Source of the DNA: Oligoflexales bacterium
Lineage (GTDB): Bacteria > Bdellovibrionota_B > Oligoflexia > Oligoflexales > RGVZ01
Assembly (NCBI GenBank): GCA_947479535.1
Contig: CANJZQ010000005.1
Span: 34,680-98,679 of the forward strand
Direction of reading: 5' to 3'
Length of the DNA: 64,000 bases
Part shown: piece after piece, positions 1 through 64,000 of the stretch
Layout of the letters: each line of letters starts with the position of its first letter
Numbering within the stretch: the first letter of the stretch is position 1
Made by a program: the position numbers and the translations under genes
Notes under the pieces: generated by a model
The model's database searches: none
What the model was told of the DNA's origin: nothing
Seen by the model: only the letters and a program-made list of their open reading frames with translations

Positions 1-1286
1 AAAGCACTGAAGGCAAGGAGCCAGGCTGAAATTGGCTGAAGGATGTCCACCAGTTCCGTGAACAGTTCGTTTCTTGAAATAAAAGGAAGGTATTGCCCCA
101 ACGGATCGACGATCTGTTCAAAAAATCCGACAGCGGCAACACTGAGGGCTGCGACCCTCCACGGGAGTTTTCGGCCGACGAGGATTGTGGCAGCCCGCGC
201 GCAAACGACAACTCCTGTTCCGCCTGCGATGATGTCACGGATGTTTGGGATCTCCGCAGGAAAAGTCCAGCCGAGTCGTTTTTCCTCAACGCGGACGTAG
301 CCGTAGAGGAGAGATAATGGAACTCCGAAGATGAACCACCATTTCGTTGACTTGGGCGCGATCCTGGCCAGCTGTAACGCAAAATAAATCCGGAACAGGT
401 CGCCCATCTGAAAACAAAAATTTGAGACAAGTCCCTTTTCAATGCCAGGCAACCAGTCAAACTTAAAGCTCATGGCGATCGCTTCAAAACCCATGAATAA
501 CGCTAGGCCCAGGGACTCTGGCGAGGCGTCGACGACAAGAAAAAGAACCAGCGCAAAAACAGCCATGATCATTCTGCCAACAAAGCCGACGTAGTCTCCT
601 CGCCCGATCCGGTCGGCCGAGGCAAACTCGTTGAGGTCTTTGTACTCGCTGAATGGCATCACGAGCATGGACTGTTCTGCTTTCGATAAATCCGGAAGAC
701 CCACGGGCATCAAAGGCGGCTTTGCTTTTGGTTGTTTGTGCAACTGAATTTCAATGTCGAGCATTCCGCCTGGGATCTGCGACCCGCCCAAAGGCAGCGG
801 CAAGACAATGCGTTCACCCTCTAAAAATTGGCGGACAAACCGTCCGTTGACGGTGACTTTTGCGGTTTTGAAAAACAAGGCAGGCAGGACTAGAACAGGC
901 GGTGAAGTCGATTCAACGAGTGGGGCGGCCAGACCTGCTGGCACGCGGATTTGCAAAGTGACTTCCTCGGGAATGACCATCGTGGCGAGGTCTGCCCTTG
1001 AGATTTCGCCCTGGCCGGCGATGTGCCAAACGAGGGCGTGTTCATCCGGCGCTTTGATCAGACTTCTGCCCGACACATATTTATCGATGCTTTGTCGGCT
1101 TTGTGCCAAGGCGATTAGAAAGATCATAAGCAAGGCAAAGAGGCTTGCAGTTACGGCCAAGGTCGCCGAATTTCGATTTTCGTCAACGGGGCGGCCTTTG
1201 GCGCGCAACGAATACCAGCGGTCAAAAGTTGCCGACGACAACCCTTTAATCATGATATTTTTTAGTTGTTTCCAGTACTTCAGCAT
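1..1286 (-). CDS. Multi-pass membrane protein with periplasmic domain, 3' end beyond window (partial)
   Basis: Manual translation of the minus strand: MLKYWKQLKNIMIKGLSSATFDRWYSLRAKGRPVDENRNSATLAVTASLFALLMIFLIALAQ..., open to position 1. GGGAG precedes the ATG at 1286. Predicted N-terminal TM, soluble segment, then several TM segments. Absent from the ORF track because no stop lies in the window. Confidence 0.75.
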   Translation of the reverse strand, partial: MLKYWKQLKNIMIKGLSSATFDRWYSLRAKGRPVDENRNSATLAVTASLFALLMIFLIALAQSRQSIDKYVSGRSLIKAPDEHALVWHIAGQGEISRADLATMVIPEEVTLQIRVPAGLAAPLVESTSPPVLVLPALFFKTAKVTVNGRFVRQFLEGERIVLPLPLGGSQIPGGMLDIEIQLHKQPKAKPPLMPVGLPDLSKAEQSMLVMPFSEYKDLNEFASADRIGRGDYVGFVGRMIMAVFALVLFLVVDASPESLGLALFMGFEAIAMSFKFDWLPGIEKGLVSNFCFQMGDLFRIYFALQLARIAPKSTKWWFIFGVPLSLLYGYVRVEEKRLGWTFPAEIPNIRDIIAGGTGVVVCARAATILVGRKLPWRVAALSVAAVGFFEQIVDPLGQYLPFISRNELFTELVDILQPISAWLLAFSA

Positions 1287-1362
1287 ACGCTCCCCATCCC
1301 AAATGGAATCGGCAAAAACACGGGAGTCCGTAGTAAGGGTCGTCATTAGTCCTGCAAGGCGC

Positions 1363-1368
1363 TATAAT
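1363..1368 (+). promoter_or_regulatory. Candidate -10 element (TATAAT) upstream of ddl
   Basis: Perfect TATAAT, lying within the inverted repeat GTCATTA-N16-TAATGAC (1342-1371). The -35 match is weak. Confidence 0.35.
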
Positions 1369-1417
1369 GACAGGACAATATTTTTGATTTGCAGGATTGC
1401 GGGAATCCGGAGGAAGC

Positions 1418-2527
1418 ATGACAAAAAAGACGCTGGTATTACTTTATGGTGGGCGGTCAACGGAACATGATGTTGCCTGTCGCAGTGCCGCTTTTGTCTA
1501 TCGTTCGCTAAACCGTACAAAGTACGACCTTCATCTTGTCGGCATCGACAAGAGTGGTGACTGGTACCCACAGACTGACACAGCGAAGTGGGAAACAGAC
1601 CCGGCTTCACTTCCGATCCAACGCAACCAAAAGTCCAGTGCAACAGTTCACCATCCGCTGAACCCGCGAGATGCGCTGGCCGCTTTGTGTGGCCTCGAAA
1701 CAAAAAATCTTTCGGACTGCATCTTTTTTCCTATGATCCACGGCGCATCCGGAGAAGACGGAACCTTGCAGGGTTTTTTTGAACTGGCGGGAGTTCCGTT
1801 TATCGGTCCAGACACTTTGGGTTCTGCCGTTGGCATGGACAAGGTGGTTGCCAAGCGGCTTGCTGCTTCCGCCGGAATTCCAGTGGTACCCTTTGTTGAG
1901 GTAAACGATGAAATCTGGGCCGACGGGAAAGAGTCGATTTGCCGCCGCGCCATTGACCTGCTCGGGCTTCCCTTGTTTGTGAAGCCGGCGCGACTTGGTA
2001 GTTCTGTCGGCATCAAGAAAGTGAAAACGGCCGCAGACTTGCCGACAGCGATCGAGCAGGCTCTTGAATTTGACGACAAGGTTCTGATTGAGATCGGCCT
2101 TGAAGTTCGCGAGGTTGAGTGCGCCATGCTCGGGACAACACGGGCAAAGCCATCGGTTGTGGGGGAAGTGATCCTTGACGCGGATTTTTACTCGTATGAA
2201 GAAAAATACGCGAAGGATTCGCGCGCCTCGACCCGGGTTCCTGCCGATCTGACCCCCGAACTGACCCTGGAAATTCAAAAACTTTCTGGCCGGCTGTTTG
2301 AAGTCCTTTCCCTTTATGGCATGGCTCGCGTGGATTGGTTTGTGGATAAAAAAACGGGGCAGATCTACTTCAACGAGGTCAACACCATCCCCGGCTTCAC
2401 TGAAGTTTCCCACTATCCATTGTTCTGGTCCAAATCCGGCAAGGACGGCACCACCTTGTTGTCGGATCTGATCGAACTTGGCCTGCGCCGGGCAAAAGTC
2501 AAAGGCGCGCTAAAGCGCGAGGCTTGA
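1418..2527 (+). CDS. ddl: D-alanine--D-alanine ligase
   Basis: MTKKTLVLLYGGRSTEHDVACRSA..., ATP-grasp motifs (KPARLGSSVGIKKV, EVNTIPGFTEVSHYPLFW). GGAGGA RBS before ATG 1418. Confidence 0.93.
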   Translation: MTKKTLVLLYGGRSTEHDVACRSAAFVYRSLNRTKYDLHLVGIDKSGDWYPQTDTAKWETDPASLPIQRNQKSSATVHHPLNPRDALAALCGLETKNLSDCIFFPMIHGASGEDGTLQGFFELAGVPFIGPDTLGSAVGMDKVVAKRLAASAGIPVVPFVEVNDEIWADGKESICRRAIDLLGLPLFVKPARLGSSVGIKKVKTAADLPTAIEQALEFDDKVLIEIGLEVREVECAMLGTTRAKPSVVGEVILDADFYSYEEKYAKDSRASTRVPADLTPELTLEIQKLSGRLFEVLSLYGMARVDWFVDKKTGQIYFNEVNTIPGFTEVSHYPLFWSKSGKDGTTLLSDLIELGLRRAKVKGALKREA

Positions 2528-2548
2528 TCGGGCGGTGGACGGCGGCCT

Positions 2549-3247
2549 TTAGAATGGAGGCTCAACCAGCCAGTTTCCGGCGATGACCGCGGCAAGGTTC
2601 TCGCAGGTCAACTGCGCGCCGGCCTTTTTCAAAACGACCTCTGGGTGTTGCGTGGTCAGCCCGACCGCAAACATCCCGGCCTTTACTGCGGCATGGATTC
2701 CGTGAACGCTGTCTTCAAAGACAATGGTCCGTTTGTGATCCAAATGAGAGATGCCAAGGCGCATGGCACACAAAAGGAAAACATCTGGTGCAGGCTTTGG
2801 GTTCCTCACATCCTCAACCGAAACCACCAACGGAACGTCAAGTCCGAGGGTTCCCAACGTTTGTGTGATGAAGGCACGGTTTGCGTTGCTGGCTATTCCC
2901 CAGGGAAGATTCTGCGCCGCCAATCTTCTAAACAAATCCTTGGTTCCCGGCAGGGCTTCGACGGCATCTTTTTGAGATTCCAAAGCCTCTCGCTTCAGGC
3001 GAACAAGTTCAGGCGCTTTTGCGGGGTGCCCGGCCTCCTTGGCCAGCAGCATTCCGATGGCGCCTGTGGAATGGCCGATCAGTCTGGTGGGGTCGACCAA
3101 AGAACTGCCGAAGAGCGCGCTAGCGGCGGCCTCCCAAGCACGCAAGTGGGTGCCCAAGCTGTCGACAACGACGCCGTCGAAATCAAAAATGAAACCCGCT
3201 GCAGGTTTTGCCAAGGCGTTATTCTCCTCAGTCGTGTATGCTTTCAT
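2549..3247 (-). CDS. HAD-superfamily phosphatase (beta-phosphoglucomutase/phosphoglycolate phosphatase-like)
   Basis: FDFDGVVVDSLGTH motif I, NPKPAPDVFL and VFEDSVHGIHAAVKAGM motifs. Confidence 0.9.
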   Translation of the reverse strand: MKAYTTEENNALAKPAAGFIFDFDGVVVDSLGTHLRAWEAAASALFGSSLVDPTRLIGHSTGAIGMLLAKEAGHPAKAPELVRLKREALESQKDAVEALPGTKDLFRRLAAQNLPWGIASNANRAFITQTLGTLGLDVPLVVSVEDVRNPKPAPDVFLLCAMRLGISHLDHKRTIVFEDSVHGIHAAVKAGMFAVGLTTQHPEVVLKKAGAQLTCENLAAVIAGNWLVEPPF

Positions 3248-3267
3248 TTCCAGTGAAAGGCAAGATC

Positions 3268-3864
3268 ATGCAGAAGCGAATTTCAAGGTCATTGCTGTGG
3301 TTGTTTCTGATGGTGATTGGAAGCATCACGCTGGACCAGGCGTCAAAGGTACACGCGGAGCGTTCGCTTCGTGTCTGGGAAGATTCCAACGACCTTACGG
3401 CGTATCGTGGACGGAGGGTTCCCCTTGGAGCCATTGGCAACGAACATGATGCCACAGGTCGCTCGCAATACATCGCACTCAACCTGAACTATGTTCGCAA
3501 CCAGGGTGCCGCCTGGGGGATGCTGTCTGACGCCAAAGACCATTTTCGAGTGCCGTTTTTCTTTTTGGTCACGGCGATCGCTCTGGTGGCAATTGGGTTC
3601 TACTTTCGCGCGACGCCGCCCCATCACAAGTTGGCCCGTTATGCCTTGGCCCTGATTTTTTCGGGAGCCATTGGAAATTTTATTGATCGCGTCCGTCTTG
3701 GCTACGTCATCGACTGGATCGACGTACACTGGCGCATTTTTGGCTGGCAATATTACTTCCCAAATTTCAACGTCGCAGACTCTGCCATTACGGTTGGAGT
3801 TACCTTGCTGCTCGTGGACACGATTTTGCTGGAACGTCAAAGGCAGATAGAGGGCCGTTTATAG
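3268..3864 (+). CDS. lspA: Signal peptidase II (lipoprotein signal peptidase)
   Basis: GAIGNFIDRVRLGYVIDWIDVHW and NFNVADSAITVG catalytic Asp motifs; four TM segments. Confidence 0.93.
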   Translation: MQKRISRSLLWLFLMVIGSITLDQASKVHAERSLRVWEDSNDLTAYRGRRVPLGAIGNEHDATGRSQYIALNLNYVRNQGAAWGMLSDAKDHFRVPFFFLVTAIALVAIGFYFRATPPHHKLARYALALIFSGAIGNFIDRVRLGYVIDWIDVHWRIFGWQYYFPNFNVADSAITVGVTLLLVDTILLERQRQIEGRL

Positions 3865-3876
3865 GGGGTAACTTCG

Positions 3877-6339
3877 ATGGCACAAATGCTTCTCCGAAAT
3901 GCGACATCAAAGGTGGCGGAGGCGCTTCAGGGTGCCATCATGGAACTCGTCAACCTCCAAAAGTCAGTCGTCACTGCAGAAGTTTTGATCCTTGCCCTGG
4001 TCGAGCAAAAGGATTCCGTCGTCATCCGGATCTTTGAGGAACTGAAGCGCGATTCTGGTGCGCTGCGCCGCGAACTTTCCGACCGGATCCTGGCCCACGC
4101 ACAAACCTTGCCGGACATCCCCCAGGGCAAGACGGGCAGCATGAGGATTTCGCAAGAACTTCAAAATCTTTTTGAAGCCGCAGACATTCAAAGAAAAAAA
4201 TTCGGTGACGACTACGTTTCGACGGGAGCTGTGTTTCTTGCCGGTTTTGACAAGGGCGTCCCTGGCGCCCGCCAGATCCTTCTCGACTGCGGTCTGGATT
4301 ATGAAACGAGTTACAAAGCCCTTTCAGCCATCCGCGGCAATTTGAAAATCGATCAGAAGGACGATGAGTCCCGTCAGAGCATGATCGATAAATACACGAC
4401 AGACATGACAGCCCTCGCCCGACGTGGTGCGCTCGATCCTGTGATCGGCCGCGAGCCAGAAATCGAGCGTGTGATTGAAATTCTTTCGCGGCGGAAGAAG
4501 AACAATCCTGTCTTGATTGGTGAACCTGGCGTTGGGAAGACTGTCATTGTCGAGGGGTTGGCCCAACGAATCATTGCCGCCAATGTTCCAGAGCACCTGC
4601 TCAACAAGAGGGTCTTGTCACTGGAGATGGGATCTCTGATCGCTGGCGCAAAGATGCAGGGTGAATTCGAGGAGCGCCTCAAGACCATCATTGATGAGGT
4701 GGTCTCTTCGGCTGGTGAAATCATCGTCTTTATCGACGAACTTCACACGGTTGTTGGTGCGGGGCGGACTGGTGGGGGCCTGGATGCCTCAAATATGCTG
4801 AAGCCGGCTTTAGCCCGGGGCATGATGCAGTGCATTGGGGCTACGACCAACCGTGAGTACAAGCAATACATAGAGTCAGACAAGGCTTTGGAGCGTCGAT
4901 TCCAGCCGGTTCGCGTGCCGCAGCCAACGGTTGCCCAGACGGTGGAGATTTTGAAGGGGCTCCGGCCAAAATATGAAGCCCATCATCAGATTGAGTATAC
5001 CGATGCTGGTTTGATTGCTGCGGCCGAGATGTCGGACCGTTATATTTCTGAACGATTTCTGCCCGACAAGGCGATCGACTTGATTGATGAGGCAGGATCC
5101 TTGAAGCACCTCAAGGTGATTCACACCCCCCAGGCATTGAGAACCCTCGAGTCTGAGAGGCAAGCACTCTTGGAGAAAAAAGCCGAAGCGTTCAAGGCGC
5201 AAGACTTTGAGCAAATGGCTGCTCACCAGATGGAACTTTCTCGCGTCGAGGCAAAAATCACAGCGGAACGACATAATCAGCAATCCGCAATGAGCGAGAC
5301 GGAGCGGCGTGTCGACGCCAGCGACATTGCGGCGGTGGTGCACAGGCTCACTGGAATTCCGGTTGAGAAAATGATTTCGGCCGAAGCAGAACGGCTGCGT
5401 AATCTTGAGGCTCACCTGCAGGCTCGCGTGATTGGGCAGACTCACGCCGTGCACTCTGTGGCAAACGCGATCCGACGCAATCGGGCTGGCCTTCGGAAGC
5501 CCGATGCCCCAATTGCATCCTTTTTATTTCTGGGTCCAACAGGAGTCGGAAAAACGGAGTTGGCTAAAGCCATTGCGACAGAACTCATGGGAGATGAGTC
5601 GAAGATTGTTCGCATCGACATGTCGGAATATATGGAAAAACATTCCGTCTCAAAACTGGTGGGATCTCCCCCTGGATACGTGGGCTATGGCGAAGGTGGC
5701 CAGTTGACCGAAAAAGTCCGGCAGCAGCCATACTCTGTCGTGCTGTTTGACGAGTTTGAGAAGGCACACCCCGACATCTATAATTTACTCCTGCAGGTTC
5801 TTGATGAGGGCTGGCTGACGGACAGCGAGGGGCAACGGGTTAGTTTTAGAAACTGTGTGATCATCGGCACGTCAAACATCGGTTCTGAACATCTAAATTT
5901 GAAGAAGCGGCCGATGGGGATTGCCGCCCAATCAGAACCAGTGGATGAAGGTGCGGAAAAAAGCCTGGTCATGAGCGAAGTTAAAAATTATCTGCGCCCA
6001 GAGTTCATCAACCGCTTGGATGAAATTATTGTTTTCCACCGACTGGGAGCCTCGGAACTACAAGCCATCCTTGAGATTCAGCTGAAGGATCTCGCCAGGC
6101 GGATGGAACCACTTGGGTTTACGATGGAACTGTCAGAAGAAGCGCGGTCCGCTTTGCTGGAAGGCATCGATGCCTCGACTTATGGAGCTCGACCCTTGCG
6201 CCGGCGGATTGAACAGACGGTCGAAAACGAAATCGCAAACCTGCTTGTATCCGAAAATCCACCCTCTTCCGGAGTAATCAAGGTGGACTACGAGGACGGG
6301 AAATTTAAATTATCCGCAGTCGCTCAGAGGAAGTCGTGA
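3877..6339 (+). CDS. ClpC-type ATP-dependent Clp protease ATP-binding subunit / Hsp100
   Basis: Two AAA+ modules ([21 protein letters not shown]), Clp N-domain, short UVR-like middle region, [19 protein letters not shown]. Confidence 0.93.
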
Positions 6340-8642
6340 CCATTCGGTTCAAGAAAAAAAAATCAACGGTCCGCATTTTTTTGTTGGGACTTGTTGTTGG
6401 ATTTCCTTTCTGTCTTCCATCTCCCCCGGCGCAAGCCGCCGGGGAGTCAGAAATATTGACCTCCCTGCGGCAAAGCCAGTTCAAGGAATCGGCGGATCAA
6501 AAGGTATTGATTCAAAACTTAAAGAAATCATACCGCGATTCGACCGGGGCTGCGCGCAGTCTGGTTGCGCTCGGCCTTGGTGCTGCTTATGCGAGACCTG
6601 CACCAGCCACGGCATTGCAGTATCTTTCCTTGGCCCGGTCAGGCCTTGCGGCACGACAGGAATTTTCGCCGGCGCTTTCCTACTATACGGCCTTGTCCAA
6701 AAGCCTTTTGGGTTATCAAACCGAGAGTGTTGAAATCATTCGACGCGAGATTGCCGGTGGGCGCGCAAAAGATGGCTGGAGCAGGGCCCTTCATTCTGTC
6801 CTCCTCGTGAACCTGGCAAAGTTGCAACGTAACGCGGAATTTCTTTCGACCTACCAGAATTTTGTGTCGCGCTTTCCAGCGACCAAGGGCTATCAGAGGT
6901 TTGCGGCGCAGTTTGCCCGGACGCTCGATCAGCGGCCAATGCTCGAAACCTTTCCAAAGGCTTTGGAAGCACTTTCCCTCTCCTATCCATATTCGCCGGA
7001 GTCGTCTTGGGCGTTTCATCGGATGTTGTCACTTAAGTGCGACGTTGATCCAAAGGCTAAGTCCTTTGCCCTAGACCGTGACCTTTTGATTTCCTTAGGT
7101 AGGAATGCCAGCCTGGATGAGGGTGTGCGCGATCTGGTTGCTGTTCTTTTAGAGGGCCCCGTACGGGAGAGGAATCGAGCTGCTCGGAGCTTGGACGGTG
7201 TGGAACTGGTGGAGGCATTGAATCGGGCGAAACTTGGCGATCAGGCGCTGGCGTTGGCCACGGATCAATTGGAGCGGGCACGGTTCTCGCGCGATCTGAT
7301 CCTGGAGCAACGCATTCTGCCCCTCATGGGTCGTATTTATTACAATCAACAGGACTACCTTTCTGCCGACCGGATGTTTTCTCTCATGAGGGAGAAATTT
7401 CCTGCGGGGCTCGACGGTACGAAAATTCGAGAGCTGCTGGCCGAGAATTACGCAAAACTTGGATCACACCGTCTGGCGGCAGAAGAATACCTTGTTCTCT
7501 CGGAGCGCGAGCCCGGCAATCTCCATTTTTCATGGCAGTATTTCTGGGCACTTTACCGGTCTGGGCAGTGGAAAGAGGCTGAAAGTGAGCTTTTGCGCCG
7601 TGCAAGTGACGGTTCCGTTGATCGCGAGGGTGGTGCTGATACTGGATTTTGGGCCGCAAGACTCGCCGGAAAAAGCGATTCCATGGCGGCGCAGGCGGCA
7701 TACCAGCGCCTTGCAGATGAGCGTGCTGATAGCTTTTACGGGATCATGGCGAGTCTTGAACTTCCTCAAACTGGGTCGACTGGTTTGAGTTCGCCCGTTG
7801 TGTCGGAACCAAAAACTCAAAAAACGCCGCCTGCGCCTCTGGATTTAAAGGATCCAATTGGTGAGTTGAAATTGGTTGAATTGTTTCTTGAAGTGCAGAT
7901 GACGGAAGCCGCACGTTTTCAAATGGCTGGAATTTCTTGGGATGATCAAGACGAAGAAAGCAGCGGCGTTCTTGGGAGATTTGCTTTTTCGGTTGGGAAT
8001 TTCAGGGCTGGGTTGAGCGCTGCAAGTCGAATTCCCCGGGCCGCGACCGAACGAGTTCGTTCCTTCAACGGGTTGAAGGCTGAAAAGGCAAAAAAACCAG
8101 TCTGGCGCTTGTTATACCCGCTGGCCTATGCACCGCTGGTCGAAGAATTTGAACGGCAGGTTGGAATCGACAAATTTTTTATCCTTTCCATCATGAGGAC
8201 CGAGAGCCACTACAATCCAGAAGCCCAGTCCGGCGCTGGCGCGCAAGGGCTTATGCAGATCATGCCCGCCACGGCGGTTCGCATTGCCAGACTCCTCGGA
8301 GATTCGAACTTCAACCTCCCAGACCTTAAAGAGCCCAGGGTCAGCATCGCCTACGGGGCTTATTATCTTCAAAAACTACTCAGGTATTATGGCGGAAATT
8401 ACGGGCTTGCAGCAGCGGCCTATAACGCTGGACCCATCGCAGTGAACAACTGGATTGAAGCGTGCCGCGGCTGTGACCTGCCAGAATTTGTGGAGTCGAT
8501 TCCATACCGGGAAACCCGTCGTTATGTAAAAAGTATCATCAAGAACCTGGTGACCTACAAATCAATCTACGGCGGCACACCCTTCAGCCGCAACGACCTT
8601 GTGATGCCGGTGCAATTACCGGAAGGCGAAACACTCTTCTGA
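6336..8642 (+). CDS. Soluble lytic murein transglycosylase-like protein (TPR-like N-terminus + SLT domain)
   Basis: MRTESHYNPEAQSGAGAQGLMQIMPATA and AAAAYNAGPIAVNNW SLT motifs; signal peptide; GTG start overlapping the clp stop. Confidence 0.9.
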   Translation: MTIRFKKKKSTVRIFLLGLVVGFPFCLPSPPAQAAGESEILTSLRQSQFKESADQKVLIQNLKKSYRDSTGAARSLVALGLGAAYARPAPATALQYLSLARSGLAARQEFSPALSYYTALSKSLLGYQTESVEIIRREIAGGRAKDGWSRALHSVLLVNLAKLQRNAEFLSTYQNFVSRFPATKGYQRFAAQFARTLDQRPMLETFPKALEALSLSYPYSPESSWAFHRMLSLKCDVDPKAKSFALDRDLLISLGRNASLDEGVRDLVAVLLEGPVRERNRAARSLDGVELVEALNRAKLGDQALALATDQLERARFSRDLILEQRILPLMGRIYYNQQDYLSADRMFSLMREKFPAGLDGTKIRELLAENYAKLGSHRLAAEEYLVLSEREPGNLHFSWQYFWALYRSGQWKEAESELLRRASDGSVDREGGADTGFWAARLAGKSDSMAAQAAYQRLADERADSFYGIMASLELPQTGSTGLSSPVVSEPKTQKTPPAPLDLKDPIGELKLVELFLEVQMTEAARFQMAGISWDDQDEESSGVLGRFAFSVGNFRAGLSAASRIPRAATERVRSFNGLKAEKAKKPVWRLLYPLAYAPLVEEFERQVGIDKFFILSIMRTESHYNPEAQSGAGAQGLMQIMPATAVRIARLLGDSNFNLPDLKEPRVSIAYGAYYLQKLLRYYGGNYGLAAAAYNAGPIAVNNWIEACRGCDLPEFVESIPYRETRRYVKSIIKNLVTYKSIYGGTPFSRNDLVMPVQLPEGETLF

Positions 8643-8774
8643 TCAACCTCGCCCTTCTTTGGCGGCGTCAAAACAATGACGCGTTGAGCAGAAACCAATC
8701 CGTTGGTTTATCATTGTAGTAGATCGTCGCAGTGCTGCCGATGGCGGCACGGTCGAAAACACCGGAGGCAGATC

Positions 8775-9293
8775 ATGGAAGAAAAATGGATGTCGATAAA
8801 CGACTATTCTAGGTCATTTTCCATTTCTGATATGACCGTCCGGCGGCGCATCAGAACCGGTAAACTTCAAGCCGTGCTCCGGGACGGAAAATATTTTATT
8901 CATGTGCCTGATGGGCACGTGGCGTTTTCAGAAAACGACGGTGTGGCAAATGCAATGGTGGCATCGCCTGCCGTTGCCCAAGGTAAGCCAAGGCAGCAAG
9001 GCGCGTCGCACGCGGGATCAACGCAAACTGATTTTCGCCATGTTCCACCACAACTTGCGGCTGCCATTGGTTCGCGCGACACCGTGAACGTGGCAAGTGC
9101 AGACTTGCTGGCTTTTTGTGAATCAGCACTGCGCAGGTTTGCTGACTTTGAGCGCCGGATTGTCGCCGAAAACCAAAGCAAGCTTCAAATGTTTCAGCAA
9201 GACGTCAATTTGAAAAATATTGAGTTAAAACAACTCAGGCAGCAGGTTGAGGACCTTCAGGTTCTCGTCAACCTGATGGAAAGCCGCCGCTGA
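8775..9293 (+). CDS. Helix-turn-helix (excisionase/MerR-like) protein with C-terminal coiled coil
   Basis: MEEKWMSINDYSRSFSISDMTVRRRIRTGKLQAV...; GGAGG RBS before ATG 8775. Confidence 0.6.
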   Translation: MEEKWMSINDYSRSFSISDMTVRRRIRTGKLQAVLRDGKYFIHVPDGHVAFSENDGVANAMVASPAVAQGKPRQQGASHAGSTQTDFRHVPPQLAAAIGSRDTVNVASADLLAFCESALRRFADFERRIVAENQSKLQMFQQDVNLKNIELKQLRQQVEDLQVLVNLMESRR

Positions 9294-9308
9294 AATCCGC
9301 CACTTGTT

Positions 9309-10460
9309 TCAATCATGGAAAAAGAGAAGGGTGCTGTCGCCGTAACTGAACAGGCGGTAGTACTTCTGAATGGCAGTGGCATACATGGCTTTGGCGTTCC
9401 CAAGGCCAATAAGGGCCGAGATAAGCATAAAAAGAGTCGATTTTGGCTGATGAAAGTTGGTCAGGATCGCATCGGCCACAAGCGGATGAAAGCGTTCTTC
9501 CGCAGTGCGTGGATGAATGAACAGGCTCGTCTCGTGCCACTGGCCAGCCAACTCTTCCGGTGAAATTCCACGCTCGGAAGACATCTTCCAGAGGCTCTCA
9601 AGAGCGCGAAATGAAGTAGTGCCCACGCAGCAAATGGACATTCCAGATTTTTTGGCCGAAAGGACAGCGGACACGGTTTCTGCTGGCACCATGAAAAACT
9701 CTGTATGGATCGGATGCTTTTCGACTTCTTCTTGTCGCACCGGGAGGAATGTTCCTCCCCCAACATGAAGTGTCACCGGCACTTGGCGGATACCTGATTT
9801 GGAAAGGTCTTCCAGGACCGACTTGGTGAAATGAAGTCCCGCCGTAGGGGCCGCCACAGAACCCTTGACCTTGGCGAAGACCGTCTCGTAACGGGCTCGG
9901 TCCCCAGGGTCCCGACGGTGTAGATCATCGCGGCGAATGTAGGGTGGTAGAGGTGTTTCTCCTATCTGCTCGAGCCAGGAAAAAAAATCAAAATGCGCAA
10001 AGGTTGAATCAGCCGTGAATTCAATCTCAATGCAAGGCACCTCCCCCTCGGGGGCGTCCTCAATTTTTTTTATAATACCTTTTACCAAATGGCCTTTCGG
10101 GACTGACGAATCTTTCTTCTCGCCTGAGAAAAGGATAACCGTACCGGCGTGCAGCTTCCGAAGCGGTTTCGCCATTGCACGCCACGTGAGGCCGGTTACT
10201 TGTTCAAGCAAGAAAATTTCGACCCGCGCACCGGTTGGTAAAAACCCATGAAGCCGGCTTTGAAGGACGCTGGTATCATTTAGGATCAGCAACGTCTTTT
10301 CAGGGAGGCACCTCGGCAGATCCTTGAATATGCGATGACCGATGGTGCCGTCGGCGCTTCGCACGAGCAAGCGGGATTCATCACGAACGTCTGCTGGCTT
10401 TTGAGCAACAAGTTCAGGTGGGTAATCATAGTCAAAATCTGCGAGCTTCAAAGGAATCAT
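9309..10460 (-). CDS. queA: S-adenosylmethionine:tRNA ribosyltransferase-isomerase
   Basis: DYDYPPELVAQKPADVRDESRLLV, PTAGLHFT, LHVGGGTFLPV, TNFHQPKSTLFMLISA motifs. Confidence 0.95.
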   Translation of the reverse strand: MIPLKLADFDYDYPPELVAQKPADVRDESRLLVRSADGTIGHRIFKDLPRCLPEKTLLILNDTSVLQSRLHGFLPTGARVEIFLLEQVTGLTWRAMAKPLRKLHAGTVILFSGEKKDSSVPKGHLVKGIIKKIEDAPEGEVPCIEIEFTADSTFAHFDFFSWLEQIGETPLPPYIRRDDLHRRDPGDRARYETVFAKVKGSVAAPTAGLHFTKSVLEDLSKSGIRQVPVTLHVGGGTFLPVRQEEVEKHPIHTEFFMVPAETVSAVLSAKKSGMSICCVGTTSFRALESLWKMSSERGISPEELAGQWHETSLFIHPRTAEERFHPLVADAILTNFHQPKSTLFMLISALIGLGNAKAMYATAIQKYYRLFSYGDSTLLFFHD

Positions 10461-10472
10461 GGTCGATTGCAA

Positions 10473-11900
10473 ATGAAAGTCCTTTTTTTATCTGTTGGGC
10501 CACGGTCATTATATCGTATCGCACTTTGCTGCGCGGTACTTTTGGATGCGGGCCCAGCGTCTGGAGATTGTCCGTCGGCCATCTATGCCGAGGCTGCCGG
10601 TTTCTTGCGTCCACCGCTCGTTAAAGAACGCATTTTCGCGATTTCGCGGACCACAGCAGGCTGGACCAGCGTTCCACACGATGTCATTGCCCTCAGGTCA
10701 GGCGCGCCCTCCCCCTCGTCAGTGAATCCATTTTTCCCCCAACCCCTTTCGGCGCGCCAGTTCATGGCCGATTTCCAGAACCGGTGGTGGGGGCGACCGT
10801 TGTTTTCCAGGCAGGATATTATCGTGACCCCCGCGTTTGAAGGGGGGTTAAAGGTTTCTCCCCATGAGCTGCGGGCCTTTTCGGTGCGGGCGGGATGCGC
10901 TGGCGGACGTTTGTGGGAGTTGGACCAATCCTCGGTGGCAGTCAGCGGCGCAACGTCTAAACAGTTTCTATACCTGATGGGGTGCCAGAGAGCACCCGAT
11001 GGACTCTCGAAATCGTCCGATAATAATGTGCCTGCTGTGATGTTCGATGCCAAGGCGCTGAAGATTGAAAGCCCCGGCTTCCGTTATCAGATGAACCGCG
11101 GCAATCAAATGCTTTTTGACCGGCTCGAGGCATCTGCCGTAAACGGCCCGATGGAAGTTTTTTTGGAGGATGGAAACTTCGACATCAGGGCGGATTTCAA
11201 AAATTTTTTTTCGATGCACTTCACCTCCGGAAATGTCGGATCCAAGATTGTCGGCAGTCGCAATGGTACGGCTTCGGCTCTGGCCCGACTTAATTTTGAG
11301 TTGAATGTGCTGTTTTTACAGTTGGATCTTCAGTTGAACACAGACCTTCTTTTTTTTCGTGACTCCGTTTTTTTACCGATGATCATGAAGATTCCCCGGG
11401 ACGCATGGAAATACGTTCATCCCGGATCGGGTGTCCTCTACAGCTGGTTTCCTGCTCCCGGGACAAAGGCCGTCGAAGGCTGGATCGACATGCCGCGCCG
11501 CACGATCTTCAAATCAAAGGATGATGTAAAAGCCAGATCACGTGAGGTGATGGCAAGGCACTGCCAGTCTGACGGGATTTGCCGTTTCAGGGCAGCCGTC
11601 GGTCGCGGGCCGGACAACCGGATTGTTGTGATGGAGTTGATTGTTCCCCAAAGCCAGGTCCAGGGCGGTTTCTTTCCACAATATGTTTCTGACGCCGTCT
11701 CCGAGGTCGGCGAACTTGGATGGAGTTGGACTGGGTCAAAATCAAAGAGGCGGCGTGAGGGACTTTATTTCGAGTTGTCGCAATTGGCGAAGGGCGAACA
11801 CGGTTTTGACATCTGGTTGCGCTTGATGCCTGGTGACGGCAATCCGAAATCTGCAAGTTTTTGCCCACCGGGGACCGCGGTGCAGGAGATCCGTCACTAA
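10473..11900 (+). CDS. Hypothetical exported protein
   Basis: Long ORF with N-terminal signal-like segment MKVLFLSVGPRSLYRIALCCAVLLDAGPASGD. Confidence 0.7.
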   Translation: MKVLFLSVGPRSLYRIALCCAVLLDAGPASGDCPSAIYAEAAGFLRPPLVKERIFAISRTTAGWTSVPHDVIALRSGAPSPSSVNPFFPQPLSARQFMADFQNRWWGRPLFSRQDIIVTPAFEGGLKVSPHELRAFSVRAGCAGGRLWELDQSSVAVSGATSKQFLYLMGCQRAPDGLSKSSDNNVPAVMFDAKALKIESPGFRYQMNRGNQMLFDRLEASAVNGPMEVFLEDGNFDIRADFKNFFSMHFTSGNVGSKIVGSRNGTASALARLNFELNVLFLQLDLQLNTDLLFFRDSVFLPMIMKIPRDAWKYVHPGSGVLYSWFPAPGTKAVEGWIDMPRRTIFKSKDDVKARSREVMARHCQSDGICRFRAAVGRGPDNRIVVMELIVPQSQVQGGFFPQYVSDAVSEVGELGWSWTGSKSKRRREGLYFELSQLAKGEHGFDIWLRLMPGDGNPKSASFCPPGTAVQEIRH

Positions 11901-13048
11901 ATCGAAGACGAATCACTTCGCTTAAAATTGCGTTTGTCGTGATCGCTGTAAAAGCGGGTTGCATTGCCGCCGGTTGTCGTTCTCGCTTCATGGAAGGGAT
12001 AGCGGATCAATGCCTCCAAGCCAGGCCGGAATTGATTCCAGTAGGAATCCATTTTTTCTGGTTTGGTTGTTTCAAGCTCAAGGGTGATGGTGGGAATGCT
12101 ACGTTCATTGCCAGCATAGTTCCCCAGGGATCCCGGGTAAAAAGAGTAGTCAACAATCCGGTAATTTCGTGAACTTTCAGATATGTCGCGAACCAGTTTT
12201 TTCGCCTTGGCTTCGCTGTTGGTCAGGGCGCGCGGCAATTGATCGCCAGGGCCATCATAGTCAAGAAAGCCAAGTGGTGCATGGATCGATAAAATTTTGT
12301 CCGGATCAAACTCGTCGATCAATTGGATTTGAAATACGGTTTCAATTTCTGAATTCGGAAAGTGCCCGGGAAAATGGCTCAGGCTTTTTTGGCGCCGTTC
12401 TTCCCACCAGTGTTTGGCCCTTGGATACCAGTCGGTGGTGAAGAAGTTTCGGTTTAGATCAACTCCAAGACGGTTGGTTCTAGTCGGCATTGCATTTGGA
12501 TTGCCCTTGATCCTTAGGAAACCGTCAGGATTCACGAGGGGCGCAATGACGACGTGAATTCCCAGTTTTTCGTAAAGTTCTGGTTTTTCTTGCAGCAGCC
12601 GCGCAAACCGGAAGGCAATGGGGATCGGTGTCAGTTCGTCGGGGTGGACTCCGCCAAGCAACAAGGTGGTCTCTTCACCTGCGCCAAATTCAGCATAGAT
12701 CAGAGGCCTGCCGTCGTTTGATTTCAATCCGGCTTTCCAGGCAACCGATCCGCAAGGGTCTTTTTCCCAGCGAAAGCGCTTGAAGGCTTCGCCCAGTTCG
12801 GCGCACATCCGCGTGATTTCGCTTTTTCCGGCTTGCGCGTCAAAAATAAAGTTTTTTAGCTGACGTGCATTGATGATCGGAATCGGCGCAAAGCCAATTC
12901 CAAGGGGTAGATCGACGGGATTTGATTCAAGGGTAGACGCTTGCGCTTTTAACGGGAGCGCGATCTGGCTCACGACAAGGGCGCTCAAGAGGGCGAGCGA
13001 AAAACTCCTTGCCCGTTTTCTCAAAGCAGTGGCCGCAGTAGATGGCAT
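11897..13048 (-). CDS. Secreted M14-family zinc carboxypeptidase/amidase-like protein
   Basis: Signal peptide; GGVHPDELTPIPIAFRFARLL, NPDGFLRIKGNPNAMPTRTNRLGVDLNRNF, LSIHAPLGFLDYDG, ITLELE. Confidence 0.87.
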   Translation of the reverse strand: MPSTAATALRKRARSFSLALLSALVVSQIALPLKAQASTLESNPVDLPLGIGFAPIPIINARQLKNFIFDAQAGKSEITRMCAELGEAFKRFRWEKDPCGSVAWKAGLKSNDGRPLIYAEFGAGEETTLLLGGVHPDELTPIPIAFRFARLLQEKPELYEKLGIHVVIAPLVNPDGFLRIKGNPNAMPTRTNRLGVDLNRNFFTTDWYPRAKHWWEERRQKSLSHFPGHFPNSEIETVFQIQLIDEFDPDKILSIHAPLGFLDYDGPGDQLPRALTNSEAKAKKLVRDISESSRNYRIVDYSFYPGSLGNYAGNERSIPTITLELETTKPEKMDSYWNQFRPGLEALIRYPFHEARTTTGGNATRFYSDHDKRNFKRSDSSSI

Positions 13049-13556
13049 GCCGCAATTTTTCCCTTACATACCAGCGGTTTTGACAGTTAGGACAACTGTA
13101 AATGTATTTCGCTTCTGGCGCCAGCCTTCTGTGGATATGGACCGCCTGGTCTACCGGAAGCCCCGTCGCCCGAAACTCATTCATTTTCACATAAAACCTG
13201 CGCGTATGCCCAGGATCCAAAAGGCAATCGTAGAGCCAGACGTGAATCAATTCATGAAAGAGCGTGTAGGGAAGAAGTCGTGGATCCCTGGAGAAATAGT
13301 TCAGGTTGAGTTTTATCTTTCGTTCAAAAAGGTACGCCAGGCCAAGTTTTTGCTTCATCCTTGAATTAAAATCGATTTGCACGCCAGGTAGAAGACAGCC
13401 CTCCGGTTGATTCCGGAAAAATGGCATGAAACGGACATAGTAATCATAGGCCAAGGCTTCCAGCGAAGGGCGGTCGATCGTCCTTTCGCCGCACGCTGTA
13501 TCCAACATGGGGTGAAACCACTGGGGCTTCACCCTTTGTACGATTTCCGTGTCCAT
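12927..13556 (-). CDS. SprT-like zinc metalloprotease-family protein
   Basis: HELIHVWLYD (HExxH) and C-terminal CPNC...CGHC zinc ribbon. The ORF extends to 13676; the start is uncertain. Confidence 0.8.
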   Translation of the reverse strand: MDTEIVQRVKPQWFHPMLDTACGERTIDRPSLEALAYDYYVRFMPFFRNQPEGCLLPGVQIDFNSRMKQKLGLAYLFERKIKLNLNYFSRDPRLLPYTLFHELIHVWLYDCLLDPGHTRRFYVKMNEFRATGLPVDQAVHIHRRLAPEAKYIYSCPNCQNRWYVREKLRHAIYCGHCFEKTGKEFFARPLERPCREPDRAPVKSASVYP

Positions 13557-13608
13557 CTTCGTGACTCGAAAAAAACAGGTTTGGAATTGCTTGAGCCAAG
13601 CAAGCCTA

Positions 13609-15957
13609 TCACGAGGGCAGGAAAATTGGCTGACCAAAATGGAGGCCGTCCCAGGCCGGCTGATTGGCGCAGCCAAGGGGTCTTATCTCAATCCCAGACG
13701 GTAAATTTTGACCTTGAAGTTCAGAAGGCAATGTCAGCAATTTTATTTGGGGCCACGCCTTGCGCCAGCTTGCGAGGATGTCGTTCACGGGTGTGCCTGC
13801 CGGGATGGGACAAACCCTGATTTGTGGACCAAATGTGGCGGGCTCTGCATCGAGGGCAACCTGCACAACCGGCATCCCGCGCCCTGGCCAACGCAGCATT
13901 TTTTGACCGAGGCTGCGCAACAGCAGGCCGGCCTGGTGGCGCTCAGGCAAGGCTTCGCCCCAGGCAAACCACCACTGTTTTCGCAGAACCTCCTGAACCT
14001 CATCGGCCAGACGCGCGGCGCTTGAGTCGGGTGGAACAAGGATCCCCAACAAGCGGCTAGACATGCAGCCTTGCTGCATCAAAGAAAAGGTATCTCGCAA
14101 AATTTCTGGCAGGTTTATTTCCAAATTCTGCAGGTCGATCATGCTGACGGCAACGGCCTCGCCATGCCCGATGACTCGGGTCGATTCTGGTACAGAGGCG
14201 CGAATGGCCTCGATGGTGGCGTCGTCTCCAAATGCCATGACGGCATCCCAAACACGATTTTGCGCGGGTATTTTCTGAAATTCCGTTGTCGTGAATTCCG
14301 TTTTATGGAAACGAAATTCCGGGGGCAGCAGTTCAATGTGGACTCCGGCCCCCAAGAGACGAGCGACCAATCTGCAAATGAATGATCCAGGATGGCTTTG
14401 TCCGCGGTTTAGACGGATTGAAACGTCACATCCCGACGCAAGGGCAATGGTCATCGGGTAAACAACCGCCAGGGGATGGCTGTTAGGCGGAATGATGAGA
14501 AGGCTTTTGCCAATGGAGCCGATGCCAGAAGTGGCCAAGCAACTCATCCAGGCATCTTGATTGTGCAAAACCCTGGTGATGCTCACGAGGAGGTCTTCCA
14601 GGGCGAGTTTCGCGGCTTTGCGTGATTCGGTGGCTTGCACCATCGCGTCGAAAGCCTCGTGGCTTTTGATAAACGCCTCGACTGCGCCAAGCACAAGACT
14701 GTTGCCGGGCTGCCTTGAGGAATTGGCGGCTCGCGCAGAAATCTTCACGGGGCGCGGAGTGTTTTCGGTGCCTTCGTGGAGTACTTCTGCCAACAAGGAA
14801 CAACCCTTGAGCGGAGCGGTGTGGGCACGGCCAAGGAGTTCAAAGGAGCCGTCCGCCGCCAATCGCACGACATCTTCAGTGACGATCGGGGCCGGGATGT
14901 CGACACGGTTGAAATCAAAGACGCCAAGCAAGCCAGTTCCACTTCGCGAAGCCGTCATGACCAGGGAGTCGCTGGAATCAGGACCGGGAGGGTTGCCGGC
15001 CAGGCGTTGCTTCAGACCGTCGACAACAAAGGGGATGACGTTTTTCTGAAATCGCAGAACGCCGCGCTCGGGAGCCTGCACCGTATAGGCCGCTGATGCC
15101 AGTTCACTCATCCCGTATTCCGAGATGATGTGGGAGCGAGGAATCCGAAAACCCCTTTCCAGCGAATCAATCAGCCAGGCTTCACTGACCTCTCGAACCT
15201 TGCCTTTGGTTCCACCCGTATAGAAAGCCAGGCTGCCCCGCGGCAAAACCGGCAAAAGACGGCGGTCGATCAAGGGAATAAAGTGAAATGAAGTCCCAAA
15301 AATCCAAACCGGCGAGTCCGATTCTTTTAACAAATTACCGAAATCATTTAGGAAATTCGGTTCCTCGCGAAGCCCGCCGGGAACCTTCAGATAGGCCACC
15401 GGCATGGTTTGGCCGAGCCACTCCACCATTGCAGCAAGGCTGCTTTCGGGCCAGTCTGCCGTTGGCGGAATCAGGCTGATCCCTCTCGCCTTCGGGTCGG
15501 CTCCACGGGATTTGAGAACTTGGGCAAATCCATCGGTGATTGCCGATTGATAGGCCGCCAAACCCGCCTCCGAAAAACTTGACAAGGATCTTCCCTGGGC
15601 GCTGGTGCCGCTGGAACGGAAAATCCGTGCCCCTTCGAAGCTCCCCTGGGCAACGGAGGATACATCTAAGGCTCTGAAAGAGTTGATGTTTATCGCATGG
15701 AAAGGGGTGGATTCCCCGTCCAATTCGAGCCTTGGGAAGAGGCTTGCTGCCCCACCCTCCACGTGGCCCTTCGCATGGGCCAGCAATCGGCGGAGGGCAA
15801 CATCATGGCGTGCAATAAATTCCGCAGGGAGATAAAGTTTGTCGATGTCGTTTATCAAGGTTATAAAAGCCGGATAATCATGAGCAGTGAATACTTTATC
15901 AAACTCGATCACTTCGAAGGTCCTTTGGACCTTCTGCTGCACCTTATTCGCGTGCAC
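13609..15957 (-). CDS. LuxE (acyl-protein synthetase)-like + LuxC (acyl-CoA reductase)-like fusion protein
   Basis: N-half: IFRSSGTSAQGRS, ISEYGMSELASAAY (acyl-adenylate family). C-half: NRGQSHPGSFICRLVARLLGAGVHIELLP, GDDATIEAIRASVP, DTFSLMQQGCMSSRLLGILVP (LuxC-like catalytic Cys region), WDGLHFGQPIF. The start may lie downstream, near 15912 (GTG) or 15858 (TTG). Confidence 0.82.
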   Translation of the reverse strand: MHANKVQQKVQRTFEVIEFDKVFTAHDYPAFITLINDIDKLYLPAEFIARHDVALRRLLAHAKGHVEGGAASLFPRLELDGESTPFHAININSFRALDVSSVAQGSFEGARIFRSSGTSAQGRSLSSFSEAGLAAYQSAITDGFAQVLKSRGADPKARGISLIPPTADWPESSLAAMVEWLGQTMPVAYLKVPGGLREEPNFLNDFGNLLKESDSPVWIFGTSFHFIPLIDRRLLPVLPRGSLAFYTGGTKGKVREVSEAWLIDSLERGFRIPRSHIISEYGMSELASAAYTVQAPERGVLRFQKNVIPFVVDGLKQRLAGNPPGPDSSDSLVMTASRSGTGLLGVFDFNRVDIPAPIVTEDVVRLAADGSFELLGRAHTAPLKGCSLLAEVLHEGTENTPRPVKISARAANSSRQPGNSLVLGAVEAFIKSHEAFDAMVQATESRKAAKLALEDLLVSITRVLHNQDAWMSCLATSGIGSIGKSLLIIPPNSHPLAVVYPMTIALASGCDVSIRLNRGQSHPGSFICRLVARLLGAGVHIELLPPEFRFHKTEFTTTEFQKIPAQNRVWDAVMAFGDDATIEAIRASVPESTRVIGHGEAVAVSMIDLQNLEINLPEILRDTFSLMQQGCMSSRLLGILVPPDSSAARLADEVQEVLRKQWWFAWGEALPERHQAGLLLRSLGQKMLRWPGRGMPVVQVALDAEPATFGPQIRVCPIPAGTPVNDILASWRKAWPQIKLLTLPSELQGQNLPSGIEIRPLGCANQPAWDGLHFGQPIFLPS

Positions 15958-16671
15958 GAGATCGATATTTTTGACATCGACATTTTCAAACTTTCGACCG
16001 AGTACGTCGGCTACCTTCGCCTGATGAAATTTGATGACCTTTCCGATGCGGGTGCCTTCATTGAGATGGCGGCGACCCTGATCGAAATCAAGTCCCGGAT
16101 GCTTCTACCCCAGGACGAGCGCAAGGTCACCAACGAGGACGGTGAGGAAGAAGATCCTGTTCTGGCCCTGCAGCAGCGCCTGATTCAGTACGAGGCCATT
16201 CGAAAAGCCGCGGCGGCTTTGGCCCTGCTGCCTCAGGTTGGTGTAGAAATTCAGACCAACTGGGAATGGCAACGCTTGGAAGAGGTTTTCAAGGACGTGG
16301 AGGCTCCGCTTAAGGGCGACCCCGCCATGCTGGTCGTCATGTACGAACAGATGCTGCAGTCTCTTGGCGATCGCAAAGTCACGCGGGTTGAAGCGCAGCG
16401 TCACATGGTAAGCCTTGAAGAAACCATCGCCCGCATGTCGGCTGATGTTGATGTTTTGCGTTTCGCCTTGTTTCAGGGTTTTTACAACCGGTTTGAATCG
16501 CGCTACGAATTGGTCGTTCACATATTGGCCGTTCTTGAGCTGGCCCGGCAGTTTAAAATGAAGTTTTACCAGCAAGATCTGATGGGTCCGCTGTGGATTT
16601 ACCAGCCGGATTGTGATGTGACCGATCTGCCTTTTCATGAATCCAAAGAGCAAATGATGGTGGAAGCATGA
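15880..16671 (+). CDS. scpA: Segregation and condensation protein A
   Basis: FEGPLDLLLHLIRVHEIDIFDIDI kleisin N-terminus. Confidence 0.95.
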   Translation: MSSEYFIKLDHFEGPLDLLLHLIRVHEIDIFDIDIFKLSTEYVGYLRLMKFDDLSDAGAFIEMAATLIEIKSRMLLPQDERKVTNEDGEEEDPVLALQQRLIQYEAIRKAAAALALLPQVGVEIQTNWEWQRLEEVFKDVEAPLKGDPAMLVVMYEQMLQSLGDRKVTRVEAQRHMVSLEETIARMSADVDVLRFALFQGFYNRFESRYELVVHILAVLELARQFKMKFYQQDLMGPLWIYQPDCDVTDLPFHESKEQMMVEA

Positions 16672-17495
16672 ACGAAGAAGAAGTGTTGAATCAGGAAGTA
16701 TTTCCAGAGGCTTCTCAGGAAGTTTTTCAGGAAGTTTCTGACGAGGAACTTGAGCAAATCAGCCTGCCCCTGGACGAGGGGTTGCGTTTGGATGCCAAGG
16801 TTGAGGCCGTGATTTTTGCATCGCAAAAACCCCTCAAGACGATGGAGATTTTCGATTTGGTCCAAGGGGAAGCCGGGGGCCCGACAACGTTGAAAGACGT
16901 TCAAGAGTGCTTGTCCCAGCTGCTTGAATACTACCGGGACCGTGCCGGGGGCTTCACCCTGCGCTACACGAGGGGTATTGGCTACCAGTTCCAAACGGTG
17001 CCGGCGGCGGCCCCCATTTTGGAGCGTCAGTTTTCCCAGCGTCCCCGGCCGATCAGCCGGGCTGCCCTTGAAACTCTGGCCATCATTGCCTACCGGCAGC
17101 CAGTGACTCGCGCCGAAGTCGAATACATCCGCGGCGTCGATGCCGGCAGTATTGTGAAGAACCTGCTGGAACGAGACTTGATCGCCTGCACGGGCCGCAA
17201 GGAAATCGCCGGTCGCCCGATGGTATTTAGTACCACCCAGGAGTTTTTGAAGGTATTCCAGCTTTCTCATGTGAAGGACCTGCCGACGCTTGAGTCCTTC
17301 CAGCCATCTCACGAAGCCCTGCAAAAGGCCTTGGAGAAACTGGAGCAAGGCGAACAACTAGTTGATGTCGAGGACTATATCGGTGACGAGCCAGGTAGCA
17401 TCCAAATTGAAGCCGCAGACGAAAATGCGGATCCAGAAATTTCTTTCCCAGCAGGAGATCTGCTCCCGCCGGGAGGCGGAGAGGTGGATCTCTGA
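16668..17495 (+). CDS. scpB: Segregation and condensation protein B
   Basis: KVEAVIFASQKPL, ALETLAIIAYRQPVTRAEVEYIRGVDAGSIVKNLLERDLI; ATGA overlap with scpA. Confidence 0.95.
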   Translation: MNEEEVLNQEVFPEASQEVFQEVSDEELEQISLPLDEGLRLDAKVEAVIFASQKPLKTMEIFDLVQGEAGGPTTLKDVQECLSQLLEYYRDRAGGFTLRYTRGIGYQFQTVPAAAPILERQFSQRPRPISRAALETLAIIAYRQPVTRAEVEYIRGVDAGSIVKNLLERDLIACTGRKEIAGRPMVFSTTQEFLKVFQLSHVKDLPTLESFQPSHEALQKALEKLEQGEQLVDVEDYIGDEPGSIQIEAADENADPEISFPAGDLLPPGGGEVDL

Positions 17496-18216
17496 GGGGC
17501 GCATTGAGGTTAATGGCAAGGTCGTGACCAGTGCGACCAGGATGTTCGATCCTGCAGCCGACCGGATTAAAGTTGACGGCAAGTCGGTCAAGATAACGTC
17601 TGTTCCCGCAAGTCCCGACGGCAGCCCAGAAATGCCCCTGGTCTACTGGTTGCTCCACAAACCAGCCGGCCTGGCTCTGGAAAAAAATGCTGCCACGGAC
17701 ACGATCTACCAACTGCCCCGCCTTGCGCGCCTTTCGTTCAAGGTAAAGGTCGCCAGCTCGCTTGGAAAAAATTCGGAAGGGCTTTGCCTTCTGACCAACG
17801 ACGAAGAATTTGCGCAGGCTTTTCGCAATCTGGAAAACCTTGAGCAAACTTTGCTGATCATGACCGATCGTCGCCTTGAAGACGAAGAGATCGCTCAGCT
17901 GATGCCGGCAAAAACCATCGGCCGTCCCCTGATGAAAATGGAATACCGCCACAAGGCCAAACTGGGCGCGACCTATGGCTTTTGGTACTTCGTTCAAGGC
18001 AGCCTTTTCGGGATGAAGCGCAAGCTTGAAGCGGGGCTGAAACGCCTGAAAGTCAGTCCTCACAAGTTTATCCAGTTGTCCCTCGCCGGAGTCGAATTGC
18101 CGGAAGATTTGAAGCCCGGGGACTACGTCCAGCTGCCAGCGGCAGACATCCGCCGGTTGAAAGCAATGACCCGCAAGAAATTACCCAAGGCACCAGGAAA
18201 ACCGCGGAAGGGATAA
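17425..18216 (+). CDS. RsuA/RluB-family pseudouridine synthase-like protein, catalytic motif degenerate
   Basis: S4 domain MRIQKFLSQQEICSRREAERWISEGRIEVNGKVV, YWLLHKPAG, SEGLCLLTNDEEF. The canonical GRLDxxTxGLLLLTND reads SSLGKNSEGLCLLTND. Confidence 0.85.
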   Translation: MRIQKFLSQQEICSRREAERWISEGRIEVNGKVVTSATRMFDPAADRIKVDGKSVKITSVPASPDGSPEMPLVYWLLHKPAGLALEKNAATDTIYQLPRLARLSFKVKVASSLGKNSEGLCLLTNDEEFAQAFRNLENLEQTLLIMTDRRLEDEEIAQLMPAKTIGRPLMKMEYRHKAKLGATYGFWYFVQGSLFGMKRKLEAGLKRLKVSPHKFIQLSLAGVELPEDLKPGDYVQLPAADIRRLKAMTRKKLPKAPGKPRKG

Positions 18217-18221
18217 TCACG

Positions 18222-19199
18222 ATGAAGTTTGCAACCCTTCGAGATGGGACGCGCGATGGCCAACTTGTTGTCGTCAGCCGCGACAACAAACGTTGTCTGG
18301 TCGTGCCTTCAATTGGCAAAACCATGCAGGCCGCCCTTGATGATTGGGACGCAGTGGCCCCGGCCCTTGAGGTTATCTACCGCGACCTCAATAACGACCC
18401 GGCAAAGGGTGAGCCCTTTGATCCCAAAAAGGCACTGTCGCCATTACCTCGCGCTTACGAATGGGTTGATGGGTCAGCCTACATCAATCACATTGCCTTG
18501 GTGCGCAAGGCGCGAGGGGCAGAGCTACCAAAGACTTTGCGAACGGACCCTCTTGTTTATCAGGGCGGGTCGGGAACATTTCTTGCGCCAAATCAGGACA
18601 TTCCCTTGGCGGATGAATCCTGGGGTCTGGATTTTGAATCGGAAGTTTGTGTCGTTCTGGGCGATATCCCGCAAGGCACCAAGGCCAGCGATGCGTCCAA
18701 GTACATCCGCCTTGTCATGATTTGCAATGACGTATCGCTTCGCAATTTGATCCCAGGTGAACTTGAAAAGGGGTTTGGTTTTTTCACAAGCAAGCCGTCA
18801 ACCGCCTTTTCACCGGTCACCGTCACACCGGATGAACTTGGTGAGGCATGGAGGGACGGCCGCGTTCATTTGCCCCTGCACACGTGGTACAACGAAAAAC
18901 TATTTGGTGACCCCAACGCGGGTCCGGAAATGTTTTTCTCTTTTTCTGAATTGATCCAACACATCACTAAGACCCGCTCCTTCACGGCGGGCACGATCAT
19001 TGGATCCGGCACCGTATCCAATGAAGACCGCGCCCGCGGATCCTCCTGCCTTGCCGAGCGCCGGATGATCGAGCAGATCGACACTGGCAAGATCACAACC
19101 CCGTTCATGAAAGTGGGCGACCACGTTGCCATTGAAATGTTTGACAAGAATGGTCATTCCATTTTTGGTCGAATTGATCAGAAGGTAAGTGCCCTATGA
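18222..19199 (+). CDS. Fumarylacetoacetate hydrolase (FAH) family protein
   Basis: LDFESEVCVVLGDIP, FFTSKPSTAFSPVTVTPDELG, GTIIGSGTVSNEDRARGSSCLAERR. Confidence 0.9.
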   Translation: MKFATLRDGTRDGQLVVVSRDNKRCLVVPSIGKTMQAALDDWDAVAPALEVIYRDLNNDPAKGEPFDPKKALSPLPRAYEWVDGSAYINHIALVRKARGAELPKTLRTDPLVYQGGSGTFLAPNQDIPLADESWGLDFESEVCVVLGDIPQGTKASDASKYIRLVMICNDVSLRNLIPGELEKGFGFFTSKPSTAFSPVTVTPDELGEAWRDGRVHLPLHTWYNEKLFGDPNAGPEMFFSFSELIQHITKTRSFTAGTIIGSGTVSNEDRARGSSCLAERRMIEQIDTGKITTPFMKVGDHVAIEMFDKNGHSIFGRIDQKVSAL

Positions 19200-19879
19200 A
19201 AAGCAGGAAAAGTCGGATTTACACGCCTGCGTTCGCAATCTTTTTTGTCTGGGTCGCGCCTTCATTTTTTAGCCAAGCCGCTTTCGCAGCGAAGATCATC
19301 GCCGTGGAAAAGGCCCGGGTGGAAGAGCCTGCCGCGGATTCGGGTTATACCCTGATGGACCGGGTGGAAGAGGCTGTCGAACCCCTGCGCGCCCTTGAGT
19401 ACACGGCAGCAATGGGTTTTGGCAGCAGTGGATTTCAGGGGGCGTTGACCATCGGGTATCTTCTTGGTCCTTACGTCGTCCTCGACACGACTGGATTTTA
19501 TTCCCGCGAATCTGATGAGACGCGCGGATTTAACCTGCGTTCCGGGATCAACACGGATTTAACCCTGCGCCTTGGCCGCCGCACAGGAATCATGGTCCCC
19601 TTTGGTGGGACTGGTGTTGGTTTTGAGCGTTGGGACCAGAACCTGACAGAGGGTTTGACGGACGGTGTCAACGCGCCAATTTCAAAACGAGATGACAACG
19701 CCACCGTCAGCCAGTTTGTTGGCCTGGCCTTTCGCCTCACACCCAATACCCAACTCAAGTTGACTTCGCGCTGGGTGACCTGGCTCGACAATCCTCCGCT
19801 TGATTTGGCCTCTCGCTTTGAGTCGAAACTATCCCGTCGTGAGCGACGCATGGACCTCGGTGTCGGCGTCATTTTCTAA
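19196..19879 (+). CDS. Putative outer-membrane beta-barrel protein
   Basis: Signal peptide; alternating beta-strand pattern; terminal ...RRERRMDLGVGVIF; ATGA overlap with the FAH gene. Confidence 0.6.
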   Translation: MKSRKSRIYTPAFAIFFVWVAPSFFSQAAFAAKIIAVEKARVEEPAADSGYTLMDRVEEAVEPLRALEYTAAMGFGSSGFQGALTIGYLLGPYVVLDTTGFYSRESDETRGFNLRSGINTDLTLRLGRRTGIMVPFGGTGVGFERWDQNLTEGLTDGVNAPISKRDDNATVSQFVGLAFRLTPNTQLKLTSRWVTWLDNPPLDLASRFESKLSRRERRMDLGVGVIF

Positions 19880-19953
19880 GCCGACTCGTAATCCTGCGTC
19901 GGCCCGTCACCTGACCCTGAGTGAAACGAAGGGTAAGGATCCTTTTTCACCCC

Positions 19954-20024
19954 GTCATTCTGAAGCGAAGCGAAGAATCCTTTCTTACGCTGTCATTCTG
20001 AAGCGAAGCGAAGAATCCTTTCTT
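19954..20024 (+). repeat. Two 33-bp direct copies of an intergenic REP-like element
   Basis: GTCATTCTGAAGCGAAGCGAAGAATCCTTTCTT at 19954-19986 and 19992-20024. Confidence 0.85.
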
Positions 20025-20161
20025 CAAATTTTTTTCCATCGCATCCAGGCGGTGCATGGAAAAAATCTTAGACTTATAGGCGCAAAAATTCGCCGATCAC
20101 GCATTGGCCCACTTTGATTTCCCTAAATTGTGACAAATTGCCACCAATTGCCTATTTTTAT

Positions 20162-20178
20162 ACCGTCACAGTGACGGT
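20162..20178. repeat. Perfect palindrome ACCGTCAC-A-GTGACGGT
   Basis: 8-bp perfect inverted repeat with a 1-nt centre. Confidence 0.7.
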
Positions 20179-20217
20179 GAAAATTTAGGCGGTGCGAGTG
20201 GCTTAAAATTTCAGAAA

Positions 20218-20283
20218 AGAAAGGATCCTTCACTACGTTCAGGATGACGCGGTTCAAGAAAGGATCCTTCGCTTCAGAATGAC
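20218..20283 (-). repeat. Two inverted copies of the same REP-like element
   Basis: AGAAAGGATCCTTCACTACGTTCAGGATGAC (20218-20248) and AAGAAAGGATCCTTCGCTTCAGAATGAC (20256-20283), opposite orientation to 19954-20024. Confidence 0.75.
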
Positions 20284-20300
20284 GGTGCGGTAAGTTGGGG

Positions 20301-21068
20301 TTACCGGCGATGGACTTTGAAGACGCTGGCTTGATCGACAGGCATCAGGACCATTTGGTCGATGTTGACATGGGCGGGGCGCGAGGCGGCAAACCAGATG
20401 CAGTCGGCGATGTCTTTCGCGGTGAGCGGCGTCATACCCTTGTAAACAGCAGCAGCCTTTTCTTTGTCACCACCAAAACGCACTTCACTGAAACTGGTTT
20501 CTACCATTCCGGGATCAATAGAAGTGATCCTGATGGGTGTGCCGTTTAGTTCAAGGCGCAGGGTTTTAGTGACGGCACTCAAGGCATGCTTGGACGCGGC
20601 ATAGATGCTGCCGCCTTCGTAAACCCAAAATCCCGCGACCGATCCCATGTTGATGATATGGCCGCGATTGCGTTCCAGCATCCCAGGCAAAAAGGCCCGC
20701 AAAATTGAAATTGCGCCTTTGACGTTAGTATCAATCACCTGGTCGATTTCTTCGTCTAGTGCGTGGGACAGGCGAGCTGTGCCAAGGGCAAGGCCCGCAT
20801 TGTTGATCAACACGTCAATGCCAGACGGGAATTCTGTCGCCGTCGCTGCGGCAAATTCTTTTACGGATTTGCGCGACGTGACATCAAGCTGGTGGTGAAA
20901 AACCTTGGCGGCACCAAGCCGTAAAAGTTCGGCAGCCATTGTTTTTAAATCAGTCGTCCGGCGCGCGCCGATGACGAGAGACCACCCGTGGCGGGCGAAT
21001 TCCTCTGCCGTGGCGGCGCCAATCCCCGAACTGGCGCCGGTGATGCAGGCGACGCCAGGTTGGGTCAT
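20301..21068 (-). CDS. Short-chain dehydrogenase/reductase (YdfG-like)
   Basis: ITGASSGIGAATAEEFA, NNAGLAL, GSIYAASKHAL (YxxxK). Confidence 0.93.
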   Translation of the reverse strand: MTQPGVACITGASSGIGAATAEEFARHGWSLVIGARRTTDLKTMAAELLRLGAAKVFHHQLDVTSRKSVKEFAAATATEFPSGIDVLINNAGLALGTARLSHALDEEIDQVIDTNVKGAISILRAFLPGMLERNRGHIINMGSVAGFWVYEGGSIYAASKHALSAVTKTLRLELNGTPIRITSIDPGMVETSFSEVRFGGDKEKAAAVYKGMTPLTAKDIADCIWFAASRPAHVNIDQMVLMPVDQASVFKVHRR

Positions 21069-22024
21069 TTGCCTTTGTCCCTTGTCGCACGAACGGCACG
21101 GTCATGCCCTTCGCCGACAGATTGGGTTTTGAAGCCACGTTCGTTGATCTCGTGGTGCTGCTTGCGTCGCTGGTAACTATTGGTTGGGGGCAAGTCGACG
21201 AACTCAGTTGAGGGATCGCTCTCCAGTTTGGCGATCGCCTTTTCAACTTCAGCTAGCGCCTCTTTTTCTTGCTGCAGGGAACGCTCGTCATCATGGTGAC
21301 GCGGGCGGTCATCGCGTTGTGGGCGGTCATCACGACGAGGACGATCGTCGCGTTGTGGGCGGTCATCACGACGAGGGCGATCATCGCGGTGCGGACGATC
21401 TGAATGCTCGGCGCGAGGAGCAGGCCTGTCGGAATGTTCCGGACGTCCACCCGGACCACCGGTGCGAAGGCGTGGCGGTGGTGAGTAGCGACCAACCGGA
21501 GGCCGGCTGCCAACTTCAAAAACCTGTGGCTCCCAGGTGTTGTACGCCCATGCAAAAAATTTCTTGAACAGTCCTGAGGCGGAAGGAGATTTCTCATCGA
21601 GGACATTTGTCACGGCGACCCAAACGGGGGCGAGGCCCTCTTCTTCGTCAAACACAGGAAGGCCTTCACCGGTCACGGCATGGTACAGGTGGCGCAGATC
21701 CGCATGAAACGCGACAAATTCATCGGCAACAGCGCAGAGCCTTTCAATGTCGACCGGCGCGCGGTCCAACAGGTTTTGTTCGCGGGCGCAGTGCCAATCG
21801 TAGAGGCTTCCAACGGCGCGTTCCCACGCGGCTTCGTTGGTCGCCGACAGGCCTTCTTTGAGCGACGGGTCCGTATTCCTGGAGTCGACCTTGTCGGGAC
21901 CGCCCAAGCGTTTTTCTGTTCCAGCCAACATTTTTTCGGCTTCAAAACAGGTATACAAAAAGTAGTCGAGAGGGACCTCTTTGCCGGTCATTTCAAGGAA
22001 TCGCTGCTTGAAGGTGGATGTCAT
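21065..22024 (-). CDS. Conserved hypothetical protein with RDDRPxRDDRP-repeat disordered segment
   Basis: Long ORF coupled to the SDR gene (4-nt overlap); HRDDRPRRDDRPQRDDRPRRDDRPQRDDRPRHHDDE repeats. Confidence 0.8.
   Translation of the reverse strand: MTSTFKQRFLEMTGKEVPLDYFLYTCFEAEKMLAGTEKRLGGPDKVDSRNTDPSLKEGLSATNEAAWERAVGSLYDWHCAREQNLLDRAPVDIERLCAVADEFVAFHADLRHLYHAVTGEGLPVFDEEEGLAPVWVAVTNVLDEKSPSASGLFKKFFAWAYNTWEPQVFEVGSRPPVGRYSPPPRLRTGGPGGRPEHSDRPAPRAEHSDRPHRDDRPRRDDRPQRDDRPRRDDRPQRDDRPRHHDDERSLQQEKEALAEVEKAIAKLESDPSTEFVDLPPTNSYQRRKQHHEINERGFKTQSVGEGHDRAVRATRDKGK
21301..21400. repeat. In-frame tandem repeats (15/30-bp period) encoding RDDRP(R/Q)
   Basis: Repeated GGGCGGTCATCRCG-type units visible in the sequence. 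Confidence 0.75.
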
Positions 22025-22153
22025 CGTTGGTGCTTCTCAAGTCAAGTGTTCGAAATTATTCAACTACTGCGCCGTAGCACAGCCATACAAATTGGGATCT
22101 TGGGGACTATAGGCGCAGACCCTCTGTGACGCAAGGGTTTGACTTCATTCATT

Positions 22154-23677
22154 TTACAGAAGCGGAGCCAAGAGGCGCGAGAGGTTTTCCCTTTGAAGCC
22201 TCAGAAACCGCGCAATTTTCCCGCCGTTGCCCGGGTCCTCGGCGGACGAGCTCTGGGCCATGTCCAGGGTCAGCATGGCCTCGACCTTCCGGCAGAAATT
22301 TGCGCCGTGGATGGCCAAGGTTGTTTCAAAATTCAGGTACAGGGCCCGGTTGTCAAAGTTGGTCGTACCAAGCAGGCAAAGGTCATCATCCACCAGCACG
22401 ACCTTTTGGTGCATGAAGCCAGGTTCGTAAAAAAGCACGCGAACGCCTGTTTTTCTCATTTTTGCGGCGTAGGTTGCCCCCACCCAATGGACCAACGGGT
22501 TATCGGATTTGCGAGGGATCAGCAGGCGCACATCAACCCCCCGCAGGGTACAGAGCTCAAGCTCGCGGCTCAAAGGCGTATCAGGAACAAAATATGGGGT
22601 TGCAATCCACAGCCGGCGCTGCGCCTTTTGGATGGTCAGCATATAAAGCAGCACGCCCACAAGGGCTTCATCAGTCGGGGCGGATGGGATGACTTGAACA
22701 ACCTCTCGCTGGTCGAGATTTTTTCCGGGACTCGTTTTCCGGGTCTGGACCGGGAGCAGGCCAGACCTCAAGGCAACTTCCAGAGAATCCCCAGTTGCAA
22801 AGTGCCAGTCGTCAAAAAAAACATCTTCGAGTTTGGCTACGGCCGGCCCTGAGATCCGGACATGTGTGTCGCGCCAGCGGCTGACGTCCTTGGTGCCGAG
22901 GATTGGCAGGCCTGAGACATATTCTTCACCAAAATTGAGCCCTCCGGTCAGGGCCTCCTCGCCGTCGACCACCACCAGCTTGCGGTGATTGCGGAAGTTG
23001 AGCTGCAGACCCCTTTTCCAGCTATGGATGGGAAGAAAGCTGGCAACGAAAACCCCATTGGCCTTGAGATCCCGGATGTAGGTGCTGGATAGATTGAACG
23101 ATCCAATATCGTCATAAAGGACATAGACCGCGACTCCGCTCTTGGCCTTGGCAATCAAAAGCTTCTGGAGCTCCAGTCCGAGGCGGTCAGAGCGCAGGAT
23201 GTAATACTGGACCAGGATGTAATTTTTGGCCGACATGAGCGCTTCAAATATTTCGCGAAAGGTATCTTCTCCATCGACGAGGAGCTTTACCTCGTTCAGG
23301 TTCGGGTCATAGAGGTCACCAAAGCGCCCAAAGGTTCTTGCAAAATCCTTCAGGGCGGCTGGTGCCTTGAGATTCAGTTGGGCAAGTTTCTCGCCAATAT
23401 CACTGAGGTTTTGTTGGATAGAAGGGCGTCGCACCAGGTCATCCTGGAGGTGTTCATGGGGCGACAGGGCGTGCTGGTCGTAAAATGCCCTGCGCCTCAT
23501 CAGGCCCTTGATGCGATTTTTGCCGAACGCGTAATAGAGCGGGATTCCAATGAAGGGTATCGCCAAAAGGGCCAAGACCCAGGCGATGGTGGATCTGGCG
23601 TTGCGCCGTTCCTGAATGAGGTCAAAAGCCAGCCAGATGGCCAGCCCATACAAAATCAAATAGGGCCAAAGTCCCAC
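22154..23677 (-). CDS. cls: Cardiolipin synthase (phospholipase D family)
   Basis: Two HxK motifs: HRKLVVVDGEEALTGGLNFGEEYV and HQKVVLVDDDLCLLGTTNFDNRAL; two N-terminal TMs. Confidence 0.93.
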   Translation of the reverse strand: MGLWPYLILYGLAIWLAFDLIQERRNARSTIAWVLALLAIPFIGIPLYYAFGKNRIKGLMRRRAFYDQHALSPHEHLQDDLVRRPSIQQNLSDIGEKLAQLNLKAPAALKDFARTFGRFGDLYDPNLNEVKLLVDGEDTFREIFEALMSAKNYILVQYYILRSDRLGLELQKLLIAKAKSGVAVYVLYDDIGSFNLSSTYIRDLKANGVFVASFLPIHSWKRGLQLNFRNHRKLVVVDGEEALTGGLNFGEEYVSGLPILGTKDVSRWRDTHVRISGPAVAKLEDVFFDDWHFATGDSLEVALRSGLLPVQTRKTSPGKNLDQREVVQVIPSAPTDEALVGVLLYMLTIQKAQRRLWIATPYFVPDTPLSRELELCTLRGVDVRLLIPRKSDNPLVHWVGATYAAKMRKTGVRVLFYEPGFMHQKVVLVDDDLCLLGTTNFDNRALYLNFETTLAIHGANFCRKVEAMLTLDMAQSSSAEDPGNGGKIARFLRLQRENLSRLLAPLL

Positions 23678-23685
23678 AGCCCCGA

Positions 23686-24009
23686 TCAGACACGCACCCG
23701 GCGGACCAGGCTGAGCACACGGTTGCTGGCAAGGGACAGTTCTTCAAACTCGGTCCAGTCGGTGGCGCCGGACCGTTGATGGGTGTAGGCAGCGAGTTCG
23801 TGGTCGCCTTCAAAGGCTTCTACCACAAGGGCCACAGCCTCTTTGTGTTTGGCGGATCCGGGGGCGTTGCTGGCCAGAAGTTCGCAGGCCTTCTCAAGGT
23901 CCGAAACGGCGTCGTCTTCTTTCTGATCGCGGAGGAGCGGAATCAGCTTTTCGATCGCAACTACCAGATCAGCCGACGATTTTTTGGGATCACGTTTGAT
24001 GATTGTCAT
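23686..24009 (-). CDS. Small hypothetical protein
   Basis: ORF adjacent to cls; plausible start MTIIKRDPKKSSADLV at 24009. Confidence 0.6.
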   Translation of the reverse strand: MTIIKRDPKKSSADLVVAIEKLIPLLRDQKEDDAVSDLEKACELLASNAPGSAKHKEAVALVVEAFEGDHELAAYTHQRSGATDWTEFEELSLASNRVLSLVRRVRV

Positions 24010-24129
24010 AGGCGAGAACGGCCTCCTCGCGGGGAGTCTAGGTGACCAGTCTGGAAAATGCAAACGACCGTTGACAGACTCAGGCCACCCTTGTAATTAC
24101 TGGCCTCTCGAAGCGAAAGCTTCGGTAGT

Positions 24130-24205
24130 GGGCTCGTAGCTCAGCTGGTAGAGCAGTACACTTTTAATGTACGGGTCGATGGTTCGAATCCATCCGGGCT
24201 CACCA
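24130..24205 (+). tRNA. tRNA-Lys (anticodon TTT), CCA encoded
   Basis: GGGCTCGTAGCTCAGCTGGTAGAGC...CTTTTAA anticodon loop...GGTTCGAATCC...CGGGCTCACCA cloverleaf. Confidence 0.95.
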
Positions 24206-24211
24206 CCCTTA

Positions 24212-24289
24212 GTCCCCATCGTCTAGCCCGGTCCAGGACACCACCCTTTCACGGTGGATACGGGGGTTCAAATCCCCCTGGGGACGCCA
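24212..24289 (+). tRNA. tRNA-Glu (anticodon TTC), CCA encoded
   Basis: GTCCCCATCGTCTAG...CTTTCAC loop...GGTTCAAATCC...TGGGGACGCCA. Confidence 0.95.
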
Positions 24290-24298
24290 CTACCACTA

Positions 24299-24336
24299 AA
24301 AAAGAGCCTCCGGCAACGGGGGCTCTTTTGTTTTTT
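24299..24336 (+). terminator. Rho-independent terminator after the tRNA pair
   Basis: AAAAGAGCC-TCCGGCAACGG-GGGCTCTTTTGTTTTTT. Confidence 0.9.
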
Positions 24337-24452
24337 GAGTTTCCGGGTGCTTTACATCGTAAATCGAGCCCGCAATGCATGACATGGTATATCCCTTCAC
24401 GCCACGAGTGGATTAAGGTAGCGGTTAACAGGCCTGAAACGGGAGCCGTGTC

Positions 24453-26279
24453 ATGCTAAATCAACTACACATCAACGGCCTTGCGATCATTGAATCGCTG
24501 AAAATAGATTTTTCTCGCGGTTTCAATGTCATCACAGGTGAAACTGGCGCAGGGAAATCAATCCTCATCAAAGCCCTGAATCTTTTGCTTGGGGCCAAGG
24601 CCTCAGCAGATGCAGTTCGCCATGGACGAGAGGCCGCCTCTGTCAGCGGACAGTTTCTCTTGCCAGCCAATCACAAGGTCACGTCCTGCCTGGAGTCTTA
24701 CGGCATTCCTTTTGAGGCAGCCGGCACTCAGGAATCCGGGAATGAATTGCAAACAGTGATCGTCCGCCGGGTGATTTCTGCAAAGGGGCGCTCGCAAGCA
24801 TGGATCAACGACACGCCGGTTACTTCGGGAACGCTTCGTGAATTTGCCGATGCATTGATCGATGTTTTTGCTCAGCATGAAAATCACAAGCTGCTTGATT
24901 CTGACGGGCACCTCGCCGTTTTGGACCAGTTTCTTGATGACCGGACTTTGATTGCAAAAGTTGAATCAGCCTGGCGCGTGGTGGCGGAAAACACATCCGC
25001 ATTAAAGCAACTTGTTTCCGATCTTGCGCTGAAACAGCGTGATGCTGACTATCTGACGTTCCGCTGCGATGAGCTGCGCAAATTTGATCCCTCGTTGGAA
25101 GAATTCGAAAAGACCAGAAACTTCTGCGATCAGGCGCGCCATAACACTTACCTTGTTTCATCACTGCGCAAGGCCGCTTCGATGATTGACGATGGGGCCG
25201 GCGATGCCTCCATCGAACGCGCCCTGCGTGACACGGGTCGCATTTTACAGCAGGCTGCATCCAAGGTTCCAAGTTTGCAAACACTTGCCGACCAGGCGTT
25301 TTTCGTGGCCGAAAAAGCGGCGGAGCTGAGCTATGCGGTCGGTCAGGAATTATCCAATGCCGACACAAATGAAGATGACGTGGATGCCGCGCAGGCGCGC
25401 CTTGCAGGATACCAAGGGCTCTGTCGCAAGATGGGTGTTCTGGACGCCGAGTCTTTGGTGGCTTCGTGGAGCCGGATGGAGGACGAAGTCCGTTTTTTAG
25501 AATCCGCAGCAAAAGATGCGGCGGACTTGTTTCTAAAAATTGAACGATCCATCGCCTCCTACAAAGATCTATCAGGACTTTTGACGGAAGCTCGTAAAGT
25601 GGCTGCAAAAAAGGCGGGGAAAGCGGTTGGTAAAGAACTTTCCGAACTCGCTATGAAAGATTCAAGGCTGGAAGTCGAGTTTATTGCCGTGCACGGAATG
25701 AATGGCGACGACCTGGATCTCACCTGCCTTGGCGAAGTGATGTCAAAGCGTTGGCGCGATAAAATCATGCCACTGTTTTCCGGTGTTTCTGCGATGGGAG
25801 CGGAGCGTGTGCAGCTGCTCCTTTCTGCCAACCCGGGCGAACCAGCGCTGCCGCTGCATAAAGTTGCCTCAGGCGGTGAAGTTTCACGCATCATGCTGGC
25901 GTTGAAAAAAGCCCTCGCGATGGGTGCCGACACCTGTATTTTGGTTTTCGATGAGATTGACACGGGAATATCAGGTCGCGTGGCCGATATTGTTGGCCGC
26001 AAGCTGGCCGAACTCGCCAAGGGCTTTCAGGTGATTTGCATCTCACACCTGCCGCAAGTTGCCGCTTATGCGGATTCACATTTTCTCGTTCATAAATTCG
26101 GTGCGAGCAACAGGACCGAATCAACCATCACGCGGTTGGATCCTGAAGCCAGTCGAACGGAAATCGCGCGGCTGCTCTCGGGAGATGAGGTTACGGAATC
26201 AAGCCTTGCTCATGCGTCGACGCTTTTGCGAAAGGCTCGCCAGGATCGACAAGAAGACCGGCAAGAAAAACGGCAATAA
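24453..26279 (+). CDS. recN: DNA repair protein RecN
   Basis: GETGAGKSILIKALNLLLGAKAS, ASGGEVSRIMLALK, FDEIDTGISGRVADIVGRKLAELA. Confidence 0.95.
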   Translation: MLNQLHINGLAIIESLKIDFSRGFNVITGETGAGKSILIKALNLLLGAKASADAVRHGREAASVSGQFLLPANHKVTSCLESYGIPFEAAGTQESGNELQTVIVRRVISAKGRSQAWINDTPVTSGTLREFADALIDVFAQHENHKLLDSDGHLAVLDQFLDDRTLIAKVESAWRVVAENTSALKQLVSDLALKQRDADYLTFRCDELRKFDPSLEEFEKTRNFCDQARHNTYLVSSLRKAASMIDDGAGDASIERALRDTGRILQQAASKVPSLQTLADQAFFVAEKAAELSYAVGQELSNADTNEDDVDAAQARLAGYQGLCRKMGVLDAESLVASWSRMEDEVRFLESAAKDAADLFLKIERSIASYKDLSGLLTEARKVAAKKAGKAVGKELSELAMKDSRLEVEFIAVHGMNGDDLDLTCLGEVMSKRWRDKIMPLFSGVSAMGAERVQLLLSANPGEPALPLHKVASGGEVSRIMLALKKALAMGADTCILVFDEIDTGISGRVADIVGRKLAELAKGFQVICISHLPQVAAYADSHFLVHKFGASNRTESTITRLDPEASRTEIARLLSGDEVTESSLAHASTLLRKARQDRQEDRQEKRQ

Positions 26280-26999
26280 GGGCAGCAGCAAGAAGAAAGC
26301 ATCAGGCTGTGCCGCACGACTTGAAGGCCTTCCGCGAATCATTGCGCATCCACCAAAAAGGTCATTCCCCCCCAGTTCATCCCGCGCGTAGAGGTAGGTA
26401 ATTCCATCCACATCATCTTGCGAGACGGATGCGGTTTTGCGTTTGCTGGCATCGTAATACATCAGGGCACTGGTGTCGGTGGAGTGACCAAGCCCCAGGA
26501 TGTGCCCGATTTCGTGTGCCATGACGTCGACAACAAGATTTTCATTTAGGGTTTTGATGTTGGCACTGGCGCCAACCTGCGCGTTGAGCACGAGAACCCC
26601 ATAATTCAAGTGCCCCCCTGCACTAACCTGTTGACCGGTGGCCACGCCAGGGATCACCTCAGGATTGAGGCCAACGGCCGCCATGTCGGCGACACAATGA
26701 ACGGTCGGTGTGGCATCGGATGTTCCGGCCAGTGCGTCTCCGATTGTCGTCGACGAGTCAGAGCCCCGCGTTAGTTGGATCCCCAATGTGGGAATCTGGT
26801 TCCAAACATCAAGGGCTTTGTCCATCATGTCGTTGACGTCGTCGGGGCAGTTTTCCGGATTGATGTGGAATTCGAGGGTTTTGGAGTCCCAGCCTTTTAG
26901 GCCTCCGGATGCGCCGATCAGGGTGAATCCAAATGCAGGTGCCGCAGAAAACATGGCACTGCTGGCAGTGATGAAAAAAACAGAGATGACAGGCTTCAT
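26199..26999 (-). CDS. Secreted matrixin-like (M10) zinc metalloprotease with hydrophobic C-terminal segment
   Basis: Signal peptide; HEIGHILGLGHSTDTSALMYY (HExxHxxGxxH + Met-turn). C-terminus GGCAMI...AFFLLLPLLPFFLPVFLSILASLSQKRRR. Confidence 0.85.
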   Translation of the reverse strand: MKPVISVFFITASSAMFSAAPAFGFTLIGASGGLKGWDSKTLEFHINPENCPDDVNDMMDKALDVWNQIPTLGIQLTRGSDSSTTIGDALAGTSDATPTVHCVADMAAVGLNPEVIPGVATGQQVSAGGHLNYGVLVLNAQVGASANIKTLNENLVVDVMAHEIGHILGLGHSTDTSALMYYDASKRKTASVSQDDVDGITYLYARDELGGNDLFGGCAMIRGRPSSRAAQPDAFFLLLPLLPFFLPVFLSILASLSQKRRRMSKA

Positions 27000-27024
27000 C
27001 GTGGAGGCTCCTCGGAAAAACTTT

Positions 27025-27636
27025 TCAGGATTTGACCCATGCTGCCGTTAGCATCAGGCTGAACGATCTTTTAGTGCTGGAAAGGGGGGCGTGAATGAGC
27101 ACATCTGCACCGGTGCGAAGGCTAGACCAATTCCATGCGGAGCCTACCTGCCAAGCAAACGTTGTGGCGGAAACGGTTTTTTCCGGCTGGTAAAAGGTAG
27201 CGGTGCCTTCCCCATTGTTTAGCGCTTCAGCCCCGTTTCCGGTGCCTTTGATCGAATATTGAAGAAGAACCGGACCGGTCCCGAAGTCAAACCGGCCGGA
27301 AAGATTTGTGGTCATGGGCAAACCAGCAGCCATTAGTGAAGTTTGGCTTGATTTGCTGGTGGACTGTACGGACGACAGGCTGTCGGGCATGTAGTGGAGC
27401 CAAGGGCTGATCAGGCGCCGGCCAACAGGCAAATGGTACTGCAAATGAAAATGATAGAAGGATGTTCCTAGAGTGTTGCGCTTGCCCGAGGGACTCGAGG
27501 TAAGCCTGAGCATTTCATAGGACGTCCCACCGGCTCCAAACTCAATGGATTTTGGTCTGGCCCCGAGGGCTGACCTTCCGCTTCCAAAAAAAGCGCAGGA
27601 TAAACCCATCACAAGAGCAATTTTTGAATGCTGCAT
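27025..27636 (-). CDS. Hypothetical exported/outer-membrane protein
   Basis: ORF with signal-like N-terminus MQHSKIALVMGLSCAFFGSGRSALGA. Confidence 0.6.
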   Translation of the reverse strand: MQHSKIALVMGLSCAFFGSGRSALGARPKSIEFGAGGTSYEMLRLTSSPSGKRNTLGTSFYHFHLQYHLPVGRRLISPWLHYMPDSLSSVQSTSKSSQTSLMAAGLPMTTNLSGRFDFGTGPVLLQYSIKGTGNGAEALNNGEGTATFYQPEKTVSATTFAWQVGSAWNWSSLRTGADVLIHAPLSSTKRSFSLMLTAAWVKS

Positions 27637-27712
27637 TCCGAACCCCGCCTGATATTTTTTAGAGTTTACCATGCACGGACCTGCGACTCACGCCCGACCA
27701 AAAATGAAAGGA

Positions 27713-27744
27713 GCCCGCACTCGCCTATATTTACGAGTGCGGGC
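27713..27744 (-). terminator. Probable terminator of nrdJ
   Basis: Perfect 11-bp stem GCCCGCACTCG / CGAGTGCGGGC, T-rich on the minus strand. Confidence 0.75.
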
Positions 27745-27861
27745 CCTTCACAAGCAGAAACGGGGCGGGTCAGGACATCGGCGGGGGCAACAGCCAGTAC
27801 TAGAGGGAACTTCAGAAACGGCGGGGCATATCTTCAAGGGGTAAACCCCCGGCGGCAGGGG

Positions 27862-30800
27862 TTAGCTGCAGCCAGTGGTTCCACCGCATGAATCGCACTT
27901 TAGACACGCACCGTTGCGGACTAGCGTCATCGCTCCGCACTCCGGACACGGATCTCCTTCGTAACCTTTCATCTTCGCAGCCTTGACCGTGTTGAGCCCT
28001 TTTTTGGCAGCAATCTTCTCTGCCATGCGGTCGAACTCTTCTTCGGACAGGGCCACTGGAACCTTTTTCTCGCCGCCAGTTTGCAGGCCGCCGACGCTGC
28101 TGGAAACGCTGTGCCCGTGAGATCCATTGCTGGAGACCATGACCATACCTGGCATCTCCTCGTCGTCGGAGGACGTCTTGTTGGCGTGCGCCTTGGACTT
28201 CGGGGCATCAATCTCATCCGGAGCAACGTGAACCAGATCCGTACGGCCGAGGTAGTTAAGGGCCAGGTCGCGGAACATGAAGTCGATGATCGACGTTGCG
28301 CGGCGCAGGTTGTCGTGTCCAGTGACGGGGCCGTTCGGTTCAAAACGGGTGAAGGTGAAGACGTCCACGTACTCTTCGAGCGGCACGCCGTACTGCAGAC
28401 CAAGGCTCACGGCGATGGCAAAACAGTTCATGATGGAGCGCAGAAGGGTACCTTCCTTGTTCAAGTCGAGGAAGATCTCGCCAACTTGACCATCCTCGTA
28501 CTCGCCCGTCCTGAGGTAAACCGTGTGTCCACCGATCTTGACCTTTTGGGTGTAGCCGCTGCGCTTGCTCGGGAGGGAACGGCGGGTGCGGACATACTCC
28601 TTGACGATCTGGGTGGTGATCTTCTTGATCTGCTCTGCTTTTGGCGCGGAATAGTCGACCTGGTCGATGATATCCAGCCATTCGGTGGCCGTGGCATTGA
28701 GGGGCTGGCTCAGTTTTGAACCATCGCGATAGAGTGCGTTGGCCTTGAGCATCATATTCCAAGACTTCTTGTAGGACTTGGCGACGTCATCCAAATTGGC
28801 TTCAAATGGCAAGTTGATCGTCTTGCTAATTGCGCCCGAGATAAATGGTTGGGCGGCAGCCATCATGCCGATGTGGTTGTCGGCCGGGATGTAGCGAACA
28901 CCTTTGCGACCACACTTGCTCGCACAGTCAAAGACCGGCAAATGGGCGGCTTTCAGGTGCGGAGCACCCTCCACCGTCATCGTGCCACACACATACTCGT
29001 TCGCGGCCTCAATCTCGGCAGCCGAGAATCCAAGCAGCTTGAGGATGTTGCAATCGATCGGTTCCAGATCTTCGGCTTTGATGCCGAGTTTCGACGTACA
29101 AAACTCTTCCCCGAGGACCCACTTGTTAAAGGCAAACGTGATGTCGAATGCCTGCGGCAATTCTTTCTCCACCGAGGCCAAAACTTCAGGTGTAAGCCCT
29201 TTGGCTGCCAGGGTTTCGTGGTTGATGCCAGGTGCTCCCTTTAGAGTTCCCCGACCCATGCAGTAGGCAATGATGTCTGCCGTTTGCGCATCACTGTAGC
29301 CAAGGTTCGTGAGGGCCACCGGTACCGACTGGTTGATGATTTTGAAGTAACCACCACCGGCCAGTTTTTTGAATTTGACCAGGGCGAAGTCCGGCTCGAT
29401 TCCGGTTGTGTCGCAATCCATCAGCAACCCGATGGTGCCCGTTGGAGCGATCACAGTGGTCTGTGCGTTGCGGAAGCCGTGCTTTTCACCCATGGCAAGG
29501 GCTTCATCCCACGCTTTTTTCGCCGCCGCACTGAGGTCCTGCGGGCAAATCTTGTGATTGATCTCAAGGGGCTTGATGGTGAGCCCGTCGTATTTGCCGT
29601 TTGCATGAGCCGCACTGTGATGATTGCGGATGACGCGCAGCATGTCTTTTTTGTTTTTTGCATAGTTCGGGAATGTACCCAAGGCTGCCGCCATTTCTGC
29701 ACTCGTCCGGTAGCTTTCTCCGCACATGATGGCGGTTATTGATCCTGTAAAAGCCAGTGCTTCCGCAGAACCGTAGGGCATTCCCATCCGCATCAAAACG
29801 GCACCGATGTTGGCGTATCCTAAACCAAGCGTGCGGAAATCCCAGCTCTTGCGCGCGATTTCCTTGCTCGGGAACTGAGCCATTTGCACCGAGATGTCGA
29901 GGATCACGGTCCAGATGCGAGATGCATGGATGAAGGAATCAATGTCGAAGCCATTTTTTTCATCATAGAACGTCAGCAGGTTGAGCGATGCCAGGTTGCA
30001 TGCCGTGTCATCAAGGAACATGTATTCGGAGCACGGGTTGGATGCATTGATCCGGCCATCTTGGGGACAGGTGTGCCATTCGTTGATGGTCGTGTCGAAT
30101 TGGACGCCGGGATCAGCGCAGGACCAAGCCGCGTAGACGATCTTGTCCCACAGCTCGGAGGCCTTCACCGTGCGCATGGTCTCACCCGTCATGCGACTCT
30201 TGAGGGCCCACTCCGTCCCGCGTTCTGCGGCATCCATGAAGGAGTTCGGAATGCGCACAGAGTTGTTCGAGTTTTGTCCCGAAACGGTGCTGTAGGCTTC
30301 GGAGTTCCAATCTGTGTTGAAAGATTCGATTTTGAGTTTGTAGTTACCTTGCTTTGCCAGATCGATGACGCGCTGAACGTAATTCAAAGGGATATAGGCT
30401 TTGCGAGATTTTGCGATCGCTTCGCGCAGCTGTTCGTTTTTCGCCGGGTTGAAACGGTCATCCGTTTTAGCTGCATCCGCAGGAACCGAGCAGGCCTTCA
30501 AGATGGCGTTCAGGTGTTCTTCCATCGCCTTGGATCCGGCGACGAGAGAGGCAACTTTTTGTTCTTCCTCCACCTTCCATTCGATGAATTTTTCGATGTC
30601 TGGATGGTCTAGATCCAAACAAACCATTTTTGCAGCCCGGCGTGTGGTGCCACCACTTTTAATAGCACCAGCGGCGCGATCACCAATTTTAAGAAACGAC
30701 ATGAGGCCCGACGAGATTCCGCCACCAGAGAGCGGCTCGCCTTCGCCGCGGATGCCAGAAAAGTTGGTGCCAGTGCCGCTGCCGTATTTGAACAGGCGGG

Positions 30801-31368
30801 CTTCGCGGGTCCACAAATCCATGATCCCACCTTCGTTGACGAGATCGTCACCGACCGATTGGATGAAGCAGGCGTGGGGTTGTGGGCGTTCGTAGGCGCT
30901 GGTGGATTTCTGGATGCGATTCGTCTCAGGGTCTACATAGTAGTGGCCTTGGCTGGAGCCCTTCAGGCCGTATGCGAAGTAGAGCCCAGTGTTGAACCAC
31001 TGGGGGCTGTTAGGCGCACACATCTGACGCGCCAGCATGTGGCAGGTCTCATCATAGAAGGTTGCGGCATCTTCTTCGGTGTCGAAATAGCCGTAGCGGG
31101 TACCCCAATCGGCCCAGCAACCAGCGAGGCGATGAAACACCTGGCGGCTGTCGGATTCAGCGCCGATCTTCGGGATCCCTGCGCGACGCAGGTATTTTTG
31201 CGCGAGGATGTCCGTGGCGACCTGACTCCAGTGATCCGGCACCGTGACTTTCATTTGGCGACTGGCTTTACTGCCGTCGGAGTTCTTCAACTCTGAAGTG
31301 CGTTCAACGAACTTCAGCCCGTCATAGGGTTGGCCTTTGGTTTTGACAAACAATCTCTTAAATTTCAT
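27862..31368 (-). CDS. nrdJ: Vitamin B12-dependent (class II) ribonucleoside-diphosphate reductase
   Basis: [78 protein letters not shown]-terminal CPECG...[10 protein letters not shown]. Confidence 0.96.
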
Positions 31369-31525
31369 GCCCGCACTCCTTGTGACGGCATTGTGAAACA
31401 AATTTCAGGTAAAACTTGGCCAAGGCAGTCTAAAACCGCATTTTTCCGTGTCTCGCCAGGATGTTGTAGAGGAACCAGCTACACATGATGATAGCCAGCC
31501 AAAGAAGGCGATGTCAACGGTCGAC

Positions 31526-31541
31526 ACACAAAATATGGTGT
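31526..31541. promoter_or_regulatory. NrdR-box-like palindrome 1
   Basis: ACACAAAATATGGTGT; compare the NrdR consensus acaCwAtATaTwGtgt. Confidence 0.65.
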
Positions 31542-31548
31542 CCACAAT

Positions 31549-31557
31549 TTATCCACA
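31549..31557 (+). promoter_or_regulatory. DnaA box (perfect TTATCCACA)
   Basis: Exact match, located between the two NrdR-like boxes; a degenerate GTGTCCACA lies 11 bp earlier (31538-31546). Confidence 0.65.
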
Positions 31558-31573
31558 ACACCATAGGTTGTGT
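31558..31573. promoter_or_regulatory. NrdR-box-like palindrome 2
   Basis: ACACCATAGGTTGTGT, start-to-start distance of 32 bp from box 1. Confidence 0.6.
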
Positions 31574-31661
31574 GTTGTTTTTTGGCGCTCTTGGCTATGA
31601 TGGCGAAAAAATTGATGGTTCAGAGAATTTTTTAGAACGGGCCATGGGTTTTTCCAACAGG

Positions 31662-31670
31662 TTATCCACA
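31662..31670 (+). promoter_or_regulatory. DnaA box (perfect TTATCCACA)
   Basis: Exact match in the nrdJ upstream intergenic region. Confidence 0.6.
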
Positions 31671-31700
31671 GGAGCTGTTTTGGGGGTAAAAAAAGGCTGT

Positions 31701-33257
31701 TTAAAAGGCGATCACGCGCGGGATGCCAGCAGCTTTTTCTTGACGTTCCGTCTCGGGGCCGCGGCTTTCCAACGGATCATGGGTGTCGATGGCGGTTGAA
31801 GGCGTAGACGCGCTGTCCACCAATGGTTTGCGGATTGCTGTCATCCGCTTTTCCGAAAGGTAAACCTGAATGGGCAACCTGATGGTTTGCTCCTTGTTGA
31901 TTTTTAGGACCTGACTGGTCCGGCGGCGAACCCCATCCACGCCAGTCGACATGACATAGTGGACAACTTGGTACTGGCCGGCAACCAGAGGCATGCGCGT
32001 TGGTCTGTCGAAAACAACATCCAGAGTCACTCCACTTAATCCTGCATCGTGCGCCTCAACCCGCAAAAGGTCGGTGATTTGGCCTTTGACGTAAACGGGC
32101 TTGGGGATGATTTCGAGATAACCAAGGTGAATCTCTGAATCAGAAATGCCTTTGGGCATGCGGTATCTGACGTTGCGCGAACCTTCGACGCCAACTTGGA
32201 CCTCTGGTTCAAAGAACAGCAGGGGAACATCGGTCACGCCCGTCGTAAACGGGAAGGGCTGGCCCGGTTGGTATAACCTCACTTCAAGATCTCCAAGGCA
32301 GTTCCACTCCCACGGTGAGCAGCCTTGATCCACCTTGATGCTTCGTGCCGGTAAATGAAGGGATTCACCCTCTTCCAATTCCACCACCTTTGGCTGGGTT
32401 GACCCGCTGAGGCGAAGCATCGTTTGACCCGGCAACACCGCATACTCTTCGTTGAGATTGAACCAGTGCCCGTCGTTCACTTCTACAAACAGCGGCGTGC
32501 CGCGAATTTGTGAGGACAGGTCAAGGTCGACCTTGGGTGATGTCATGACCTTGATGAAGGCTGGGCTGATGATGCGTTTTTCGCCATCGGCAAGGGTAAC
32601 CTTCATCTTGGTTCCGTTGACCTCGACTTCGTAGTTCCCGGGCAGCAGGTAAAGCCATTTCCCAAATTGCTGCTTCTCTGTCACCGAAACAAGGTCAGCC
32701 GCTGGTGATACGAAATAACTTAGATCGCCCGGTGTGTTCGGGCTTGCTTCGACCTTGATGGCAGAAAGCAGGAAACTTTTCACGGCTCCAGCCTTGGTTT
32801 CATCGCTGAATTCGAGCGACAGGGGCACCATACCGACAAGGATGTCATGGCTTTCGCCAATCATGCTGAGGCTAAAGCGATTCGAGAAATACTGGCGCGA
32901 GCGCGTTTTCTCGGCTCGTTTGCACTGGATGGAGAATTTGTCGTCTTCGGCCGGTGCCATGGCCGGAACGAAATTAATTTGGTGTGCGGTGAGCTGCTTG
33001 CGCTTTCCGGCGTAAATCCTGACAGATTGGCTTGAGCAGTCGGCAAGGACGAGATAATTGCCCGCCGGCAACTTGACGTCCTCGTTGAAAGTTCCCACGA
33101 GTTCAGACACGAGTTGGATCGGGTTCTCGGAATCTACCCGGTAGATCTCATAAAGGCCGCCCTTGGAGCCGCTGACGTTGAGTGTTCCGTCGCTGCCGGG
33201 GAAGTGACACCCAACAGCCGCCAAGGAACAAACAAAGACCAGGATAATCCGTTTCAC
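31701..33257 (-). CDS. Putative lipoprotein, hypothetical
   Basis: GTG start giving VKRIILVFVCSLAAVGC lipobox; beta-rich body. Confidence 0.75.
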   Translation of the reverse strand: MKRIILVFVCSLAAVGCHFPGSDGTLNVSGSKGGLYEIYRVDSENPIQLVSELVGTFNEDVKLPAGNYLVLADCSSQSVRIYAGKRKQLTAHQINFVPAMAPAEDDKFSIQCKRAEKTRSRQYFSNRFSLSMIGESHDILVGMVPLSLEFSDETKAGAVKSFLLSAIKVEASPNTPGDLSYFVSPAADLVSVTEKQQFGKWLYLLPGNYEVEVNGTKMKVTLADGEKRIISPAFIKVMTSPKVDLDLSSQIRGTPLFVEVNDGHWFNLNEEYAVLPGQTMLRLSGSTQPKVVELEEGESLHLPARSIKVDQGCSPWEWNCLGDLEVRLYQPGQPFPFTTGVTDVPLLFFEPEVQVGVEGSRNVRYRMPKGISDSEIHLGYLEIIPKPVYVKGQITDLLRVEAHDAGLSGVTLDVVFDRPTRMPLVAGQYQVVHYVMSTGVDGVRRRTSQVLKINKEQTIRLPIQVYLSEKRMTAIRKPLVDSASTPSTAIDTHDPLESRGPETERQEKAAGIPRVIAF

Positions 33258-33258
33258 G

Positions 33259-34086
33259 TCAGAAGGCGAAATTGGTTGCAGCACCGATCTGATAATTCTG
33301 AAACCCACCGAACCCCAAATAAACGCGAGGCCCCAAGGTGATGTTTGGCGCAAATTCCCAGTCTCCGCCCGCGTGGGCAGTGAGGATGGCGCCGGTGGCC
33401 TCTGCAGATGTTGGCGTTTGGAAGTCATCAAGGGCGTCAAGATACACGAAAACTAAACCTGCTTCCACCCCCGCTACGACCGTCATTCCCTTGACCCGCG
33501 GGTATTTCAGGTGTCCCTCGAGGCCAGCATGGTAGCCCTCCCAGACACCCCGGTAGGGTTTTGATTCCTGGGTTCCGGCCACGACAACCGGACTGTAGCG
33601 AAAGGTTCCCTTCAGGCGGAACTTCTTGTTCTTTCGCAGCCCGAGCGCCGAATTTGGCACGTTGACCCCGAAAAGCAGGTCCGAGGACCCAGTCCTTCCA
33701 GACCCCGATGGCTTCCAGCCTGATCCGTCGCGGGTTGGCCAAACCATATTGATGGATGTGCCGATCACGAGATTTTCATTGAGAAAGCGCTCTGCCCGAC
33801 CCGGTTCGACCATGGGCTCAAGTTTGGCAGACTCATCCTGGGCTTCTTCTTCTGTTGCAACCGGCGCTGCGGTCTGGGCTTCTGCAGGGACTTTCGCAGT
33901 CGCTTCAGGCGGTTTCGGAGTGAGGCCATCTGGGGCAGGTGCCGGTGACGTTGGTTCCCCGGTATCCTGTTCGCCTTTTACCGGGGGTGGCATGTCCTCC
34001 AGCCCCTTGGCAAAGGAGATAGATCCAGCCGAGGCCGCCGTGATTCCAAGGCATGCCACAAATTGGTTGAGGGTGAACCGCTTCAT
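33259..34086 (-). CDS. Hypothetical exported protein with Pro/Ala/Glu-rich linker and beta-barrel-like C-terminus
   Basis: Signal-like MKRFTLNQFVACLGITAASAGSISFAKG; C-terminal ...GPRVYLGFGGFQNYQIGAATNFAF. Confidence 0.7.
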   Translation of the reverse strand: MKRFTLNQFVACLGITAASAGSISFAKGLEDMPPPVKGEQDTGEPTSPAPAPDGLTPKPPEATAKVPAEAQTAAPVATEEEAQDESAKLEPMVEPGRAERFLNENLVIGTSINMVWPTRDGSGWKPSGSGRTGSSDLLFGVNVPNSALGLRKNKKFRLKGTFRYSPVVVAGTQESKPYRGVWEGYHAGLEGHLKYPRVKGMTVVAGVEAGLVFVYLDALDDFQTPTSAEATGAILTAHAGGDWEFAPNITLGPRVYLGFGGFQNYQIGAATNFAF

Positions 34087-34115
34087 GCGCAGCATTTTTT
34101 TCTCCCGCATCAGCG

Positions 34116-35243
34116 TTAAAGGAACACGTTCATGTGAATTGCGTACCGACGGTCTGACAGGATTTCATCTTGACCTGCCGCAGTGCCGAGTTGTTCGGCG
34201 TAGCTCGCAAGCCGAAGGCGCAAAAGCATGATGTCCAGCTGCAGTCCTGCCGTCCATTCGCCTTGGTGCAGGCCGCCTTGCAGCTTCAAAAAGTCGCCGA
34301 GCCCGTATTCCGTCCCGACGTTGATTTTTTTGCTGTAGTGGACCGGCTGATTGATTGCTGCGACATCGGCGTTCACGCTGACGTAGTGGCCATCGGTCTT
34401 GATCGGCTTGAAGCTGATGCCGGTGCTGACCGCAGGACGCCGCGCGTCGGGTGCTCCGGTGGCGCTGTCCCCGGAAGACAATGCCTTGAAGGTTGTTCCG
34501 CCAAAATCGAGGATACTCAAACCGAATGTGGTGTCTTTTTTGGCGTCGGGGCGGAACAGGAGGCCAAGGTCGAAACCGATGCCGTAGCCACCAACGACAT
34601 AGTCGGCCAAGCTGCCCGATCCACTATTGCCGTTGGAGAGGTTATCCAAGGCGTCGATGTCAAACGTTCGGTCAACCCCAAGTTGTCCGACAATTTTTGC
34701 ATTCATCCCCAAGGCCAGCCGGTCGCGGAAAAAACTTCCGGCGATCCCTGCCGGAATATAAAATCGGGGTCCCGCGTTGACATCAAATGTAATGTCGTTG
34801 TGAAACGTGAGCTGTGTGGGCATTTCCACGGCAAGCGCCAAACCAAAACCCGGCGCTACAAAATATGGCTCCATTCCAAGGCTGAACCCGAGGGGTTTCC
34901 CGCCCTGATTTTTAATCAGGTCGATCGTCTCATCGGTGCTGCCAGTGCCACTTTTAGCAAACGACGAAATGTCGCTAATCGCATTTGTGGTGTTGGCCGA
35001 GATTTCTCCGCGCAGCGCCAGTACCTCAAACGTCCAGGTCTTGAGCCACGCGAGTCCAGCCGGGTTGTAATAAAGAGCATTGAAATCGTCTGCCTGCCCG
35101 ACAAAGGCGTTACCCATGCCGAGGGGGCGCACGCCAAAGTGGGTCCAGCGCAGTTCTTCGGCAAGGGCCGGCGCCCCGCCAAAGGCCATCATGGCGGCAG
35201 ACACCAGGCACTTCATGCAGGCCGCGTGGACGGCGTTGCGCAT
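34116..35243 (-). CDS. FadL/PorV-like outer membrane protein
   Basis: THFGVRPLGMGNAFVGQADDFNALYYNPAGLAWLKTW motif; signal peptide. Confidence 0.75.
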   Translation of the reverse strand: MRNAVHAACMKCLVSAAMMAFGGAPALAEELRWTHFGVRPLGMGNAFVGQADDFNALYYNPAGLAWLKTWTFEVLALRGEISANTTNAISDISSFAKSGTGSTDETIDLIKNQGGKPLGFSLGMEPYFVAPGFGLALAVEMPTQLTFHNDITFDVNAGPRFYIPAGIAGSFFRDRLALGMNAKIVGQLGVDRTFDIDALDNLSNGNSGSGSLADYVVGGYGIGFDLGLLFRPDAKKDTTFGLSILDFGGTTFKALSSGDSATGAPDARRPAVSTGISFKPIKTDGHYVSVNADVAAINQPVHYSKKINVGTEYGLGDFLKLQGGLHQGEWTAGLQLDIMLLRLRLASYAEQLGTAAGQDEILSDRRYAIHMNVFL

Positions 35244-35391
35244 GGAAACCTCCCGGAGGGTTGAGGCGGTTTGAGTTAACATCTGGAGGAACCCGATGAC
35301 TGTACCATAAACAGTTTTACTTGCGAACGAACCGATATTGCTGGAAGAACTTTTTGAGTGTTAGGATCATGCTCTCTCTGGGAGAAACACC

Positions 35392-36006
35392 ATGTCAAAG
35401 GCTGATGTCGCCGCCGAGCGCAAGGAACAGATCGTTCGGGCGACCGTAGATTGCATATCAAAGTTCGGATATCACAATTTTTCCATGCAGGACGTGGCCC
35501 GGACTGCCGGGGTCAGCAAGGGCATCATCCACTACTATTTCCTGAACAAGGATGAGTTGATGATGTCAGTGCTGGACAAGGTTGCCGGCGACATTGAGCG
35601 AGTTCTGCAGTCCGACATGGCAAACATCGAAGACCCGTTCCAGAAGATGGAAATCTTCGTCAATGTTTGTTTTGACGTGGTCCGCAGCACGCGGGAATAC
35701 TACCAGGTCAACATGGATTTCTGGACTCAGATCAACCAGAAAGACGAAGTGCGCGCAGTGATCGCCCGTCATTATGCCAAGTTCAGGGAGACCGCCGCAA
35801 AGGTTGTGCGGCAGGGATTGGAAGCCGGGAAATTCCGGAAGGTGGATCCAGCCCAGTACGGTTCTTTTGTCATCGCGGTGATTGACGGACTCAGCCTTCA
35901 GTGGCTTTTTGACGACAAGGTTTTTGATTATGACGGGATGGTGAAAGTTGCCAGTCGTTTGATCATCGAAGGCCTGCTCCCTGAACGAACCGACCAGAGG
36001 ATGTGA
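35392..36006 (+). CDS. TetR family transcriptional regulator
   Basis: ATVDCISKFGYHNFSMQDVARTAGVSKGIIHYYFLNKDELMMSVL. Confidence 0.93.
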   Translation: MSKADVAAERKEQIVRATVDCISKFGYHNFSMQDVARTAGVSKGIIHYYFLNKDELMMSVLDKVAGDIERVLQSDMANIEDPFQKMEIFVNVCFDVVRSTREYYQVNMDFWTQINQKDEVRAVIARHYAKFRETAAKVVRQGLEAGKFRKVDPAQYGSFVIAVIDGLSLQWLFDDKVFDYDGMVKVASRLIIEGLLPERTDQRM

Positions 36007-37079
36007 ATTTGCTGGAGGCCGTCGCCAGAATTTCATCGGGTCAACGGTTGTCGTCAAGTGATGAGCAACTCGCTCTGGAAGAGCTTGAGTCAAACGAGTG
36101 CTGGCAGCCACTATTTCGTTACTTGGACCAGGCACTCGCCGCAGGTGGTCCAAACTTGCTGGGCCACTACTGCAGGCTCATTCGCCTCCGCTTGAATTAT
36201 TTCAACGACATCCCGGCAGCCCAGGCACTGACGGCGGATTTGATCCGCAGGTGTCAGATTGATTTTCCAACACTTCACGATGTTCTTCTGAACGATCATG
36301 CCCTCCCGGATCTGGAGGCCCAGCACGAGGCTGCGTTGCTGGATGCGGCCAGTGGGGCGTTCAGCGCAACCGCCGAAAGGGTCCAGGCGCTGGAGAAACT
36401 CGCCGCAGTTTACGAAAAGCGGTTATTCAATGAGGAGAGTTTGCAGCAGGTCTTTGAGCGTTTGATTCAGCTTGATCCAGATAACATCAAGGCTCTTCGT
36501 TATTTCAAGCTGGCGTTCTCCCAAGCTCATGATTGGGAACAGGTGGCGCGCGTGCTGAAGCGCCTCACCGACGTGGTGCAAACCCGTCAGGAAAAGTTTC
36601 GCCTTGCCCACGATCTGGCCTATTGCCTCGTGTACCACTTGAATAAGCCCCGGGATGCTATTTTAGTTTTGGATCGTCACTGCAGGGAGAGCCCTCTTGA
36701 TGTTTCGCAAATCGAATATGACGCGGCTCATCGCATGGGCGACATAGATCGTTGCATTCAGGTATTGCAGTCCGCACTTCAAAGTGTTCGTGACGATGCT
36801 GGCAAGGCGATCGTTCAATTTCGAATGGCTGACCTGTTTCGCAAATCTGGAAAAACCCGGGAAAGTGAAAAAATGCTGCAGGAGTCCCTGGCCACCTGGC
36901 AGGTTTTTTTAGATCCCTTTGAACCTTTGATCCAAATGCAAATGGCAAGCAACAGCTGGGCTCAAGTCGCAACAACGTTGCAGTCCCTCTCCCTTAGGGT
37001 TCAGGACAAGGAACTTGCCGATCAGATCCAGCAAGCGGTGAGGCGGATTGAAGCCGGCCTTGCTGACCGGTCTCAATGA
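36003..37079 (+). CDS. TPR-like repeat protein, unknown function
   Basis: GTG start overlapping the tetR stop by 4 nt; helical-repeat pattern (LDPDNIKALRYFKLAFSQAHDWEQVARVLKRL). Confidence 0.75.
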   Translation: MNLLEAVARISSGQRLSSSDEQLALEELESNECWQPLFRYLDQALAAGGPNLLGHYCRLIRLRLNYFNDIPAAQALTADLIRRCQIDFPTLHDVLLNDHALPDLEAQHEAALLDAASGAFSATAERVQALEKLAAVYEKRLFNEESLQQVFERLIQLDPDNIKALRYFKLAFSQAHDWEQVARVLKRLTDVVQTRQEKFRLAHDLAYCLVYHLNKPRDAILVLDRHCRESPLDVSQIEYDAAHRMGDIDRCIQVLQSALQSVRDDAGKAIVQFRMADLFRKSGKTRESEKMLQESLATWQVFLDPFEPLIQMQMASNSWAQVATTLQSLSLRVQDKELADQIQQAVRRIEAGLADRSQ

Positions 37080-38065
37080 AAAGTCAAATTCAAACCGCCA
37101 TGGTTTCAGTTGGAACCTCCTCAGTCGGCCTCCGCGGCATCGCCTCACGGGTCATCGCCCCCGACCGTACCAGCAAGATTTTCGGCACCAGATTTGAAGA
37201 GGGTCTGGTCAAGCAAGCCATCGGGCAATCCCTGCTTTCGTGCAGGAACGCAATGCCGTCGAGGGTTGCTGTTTTTGCATCGGAACCGGAGTTGGACGTC
37301 ATTTCCCGTGGAGGTCTTTGCGGCACACTCGCGTCTGCTTTTCGCGGCAGCCTGGAATTACGTGAACTGACTCAGCCCGCGCTCAGGGATTTCATTTTGG
37401 CTCGACAGTCTTCCTCTGAAGACGCCGTCATGGTCATTCTTTTGGGGTCGGAAAAAAGACCGGTGGCCTGGCCCCTGCCTGATTTTGAGAAACTCGTTAC
37501 AAATCCACCGCAGCCCTCAGGCCACACAAATGCGAAAGACCGCAACCTGTCCTTTGGATGTTCCGGTGATTGGTTGCGGCTTGATCGCAAGGGATCATGT
37601 TCCGTCATAAACTCCAAGGCGATTGAGTCGTCATGGTTGGCATCGGGATCATCAACGGCCTCTGCCTTTGAGTATAGTTGGGGAGTGTGGGCATCACTTC
37701 TCCCATCGCAAAAGACTCCACAGCGTCGGATCGTTGTCGATCAGGTCAAACTGGCGTCCCGCACAGCAGGCCAACTGGTTTTATCGACCGCTGCGAGCGA
37801 TAAAATAATTCAATTCCTGAAACCATTGGAAAACGCTCCCGGAGAAAGCCTTGTGGCATCATTTCCGACGCCAGAGGCTGGGCGCTGGCTTTTTCAGGCG
37901 GCCGGAGTTCATCCCGAAATTCTAAGGCAGGTTGTTTTCTGCGAGGAGTTTCACGGTTGGGGGCCAGCCTTCAGTTTTCTCCGGTTCTCAGCCGACTATC
38001 CCACTGGCTCGCGACTGCTTGTGATGCGGGATCTGGTTTCGGTGGATCTGGTGGTGGTCAGATGA
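37076..38065 (+). CDS. Hypothetical protein
   Basis: ATGA overlap with the previous gene; long ORF without a recognised motif. Confidence 0.75.
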   Translation: MKSQIQTAMVSVGTSSVGLRGIASRVIAPDRTSKIFGTRFEEGLVKQAIGQSLLSCRNAMPSRVAVFASEPELDVISRGGLCGTLASAFRGSLELRELTQPALRDFILARQSSSEDAVMVILLGSEKRPVAWPLPDFEKLVTNPPQPSGHTNAKDRNLSFGCSGDWLRLDRKGSCSVINSKAIESSWLASGSSTASAFEYSWGVWASLLPSQKTPQRRIVVDQVKLASRTAGQLVLSTAASDKIIQFLKPLENAPGESLVASFPTPEAGRWLFQAAGVHPEILRQVVFCEEFHGWGPAFSFLRFSADYPTGSRLLVMRDLVSVDLVVVR

Positions 38066-40053
38066 ATTTTACTCGCATGTCCACTCATGGTTCCGATGTC
38101 CTGGTCATTGACGGCTCGAACATCGACACTGCCGGACTTCACTACGGTTCAAAAGATGCGATTGATGGATTGATCGTTTTTTTGAAGGAGGCTGGTGCGG
38201 CCGTCGACGCCTTCGAAGTGGATTCCCGCAATCGCAGCAAGATGATTGCCCTGTGCGGATTTAATCCCCCGCCGCAGTTCATGTTGGATGCTGGTGAAGT
38301 CCGGATTTTTGACGAGTTGTTATCCATTCGCCAGACACTGCGCGAAGCGCTGATTGCCAGCGGCTTCTGGAAAGTCCCTTCGATCTTTCTTGGCCAGGGC
38401 GACTGCGCCAGCCCAGTGATGGAGATCGTACGAATGTGCCGGATGCGCCTTTGGCTGGATTCCTGTTCAGTTTTTCGGGGAGCTCCCGGTCACTGGGCTT
38501 TTGGATTGATGGGAGTAGATCCCTTCAACGGGGCATCCACCCACAATGGTGTCGTCATGGCCCCATGGGAGATTTCGGTTGAGGGAGCCCAGAAAATTGG
38601 GTTTCTCGATGCCTGCCTCGAATTCGATCCCGAATCCCATGCCGTGCCTGCTCTGATCGATCGATTCGCACCGCTATTGCAAGGCCGCGTCAGACTCGAT
38701 CCCGATGATTCAAGACGGTCTGGCGACCCCGGCTTTCGGGATCTGCTGGTTCGCAATCGGCAAAAGTTCGGACGATTTTCTCAAGGCAGTTCGCGGAACT
38801 TGCTAGATGCAATGGAAAAGGCCCCGTCTGATTTTGCAGGAGCAGAGCTGGCCGCAGTTTACCTTGGCGTGAATCAAAGTCGGGAGATCGATCCGGCCTC
38901 GACGAAGCCCGCAAACGGCGACCTGCCAGTTTTCGGGCTCCAGGTATTTGGTATGGCTGTGGACCTTTCGGAGGGGGTTCTCGCCCCAGGTTTTTTAATG
39001 GACCTTGCGCGGCGAAACGGGCTTATTTTTTTGACCGCCAGCCAAACCGTGCATCTCCCAAGCCGCCTTGAGGCACAAAAGGCCAGCCTTGCAACCAGGC
39101 TCGGCTCAAACAAGGCCCAGGCTTTCTGGGACCGGAATGTGATTCCTTGCGCAGCTGGATCAATAGATTCTGGCCACGTGCCGTTACCGGTCATTCGCCC
39201 CAGAGGAACTGACAGCATAACGATCGACATACCCGGCGAGGGGCGTTGGTCGATCGATCTTTTGCCTGGTTTGGCGGAGGCTAGTGCTTCGCTTGTCGAT
39301 GCTTGGAAAATGATGCCGGCGGTCGTGCGTTCCAGCCCCTCTGATTGGCCGCGCAGTGATGATGCAGATTGGCTTGGGCGCCGCCCTGGTCTTACTGAAG
39401 TACTGCGTGTCTTCACCGGGGGTGTGATTTTCAGTCATGATTTCAAAGCCGCCGGGTTTCGCTCGCTCTTCCAGCATTTGTTGGCCTGCCATACCGTTCA
39501 CTCCGGCTGGCTTTTAGAGGATGCCTGGAAGGAATTGAGCGGCAATGGCTGGCTTCTGGATGCCGTGACGCCAATTCGGAAAACATTGGAACTGGCTGGA
39601 GTGGTTGAAACAAAAACACCGGGTAGGGACCAGAAATTTGGCGTTCCTTTGCCGGCAATCAACATACACGCCAGAGCCTTGGTCGAATGGATGGCTGGTT
39701 CCTTGGGTAAGGATCCTGGGGGAAAGTCCCTGCTTCGGCGGTTGACCGGGATTCCACCATCTTCGATGGTCGTCTTGTCTGGTGACGATAAACCCGCCGT
39801 AGGACTTCCAGTTCACCTTTTTTCAGAGGTGCCAGTGGCATTTTTTCCACTCTCTCCCAAATGTGCAAGTCCAGTCGGCCCGGGCTCTTCTTTGGCAGGC
39901 ATGGAAATTCCGGGAGAACTTGTCCGTAAAAAAAGTTTAGAAAATCATTTTCAATCTATTGTCATGCAAATGCCACAGCGGCTCGTCGATGCCGTGTCGA
40001 AAACCACACAGATTCCTGCCACGGTCTGGGTTAAAAGTCTGGCAGCAGACTGA
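38062..40053 (+). CDS. Hypothetical protein (664 aa)
   Basis: ATGA overlap with the previous gene; begins MNFTRMSTHGSDVLVIDGSNIDTAGLHYG. Confidence 0.78.
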   Translation: MNFTRMSTHGSDVLVIDGSNIDTAGLHYGSKDAIDGLIVFLKEAGAAVDAFEVDSRNRSKMIALCGFNPPPQFMLDAGEVRIFDELLSIRQTLREALIASGFWKVPSIFLGQGDCASPVMEIVRMCRMRLWLDSCSVFRGAPGHWAFGLMGVDPFNGASTHNGVVMAPWEISVEGAQKIGFLDACLEFDPESHAVPALIDRFAPLLQGRVRLDPDDSRRSGDPGFRDLLVRNRQKFGRFSQGSSRNLLDAMEKAPSDFAGAELAAVYLGVNQSREIDPASTKPANGDLPVFGLQVFGMAVDLSEGVLAPGFLMDLARRNGLIFLTASQTVHLPSRLEAQKASLATRLGSNKAQAFWDRNVIPCAAGSIDSGHVPLPVIRPRGTDSITIDIPGEGRWSIDLLPGLAEASASLVDAWKMMPAVVRSSPSDWPRSDDADWLGRRPGLTEVLRVFTGGVIFSHDFKAAGFRSLFQHLLACHTVHSGWLLEDAWKELSGNGWLLDAVTPIRKTLELAGVVETKTPGRDQKFGVPLPAINIHARALVEWMAGSLGKDPGGKSLLRRLTGIPPSSMVVLSGDDKPAVGLPVHLFSEVPVAFFPLSPKCASPVGPGSSLAGMEIPGELVRKKSLENHFQSIVMQMPQRLVDAVSKTTQIPATVWVKSLAAD

Positions 40054-40091
40054 CTGGCGGCCGGACATAGTTTCTGCTAATTAAATCAAGC

Positions 40092-40997
40092 ATGCAAAAA
40101 TCAATTCAAAATACCATCAAGCAGTGCGTTGAGTTTTCCGGCGTCGGATTACACTCTGGAAGACCGGCTAAAATGTCCGTGCATCCGGCCGGGATGGATC
40201 ACGGTGTTGTTTTCAAACGGACAGATTCGGCTTCTGCCCTGCCGGTGAAGGCATCATGGGAATTTGTCAGCATCACGGATCTTTCGACTTCCGTTGGCGA
40301 AAACGAATCACGCGTATCGACGATCGAGCACTTGATGGCTGCGCTTTGCGGCCTTGGTATCGATAACGCGCTAGTGGAAATTGCTGGCCCTGAGGTTCCG
40401 ATCCTGGATGGCAGCGCAAAGCCATTTGTCGAAGCTTTTACTTCCGTCGGCCTTCAGCCCCAGGATGCTCCAAAGCTGGTATGGCGCATCAAGAAGCCAT
40501 TTTTGTTTGAAGAAGGTGGCAAAGTGGTAAAGCTGGAGCCAGCCGATTTCACGGAGTACCGTTGCACCATCAGTTTTTCTGACTCTGTGATTGGCCGGCA
40601 GACCATTGTTTACCGGCACTCATTGAAGGCCTTCACTGAACTTGCAATGGCCCGGACGTTTTGCCATTACCGCGACATTGACACCATGAGGCGTGCTGGA
40701 CTCGCGTTGGGCGGCTCGCTTGAAAATGCAGTCGTGGTAACGGACGAAGGTGTCATGAACCCGGATGGCCTCAAGGGTGGGGATGAATTCGTTCGCCACA
40801 AGTTGCTAGATGCGATTGGGGATCTCTCGTTACTTGGAGCCCCCTTGGCCGGTCGGGTGACCTTGTACAAAACAGGTCATGGAATCCACGCCAAGTTTAT
40901 GCGTGAGCTGATGAAAAACAAGGATGACATTCTTGAACTGATAGCCACGCCTCAGGCGGAGGCTGGGTCAGCTGGATCCGTGGAACTACGGGTGTGA
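40092..40997 (+). CDS. lpxC: UDP-3-O-acyl-N-acetylglucosamine deacetylase
   Basis: VEFSGVGLHSGRPAKMSVHPA, STIEHLMAALCGLGIDNALVEI, EVPILDGSAKPF, HKLLDAIGDLSLLGAPLAGRV. Confidence 0.96.
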   Translation: MQKSIQNTIKQCVEFSGVGLHSGRPAKMSVHPAGMDHGVVFKRTDSASALPVKASWEFVSITDLSTSVGENESRVSTIEHLMAALCGLGIDNALVEIAGPEVPILDGSAKPFVEAFTSVGLQPQDAPKLVWRIKKPFLFEEGGKVVKLEPADFTEYRCTISFSDSVIGRQTIVYRHSLKAFTELAMARTFCHYRDIDTMRRAGLALGGSLENAVVVTDEGVMNPDGLKGGDEFVRHKLLDAIGDLSLLGAPLAGRVTLYKTGHGIHAKFMRELMKNKDDILELIATPQAEAGSAGSVELRV

Positions 40998-41941
40998 CCT
41001 TGTCCCGTCAGGACTCCAAGCAGGGCAGACGCGCCCCGATACCAACATTTTCTTTGCAGATTTTTAAGCACGTCAGAAATATCCGCTGTGACAATTTCAT
41101 TTTGTAGTTTTCCGTCAATGTCATGAAACCAGCCTATTTCTTCGATAAATTCTTCCTCGTTTTTCGCAAATAGCGCTAGCTTTGCTGCATAAACGATCAG
41201 AAGGCTCTTGTTTGAATCAGCCGCAAAAATTTGACGGATCGCGGCTATTGCCTCCGACCTTTTCTGTGAACCAGCCGAAGGATTGGATTCACAAATGGTG
41301 CAGGCAATGGCGCAATGCAGAACGACCACTTCAGGGCCAAGGCCATGGATCATCGTGCATGACTGGAGAGCCTGCCAGGCCTCATCATACTGTCCGATCA
41401 CGAATGCAGCCTTGGCCAATTGAAACCAGAGGGCCGCATCGCGCTCGTTTAGGGCAAGTGCAACGCGGAGGCTTTCCATGGCTTGGTGCGGTTGACCGCT
41501 TTCCAGGTACGCCTGCCCCATGAGTCCATGGACGTGATATCCGTGGTCGTCGATCTTTTCACATTCCTCGATGCAAATTTCAAATTGATCCATATTGAAT
41601 GCAAGCCACGCGCTCGTGAAGCGCAGCGCCGCCAGACCCGTGAGGTTTGTCATTCTGAGGATCGTGGCGAAGGTCTTTTTTTCTTTTTCCCACTCAAACG
41701 ATGATGCGGCAATTGAGGAAATGATGTCGACGGCACTTTGTCCGTTTTCATTCAGGATCTGCTCGGCATGAAGAAAGTCGCCAAGTGGATTGCCTGAAAC
41801 CTCGCAAAATAGTGAGCTGGCCTTTACCCAGGTTTCAATCCGGGCTGCTCCGGATTGCCGGGTGATGGAGTCGCAGGCTGAGATTAGGATTTCAGATGGC
41901 GTCATGCCGTTTCCATTGGAGTTGATGATTTCAGGCATCAT
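40952..41941 (-). CDS. TPR-repeat hypothetical protein
   Basis: Helical repeats (GLMGQAYLESGQPHQAMESLRVALALNERDAALWFQLAKAAF); overlaps the lpxC 3' end by 46 nt. Confidence 0.7.
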   Translation of the reverse strand: MMPEIINSNGNGMTPSEILISACDSITRQSGAARIETWVKASSLFCEVSGNPLGDFLHAEQILNENGQSAVDIISSIAASSFEWEKEKKTFATILRMTNLTGLAALRFTSAWLAFNMDQFEICIEECEKIDDHGYHVHGLMGQAYLESGQPHQAMESLRVALALNERDAALWFQLAKAAFVIGQYDEAWQALQSCTMIHGLGPEVVVLHCAIACTICESNPSAGSQKRSEAIAAIRQIFAADSNKSLLIVYAAKLALFAKNEEEFIEEIGWFHDIDGKLQNEIVTADISDVLKNLQRKCWYRGASALLGVLTGQGHTRSSTDPADPASA

Positions 41942-42011
41942 ATCACGGTGAAGGAAAACCTGTGTCGCCTCCCCCCTCAGATGTCCTTGGTCAACAAGTC
42001 ATGGTTCTGGC

Positions 42012-43490
42012 TTGATGCTGACACGCGAGGCTATTCCTTGCCGCATGTCCGGAGGCGCCTTGATCGTACTTGTTGGAATGATGCTTTGTTTCGCCTCTGG
42101 AATTTCTTTAGGGCCCTTGGGGATTGTCCTATTTTGCCTTGTGGGGATTGTCCTTTTTTCATGGAACCTCGGTCACCCAGCTGTCCATCATGGCTCCTCT
42201 GCGCGATTCTCTACCGGGTCTGCGTGCTGGCTGGCGGGATCTTTTTTTTGGGGTCTTACCAATCATGGAGATTTCCGCTCCATTCGCCCCGGTGTTTTTC
42301 AGATTGTTGCCACAGGCAGCGCTTATTCATCCCACGGCACGACCGTTTTGATTGAGGGGACGAGGGGGCGAACACTTGTGAGTCTGGCGCATGCGGTCTC
42401 ATCAAATCAAGTTGGACAGACGATCAACCTGCGCAAGTGTGGGCATGGGCGTTGGATGATTCCCGGGCGCTGTGTGGTGCAACACGAGCAGGCCGCAAAC
42501 CTGGGAAAGGGCCCCCAGTCTAATGGGAAGACCTTGCGTGGTGTGATTTTTTCCCTGCGGCGCGCTGCCAGTAATTACCTCAATTCTTTTGGCCCGGTGG
42601 CAGGAGCGTGGTTGAAGGCTTTGCTGCTTGGTATGGCAACCAACAGTAGTGGCCACCTACTGGAATCTTTCCGTGGCATTGGCCTGCTTCATTTTCTAGT
42701 CGTGAGTGGAGCCCACGTGACGCTCGTGCACCGGTTCACTCACGGTTTTATGCTAGTTTTGCGGCGGGTTGCCGGAGGATTCATTCCATTCCTGCCGCCC
42801 ATTTCTTCTGGGCCAAATTGGTTGCTCGCCGCACCGTCGCTGGTGGTGACAGGATTGTTTTGCCTGTTGGCCGGGCTGGAACCGCCGGTTCAACGCTCCC
42901 TTTGTGGCCTTTGTGTGGTGCAGGCCTTGGACGCATCCGGGGCAAGGCCATCGCGCGGTGCCACCATTGCGTCGACATTTCTTTTGCAGGCGTTCTTGTG
43001 GCCCGTTGGATTTCTCTCCCGCTCAAATCTTTTGAGCTGGGTGGCCTGGTTGATTGTTCTTTTGGCGAGGCCTGCTTTAACGGTGTGGCCGTCTTTTGGA
43101 AGAGCCTGCTTTCGGCAAATGCTCATGGCGTTTGCCCTCGCAACCATTACAGGAATCGGAGCCTGCGCAGGCATCATCGCTAATCTGGTTTTTCTTCCTG
43201 TGCTCGAGATTTTTTTTATTTTTTGCATCGTGGTGACGGTCGCAGGGCCAAACTTTGGAGCCATGGTTGATTTCAACCGCATGGTGGAAACCATTTGCGA
43301 ATGGGCATTTTTGATTTCACAGAAGGCGAGCGGCGGAATTTTTTATCAGCTGGATGCATGGATCACCCACCCGCATGTCAGGGTTGGGTTAATCGTTATG
43401 GCCTGGGTCTGGGCCTGCCTCTACGTAACCTCAACCCTGCTGGCCTCTGAAAGGCCATCGATTCCCATCCCGGGATTCACAGCCGATTGA
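42012..43490 (+). CDS. ComEC/Rec2-type membrane protein (competence domain only)
   Basis: WLKALLLGMATNSSGHLLESFRGIGLLHFLVVSGAHVTLV resembles the ComEC core motif; multi-TM. Confidence 0.82.
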   Translation: MMLTREAIPCRMSGGALIVLVGMMLCFASGISLGPLGIVLFCLVGIVLFSWNLGHPAVHHGSSARFSTGSACWLAGSFFWGLTNHGDFRSIRPGVFQIVATGSAYSSHGTTVLIEGTRGRTLVSLAHAVSSNQVGQTINLRKCGHGRWMIPGRCVVQHEQAANLGKGPQSNGKTLRGVIFSLRRAASNYLNSFGPVAGAWLKALLLGMATNSSGHLLESFRGIGLLHFLVVSGAHVTLVHRFTHGFMLVLRRVAGGFIPFLPPISSGPNWLLAAPSLVVTGLFCLLAGLEPPVQRSLCGLCVVQALDASGARPSRGATIASTFLLQAFLWPVGFLSRSNLLSWVAWLIVLLARPALTVWPSFGRACFRQMLMAFALATITGIGACAGIIANLVFLPVLEIFFIFCIVVTVAGPNFGAMVDFNRMVETICEWAFLISQKASGGIFYQLDAWITHPHVRVGLIVMAWVWACLYVTSTLLASERPSIPIPGFTAD

Positions 43491-44551
43491 GCCATCACAG
43501 GCAATTTATTTTTCATGGCACTCAAATAAAGGCTGGCTGCGCTAATGATGCCAGCAAAGGCTGCGACCAGAAAAAAAGCAGGGTGCCAGGCGGCTCCTAG
43601 AAGGAACATGACCACGGCGGCAACCCCGGTCACAATGGCGTTGACGCCAACTTTGTCGGTCCGCGTGAGGGCCAGCTCTCCGTGAAGCACACCCGAGCTG
43701 TAGCCCTCGACCAGCACATGTTTCAAGGCTGGCTTGTAGAAGTGGCGCAAGGCAGTTTGCGGGCGATAATAATAGGTGACATGCCAGAATGGCAGGTGAA
43801 TCAGCTGGATTCCTGCAATTTCGATTTCCGTCCGGCATTCAATCAAGAAATCGACATATTGGCTGGCAATCTGATTGTGGTACTGGTCCACATGCTGGCT
43901 GGCCCGCCTGATGGCTGATTCCTCGTCCACTTCGATACCCGAGATGGGCAATCCGTTGGCAAATTTGAACTCGAAGGCCTCTTTGGCATCATAAGCCGAG
44001 CGGTCTGCCTGTGGCTTTTCGATGTGCCCGCGGGAAAAGGTCGAGTCCAGGGGAAAGCCGTCCCAGTTGACCAGGATTTTTTCCTTTGGTTCATGCATCC
44101 GTGCGATGCCCCAAAGTTCACAAATATTATTTCGGGCGTTGATGCCCCACCGGTAAGTCCGCCGGAACTTTCCGTTTTCATTAAGGAAGTCTGAACCGTT
44201 CCCATGATCCTGGATCCTCGTCCGGCGCTGGGCCAGACCAGACCAATCCGAATGAGCCTCGAGGGAGATCACCCAAAAAGGGATGCTGAGTCCCTCGACC
44301 GAGGCAACCACGTATTCCTTGTCGACCATCTTCGGGTTGTGGTGGAGGCGCCTCAACCATTCCAGGGTCATATCCCTGACGGCCTTGGGGGCCATGGTGT
44401 TCGGGATGATGTAATGGTCGAGAAAGGGCTCTTTCTCGCCGGTCTCGACGTTGTGTTTGAACGTTTCCGAGCAAAACGGGCAGATCATCAAGTAGTTCTT
44501 GAAGTCGTACTGGGCTGATGTTCCGCAGGTCGGACAGGCTAATTCATGCAT
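43421..44551 (-). CDS. Membrane protein with N-terminal zinc ribbon, unknown function
   Basis: CPTCG...CPFC; two C-terminal TM segments. Confidence 0.75.
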   Translation of the reverse strand: MHELACPTCGTSAQYDFKNYLMICPFCSETFKHNVETGEKEPFLDHYIIPNTMAPKAVRDMTLEWLRRLHHNPKMVDKEYVVASVEGLSIPFWVISLEAHSDWSGLAQRRTRIQDHGNGSDFLNENGKFRRTYRWGINARNNICELWGIARMHEPKEKILVNWDGFPLDSTFSRGHIEKPQADRSAYDAKEAFEFKFANGLPISGIEVDEESAIRRASQHVDQYHNQIASQYVDFLIECRTEIEIAGIQLIHLPFWHVTYYYRPQTALRHFYKPALKHVLVEGYSSGVLHGELALTRTDKVGVNAIVTGVAAVVMFLLGAAWHPAFFLVAAFAGIISAASLYLSAMKNKLPVMAQSAVNPGMGIDGLSEASRVEVT

Positions 44552-44726
44552 GGACCGCAGTCCTCCTGAAAAAATTTTAACATGAATCGGTTGACATCAC
44601 GATTCTCGGCCTTAAGTTGCATGCATCAGGGTGGTCAGCCGGGCGGAGCCGGAACCAGCAGGAGGCCGTGTGGGCGGATGGGCAACCCTTGAAAAAGTTA
44701 CAAATCCATAATGAAATGGGGAACAT

Positions 44727-46634
44727 ATGGGAAATAAAATCATCGGAATCGACTTGGGTACGACCAACTCTGTGGTGGCTATCATGGAGCAAGGGCAGCC
44801 TAAAATCATCGCCAACGCAGAAGGCCAACGGACCACACCAAGTGTCGTGGCTTTCACAAAAGATGGGGACGTTTTGGTTGGGGCGGCAGCCCGCCGCCAG
44901 TCGGTCACCAATCCTGAGCGCACCGTTTATTCCGCCAAGCGATTTATTGGCTGCACTTTTAGCGAACGCGAAGACGAGAGCAAGCGGGTTCCCTACAAAG
45001 TGATCAAGGGCCGCGGCAATCTCGCCGTGTTCGACATCGACGGCAAGGAACACACTCCGCCCGAAATTGCGGCAAAGGTCTTGGCAAAACTCAAGCAAGC
45101 GGCCGAGGATTATCTTGGCGAAAGTGTCACCGAGGCTGTGATCACAGTTCCCGCGTATTTTAACGACAGCCAGCGCCAGGCAACCAAAGATGCGGGCAAG
45201 ATCGCTGGCCTCGATGTAAAGCGCATTGTCGCTGAGCCGACCGCGGCGGCCTTGGCCTACGGCCTCGACAAGAAAAAAAATGAGAAGATCGTGGTTTACG
45301 ATTTCGGTGGCGGTACCTTTGATATTTCCATTCTGGAAGTCGGAGAAAACGTCGTTGAAGTGCTTGCAACCAACGGTGATACCCACCTTGGCGGCGACAA
45401 CGTTGACGAAGTTTTGATCGATTACCTTGTGAAGGAGTTCAAGGGCAGCACGGGCATCGACGTCTCCAAGGATGCAATGGCCATGCAGCGCCTCAAGGAA
45501 GCCGCTGAGAAGGCTAAAATAGAACTTTCTTCGGCACAGGCAACAGACATCAATTTGCCATTTTTGACGGCGGATCAGTCCGGACCGAAGCACTTGAACG
45601 TATCGCTGAACCGCTCCAAGTTTGAGCAACTGATTGGCGATATCGTTGAGAAGACCATGGCTCCATGCCGCCAAGTCCTCAAGGACGCCGGACTGCAGGC
45701 GTCTCAAATCAACGAAGTTTTGCTCGTTGGTGGATCGACTCGTATTCCGCTGGTCCAGCAGAAGGTGAAGGATTTCTTCAACAAGGAACCAAACCGGACC
45801 GTGAATCCGGATGAAGTGGTGGCAATTGGAGCCGCAGTTCAGGCTGGTATCCTTGCTGGTGAAGTGAAAGATGTTCTTCTTCTTGACGTGACACCGCTCT
45901 CTCTTGGAATCGAGACTCTCGGTGGAGTCATGACCAAGCTGATCGAGCGCAATACGACAATTCCGACCCGTCGCGCCCAAGTCTTTTCGACTGCGGCTGA
46001 CAGTCAGACGTCGGTGGAAATCAATGTCCTGCAGGGTGAACGTGAGATGGCGCGCGACAACCGCCAGCTCTCTCGCTTTAGCCTCGTCGATCTTCCCACA
46101 GCGCCGCGCGGCGTGCCGCAAATTGAAGTGGCCTTTGACATCGATGCCAACGGCATTGTCTCCGTCTCCGCAAAAGACTTGGGGACTGGCAAGGAGCAAA
46201 AAATTACGGTTCAGGCTTCGACCAAGCTGAGCGAAGATGAAATCAGCCGGATGGTGAAAGACGCGGAAATTCACAAGGAAGAAGACCAGAAAAAGCGCGA
46301 ACAGATCCAAGCCCGCAATGCCCTTGATTCCATGATCTTCCAGGCCGAGAAAATGATCCGTGAAAACGGGGATAAACTTCCGGCTGAACTGAAGGGTGAA
46401 GTTGAGACGGCTGTTGCTGCGGCCAAGACCAAGCTCGATGTTGAAGATGCTGCTGTGATCGAGGCGGCCAGAGCAGAGCTTGAATCGAAAATGCACAAGT
46501 TGGCCGAGGAGCTTTACAAGTCTGCCCAGGCCAGCGGCGAGGCGGCAAAGGCTGAACCCGGCAAGGAATCAACCAAGAAGTCTGATTCAGATGTGGTTGA
46601 TGCTGAGTACGAGGACAATTCCAGCAATCCCTAA
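44727..46634 (+). CDS. dnaK: Chaperone protein DnaK (Hsp70)
   Basis: [48 protein letters not shown]-terminal DVVDAEYED. Confidence 0.98.
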
Positions 46635-46648
46635 TGAGCAGTCATCCT

Positions 46649-46680
46649 ACGGACCGGTCCTCACCTGAGGTCCGGTCCGT
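46649..46680 (+). terminator. Long hairpin downstream of dnaK
   Basis: ACGGACCGGTCCTCA-CC-TGAGGTCCGGTCCGT: 15-bp arms with one mismatch; no immediate T-run. Confidence 0.65.
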
Positions 46681-46734
46681 CATCCTGATACCGGGTCCGT
46701 CATCCTGATGCCGGGTCCGTCATCCTGAGCGCAG
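46675..46734 (+). repeat. 20-bp tandem repeat (about 2.7 copies) merging into a REP-like element
   Basis: GTCCGTCATCCTGATACCGG, GTCCGTCATCCTGATGCCGG, GTCCGTCATCCTGAGCGCAG, continuing CGAAGGATCTTTTCTT. Confidence 0.85.
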
Positions 46735-46766
46735 CGAAGGATCTTTTCTTCCGCCGCAGAAGAACC

Positions 46767-47588
46767 TCAGGCCTTCCGCGAGTCCATAAACGATTTCAAC
46801 AAGTCCACAGGCACCGGAAAGACGATTGTCGAATGTTGCTCCGACGCAATATCCGATAAGGTTTGAAGGTAGCGTAGTTGTACAGACACCGGGTTCTGCG
46901 ACAAGATGTCCGCCGCCTCGCGTAGTTTTGCTGCAGACTGCATTTCGCCTTCGGCGGCGATGATTTTTGCGCGGCGCTCCCGCTCAGATTCAGCCTCACG
47001 GGCCATTGCCCTCTGCATTTCCTGTGGCATATCAATGTCTTTTACCTCGACGGATGCCACTTTGATTCCCCAAGACTCGGTGTTTTGGTCCAGGATCTGT
47101 TGGAGTTGGTCGTTGATTTTTTCACGCTCGGTCAGCAGGTCATCAAGCGTGTGTTGACCAAGGATCGAACGCAGGTGAGTCTGGGCAAGTTGAGTCGTAG
47201 CATAAAGAAAGTTCTCGATGTTGATCACCGCCTTGCGTGGATCGACGACCCGGAAATAAAGGACGGCGTTTACTTTCAGACTTACGTTGTCCCGGCTGAT
47301 GACATCCTGTGGATCAATGGACATGGTCACTGTTCGGATGGAAACGCGGACCATCCGGTCAATCAGCGGTATCAAGATCACGGGTCCCGGTCCCTTGGGC
47401 GTGCCAAGGACTCGACCCAGGCGGAACACGACGCCGCGCTCGTATTCTTGTAAAATTTTGATGGACGAAGCCAGAAACGCCAAAGCCAACATGAAAAACA
47501 GAAAACTTCCAGAAGCCACGGTCAGCCCTCCCCGGGTTTTTAATGCAGTGTCAGGTATCTTATTCCAAAAACAATTTGAGACCATCAA
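46767..47588 (-). CDS. SPFH/stomatin-family membrane protein (slipin)
   Basis: [60 protein letters not shown]. Confidence 0.93.
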
Positions 47589-48876
47589 CGCGCGAAATTT
47601 TTAGTGACTCACCCGCCACGGCAGTTTTGCCTGACGCAACCTCACCGGTCCAAATCTCTCCTTGAACCCGGACTTGACCGGTCGTGCCAGTGAAATCCCG
47701 GATCACCTCTGCCTCTTGGCCGATCATCCCCTCAGAGCCACTTTTAACCCGTGAACGAATCGCCTTGAGGGTAACAAGTCCAATGAGGGCAAGAAATCCA
47801 GCAATGGCTGCCGCGCCAGGAAGGATGGTCCAGAACGAAATAGTGATGCCGTATTCTGGTTCAACAAGCAGCGAGGAGCCAAGGATAAAAGCAATCAGCC
47901 CGCCAATGCCAAGGGATCCAAAGCTTGGTACATAGATTTCTGCCACCATCATGGCAATTCCCGCGACAAGCAGCAGGAGTCCCCCAAAATTAATCGGCAG
48001 AATGGACATGGACGTCAGGGCCAAGATCATGCAGATCGCTCCCACGACACCAGGAAGGATGACTCCAGGGTGTGTCAGTTCAAATCCAAGACCAATGATT
48101 CCTGCAAGAAACAGCAGGTAGAACAAATTTGGATCCGAAATGATTTCCAGCAGGCGATGGCGGATGTTTTTTTCGAAACGGACGACTTTTGCGCCCTTGA
48201 GTTCAAGGGTGATGTTTTTTCCCGATTCAATTGTCACGGTTTTTCCACTGGCCGACGAAAGAAGTTCGTCCAATGAACCTGCCATCAGATCGATCACCTT
48301 GTTGGACAGGGCTTCTTCGGAAGTGATCGATTCTGACGCCAGGACAAACGATCGCGCCAACTCTATGTTTCTGCCTCGCGCCTTGGCTATGGCTTCGGCC
48401 ATGGCAAGGGTGTCATTTAGCGATTTCTCCGCAGCAATCTTGCCATCGCCGCCATCTTTGTTTCCCGGGTAGCCGACCCCTATTGGATGTGCTGCTCCAA
48501 TGTTGGTGGCAGGTGCCATCGCCGCAACATGCGCGGCCATGGTGATGAACGCACCCGCACTAGCCGCCCGTGCGCCCTTTGGACCCACCCAGACAATCAC
48601 GGGAAGGGGCGCATTAAGAATTTGCTGGACCATGGACCGCGTTGATTCAAGCAATCCGCCAGGAGTATCAAGGATGAGAACAAGTACCGACGCCTTGTTT
48701 TCGGCGGCAGATTTGATGGAGGACGCGAGAATGTCAGTGCTGGCCGGGCCGATGATTCCAATTTCGGAAACGATCGCAACTGGCATCGTCGGCGCAGTTG
48801 ATTCGCTAGCTCCCAGCGCAGATGCAAGCGTGGGGATCAAAATTCCAACAGACCATAAAAATTTACCGACGTGCAA
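47560..48876 (-). CDS. NfeD-family ClpP-like membrane serine protease
   Basis: [58 protein letters not shown] start preceded by GGAGG; C-terminal NfeD OB-fold. Confidence 0.9.
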
Positions 48877-48892
48877 GGCACCCCTCCGCGTT

Positions 48893-49315
48893 TTATGCTT
48901 GCGTCTGGACGTGACCTTTTTGCAGCTGAAGTTGCTGCCATAAATCCCTTTTGGCAGCGGGGTCTGCTTCCAATTTGGAGAGTTCTGCCCCTTTGACAAC
49001 AATGGCAGAATTCATGCCAACTCGTTTTGCCCATTGGCGGCTGGCTTCTTCCGATGGATCACCAAACGCCACCACCAAATCGCATGGGCCATCGACCGCA
49101 GACGACCCCAGGCTGGCATGGTCGTGAATTCGAACATCTTGGCGCTGATATCCGCATGCGGCCGCAATCCGTGTCATGAGTTCTATACAAGAATCAGAGA
49201 GTACGGCCTCGCCGTGGACCATCATCAGACGGCGGGAGTGCGTCCTTGAAGGATAGCGCTGTCCCCGGTCGTCAAGCCATTCAAGGTATTTTAGGTGTCT
49301 CGGGTCGGAAGTCAT
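48893..49315 (-). CDS. Hypothetical protein
   Basis: 140-aa ORF directly upstream of nfeD, same strand. Confidence 0.5.
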   Translation of the reverse strand: MTSDPRHLKYLEWLDDRGQRYPSRTHSRRLMMVHGEAVLSDSCIELMTRIAAACGYQRQDVRIHDHASLGSSAVDGPCDLVVAFGDPSEEASRQWAKRVGMNSAIVVKGAELSKLEADPAAKRDLWQQLQLQKGHVQTQA

Positions 49316-49341
49316 GAGCCCGGGTATACCATCGAGGACGG

Positions 49342-50868
49342 TCAGGAGGCAACGCGGGTTGGTGCCTTGCCGGTGGCTGCGAGGCGGCGATTTTTTAGCG
49401 CGACCGATGCCTCTTTGAGTGGTTGCGCCACGACTTCCACACGGGCACCAAGCATCGAAGCGCGCATCAGGGCCAGGCTGGCCTTGCCATGCTCTTTCAT
49501 TCCAGCCAAGGCGTTGGCCTGAATCAGAAGAGCCTGTTCGCTCCAGGGTTCAGCCGAGAAGGAGCGCAGCGCCATGACCTCAGCCTTTGGAGCATTATTG
49601 AGTTGAAGGTGCAGTTGCGCCATCAGACGAAAAACATAGCTCATATTTTGGCTTTTTTTGATGGCTTCCAGTGCGGTCAGTGCTGCCTGGGGTCGTCCAC
49701 TTTTCATTTCAGCAATCGCTGAGATCAGGTTGGCTTCGTCGGCCTCACCCGTCTTTGCCAGCTCGCCGGCGAGGGCGATGGCCTCTTCAAGTTTTTCCTG
49801 CATGAAATAAACCCGCGCAAGGATAACACTCGCATCGGTCTGTTCCGGGTGCCCGGCCTTTACATCGCGGAGTAGCAATTCAGCCCGGCGCAGGTCCTTG
49901 ATCCGCTCGCAGGTCGACACGATGGCCTCAAGGGCCTCGCGTGCATCGGGATAATAACGGCGCATTCGCTTGAAGTAATAAAGACCCTTGTCGGTGTTGC
50001 CCTTCTTGATCTGCGCATGACCCATCGCAATCAAGGCGGTGCGCATTCTTTGGTCCATGAGAAGGGCCTTGCGGAAATGAAGGATGGCCTCTTCCGCCCG
50101 CCCTTGGTCGAGCAACAGTTGACCAAGCTGCACCTGACGCTCGGGTTGCTTGCCGTTGACCTCGAGCTCGGCGGCCATCAGCGCCGCTGCCTCACCAGTT
50201 CTGCCCTGCATCAGGCGCAATTCTGCCAGCAGTGCATTAGCCCGGTAGTAGGCCGGATGTTCTGCCAGGATGCTTTCCAGTCTCTTTTCGGCCGAATTGA
50301 TCTGGCCAGTTTTACTCAATGCAAATGCATTAAGGAATCTGACGTGGAGGTTGTTTTCGTCAAGTCGATTGGCCTCGTCGAGTTCAAGCAAGGCAGCTGG
50401 ATACTTCTGTTCAAGGAGGAGCTTCTCCGCCGTTCGAATCTTGTGCAACAAGAGTTCCGGGGCCGAAAAAGAGTTCAGAAGTTTAACGACCTTTTTTTCC
50501 AGTTCATCCGGCTTAAAAGGCTTGAGCAGGTAATCATTTGCACCAAGGTCAACCGCCTTGACGATGTCATTGCGCGACGCCTCCCCTGTAACGACCAGAA
50601 TTGGAATGTCTGCCCCAAGATTCCGGTGACGGACGCTGTCGAGAACAGCAAATCCATTTGTTTCACCCAGGGCGAGGTCGCAAATCAGAAGATCCGGGTG
50701 GACTGAATTGATGGCCTTGATGGCATCACCGGCATTGGAGGTTTCAAGAATTTCCTTGAAATCCATTTTTTGAAGGACACGACGGATCGCTTTGCGGATC
50801 TGAACCTGATCATCGATAATCAAGATCGTGGTTTCGCGGGGGTCAAAGTCGTATTTTCCGTCAGCCAT
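49342..50868 (-). CDS. Response regulator receiver domain fused to TPR repeats
   Basis: TILIIDDQVQIRKAIRRVL, LICDLALGETNGF, ILVVTGEASRND, DYLLKPF; multiple TPRs. Confidence 0.9.
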   Translation of the reverse strand: MADGKYDFDPRETTILIIDDQVQIRKAIRRVLQKMDFKEILETSNAGDAIKAINSVHPDLLICDLALGETNGFAVLDSVRHRNLGADIPILVVTGEASRNDIVKAVDLGANDYLLKPFKPDELEKKVVKLLNSFSAPELLLHKIRTAEKLLLEQKYPAALLELDEANRLDENNLHVRFLNAFALSKTGQINSAEKRLESILAEHPAYYRANALLAELRLMQGRTGEAAALMAAELEVNGKQPERQVQLGQLLLDQGRAEEAILHFRKALLMDQRMRTALIAMGHAQIKKGNTDKGLYYFKRMRRYYPDAREALEAIVSTCERIKDLRRAELLLRDVKAGHPEQTDASVILARVYFMQEKLEEAIALAGELAKTGEADEANLISAIAEMKSGRPQAALTALEAIKKSQNMSYVFRLMAQLHLQLNNAPKAEVMALRSFSAEPWSEQALLIQANALAGMKEHGKASLALMRASMLGARVEVVAQPLKEASVALKNRRLAATGKAPTRVAS

Positions 50869-50896
50869 GGCTCCCCCCTTCCCTATTCCGGCACTG

Positions 50897-51601
50897 TTAG
50901 CCGTTGGCCACCTTGATAAGGGCGCGTGCGCCCTGGTCCGCCGGTGCGGCAGCTTGGGACTGCCGCCAAAGTTGTCTGGCCTCTTCGGGTTGACCAGCCT
51001 TGTGCTTTGCAATTCCCGCCCATAACAGGGCCTGGGAATGTCCCGGTGTCACCTTGAGGATTTCGGCAAACTCCTGAAAGGCTTTATCTGTCTGACCACC
51101 CCGCAAATACAACCGCCCTAAATCCAAGCGAACATCGGGCATTTTTGGGTAAATCGAAAGTGCCTTGCGGTACTCGTTTATGGCGTCCTGGGACATGGAG
51201 GACTGTTCATAAGAGCGCGCCGCTGTGACGTGGTGGTTGGCGATTCGACCCAACACCAGATCAGGAACCTTTTGTCCTGGCCTTACCTGAGCAAACGCCT
51301 GCTCAAAAATCGCCCGAGCCTCTTCGTATTGGCCGAGGTCACACAACAGGACAGACAAGTTTAACGCGGCTTCGGTAAAGGCACTGTTTACCTTCAGCGA
51401 CTTTTTAAATTCACGGATGGCTTCAGGAAATCGAGACTGCTTGTGGTGGGTCACGCCGAGCAAATTATGAATGTTTGCCAACGAGCCCTGAGTCGCAAGT
51501 GTTGATTTGAGCAGCTTTTCCGCAGCATCGTAGCGACCCACGTTGAGGTACAGCGCGACCTTTTTATGAACTGCGGCTAGTTCTGCCCGAATTCCACTCA
51601 T
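50897..51601 (-). CDS. TPR-repeat protein
   Basis: Tandem TPRs (NIHNLLGVTHHKQSRFPEAIREFKKSLKVNSAFTEAALNLSVLL). Confidence 0.85.
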   Translation of the reverse strand: MSGIRAELAAVHKKVALYLNVGRYDAAEKLLKSTLATQGSLANIHNLLGVTHHKQSRFPEAIREFKKSLKVNSAFTEAALNLSVLLCDLGQYEEARAIFEQAFAQVRPGQKVPDLVLGRIANHHVTAARSYEQSSMSQDAINEYRKALSIYPKMPDVRLDLGRLYLRGGQTDKAFQEFAEILKVTPGHSQALLWAGIAKHKAGQPEEARQLWRQSQAAAPADQGARALIKVANG

Positions 51602-51620
51602 GAATACCTGGCCTTCCCGA

Positions 51621-53213
51621 TCAAGCGACTGAGGTTGCCTCAAAACGTCTTGTTACCAGAACTTTGATCTGGCCCGGGAAGGCAACATCGGTCTCGATAC
51701 GTTTGGCGATTTCAGTCGAAAGGCTCTGCAAGTCAGAGTCTTTGACCCGCTTGTGACTCACTTCGACATGAACTTCCCTGCCACCATTCATGATCGCCGA
51801 TTTGGTGACGCCGGGGAAGCTTCGGATGACTTCATCGATCGCATTGAGTCGGATTTGGTAGCCTTCTTCCAGGTTGACACGAGCACCCGGCCGCGCTCCG
51901 GAAAGGGTGTCAGCCGTTTTCAACACAAAAGCCATCGGTGTTTCGATGATCAGGTCGTTGTGATGGGACATCACAGTGTCGCAGATCATCCGGCGCTCAC
52001 CGAAACGATCCGCATAATCGCCGCTGATAACGGCATGGCTGCCCTCAATTCGATAGTCGAGCGCCTTGCCGATGTCGTGCAAAATTCCGCAACGTTTCGC
52101 ATCAGACGGATCCACGCCCAATTCGGCAGCCACAACGCCGGCCAGGACAGCCACTTCAAATGAGTGAAGGTACTGGTTTTGCCGGTAACTCGTTCGCCAG
52201 TTCAAGTAGCCAATCAGTTTTTGTATTTCAGGGTGGATGCTATCGAGGCGCAAGGCAACAACGGCCTGACGACCAAGCTTAATGGCTTGCTGTTCGATGA
52301 TTTCGCGCTGGCGTAAATAGGCTTCCCGACTTTTGCCCCACGACCCGCGACCCTTGGAAAGAAGTTCCTGCAGTGCAAGCCGGGCTGACTCGCGGTCCAC
52401 TCCTGCGCCACCCGAGAGTCGCAGCACGGGCATGAAGTCAGGATTTTCCGGGCGCGACAATTCGATGTCGATGGCGGCAAGTTGCTTCATGTCCAACATT
52501 AATTGCGGATCGGCATCAATTTCATCGGCAAGGCGTGGGCTTTCAATCTCGACATGATTCAACGTTTTCGGCCAAGGAAATTCCGGCGCATAGCGCGACA
52601 TGGCGCGACCGATGATCCTCTGTCCAGATCGCCGCGCAGAGGACGACAGGTCATCGCTGACAATCCGCAGAACCTTCTGGCACTCAAGTTGGCGCCCCTC
52701 GATGATCGAACGCTTGATCGCATTCTTGAGCTCGTTTGAATCGGTCCGTGACATATCCTCAAGCAGCTTTTTGAGAGAGGTATTTGTCTTTTCCAGTTGG
52801 CCCTCAAGATTGAGATGGATTTCGCGCAGGGTCCCGACCTTTTTGTTCGCTACTTCGAGGTTTCTCTCAAGTTTTTCGAATTGCCCATCATCAGCGTCAA
52901 AAGACTTCTCGCGGGATTCGAAATCAGCTTCGGCATTTTTCAAGTCCTCGATTCGTTCCGTGATGGATTCATCGAGGTCTTCGCGGAGGATTTGAATGTT
53001 CGCCTCAGCACGCTTCAGAAGGTCCTCACAGACGGTTTCAGCTTGGATGCGTGCGTCTTTGAGGACTTCTGCTTTCTGGTTGCGGTTGCCAGAAGCAAGT
53101 CTGCCAGGCAGTAAAAAAAGTCCAATGCGGAAGATGATATAGCCAAGCAGTGCGCTAACTGCGAGTGTGAGCAACGTTTGATTTAGATCGGTTGGAATAA
53201 AAGCTGGGTTCAT
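51621..53213 (-). CDS. Ribonuclease Y-like HD-domain protein
   Basis: N-terminal TM + coiled coil; NWRTSYRQNQYLHSFEVAVLAGVVAAELGVDPSDAKRCGILHDIGKALDYRIEGSHAVISGDYA. Confidence 0.88.
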   Translation of the reverse strand: MNPAFIPTDLNQTLLTLAVSALLGYIIFRIGLFLLPGRLASGNRNQKAEVLKDARIQAETVCEDLLKRAEANIQILREDLDESITERIEDLKNAEADFESREKSFDADDGQFEKLERNLEVANKKVGTLREIHLNLEGQLEKTNTSLKKLLEDMSRTDSNELKNAIKRSIIEGRQLECQKVLRIVSDDLSSSARRSGQRIIGRAMSRYAPEFPWPKTLNHVEIESPRLADEIDADPQLMLDMKQLAAIDIELSRPENPDFMPVLRLSGGAGVDRESARLALQELLSKGRGSWGKSREAYLRQREIIEQQAIKLGRQAVVALRLDSIHPEIQKLIGYLNWRTSYRQNQYLHSFEVAVLAGVVAAELGVDPSDAKRCGILHDIGKALDYRIEGSHAVISGDYADRFGERRMICDTVMSHHNDLIIETPMAFVLKTADTLSGARPGARVNLEEGYQIRLNAIDEVIRSFPGVTKSAIMNGGREVHVEVSHKRVKDSDLQSLSTEIAKRIETDVAFPGQIKVLVTRRFEATSVA

Positions 53214-53359
53214 CGTGTTGTCCTTGATTCCTGACTTCAGGCCACAGGGGGGTGCAAATGCACCTCTTATATAATTCGTAACCCGGAACGGGCTTCTTTA
53301 CCATTAAATGAACAAACCGTATTTTTTGGAGCTGGCACCAAGTAGGATGGGAGATAAAG

Positions 53360-54151
53360 TTGCAAACAACCGTATTCATTGAAGAAACTCTTGATCTGTG
53401 CGCGCTCGAACTGATCTCCCGATTCCGTTCAGGGCTGGAGATCCGTTCCAAGGCCGATGCCAGCTTGGTGACCGAGGCAGATCTGGCGAGTGAAAAGGTG
53501 GCGCTCGGGCGGATCAAGCAGGCATTCCCTGACGACATCATTCTGTCAGAGGAGTCCCACACAAGCGTCGCTCGGCGTCCTGAGGGGGTCCATGTCTGGA
53601 TTGTGGATCCTTTGGACGGAACCACCAACTTTGCCAACGGCTATCCCTATTTTTGCGTTTCCATAGCGCGTGGTGTCTTTCGTGCCGATGGCTCGATCCA
53701 CGTGATTGCGGGGGGGATCATCGACCCGGTCCGCAACAAAAAATATACGGCAGAGTTTGGTTGTGGTGCGTTTGCCAACGGTGTTCGCCTCCACGTCAGG
53801 CCAGACAGGGCTTTGGCAAAAACGTTTTTGGTGACCGGATTTTATTTTACGGCGCCGGAGAAACTCTTGCCAGAAGTGGAACGTTTTACCCGTTTGGCCC
53901 GGGTTTGCCCGGCGATCAGGCGGGACGGGGCCGCAGCACTGGACTTGGCTTTGGTGGCGGAAGGAATATTTGATGCATTCTGGGAAAATGGCCTTCAGGT
54001 TTGGGATGTTGCAGCAGGTTCCCTGCTCGTAAGCGAGGCCAATGGCTCGGTCCAAAATTATTCTGGGAGTCCCGAATCCTATAACCTCGAGGCAACTGGT
54101 ATTGTGGCTGGAAACCCGGCAACTGTTGCCGCCATTGCAGCGCTTCTGTGA
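53360..54151 (+). CDS. suhB: Inositol monophosphatase family protein
   Basis: WIVDPLDGTTNFANGYPYFCVSIA and WDVAAGSLLVSEANG; TTG start. Confidence 0.9.
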   Translation: MQTTVFIEETLDLCALELISRFRSGLEIRSKADASLVTEADLASEKVALGRIKQAFPDDIILSEESHTSVARRPEGVHVWIVDPLDGTTNFANGYPYFCVSIARGVFRADGSIHVIAGGIIDPVRNKKYTAEFGCGAFANGVRLHVRPDRALAKTFLVTGFYFTAPEKLLPEVERFTRLARVCPAIRRDGAAALDLALVAEGIFDAFWENGLQVWDVAAGSLLVSEANGSVQNYSGSPESYNLEATGIVAGNPATVAAIAALL

Positions 54152-54203
54152 GCCATGAAATAATTGCGGAGTCGCCACTCAAGGCAACCGGAGACAGATT
54201 GAA

Positions 54204-55010
54204 ATGAAAAAATACGCCCCTTCCGCAATTGCCGCCTTCATTTTGATTGCGACCATTGCTGCGCCGATGCCGGCAGAGGCGAAACCTTGGTTAGCCAGCG
54301 CAGACGGTGTGGAGGTCGATTGGGCCAGTTTAACGGCACGTTTTGAAGGCATTGCAACTTCAGGACTTGCCGACCGCGAGGGGCTCAAGGGTCTTGAGCG
54401 TACGGCTTGGCGCAATGGATACGAGAAGGCCGGACCAGCTCTGGACCGTATTCTGCACGATCAGTTTGTGGCCCTCGGAATGCAAGACCATTGGCAGAAA
54501 AGTAGCGATGAAACGTTGGCCAAAGCCCGCGACCAGGTCAAAAAATCAGTTAAGTCGTTAAGCGCGACATTTTTTGCTTCGGGTGCAATTGAAGTCTCGA
54601 TGGAAGCCGCCCTTCAAGCGGGTTTTGCCAACGCCCTTCGCAGGGCCGGTGCCGGCAGCCGAAACCCCGAGCAAACATCGAGGGATTCCGGTGGCGGTCT
54701 CATTTTGAGGCTCCCCGCCAATGCGGGGCCATCGGTGGCATTTTGGATCGTCGACCCGTCTGGGAAAGTGCTGTTTGACCCGGGACGCGTGTCTGGGGCG
54801 GTCTTGGCCCAAGGGTCGATGGGGCGATGGTTCCGTGGCAGCAATGACGATGAACTATCTAGAATTGCAGGAAAAAAATCAGAAACCTTGATGGTCTCAG
54901 AAGTGCGAAACGGGAACCGTCTTGTTGTTGATCCCAGCCGATTCGGACGGCTTCGCGAGGAAACCCTGCGGGCCCTTTCCGATGGCAAGGTGGCTTTGGT
55001 CGGGCCATGA
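54204..55010 (+). CDS. Hypothetical exported protein
   Basis: Signal peptide MKKYAPSAIAAFILIATIAAPMPAEA. Confidence 0.75.
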   Translation: MKKYAPSAIAAFILIATIAAPMPAEAKPWLASADGVEVDWASLTARFEGIATSGLADREGLKGLERTAWRNGYEKAGPALDRILHDQFVALGMQDHWQKSSDETLAKARDQVKKSVKSLSATFFASGAIEVSMEAALQAGFANALRRAGAGSRNPEQTSRDSGGGLILRLPANAGPSVAFWIVDPSGKVLFDPGRVSGAVLAQGSMGRWFRGSNDDELSRIAGKKSETLMVSEVRNGNRLVVDPSRFGRLREETLRALSDGKVALVGP

Positions 55011-55062
55011 TCTTCTGAAAAATAGATCGCTTTTTCATTTGCACACGGCCTGAACGCGTGTT

Positions 55063-55107
55063 AAATCCCTCCGTCCTTCAGAAAAGAAGTGGTAGGGGTT
55101 TTTTTTT
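55063..55107 (+). promoter_or_regulatory. Terminator-like hairpin + T9 tract abutting the rpmI start (candidate attenuator/leader)
   Basis: AAATCCCT...AGGGGTTT stem with inner CTTC/GAAG, then TTTTTTTTT immediately before ATG; the AGGGG Shine-Dalgarno is in the 3' arm. Confidence 0.5.
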
Positions 55108-55305
55108 ATGCCCAAAATGAAAACGAAAAAATCAGCTGCGAAGCGTTTCAAAGTTCTTTCGTCGGGAAAGATCAAGCGCAGCAAGTGCAACAAGCGTCAC
55201 ATCCTGACCAAAAAGGATCGTGCTCGCAAAAACAAACTTAAGAAGTCCGGGTTCGTTCATCCGTCTGATGTCGGTTTGGTGACTCGTTGTTTGCCAAACG
55301 GCTAA
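55108..55305 (+). CDS. rpmI: 50S ribosomal protein L35
   Basis: MPKMKTKKSAAKRFKVLSSGKIKRSKCNKRHILTKK. Confidence 0.97.
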   Translation: MPKMKTKKSAAKRFKVLSSGKIKRSKCNKRHILTKKDRARKNKLKKSGFVHPSDVGLVTRCLPNG

Positions 55306-55336
55306 AGATTTAGTGATTTAAAGCAGGTGTTTTGTC

Positions 55337-55705
55337 ATGGCTCGTGCAAAAAGAGGTTTTAAAGCCCGCCGTCGTCGCAAGAAGTTGCTTGCTCTGGCAA
55401 CCGGCTTTCGTGGAACGCGGAAGAATTGCTACGGCACCGCAGTTCATGTGGTGCGTCGCGCACTCAAGTTCAGCTACAGGGATCGTCGCGTTAAGAAGCG
55501 TGAATTCCGTAGCCTTTGGATCATCCGGATCAATGCCGCAGCCCGCGCTGCTGGAATGAAGTACTCGGAACTGATGCACGGCCTTCGTTTGAAGGGTATC
55601 GAGCTTGATCGCAGCGTGCTTGCGGATATGGCACTCCTTGATGAGCCAGCGTTTGCTGCCCTCGTTAAGGAAGCAAAGTCGGCTCTGCCGGCTGCCGCCC
55701 ACTAG
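55337..55705 (+). CDS. rplT: 50S ribosomal protein L20
   Basis: [35 protein letters not shown]...[11 protein letters not shown]. Confidence 0.97.
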
Positions 55706-55725
55706 AAGTTTTCGATTTGTCTAGA

Positions 55726-55760
55726 AGGCCCGCTCCTTATGATGAAGGTGCGGGCTTTTT
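55726..55760 (+). terminator. Rho-independent terminator after rplT
   Basis: GCCCGC-TCCTTATGATGAAGGT-GCGGGCTTTTT. Confidence 0.85.
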
Positions 55761-55765
55761 CGCAT

Positions 55766-55848
55766 GGGGACGTGGTGGAATGGTAGACACGCTGGTCTTA
55801 GAAGCCAGTGCCTTTGGCGTGAGAGTTCAAGTCTCTCCGTCCCCACCA
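55766..55848 (+). tRNA. tRNA-Leu (anticodon TAG), CCA encoded
   Basis: GGGGACGTGGTGGAATGGTAGACACGCTGGTCTTAGAAGCCAGTG...GTTCAAGTC...CGTCCCCACCA. Confidence 0.93.
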
Positions 55849-56594
55849 CTTTCAACCCGGGTTCGCACAGAAATCCGGACTTGGCACGCGCCTACCGTAA
55901 TCACATCCTGACTCGTGACGGGCTGAAGGCTACTGATTTTTTTTCCGTTGATGAACGATCCGTTCATAGAGCCCTGGTCTTCAATAAATATATCGCCGGT
56001 ATCATTCACTTTCACCAGCAGGTGTTTGCGGGAAATCTCCGGGTCTGCTTCGAAGCGGCCAAAGTGAGATGCCCTGCCAATAAAAAAATGCTTCTGCCGA
56101 AGGGGGATTTCTTCGCTGCGCCCATCACCATATTTGACCAAAAGAACGACATAATGGCTTTGCGTCTGCCGAAGTTCGGATTCAATCAGGCTATCCACCA
56201 GGCTAGACTTGGACTCATCCAAATTGTTCGCCGTCGTTTTATACTGTGTTGAGATGTGTCTGGTGCGCCTCTCGTCTTCCAACGCAAATTTCATGATCGT
56301 TTTGCCAATCCTGATCTGGTCGCCACTCTGGAGTTTGGACTTCACAATCCGGTTTTCGTTCACGAACGTACCGTTGGTGCTGTTCATGTCGAATATATGA
56401 TACGTGCCACCGATATTTTGAATCTGGCAGTGGGTTGATGAAACTTCAGTGTCGTTGATGATGACGTCGCCTTTTTCGCGGCCAAAGATGGTCGCGTCCC
56501 TGCGAATTTTTATAGGTTCGGGAGACAAGCCATCTCGCGTCACATACAGGACCGCGCGGCTGTCATTGCCCGTTTTTATCTTTTCGCTGCTCAT
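55827..56594 (-). CDS. Tandem FHA-domain protein
   Basis: Two FHA cores: FGREKGDVIINDTEVSSTHCQI...NSTNGTFVN and IGRASHFGRFEADPEISRKHLLV...GSMNGSFING. Confidence 0.93.
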   Translation of the reverse strand: MSSEKIKTGNDSRAVLYVTRDGLSPEPIKIRRDATIFGREKGDVIINDTEVSSTHCQIQNIGGTYHIFDMNSTNGTFVNENRIVKSKLQSGDQIRIGKTIMKFALEDERRTRHISTQYKTTANNLDESKSSLVDSLIESELRQTQSHYVVLLVKYGDGRSEEIPLRQKHFFIGRASHFGRFEADPEISRKHLLVKVNDTGDIFIEDQGSMNGSFINGKKISSLQPVTSQDVITVGACQVRISVRTRVESGGDGET

Positions 56595-56743
56595 GTTCCA
56601 TCATTCCTGAAGTTAGGCTTGGATTTTTTCGGCATGATCCAGTTATTATTTGAGGTGCCGCGGTCTGGAAAAACCATCACCGTGCCCTGTTTTTCCGGTT
56701 CTTTCAGTGCCTTGTGGGCAGGATAAGTAGAGGGGGTCTCAAG

Positions 56744-57025
56744 ATGAGCGAAGTAAAATCAGGCCTTTCCAGCAAGGAAGTCGAGTTCGCAGAACTGGTT
56801 CTAGGGTTTTCCTCGGCGGCGCTTCATTATCTGGGCCAAGGGCCGGGTGGCGACGTAAAATCAAAATCAAAGGAAACCAACATGGCTCTTGCGGGTCAAA
56901 ATATCGACATCATCCGCATGCTGAAGGCAAAAACCACAGGAAATCTTTCTACTGAAGAAAGTAAATTGATTGATGCAGTGCTGACAGACCTGATGATGAA
57001 GTTTCACCAGCTCAAGGGCGAATGA
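56744..57025 (+). CDS. DUF1844-like small protein
   Basis: FAELVLGFSSAALHYLGQ...NMALAGQNIDIIRMLKAKTTGNLSTEESKLIDAVLTDLMMKF resembles DUF1844. Confidence 0.75.
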   Translation: MSEVKSGLSSKEVEFAELVLGFSSAALHYLGQGPGGDVKSKSKETNMALAGQNIDIIRMLKAKTTGNLSTEESKLIDAVLTDLMMKFHQLKGE

Positions 57026-57826
57026 CTAATTGGTCTTAGAATCCCGTTGGATGGTCAATTTTGTTGCTGTTGGCAGTGTCGTTGAGCCTTTGGCTAAGGC
57101 CAGGATCTTAAAGATTGCATAGGGTCCTTTTGATGACTGGAGTTCCAGCAGGCTCACTCCAGAACGTTTTTTGTCGAGAAGTGCCAATTGGGATTCTGAG
57201 CCCCGGATGGCAAGTGCCTGAATTCTCTCCTTCCCAAAAACCGACGATGGTCCCCCAACAATCACATAAGACCCTTTGCGCCCAAGAATGATGCCGTCGT
57301 AACCAAAGGATTGATAAATCCACGTGAGGATTGATTCAGCCGTCTTGTCGCCACTGTATGGTTTTACAACGCCGACCTTGCGAAGCTCCCGACCATCATT
57401 TGTATAGATCGAAGCCGATTCTCCCCGAATTCCGGCAATGATGACATTCGCGTTCGATCTTGATGGGGTGGGTACCTTCTGTGCTTTTGACTTCCCACCC
57501 TTTGGCTCTCGATTGAGCTTTAAAGAGAGCTCCGCGCTGGGCCCATCAATGAGAAAAAATGGCGAAATTTTACCGATTTCAGAACCATCGGTTATTAAGT
57601 TTACCTCGTTCTTGTCATCGATGGATGACTCTAGCAGCAGCAACCGCTGCGGCACCGCCTGAGGAGGGAGGGGCGCATTCCTAACTTCGATGATCCAAGA
57701 ATCGATGTCTGGCGCAGGTTCTAAGGTTCTTGCGCTTAGGGTAGACGAGATCAATCCTGACAACACCAGGACGCAGAATTTTACTGCGTGGATCGTAGCG
57801 GATATGAACCTTTTTTTAGCCTTCAT
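57026..57826 (-). CDS. Hypothetical exported protein
   Basis: Signal-like MKAKKRFISATIHAVKFCVLVLSGLISSTLSA. Confidence 0.7.
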   Translation of the reverse strand: MKAKKRFISATIHAVKFCVLVLSGLISSTLSARTLEPAPDIDSWIIEVRNAPLPPQAVPQRLLLLESSIDDKNEVNLITDGSEIGKISPFFLIDGPSAELSLKLNREPKGGKSKAQKVPTPSRSNANVIIAGIRGESASIYTNDGRELRKVGVVKPYSGDKTAESILTWIYQSFGYDGIILGRKGSYVIVGGPSSVFGKERIQALAIRGSESQLALLDKKRSGVSLLELQSSKGPYAIFKILALAKGSTTLPTATKLTIQRDSKTN

Positions 57827-57842
57827 CTGAGCCGTTCCTCGC

Positions 57843-59522
57843 CTACCAGTTGATGACAATCCCCAAGCCAGCGTATGCAGACCTCAACTGAATCGCAGAT
57901 ACAGCAGCTTCCCCTGGTGCGAGGTCACTCTGGTTGAGGTCATTAATTTGGAAATTTTCGTACGAAGTAAAACCAAGGATATTTAGTGTGTAGTCGATCC
58001 CGAAAGTCCGAAAGTTTAAACCTGAATTGACAAATAAGTCGGCCCCCACCCTTTCAGCCGACACCGCGCTCGTGCCCAGTACCGGAAGGAAGTTGATCGC
58101 CCGGTCGAGGGCATACCAAACACGTCCCGTGTAATACTTCGCAATGCGTTCAGCAGACACTTCGACCGAGAAACTCGGCTGATCCCTCACTTCGAATTTT
58201 TGGGTGGAGGTGACCGCCCCTGCATCGTCAAATTCAATGGGCTGTGTGGAAGATAAATAGTACCGACCCAACTTTGGCGTAATTTCAATTCTGTTTATAA
58301 AAACGGGCGCCTTGAAGGAAAACGATTTGCCCAAGACGAATTTCGTCCAATCCAGGTCTAGCGCATTGTCACCTGACAAATAGGTCCTCTTGGGGAACTT
58401 GTCGTAATAGAACTTCAAACCATTGAGTGGTCCAGATCCGATTTCGACCAGGAGCCCATACATCGCTGCATTCTCGAGGAGTTTGTCGCCTTTCAATAGT
58501 TGCCTGCCATAACGCAAGCCAACATAACCAGATGCCGCCGTCTGAAACAGGAGGTCTGAAATAGAGTCATAGCCCTTTGAAAAAAATCGATTTAGTAGCC
58601 CGGAACGTGCCGCATCAAGCAGGCGCTCGTGGGCTCCGTTGATGGCAGCGGCCATTTTTTTCTCCTGGGATCTGGGGCCATCAGGAGAATGAATCCAGAC
58701 TCGTGGGCCTTGGTCGAAGTTATTCTTGAATTTTTGATCCAATGAATACCTTGCAGAGGGCACAGTAATCGTACGCTTGGTTGGGCCGCTTCCCGACTTA
58801 ACCCTCGCCGTTTCCACCTTGATCAGTTTTCCTTCGCCGAGATGGGTTGCAAACAGGCGCCCCGACTCTTTGTCGCGTTCGAGCCTGTAGAAAACAATTT
58901 TTTGCAGGGGATCAATTTGCTGAAATTTTCTCGTCTGGAATCTTTGCTCGTTGTACATTGGAATGCGTAATTCCCCCTCTGCGAGGGAAACGTTTGATGG
59001 GGCCAGATGGCCGAACGCGGGGCTGCCATCAAGCAGCGCGTAAGCGATCAGACTTGCAAATTCCTGGTCCGCAAGAAATTCTGACGACCATTCAGTGAAG
59101 GGCATGCTAAATGCCGGACGTAACTTTTTTTCTGTCCGGCCAGTGGGATTCGTGCCGATCCAAAAACCGATTGAGTTGTCTAATTTTGCAATTTCGACTG
59201 TAAGTGTGAAATCTTCCGGCGTTGACTTTCCAGCCTTCGCCGCAACCTTTTCGCCTAGTTTGCAAATCGTCGAACCAGCAGGGCCGGACCCCCAAAGTCC
59301 AGATCCCAACATAAATACATCGGCCAGGGTTGAGCAGGCTTTCTCCCAACTAGAATTTTTCTTGGGTTGGGCAGCTGGGAGTTCGCCGGAAATATTGATT
59401 TCAATCGCCACCGAGGTAATCGGTGAGAATGGTGCTGCCATAACAGGCCCGGTGATAAAAAAAACTACACAAGCCGCGCCAAAGACGGTTTTTACCAGAT
59501 AATTTTTAACGGTCGTTTTCAA
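57843..59522 (-). CDS. Hypothetical envelope/outer-membrane protein
   Basis: Signal peptide; aromatic beta-strand-rich C-terminus ending ...YAGLGIVINW. Confidence 0.7.
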   Translation of the reverse strand: MKTTVKNYLVKTVFGAACVVFFITGPVMAAPFSPITSVAIEINISGELPAAQPKKNSSWEKACSTLADVFMLGSGLWGSGPAGSTICKLGEKVAAKAGKSTPEDFTLTVEIAKLDNSIGFWIGTNPTGRTEKKLRPAFSMPFTEWSSEFLADQEFASLIAYALLDGSPAFGHLAPSNVSLAEGELRIPMYNEQRFQTRKFQQIDPLQKIVFYRLERDKESGRLFATHLGEGKLIKVETARVKSGSGPTKRTITVPSARYSLDQKFKNNFDQGPRVWIHSPDGPRSQEKKMAAAINGAHERLLDAARSGLLNRFFSKGYDSISDLLFQTAASGYVGLRYGRQLLKGDKLLENAAMYGLLVEIGSGPLNGLKFYYDKFPKRTYLSGDNALDLDWTKFVLGKSFSFKAPVFINRIEITPKLGRYYLSSTQPIEFDDAGAVTSTQKFEVRDQPSFSVEVSAERIAKYYTGRVWYALDRAINFLPVLGTSAVSAERVGADLFVNSGLNFRTFGIDYTLNILGFTSYENFQINDLNQSDLAPGEAAVSAIQLRSAYAGLGIVINW

Positions 59523-59529
59523 AATTCGT

Positions 59530-61122
59530 CTACCTGAAGCTATTTATTTTTACTTCTCTTGTGAAAAAGGCACTTGAGTTTCGCCGGACAAACGATGCAA
59601 CGGACGGATACTTGCGAACGAAATCGGCGTTCACCTGAAAGAGGCTTTGATCCTGAAAGACATAGATGTTTTTGCCATTTTGGAGGGATCCAGTGACAAG
59701 AGACTGAATTTGGTCGACGGAATATTTTTTTGCGTTGACCAAGGCGTCAAGCGGCCCCGTGAAGGCAAAGTCCGCGTCAAGGATCTCCCTGAAGCGGTCT
59801 GAGTTCGCGTTATTCAGTCCGCTGCCACCAATCTCTGCAATCACCTCCTGGTCTTTCACAAGAAACGTCCCGGAGGGTTTTAGCGCCCCTGGGGCATTGA
59901 ACCCGCTTTTCGTAGCCGATCGCATCATTCCAAGGATGGGGCGAATGAGCCCGGGCTTTGTCGTGGTCAGGATCAGAGGGAATTTGTCTGGGCTGTACCC
60001 AGTCGTGCCGGAAATCCAAGGCCCCGTTACGGGTCGCTCGGTCAAGCTTTCAAGGCCTAACGTCACGCTGGCAGCCTGGGCAAGTGGCGCAAGCGTTCCG
60101 ATGGAAAATACGCCGGCACCCGGAATGCTTCGGGTGGTTTGGGCGACCGCAAAGATGACGGACGTATCAAACGAATGAACGATGGCCCCGTTTTTGGATT
60201 TCGCGAGGCCAGCCTCGATCATGGAGCCAACGGTGGTTTTTCCCTCAAAAGTATCCGGCTCCCCTGTGGGGACAAGGGGTATCGTCAGTCCCTTCGCCGC
60301 AGCACTTGGCTTGAATTGTAAGGCGACTTTGGTTGGTGCAACGTTGGATTTCACGATGACTTTAACGTCGATCACAGACCCTGAAATTGATGTGAAGCTG
60401 CCAGCTGTCCAGAGCGTGCTACCCGGTGCGGGAAATATGAGCGATGCCGTTGCCATGATTTTTATCTGTGGCTTAGGCGTTGTGAGAGGAGTCGGGATGG
60501 GTGTTGGTGCCGGAGTCGCAACGGCTGCCAAGGCCTGTTCAATGATCTTGGTGCTCTCTACGGCTTCAACTTTGGTCAAAGTTGTTGTCTTACCTGTCTT
60601 GATGTTCTTTTTTACGACCTCAGTAATGCCTGCCGCACCCGTGCTTTTTGCAGTAACGGACTCACCAGCACTGACGGTAATGGCACCGTTTCCGGTCAGA
60701 AGGATAACCGGCCTTGCCTCTGCTGAACCGAGGGAAACCTGTGTCTGTCCGGCGCGGGTTGCATCGATCAGGATGGTAGGGCTGGACGCAGCATCCTCAA
60801 GAGACGCAATGGTGATCCTTGAGTTGGCCAGGCAGTCGGCAGTCCTGCCCGAATAGAAGTTGATTGCAGCCGAGGAATCTGGACCAGTTACGATCTGATC
60901 GCCATCCGAGAGCGGTGTCCCGGTGCGAACGGGACGGAAATCCAAGTCGCCCGATTTTACCTGCACATTTCCGTCGACCTTCGACAGCCAACCGATCTTT
61001 GAGTCTGATTGGAATCCATAAAAATCAAAGCGCCGGATGGCTGCGATCGATGCCACGAAGGCACCAACGACCATGACCATGGCGATGACGATTTTTGTAA
61101 GAAAGCTGAAACGGCCATTCAT
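59530..61122 (-). CDS. FecR-domain membrane-anchored protein
   Basis: GWLSKVDGNVQVKSGDLDFRPVRTGTPLSDGDQIVTGPDSSAAINFYSG. Confidence 0.85.
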   Translation of the reverse strand: MNGRFSFLTKIVIAMVMVVGAFVASIAAIRRFDFYGFQSDSKIGWLSKVDGNVQVKSGDLDFRPVRTGTPLSDGDQIVTGPDSSAAINFYSGRTADCLANSRITIASLEDAASSPTILIDATRAGQTQVSLGSAEARPVILLTGNGAITVSAGESVTAKSTGAAGITEVVKKNIKTGKTTTLTKVEAVESTKIIEQALAAVATPAPTPIPTPLTTPKPQIKIMATASLIFPAPGSTLWTAGSFTSISGSVIDVKVIVKSNVAPTKVALQFKPSAAAKGLTIPLVPTGEPDTFEGKTTVGSMIEAGLAKSKNGAIVHSFDTSVIFAVAQTTRSIPGAGVFSIGTLAPLAQAASVTLGLESLTERPVTGPWISGTTGYSPDKFPLILTTTKPGLIRPILGMMRSATKSGFNAPGALKPSGTFLVKDQEVIAEIGGSGLNNANSDRFREILDADFAFTGPLDALVNAKKYSVDQIQSLVTGSLQNGKNIYVFQDQSLFQVNADFVRKYPSVASFVRRNSSAFFTREVKINSFR

Positions 61123-61258
61123 AAGTTAGCGCGGCTCCCAGGTCATTCGTGACGATGGTGTCATCGGAAGGTGCCGCAATAACTTGATTTTTCATCCCGG
61201 ACCCTAAAGCCTCTCTGGTTCTGTCCGATCCCGAATGAGTAGATGGGGGGCAAGATCA

Positions 61259-63385
61259 ATGGCGGGCAGTTCCAAAGTCCCGTTTTTAAAGTCGCTGCGG
61301 GCTCGCTTTGCGCTGGTCATTGCGGCCGTTGCGTCGTTTGCAATCCTTGTCATTTTTCTGGTGTTCAGTTCCCGGTTTGAGACATTCCTGAATAGCGGAA
61401 TCAAGGAAGAACTAACTGGGAGTGCCGAGAAGGCGGCGGACGCCGTCGGTGCCACCGTCAAAACGCAAGTCGGTCAATTGACGACCTTTGCAGCGCCTCT
61501 CTTGTTGGCAGATCCAGCCAAACAGAAAGTCAGTTTTGCCGCGTTTCTTCAGGGCTTTAATGAATTTCTGACCCTTTCCACCCATCGCTTCGATCCGGCT
61601 CGGGGAGAAATCCTTTCTAGCGTGAACAGCGATTTGGCCGATTTTCAGAAGCAGGACGCCCTGTTCCAGGGAGGCGATTCAGCCGCAATGCACGGTGCGA
61701 TCCTTCAGTTGGAAAGGCGGGAGATCGAACAATTTGCACGGGACGAGTCCCTGACTGGCAGCCTTCAACCAACATTCCGTTTTGTGAGCCTGGCCCGGGA
61801 ATCACGGATTCCAGTTTTTACGATTCTTGTCAGATACCCGCCTGAGAAAAAAGGCAGCAGGGAATTTTCATTGGTGGCGACTTCTATTTGGCTCACCTCT
61901 TTGATGGTCGCCTTGCCAAAAACCGCGGCCGTTGAAACGACAATTATTGACGGCTCAGGGGTGGTCGTTGGATCGACTGTGGTTCGTGATGTGCTAGGGG
62001 CCCGGTCATATGGCGATTTGCCGGTGGTTCGGTCTGCTCTTGCATCGGTACAGCCGAGCGGCTTCTACGAACGAACGGCCGAGTGGAAAATTGCGGCTCG
62101 CCTGCCGCCGGCCCTCCGGAACCTTCTGCCCAAAGAACAAAGCTACGCTTACCGTGGCAAAAGGCAGTTTGAATGGGTGGGAGCTTTCGCGCGGATTCAA
62201 AAGCAAGGCGTCGGCATGGACCGGCATTGGGTGATTGTGCAAAAACGTTCGGATGCCGTGTTTGGTGTTCTTAAAAAATCCAAATTGGATACGATTCTCG
62301 CCGCCCTTTTTGTGCTGATCGGCGCTGTCGCCGTCGGCGTCATCTGGGCAGGCGAAAGCACGGTTCAGTTGGGCAAGGTATACCGCGCCGCGGGAGAGAT
62401 TGCGGCGGGTAGGTTCGATACGCGAATCGAAGGGCAATCCGAGGACGAGATTGGCCAAATCGCTGGAGCCGTCAATCAAATGGCCGCCGATTTGAAGGAA
62501 CAGGTTGAATTGAAGGCCGAAAAAGGGCGCCTCCTTGCAGAGGCCAACACGGCACGCACCGTCCAGGAAACTTTTTTCCCTTCAGGCACCATCTCCGTCA
62601 AAAATTTAAAAATGACGGGCAGCTATCAGCCGGCCACCGAGTGCGGAGGTGACCTTTGGGGGCATTTTACCGTCCGCCCCGGAGTGGAGTTGGTCTATAT
62701 CGCGGATGCCATGGGACATGGAGCATCGGCGGCGATCATGACCGCAATGGCCTATACGGCATGCAATCTCATTTCAGACATCATCAAGGACGCCGCGATC
62801 TTCAATGATTCACCAGCTCAGTTACTTTACCGTATGAACAATGTGATTTTTGGAGCGGTGAAGGGCAAGATCAGCATGACTTGCTTTGCAGTGCTCTATG
62901 ATTTCAACAAGGGCCAAATGGTTTATTCCAATGCCGGGCACAACTTCCCATTTGTCATGTTTCCCCCTCAGGGTGAGGGTGAAAAGCCAGGAACCCCTCA
63001 GTCCCTTTCGCTGAGCGGCAATCCGCTTGGGGTTGATGAAGCAAGTGTCTTCACCGATAAAACGCGCCCGATTTTGGCGGGCGAGCGACTGGTGTTGTTC
63101 ACCGACGGGTTGATTGAATGTCGTTCACCTGGCGGTCAAATGTGGGGGCGCAAGGCTTTGAGCTCGACCATGCAGGCTGCGAACAAGGTCACCAGCGTTG
63201 AAGAATTGCGAGACGCAATCGTAGGCAAGGCTTTTGGTTTTTTTGGCAACATCCCCATCGCCGACGACATCACCTTGGTTGCTGCAGAGGTCGATAAGGG
63301 TTGGGTTGCCGGAATCAACGAAGTGGCTCCGCCCATTCAACCGGCGCCGGTTGATGTCGTTGCCATAGATCTGGCGGTGGCCTGA
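61259..63385 (+). CDS. Membrane HAMP-SpoIIE (PP2C-like) serine phosphatase
   Basis: HAMP segment; TVQETFFPSGTISVKNLKMTGSYQPATECGGDLWGHF, IADAMGHGASAAIMTAMAY, LVLFTDGLIECR. Confidence 0.92.
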   Translation: MAGSSKVPFLKSLRARFALVIAAVASFAILVIFLVFSSRFETFLNSGIKEELTGSAEKAADAVGATVKTQVGQLTTFAAPLLLADPAKQKVSFAAFLQGFNEFLTLSTHRFDPARGEILSSVNSDLADFQKQDALFQGGDSAAMHGAILQLERREIEQFARDESLTGSLQPTFRFVSLARESRIPVFTILVRYPPEKKGSREFSLVATSIWLTSLMVALPKTAAVETTIIDGSGVVVGSTVVRDVLGARSYGDLPVVRSALASVQPSGFYERTAEWKIAARLPPALRNLLPKEQSYAYRGKRQFEWVGAFARIQKQGVGMDRHWVIVQKRSDAVFGVLKKSKLDTILAALFVLIGAVAVGVIWAGESTVQLGKVYRAAGEIAAGRFDTRIEGQSEDEIGQIAGAVNQMAADLKEQVELKAEKGRLLAEANTARTVQETFFPSGTISVKNLKMTGSYQPATECGGDLWGHFTVRPGVELVYIADAMGHGASAAIMTAMAYTACNLISDIIKDAAIFNDSPAQLLYRMNNVIFGAVKGKISMTCFAVLYDFNKGQMVYSNAGHNFPFVMFPPQGEGEKPGTPQSLSLSGNPLGVDEASVFTDKTRPILAGERLVLFTDGLIECRSPGGQMWGRKALSSTMQAANKVTSVEELRDAIVGKAFGFFGNIPIADDITLVAAEVDKGWVAGINEVAPPIQPAPVDVVAIDLAVA

Positions 63386-64000
63386 TGGATATGTCGAAAT
63401 ACGAATTTGGCGCGCAAAAAGCCCTTCATCAGGGACTGCAATACGCGCGCGGATTTGGTCATCCCCACTTCGAACCCGAACATGTGGCCCTCGCCATCGT
63501 CAAGCATGGCAAGGTCGGCCTTTCAAAGGAAGTTTCCGAACGACTGAAGGCGCACCTTGAGAGCCACCTTGCCAAAGTTCCGCGCATCTTTGGGTCGATC
63601 AAGATTGAATTTGGAAAGCGGCTATCTGGAGCCTTGGACCGGGCCGAGTCTTCTGTTGGGGGAAGCCCTGTTTCAGAAGCCGTCCTTTGGGACTCAATCT
63701 GCAAGCAGTCCACGGCGATCCTTAATTTTTTTGCAGGATTCAAGCAAACCAGGGTTGATGGTCGCGATTTTGTGCCGCTGTCTGACATCGACGCTGCCGG
63801 GCCGGCAAGCAAGGTTGCCCCCACAGCGAATACCGCCAGCGAACCAGACGTGAAGAAAGCGAAGGGCACAAAGGACGACAAGCCCGCTGCAAATTCTGAC
63901 GAATTCAAATTGAATTCATTTTTAAAGTCTTTCACCTCCGATCTGACAGAACTGGCCCAGAAAGGGGATCTCGATCCGGTCATCGGTCGTGATGCCGAGG
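63385..64000 (+). CDS. Divergent Clp/Hsp100 AAA+ ATPase, 5' part only (runs off window)
   Basis: Manual translation MDMSKYEFGAQKALHQGLQYARGFGHPHFEPEHVALAIVKHG...FTSDLTELAQKGDLDPVIGRDAE; TGATG overlap with the SpoIIE gene. Absent from the track because no stop lies in the window. Confidence 0.82.
   Translation, partial: MDMSKYEFGAQKALHQGLQYARGFGHPHFEPEHVALAIVKHGKVGLSKEVSERLKAHLESHLAKVPRIFGSIKIEFGKRLSGALDRAESSVGGSPVSEAVLWDSICKQSTAILNFFAGFKQTRVDGRDFVPLSDIDAAGPASKVAPTANTASEPDVKKAKGTKDDKPAANSDEFKLNSFLKSFTSDLTELAQKGDLDPVIGRDAE

Follow-up and report, generated by a model that had tools for sequence, protein, structure and literature searches.

Does the gene for a class II ribonucleotide reductase (RNR), nrdJ, answer to both NrdR and DnaA in an Oligoflexales bacterium, and how could the two proteins share one short stretch of DNA? 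The coupling between dNTP supply and replication initiation is established mainly for the class I RNR of Escherichia coli. At nrdAB of E. coli and Salmonella, NrdR and DnaA have both been reported to be active (PMC12176259, PMC11317965, PMC8203912, PMC2892513), as has Fis. An earlier note had described NrdR-like boxes and DnaA boxes upstream of nrdJ in the window (the whole 64,000-nucleotide stretch of DNA that was analyzed), and had likened their layout to that of E. coli nrdAB.

The assignment of the gene to class II in that note agrees with a match to the vitamin B12-dependent RNR family (NF005736, 1869.6 bits; cut-off 1737). The nrdJ reading frame stays open to 31401 (window 27862-31401, minus strand). 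As read from the sequence, the likely start is the ATG at 31366-31368, which has a Shine-Dalgarno sequence (AAGGAG) just upstream, and the ORF upstream of nrdJ, also on the minus strand, ends at 31701. Another minus-strand ORF in the window (26199-26999), adjoining recN, gave a weak metalloprotease-family match that is far below the cut-off (NF041905, 29.9 bits). The host genome is an Oligoflexales MAG of 2.40 Mb in 72 contigs (90.7% complete), and its close relatives carry the labels Oligoflexales or Pseudobacteriovorax MAGs. A search of this 90.7% complete genome with NrdJ found no class I RNR relative, and a search for class III RNRs found none either; nrdJ appears to be its sole RNR, subject to that completeness. 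The genome encodes the nrdR gene on which the earlier reading depends (TIGR00244, 174.5 bits; G000:C2:7852-8289), with Zn-ribbon and ATP-cone present. Its DnaA is canonical (Bac_DnaA_C, 108 bits) and has the domain IV box-recognition motif GGKDHTTV. No notable Rfam match, to a cobalamin riboswitch or to any other leader RNA, was obtained in 31200-31900. The gene and the elements upstream of it are as follows, with positions relative to a predicted transcription start site (TSS) at ~31481.

27862-31368, minus strand: nrdJ, vitamin B12-dependent (class II) ribonucleotide reductase
31488-31517, minus strand: predicted sigma-70-type promoter, TTGACA (31517-31512), 18 bp, TATCAT (31493-31488); 11 of 12 consensus matches
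31526-31541, minus strand: proximal NrdR box, ACACCATATTTTGTGT (ACACAAAATATGGTGT on the forward strand), ~-45 to -60
31538-31546, minus strand: degenerate half of a double DnaA box, TGTGGACAC (GTGTCCACA forward), with TGTGG conserved
31549-31557, minus strand: consensus half of the double DnaA box, TGTGGATAA (TTATCCACA forward), abutting the distal NrdR box
31558-31573, minus strand: distal NrdR box, ACACAACCTATGGTGT (ACACCATAGGTTGTGT forward), ~-77 to -92
31662-31670, minus strand: distal DnaA box, TGTGGATAA (TTATCCACA forward), about -181 to -189

On re-reading the sequence, all five boxes lie where the earlier note had placed them. The NrdR boxes do start exactly 32 bp apart, and the 16-bp gap between them does hold a perfect DnaA box; the degenerate box, described as lying 11 bp before the perfect one, was also recovered, and the two have the same orientation and a 2-bp gap. 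The gap is thereby filled by a double DnaA box, TGTGGATAA-AT-TGTGGACAC, at about -57 to -76. This two-site unit went unremarked in the earlier note, as did the downstream shift of the promoter and the lack of DnaA sites in the class I promoters of relatives. The degenerate 9-mer consists of the linker TGTGG and the ACAC of the proximal NrdR box, with which it shares 4 bp (31538-31541), and this overlap makes the suggested competition between NrdR and DnaA plausible. In the direction of nrdJ, the order is distal DnaA box, distal NrdR box, TGTGGATAA, AT, TGTGG, proximal NrdR box, 8 bp and TTGACA, which puts the predicted -35 and -10 downstream of both NrdR boxes; the search of the upstream region for sigma-70-type promoters returned 2 sites where 0.3 were expected. 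From the distal DnaA box it is 97 bp to the distal NrdR box, measured between their starts, and 113 bp to the DnaA box in the linker. The distal NrdR box is non-canonical, with AG/CT at its center in place of AT, and in this it resembles the recently described box 2 of E. coli nrdAB (AG).

Chance occurrence of the DnaA boxes at nrdJ was rejected on genome counts, shuffles and conservation. The 2.4-Mb genome has 17 copies of the perfect TTATCCACA (6 for the reversed control), two of them within 122 bp at nrdJ, and its sole copy of the double unit TGTGGNTAN-(2,3)-TGTGG is the one at nrdJ. The two-box NrdR pattern (≤2 mismatches) has its single site in the genome here, the reversed control also giving 1. 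A composite query, ACAC-N8-GTGT-TGTGGRTANNNTGTGGACAC, was then run with up to 3 mismatches against 60 genomes of the phylum and a reversed control; it matched exactly once in each of 14 genomes, every time upstream of nrdJ, and had no match in the other 46 genomes or in the control. Upstream of the distal NrdR box, at 20-200 bp from it, nine representative lineages together have nine exact DnaA boxes, against a shuffle expectation of 0.02 and a maximum of 1 in 2000 shuffles, figures that overstate independence since the lineages are related. Kinship alone is nevertheless insufficient to explain the match, because the flanks have diverged. We left aside a third perfect DnaA box (window 2341-2349), which falls within a D-Ala-D-Ala-ligase-like ORF.

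Within the order, nrdJ is present in 16 genomes; the NrdJ matches at L007 (G004) and L013 (G018) each contain one in-frame stop (TAG and TAA, respectively). The NrdR and DnaA boxes are kept in the orthologous promoters of 14 of these genomes, and the nested arrangement spans seven genera of Oligoflexales. Two of the conditions that the earlier note had named as refuting it, absence of nrdR and lack of conserved boxes, were thus checked, and neither came out against it. All 14 nrdJ genomes with NrdR bear the composite, and the two that do not bear it (G012 and G020; family f4) are the same two that have no NrdR. We scored this joint loss as one event, since G012 and G020 are one lineage and the upstream DNA of G012 looks rearranged. 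In G012 (L015), the DNA before nrdJ contains partial copies of the gene's 5' end, such as CTAACAAGACCAGCCCTTACGAGGGGCT, and neither NrdR nor DnaA boxes were found there. Absence of the composite from genomes that have no nrdJ is expected anyway; what is informative is its confinement to nrdJ and its presence wherever nrdJ and NrdR co-occur. NrdJ homologues from other phyla (Treponema, Nitrospiraceae and Gemmataceae) have no DnaA box in the linker, although some have weaker NrdR-like pairs, so that there is no sign of a general layout.

Across the nine representative lineages, the linker has the consensus TGTGGrTA-nnn-TGTGG. Positions 1-8 (TGTGGATA) average 1.72 bits per position and positions 12-16 (TGTGG) 1.90, compared with 0.68 for positions 9-11 and about 0.5-0.85 for the flanks, while the distal and proximal NrdR boxes average 1.53 and 1.75 bits, respectively. 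This profile is shaped like that of binding sites. Several linkers deviate from the DnaA consensus (TGTGGGTAT in G004 and G006, TGTTGATAA in G025 and TGTGGAAAA in G014), and the second DnaA half has 2-3 mismatches to it in every genome; conservation of this half is partly non-independent, because bases are shared with the NrdR box. All 14 genomes have a DnaA box with 0-1 mismatch at 95-136 bp from the distal NrdR box, on its upstream side. TTGACA follows the proximal NrdR box after 8-9 bp in 13 of the 14 genomes, the remaining one having TTGACT.

In the order, the dnaA-dnaN intergenic regions of the relatives G029, G023 and G040 carry TGTGGATAA arrays with 2-3 bp spacing, which are probably oriC:

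L109:2951-3305, L110:2473-2929 and L112:2398-2715: arrays of TGTGGATAA units in two convergent arms

The host genome has a weak version of such an array only, after dnaA (L090). It also has a perfect DnaA box 170 bp upstream of the dnaA match, and TGTGGGTAA, the linker variant of some genomes, occurs just after dnaA as well. The nrdJ linker has the same one-orientation TGTGGATAA units at 2-3 bp spacing, but each of the two convergent arms of an array comprises several units, whereas nrdJ has one two-site unit and a distal box. The identity of the linker with these oriC-type arrays supports DnaA as its probable ligand. Closely spaced pairs of DnaA boxes, that of nrdA included, are favored by E. 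coli DnaA in ChIP-seq (PMC11317965).

The class I nrdA promoters of the phylum provided a comparison within the same NrdR family. Using our own consensus matrix for scoring, we found NrdR pairs with boxes 31-32 bp apart at 26 of them. In 25/26 pairs, TTGAC (-35) lies in the linker or the distal box and the proximal box contains a -10-like sequence; a DnaA box wholly within the linker is seen in none of the 26. The class I operators thus hold -35 and -10 inside, whereas at nrdJ the promoter is displaced downstream and a DnaA unit occupies the linker. Because class I linkers are without a DnaA box, the nrdJ linker sequence is not an intrinsic preference of NrdR; G014 has both linker types, class I and nrdJ, under one NrdR. 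The exception to the class I arrangement is L077 (class I nrdA of G008), where a one-mismatch DnaA box, TGTTGATAA, spans box and linker and TTGACA follows the proximal box, as at nrdJ. No convincing NrdR pair was found at the class I promoters of the NrdR-less genomes G016, G022, G035 and G040.

The earlier note's claim of the same layout does not hold: at E. coli nrdAB (L092) the two DnaA sites stand apart from the NrdR boxes, 69 bp upstream of the distal one. What the two RNR promoters share is a pair of NrdR boxes together with a double DnaA box. The E. coli enzyme is class I, its DnaA unit lies outside the NrdR pair, and the functional pair (boxes 1 and 2; the center of box 2 is AG) lies downstream of the promoter (PMC12176259). 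In contrast, nrdJ encodes a class II enzyme and its DnaA unit sits nested inside the NrdR pair, with DnaA and NrdR sites alike upstream of the predicted -35. The nrdRJ operator of Streptomyces coelicolor shares with nrdJ a class II RNR and two NrdR boxes about three turns apart; the paper describing it (PMC9110341) does not mention DnaA, whereas nrdJ here has a DnaA unit. Our literature search found no paper that reports a class II RNR with DnaA boxes, or DnaA boxes within the operator of NrdR, but it was thin on subscription literature and Rodionov and Gelfand (2005) may precede us, which makes this a weak sign of novelty. A Cupriavidus paper naming both nrdJ and a DnaA box was rejected as a precedent, the terms being in unrelated sections. 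The composite of predicted NrdR and DnaA sites at nrdJ is real, and it would be a variant form of NrdR plus DnaA control.

Other explanations for this region were weighed. The two NrdR boxes fall within an inverted repeat whose 18-nt arms (31524-31541 and 31558-31575) are 89% complementary, and a weak terminator-like match occurs on the plus strand, so the repeat might be read as an RNA hairpin or terminator rather than as protein sites. We rejected this reading and give it next to no weight: each arm is itself an NrdR palindrome, the repeat is upstream of the predicted TSS, there is no meaningful Rfam match, and the boxes resemble each other less in other genera, such as in G005. Also very improbable is a residual NrdR-occluded promoter within the boxes (TTGTGG ... 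TATTTT/TATATT), in the manner of class I nrdA, with an incidental likeness to DnaA boxes. The class I -35 does begin at this linker position, but as a -35 TTGTGG is poor, the conserved promoter is a near-consensus TTGACA one further downstream, and the linker has TGTGG again at its opposite end, the bases in the middle being free to vary. Somewhat less improbable, but still improbable, is that the linker is an extended NrdR recognition element, with NrdR or its bending favoring TGTGG inside the pair. TGTGG adjoins each NrdR box, and the motif and NrdR were lost together in G012 and G020; against this stand the quite different linkers of the class I NrdR pairs of the phylum, the equality of the linker unit with the oriC array units, and the second DnaA box, conserved about 100 bp away and outside the NrdR pair.

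The rival that deserves the most attention, although we consider it unlikely, is that DnaA and NrdR are both repressors, in which DnaA-ATP on the linker and distal boxes would loop or block the promoter after initiation and NrdR would add dNTP feedback, in parallel or cooperatively rather than by competing. E. coli nrdAB is repressed by high DnaA-ATP and activated by DnaA-ADP or low DnaA-ATP (PMC8203912), and the conserved DnaA boxes, 112-125 bp apart, could support a loop. However, the NrdR and DnaA sites are both upstream of the predicted -35, and joint occupancy is disfavored by the overlap of the degenerate DnaA half with the proximal NrdR box, together with the sharp kinking of DNA by NrdR (PMC9110341).

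We instead favor, as the somewhat more probable reading of the sequence, that nrdJ is controlled by dNTP level via NrdR and by replication-initiation state via DnaA, with NrdR excluding DnaA and acting partly as an anti-activator. DnaA, probably DnaA-ATP bound cooperatively to the consensus and degenerate boxes, would occupy the 16-bp linker, possibly bridge to the distal DnaA box near -185, and act from upstream on the promoter that starts just past the NrdR operator. An NrdR tetramer engages a pair of boxes separated by about three helical turns, kinking the DNA at both (PMC9110341). As dATP rises, tetramers loaded with dATP and ATP would clamp the boxes on either side, put kinks in the DNA and keep DnaA out. 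Because the NrdR boxes flank the DnaA unit and partly overlap it, we infer that simultaneous binding of the two proteins is unlikely. Since the predicted promoter is outside the NrdR operator, repression would proceed by eviction of the DnaA activator rather than by covering -35 and -10, and NrdR at nrdJ would be at least partly an anti-activator, unlike at class I promoters. The proximal NrdR box (-45 to -60) may also hinder the alpha-CTD of RNA polymerase, which would be direct repression by NrdR. Activation is the preferred sign of the DnaA effect, but it could go either way, as high DnaA-ATP represses E. coli nrdAB. More tentatively, NrdR may be a dNTP-sensing anti-activator that evicts DnaA from a unit in its own operator, so that a 48-bp element computes "replication initiating AND dNTPs low".

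A lineage distant from E. coli apparently sets NrdR and DnaA inputs on a class II enzyme, and the nesting of the sites lets their integration be read from the DNA. The nrdJ operator offers a compact, testable case for the interplay of DnaA and NrdR. Because nrdJ appears to be the only RNR of the genome, the whole de novo supply of dNTPs would be governed by this element.
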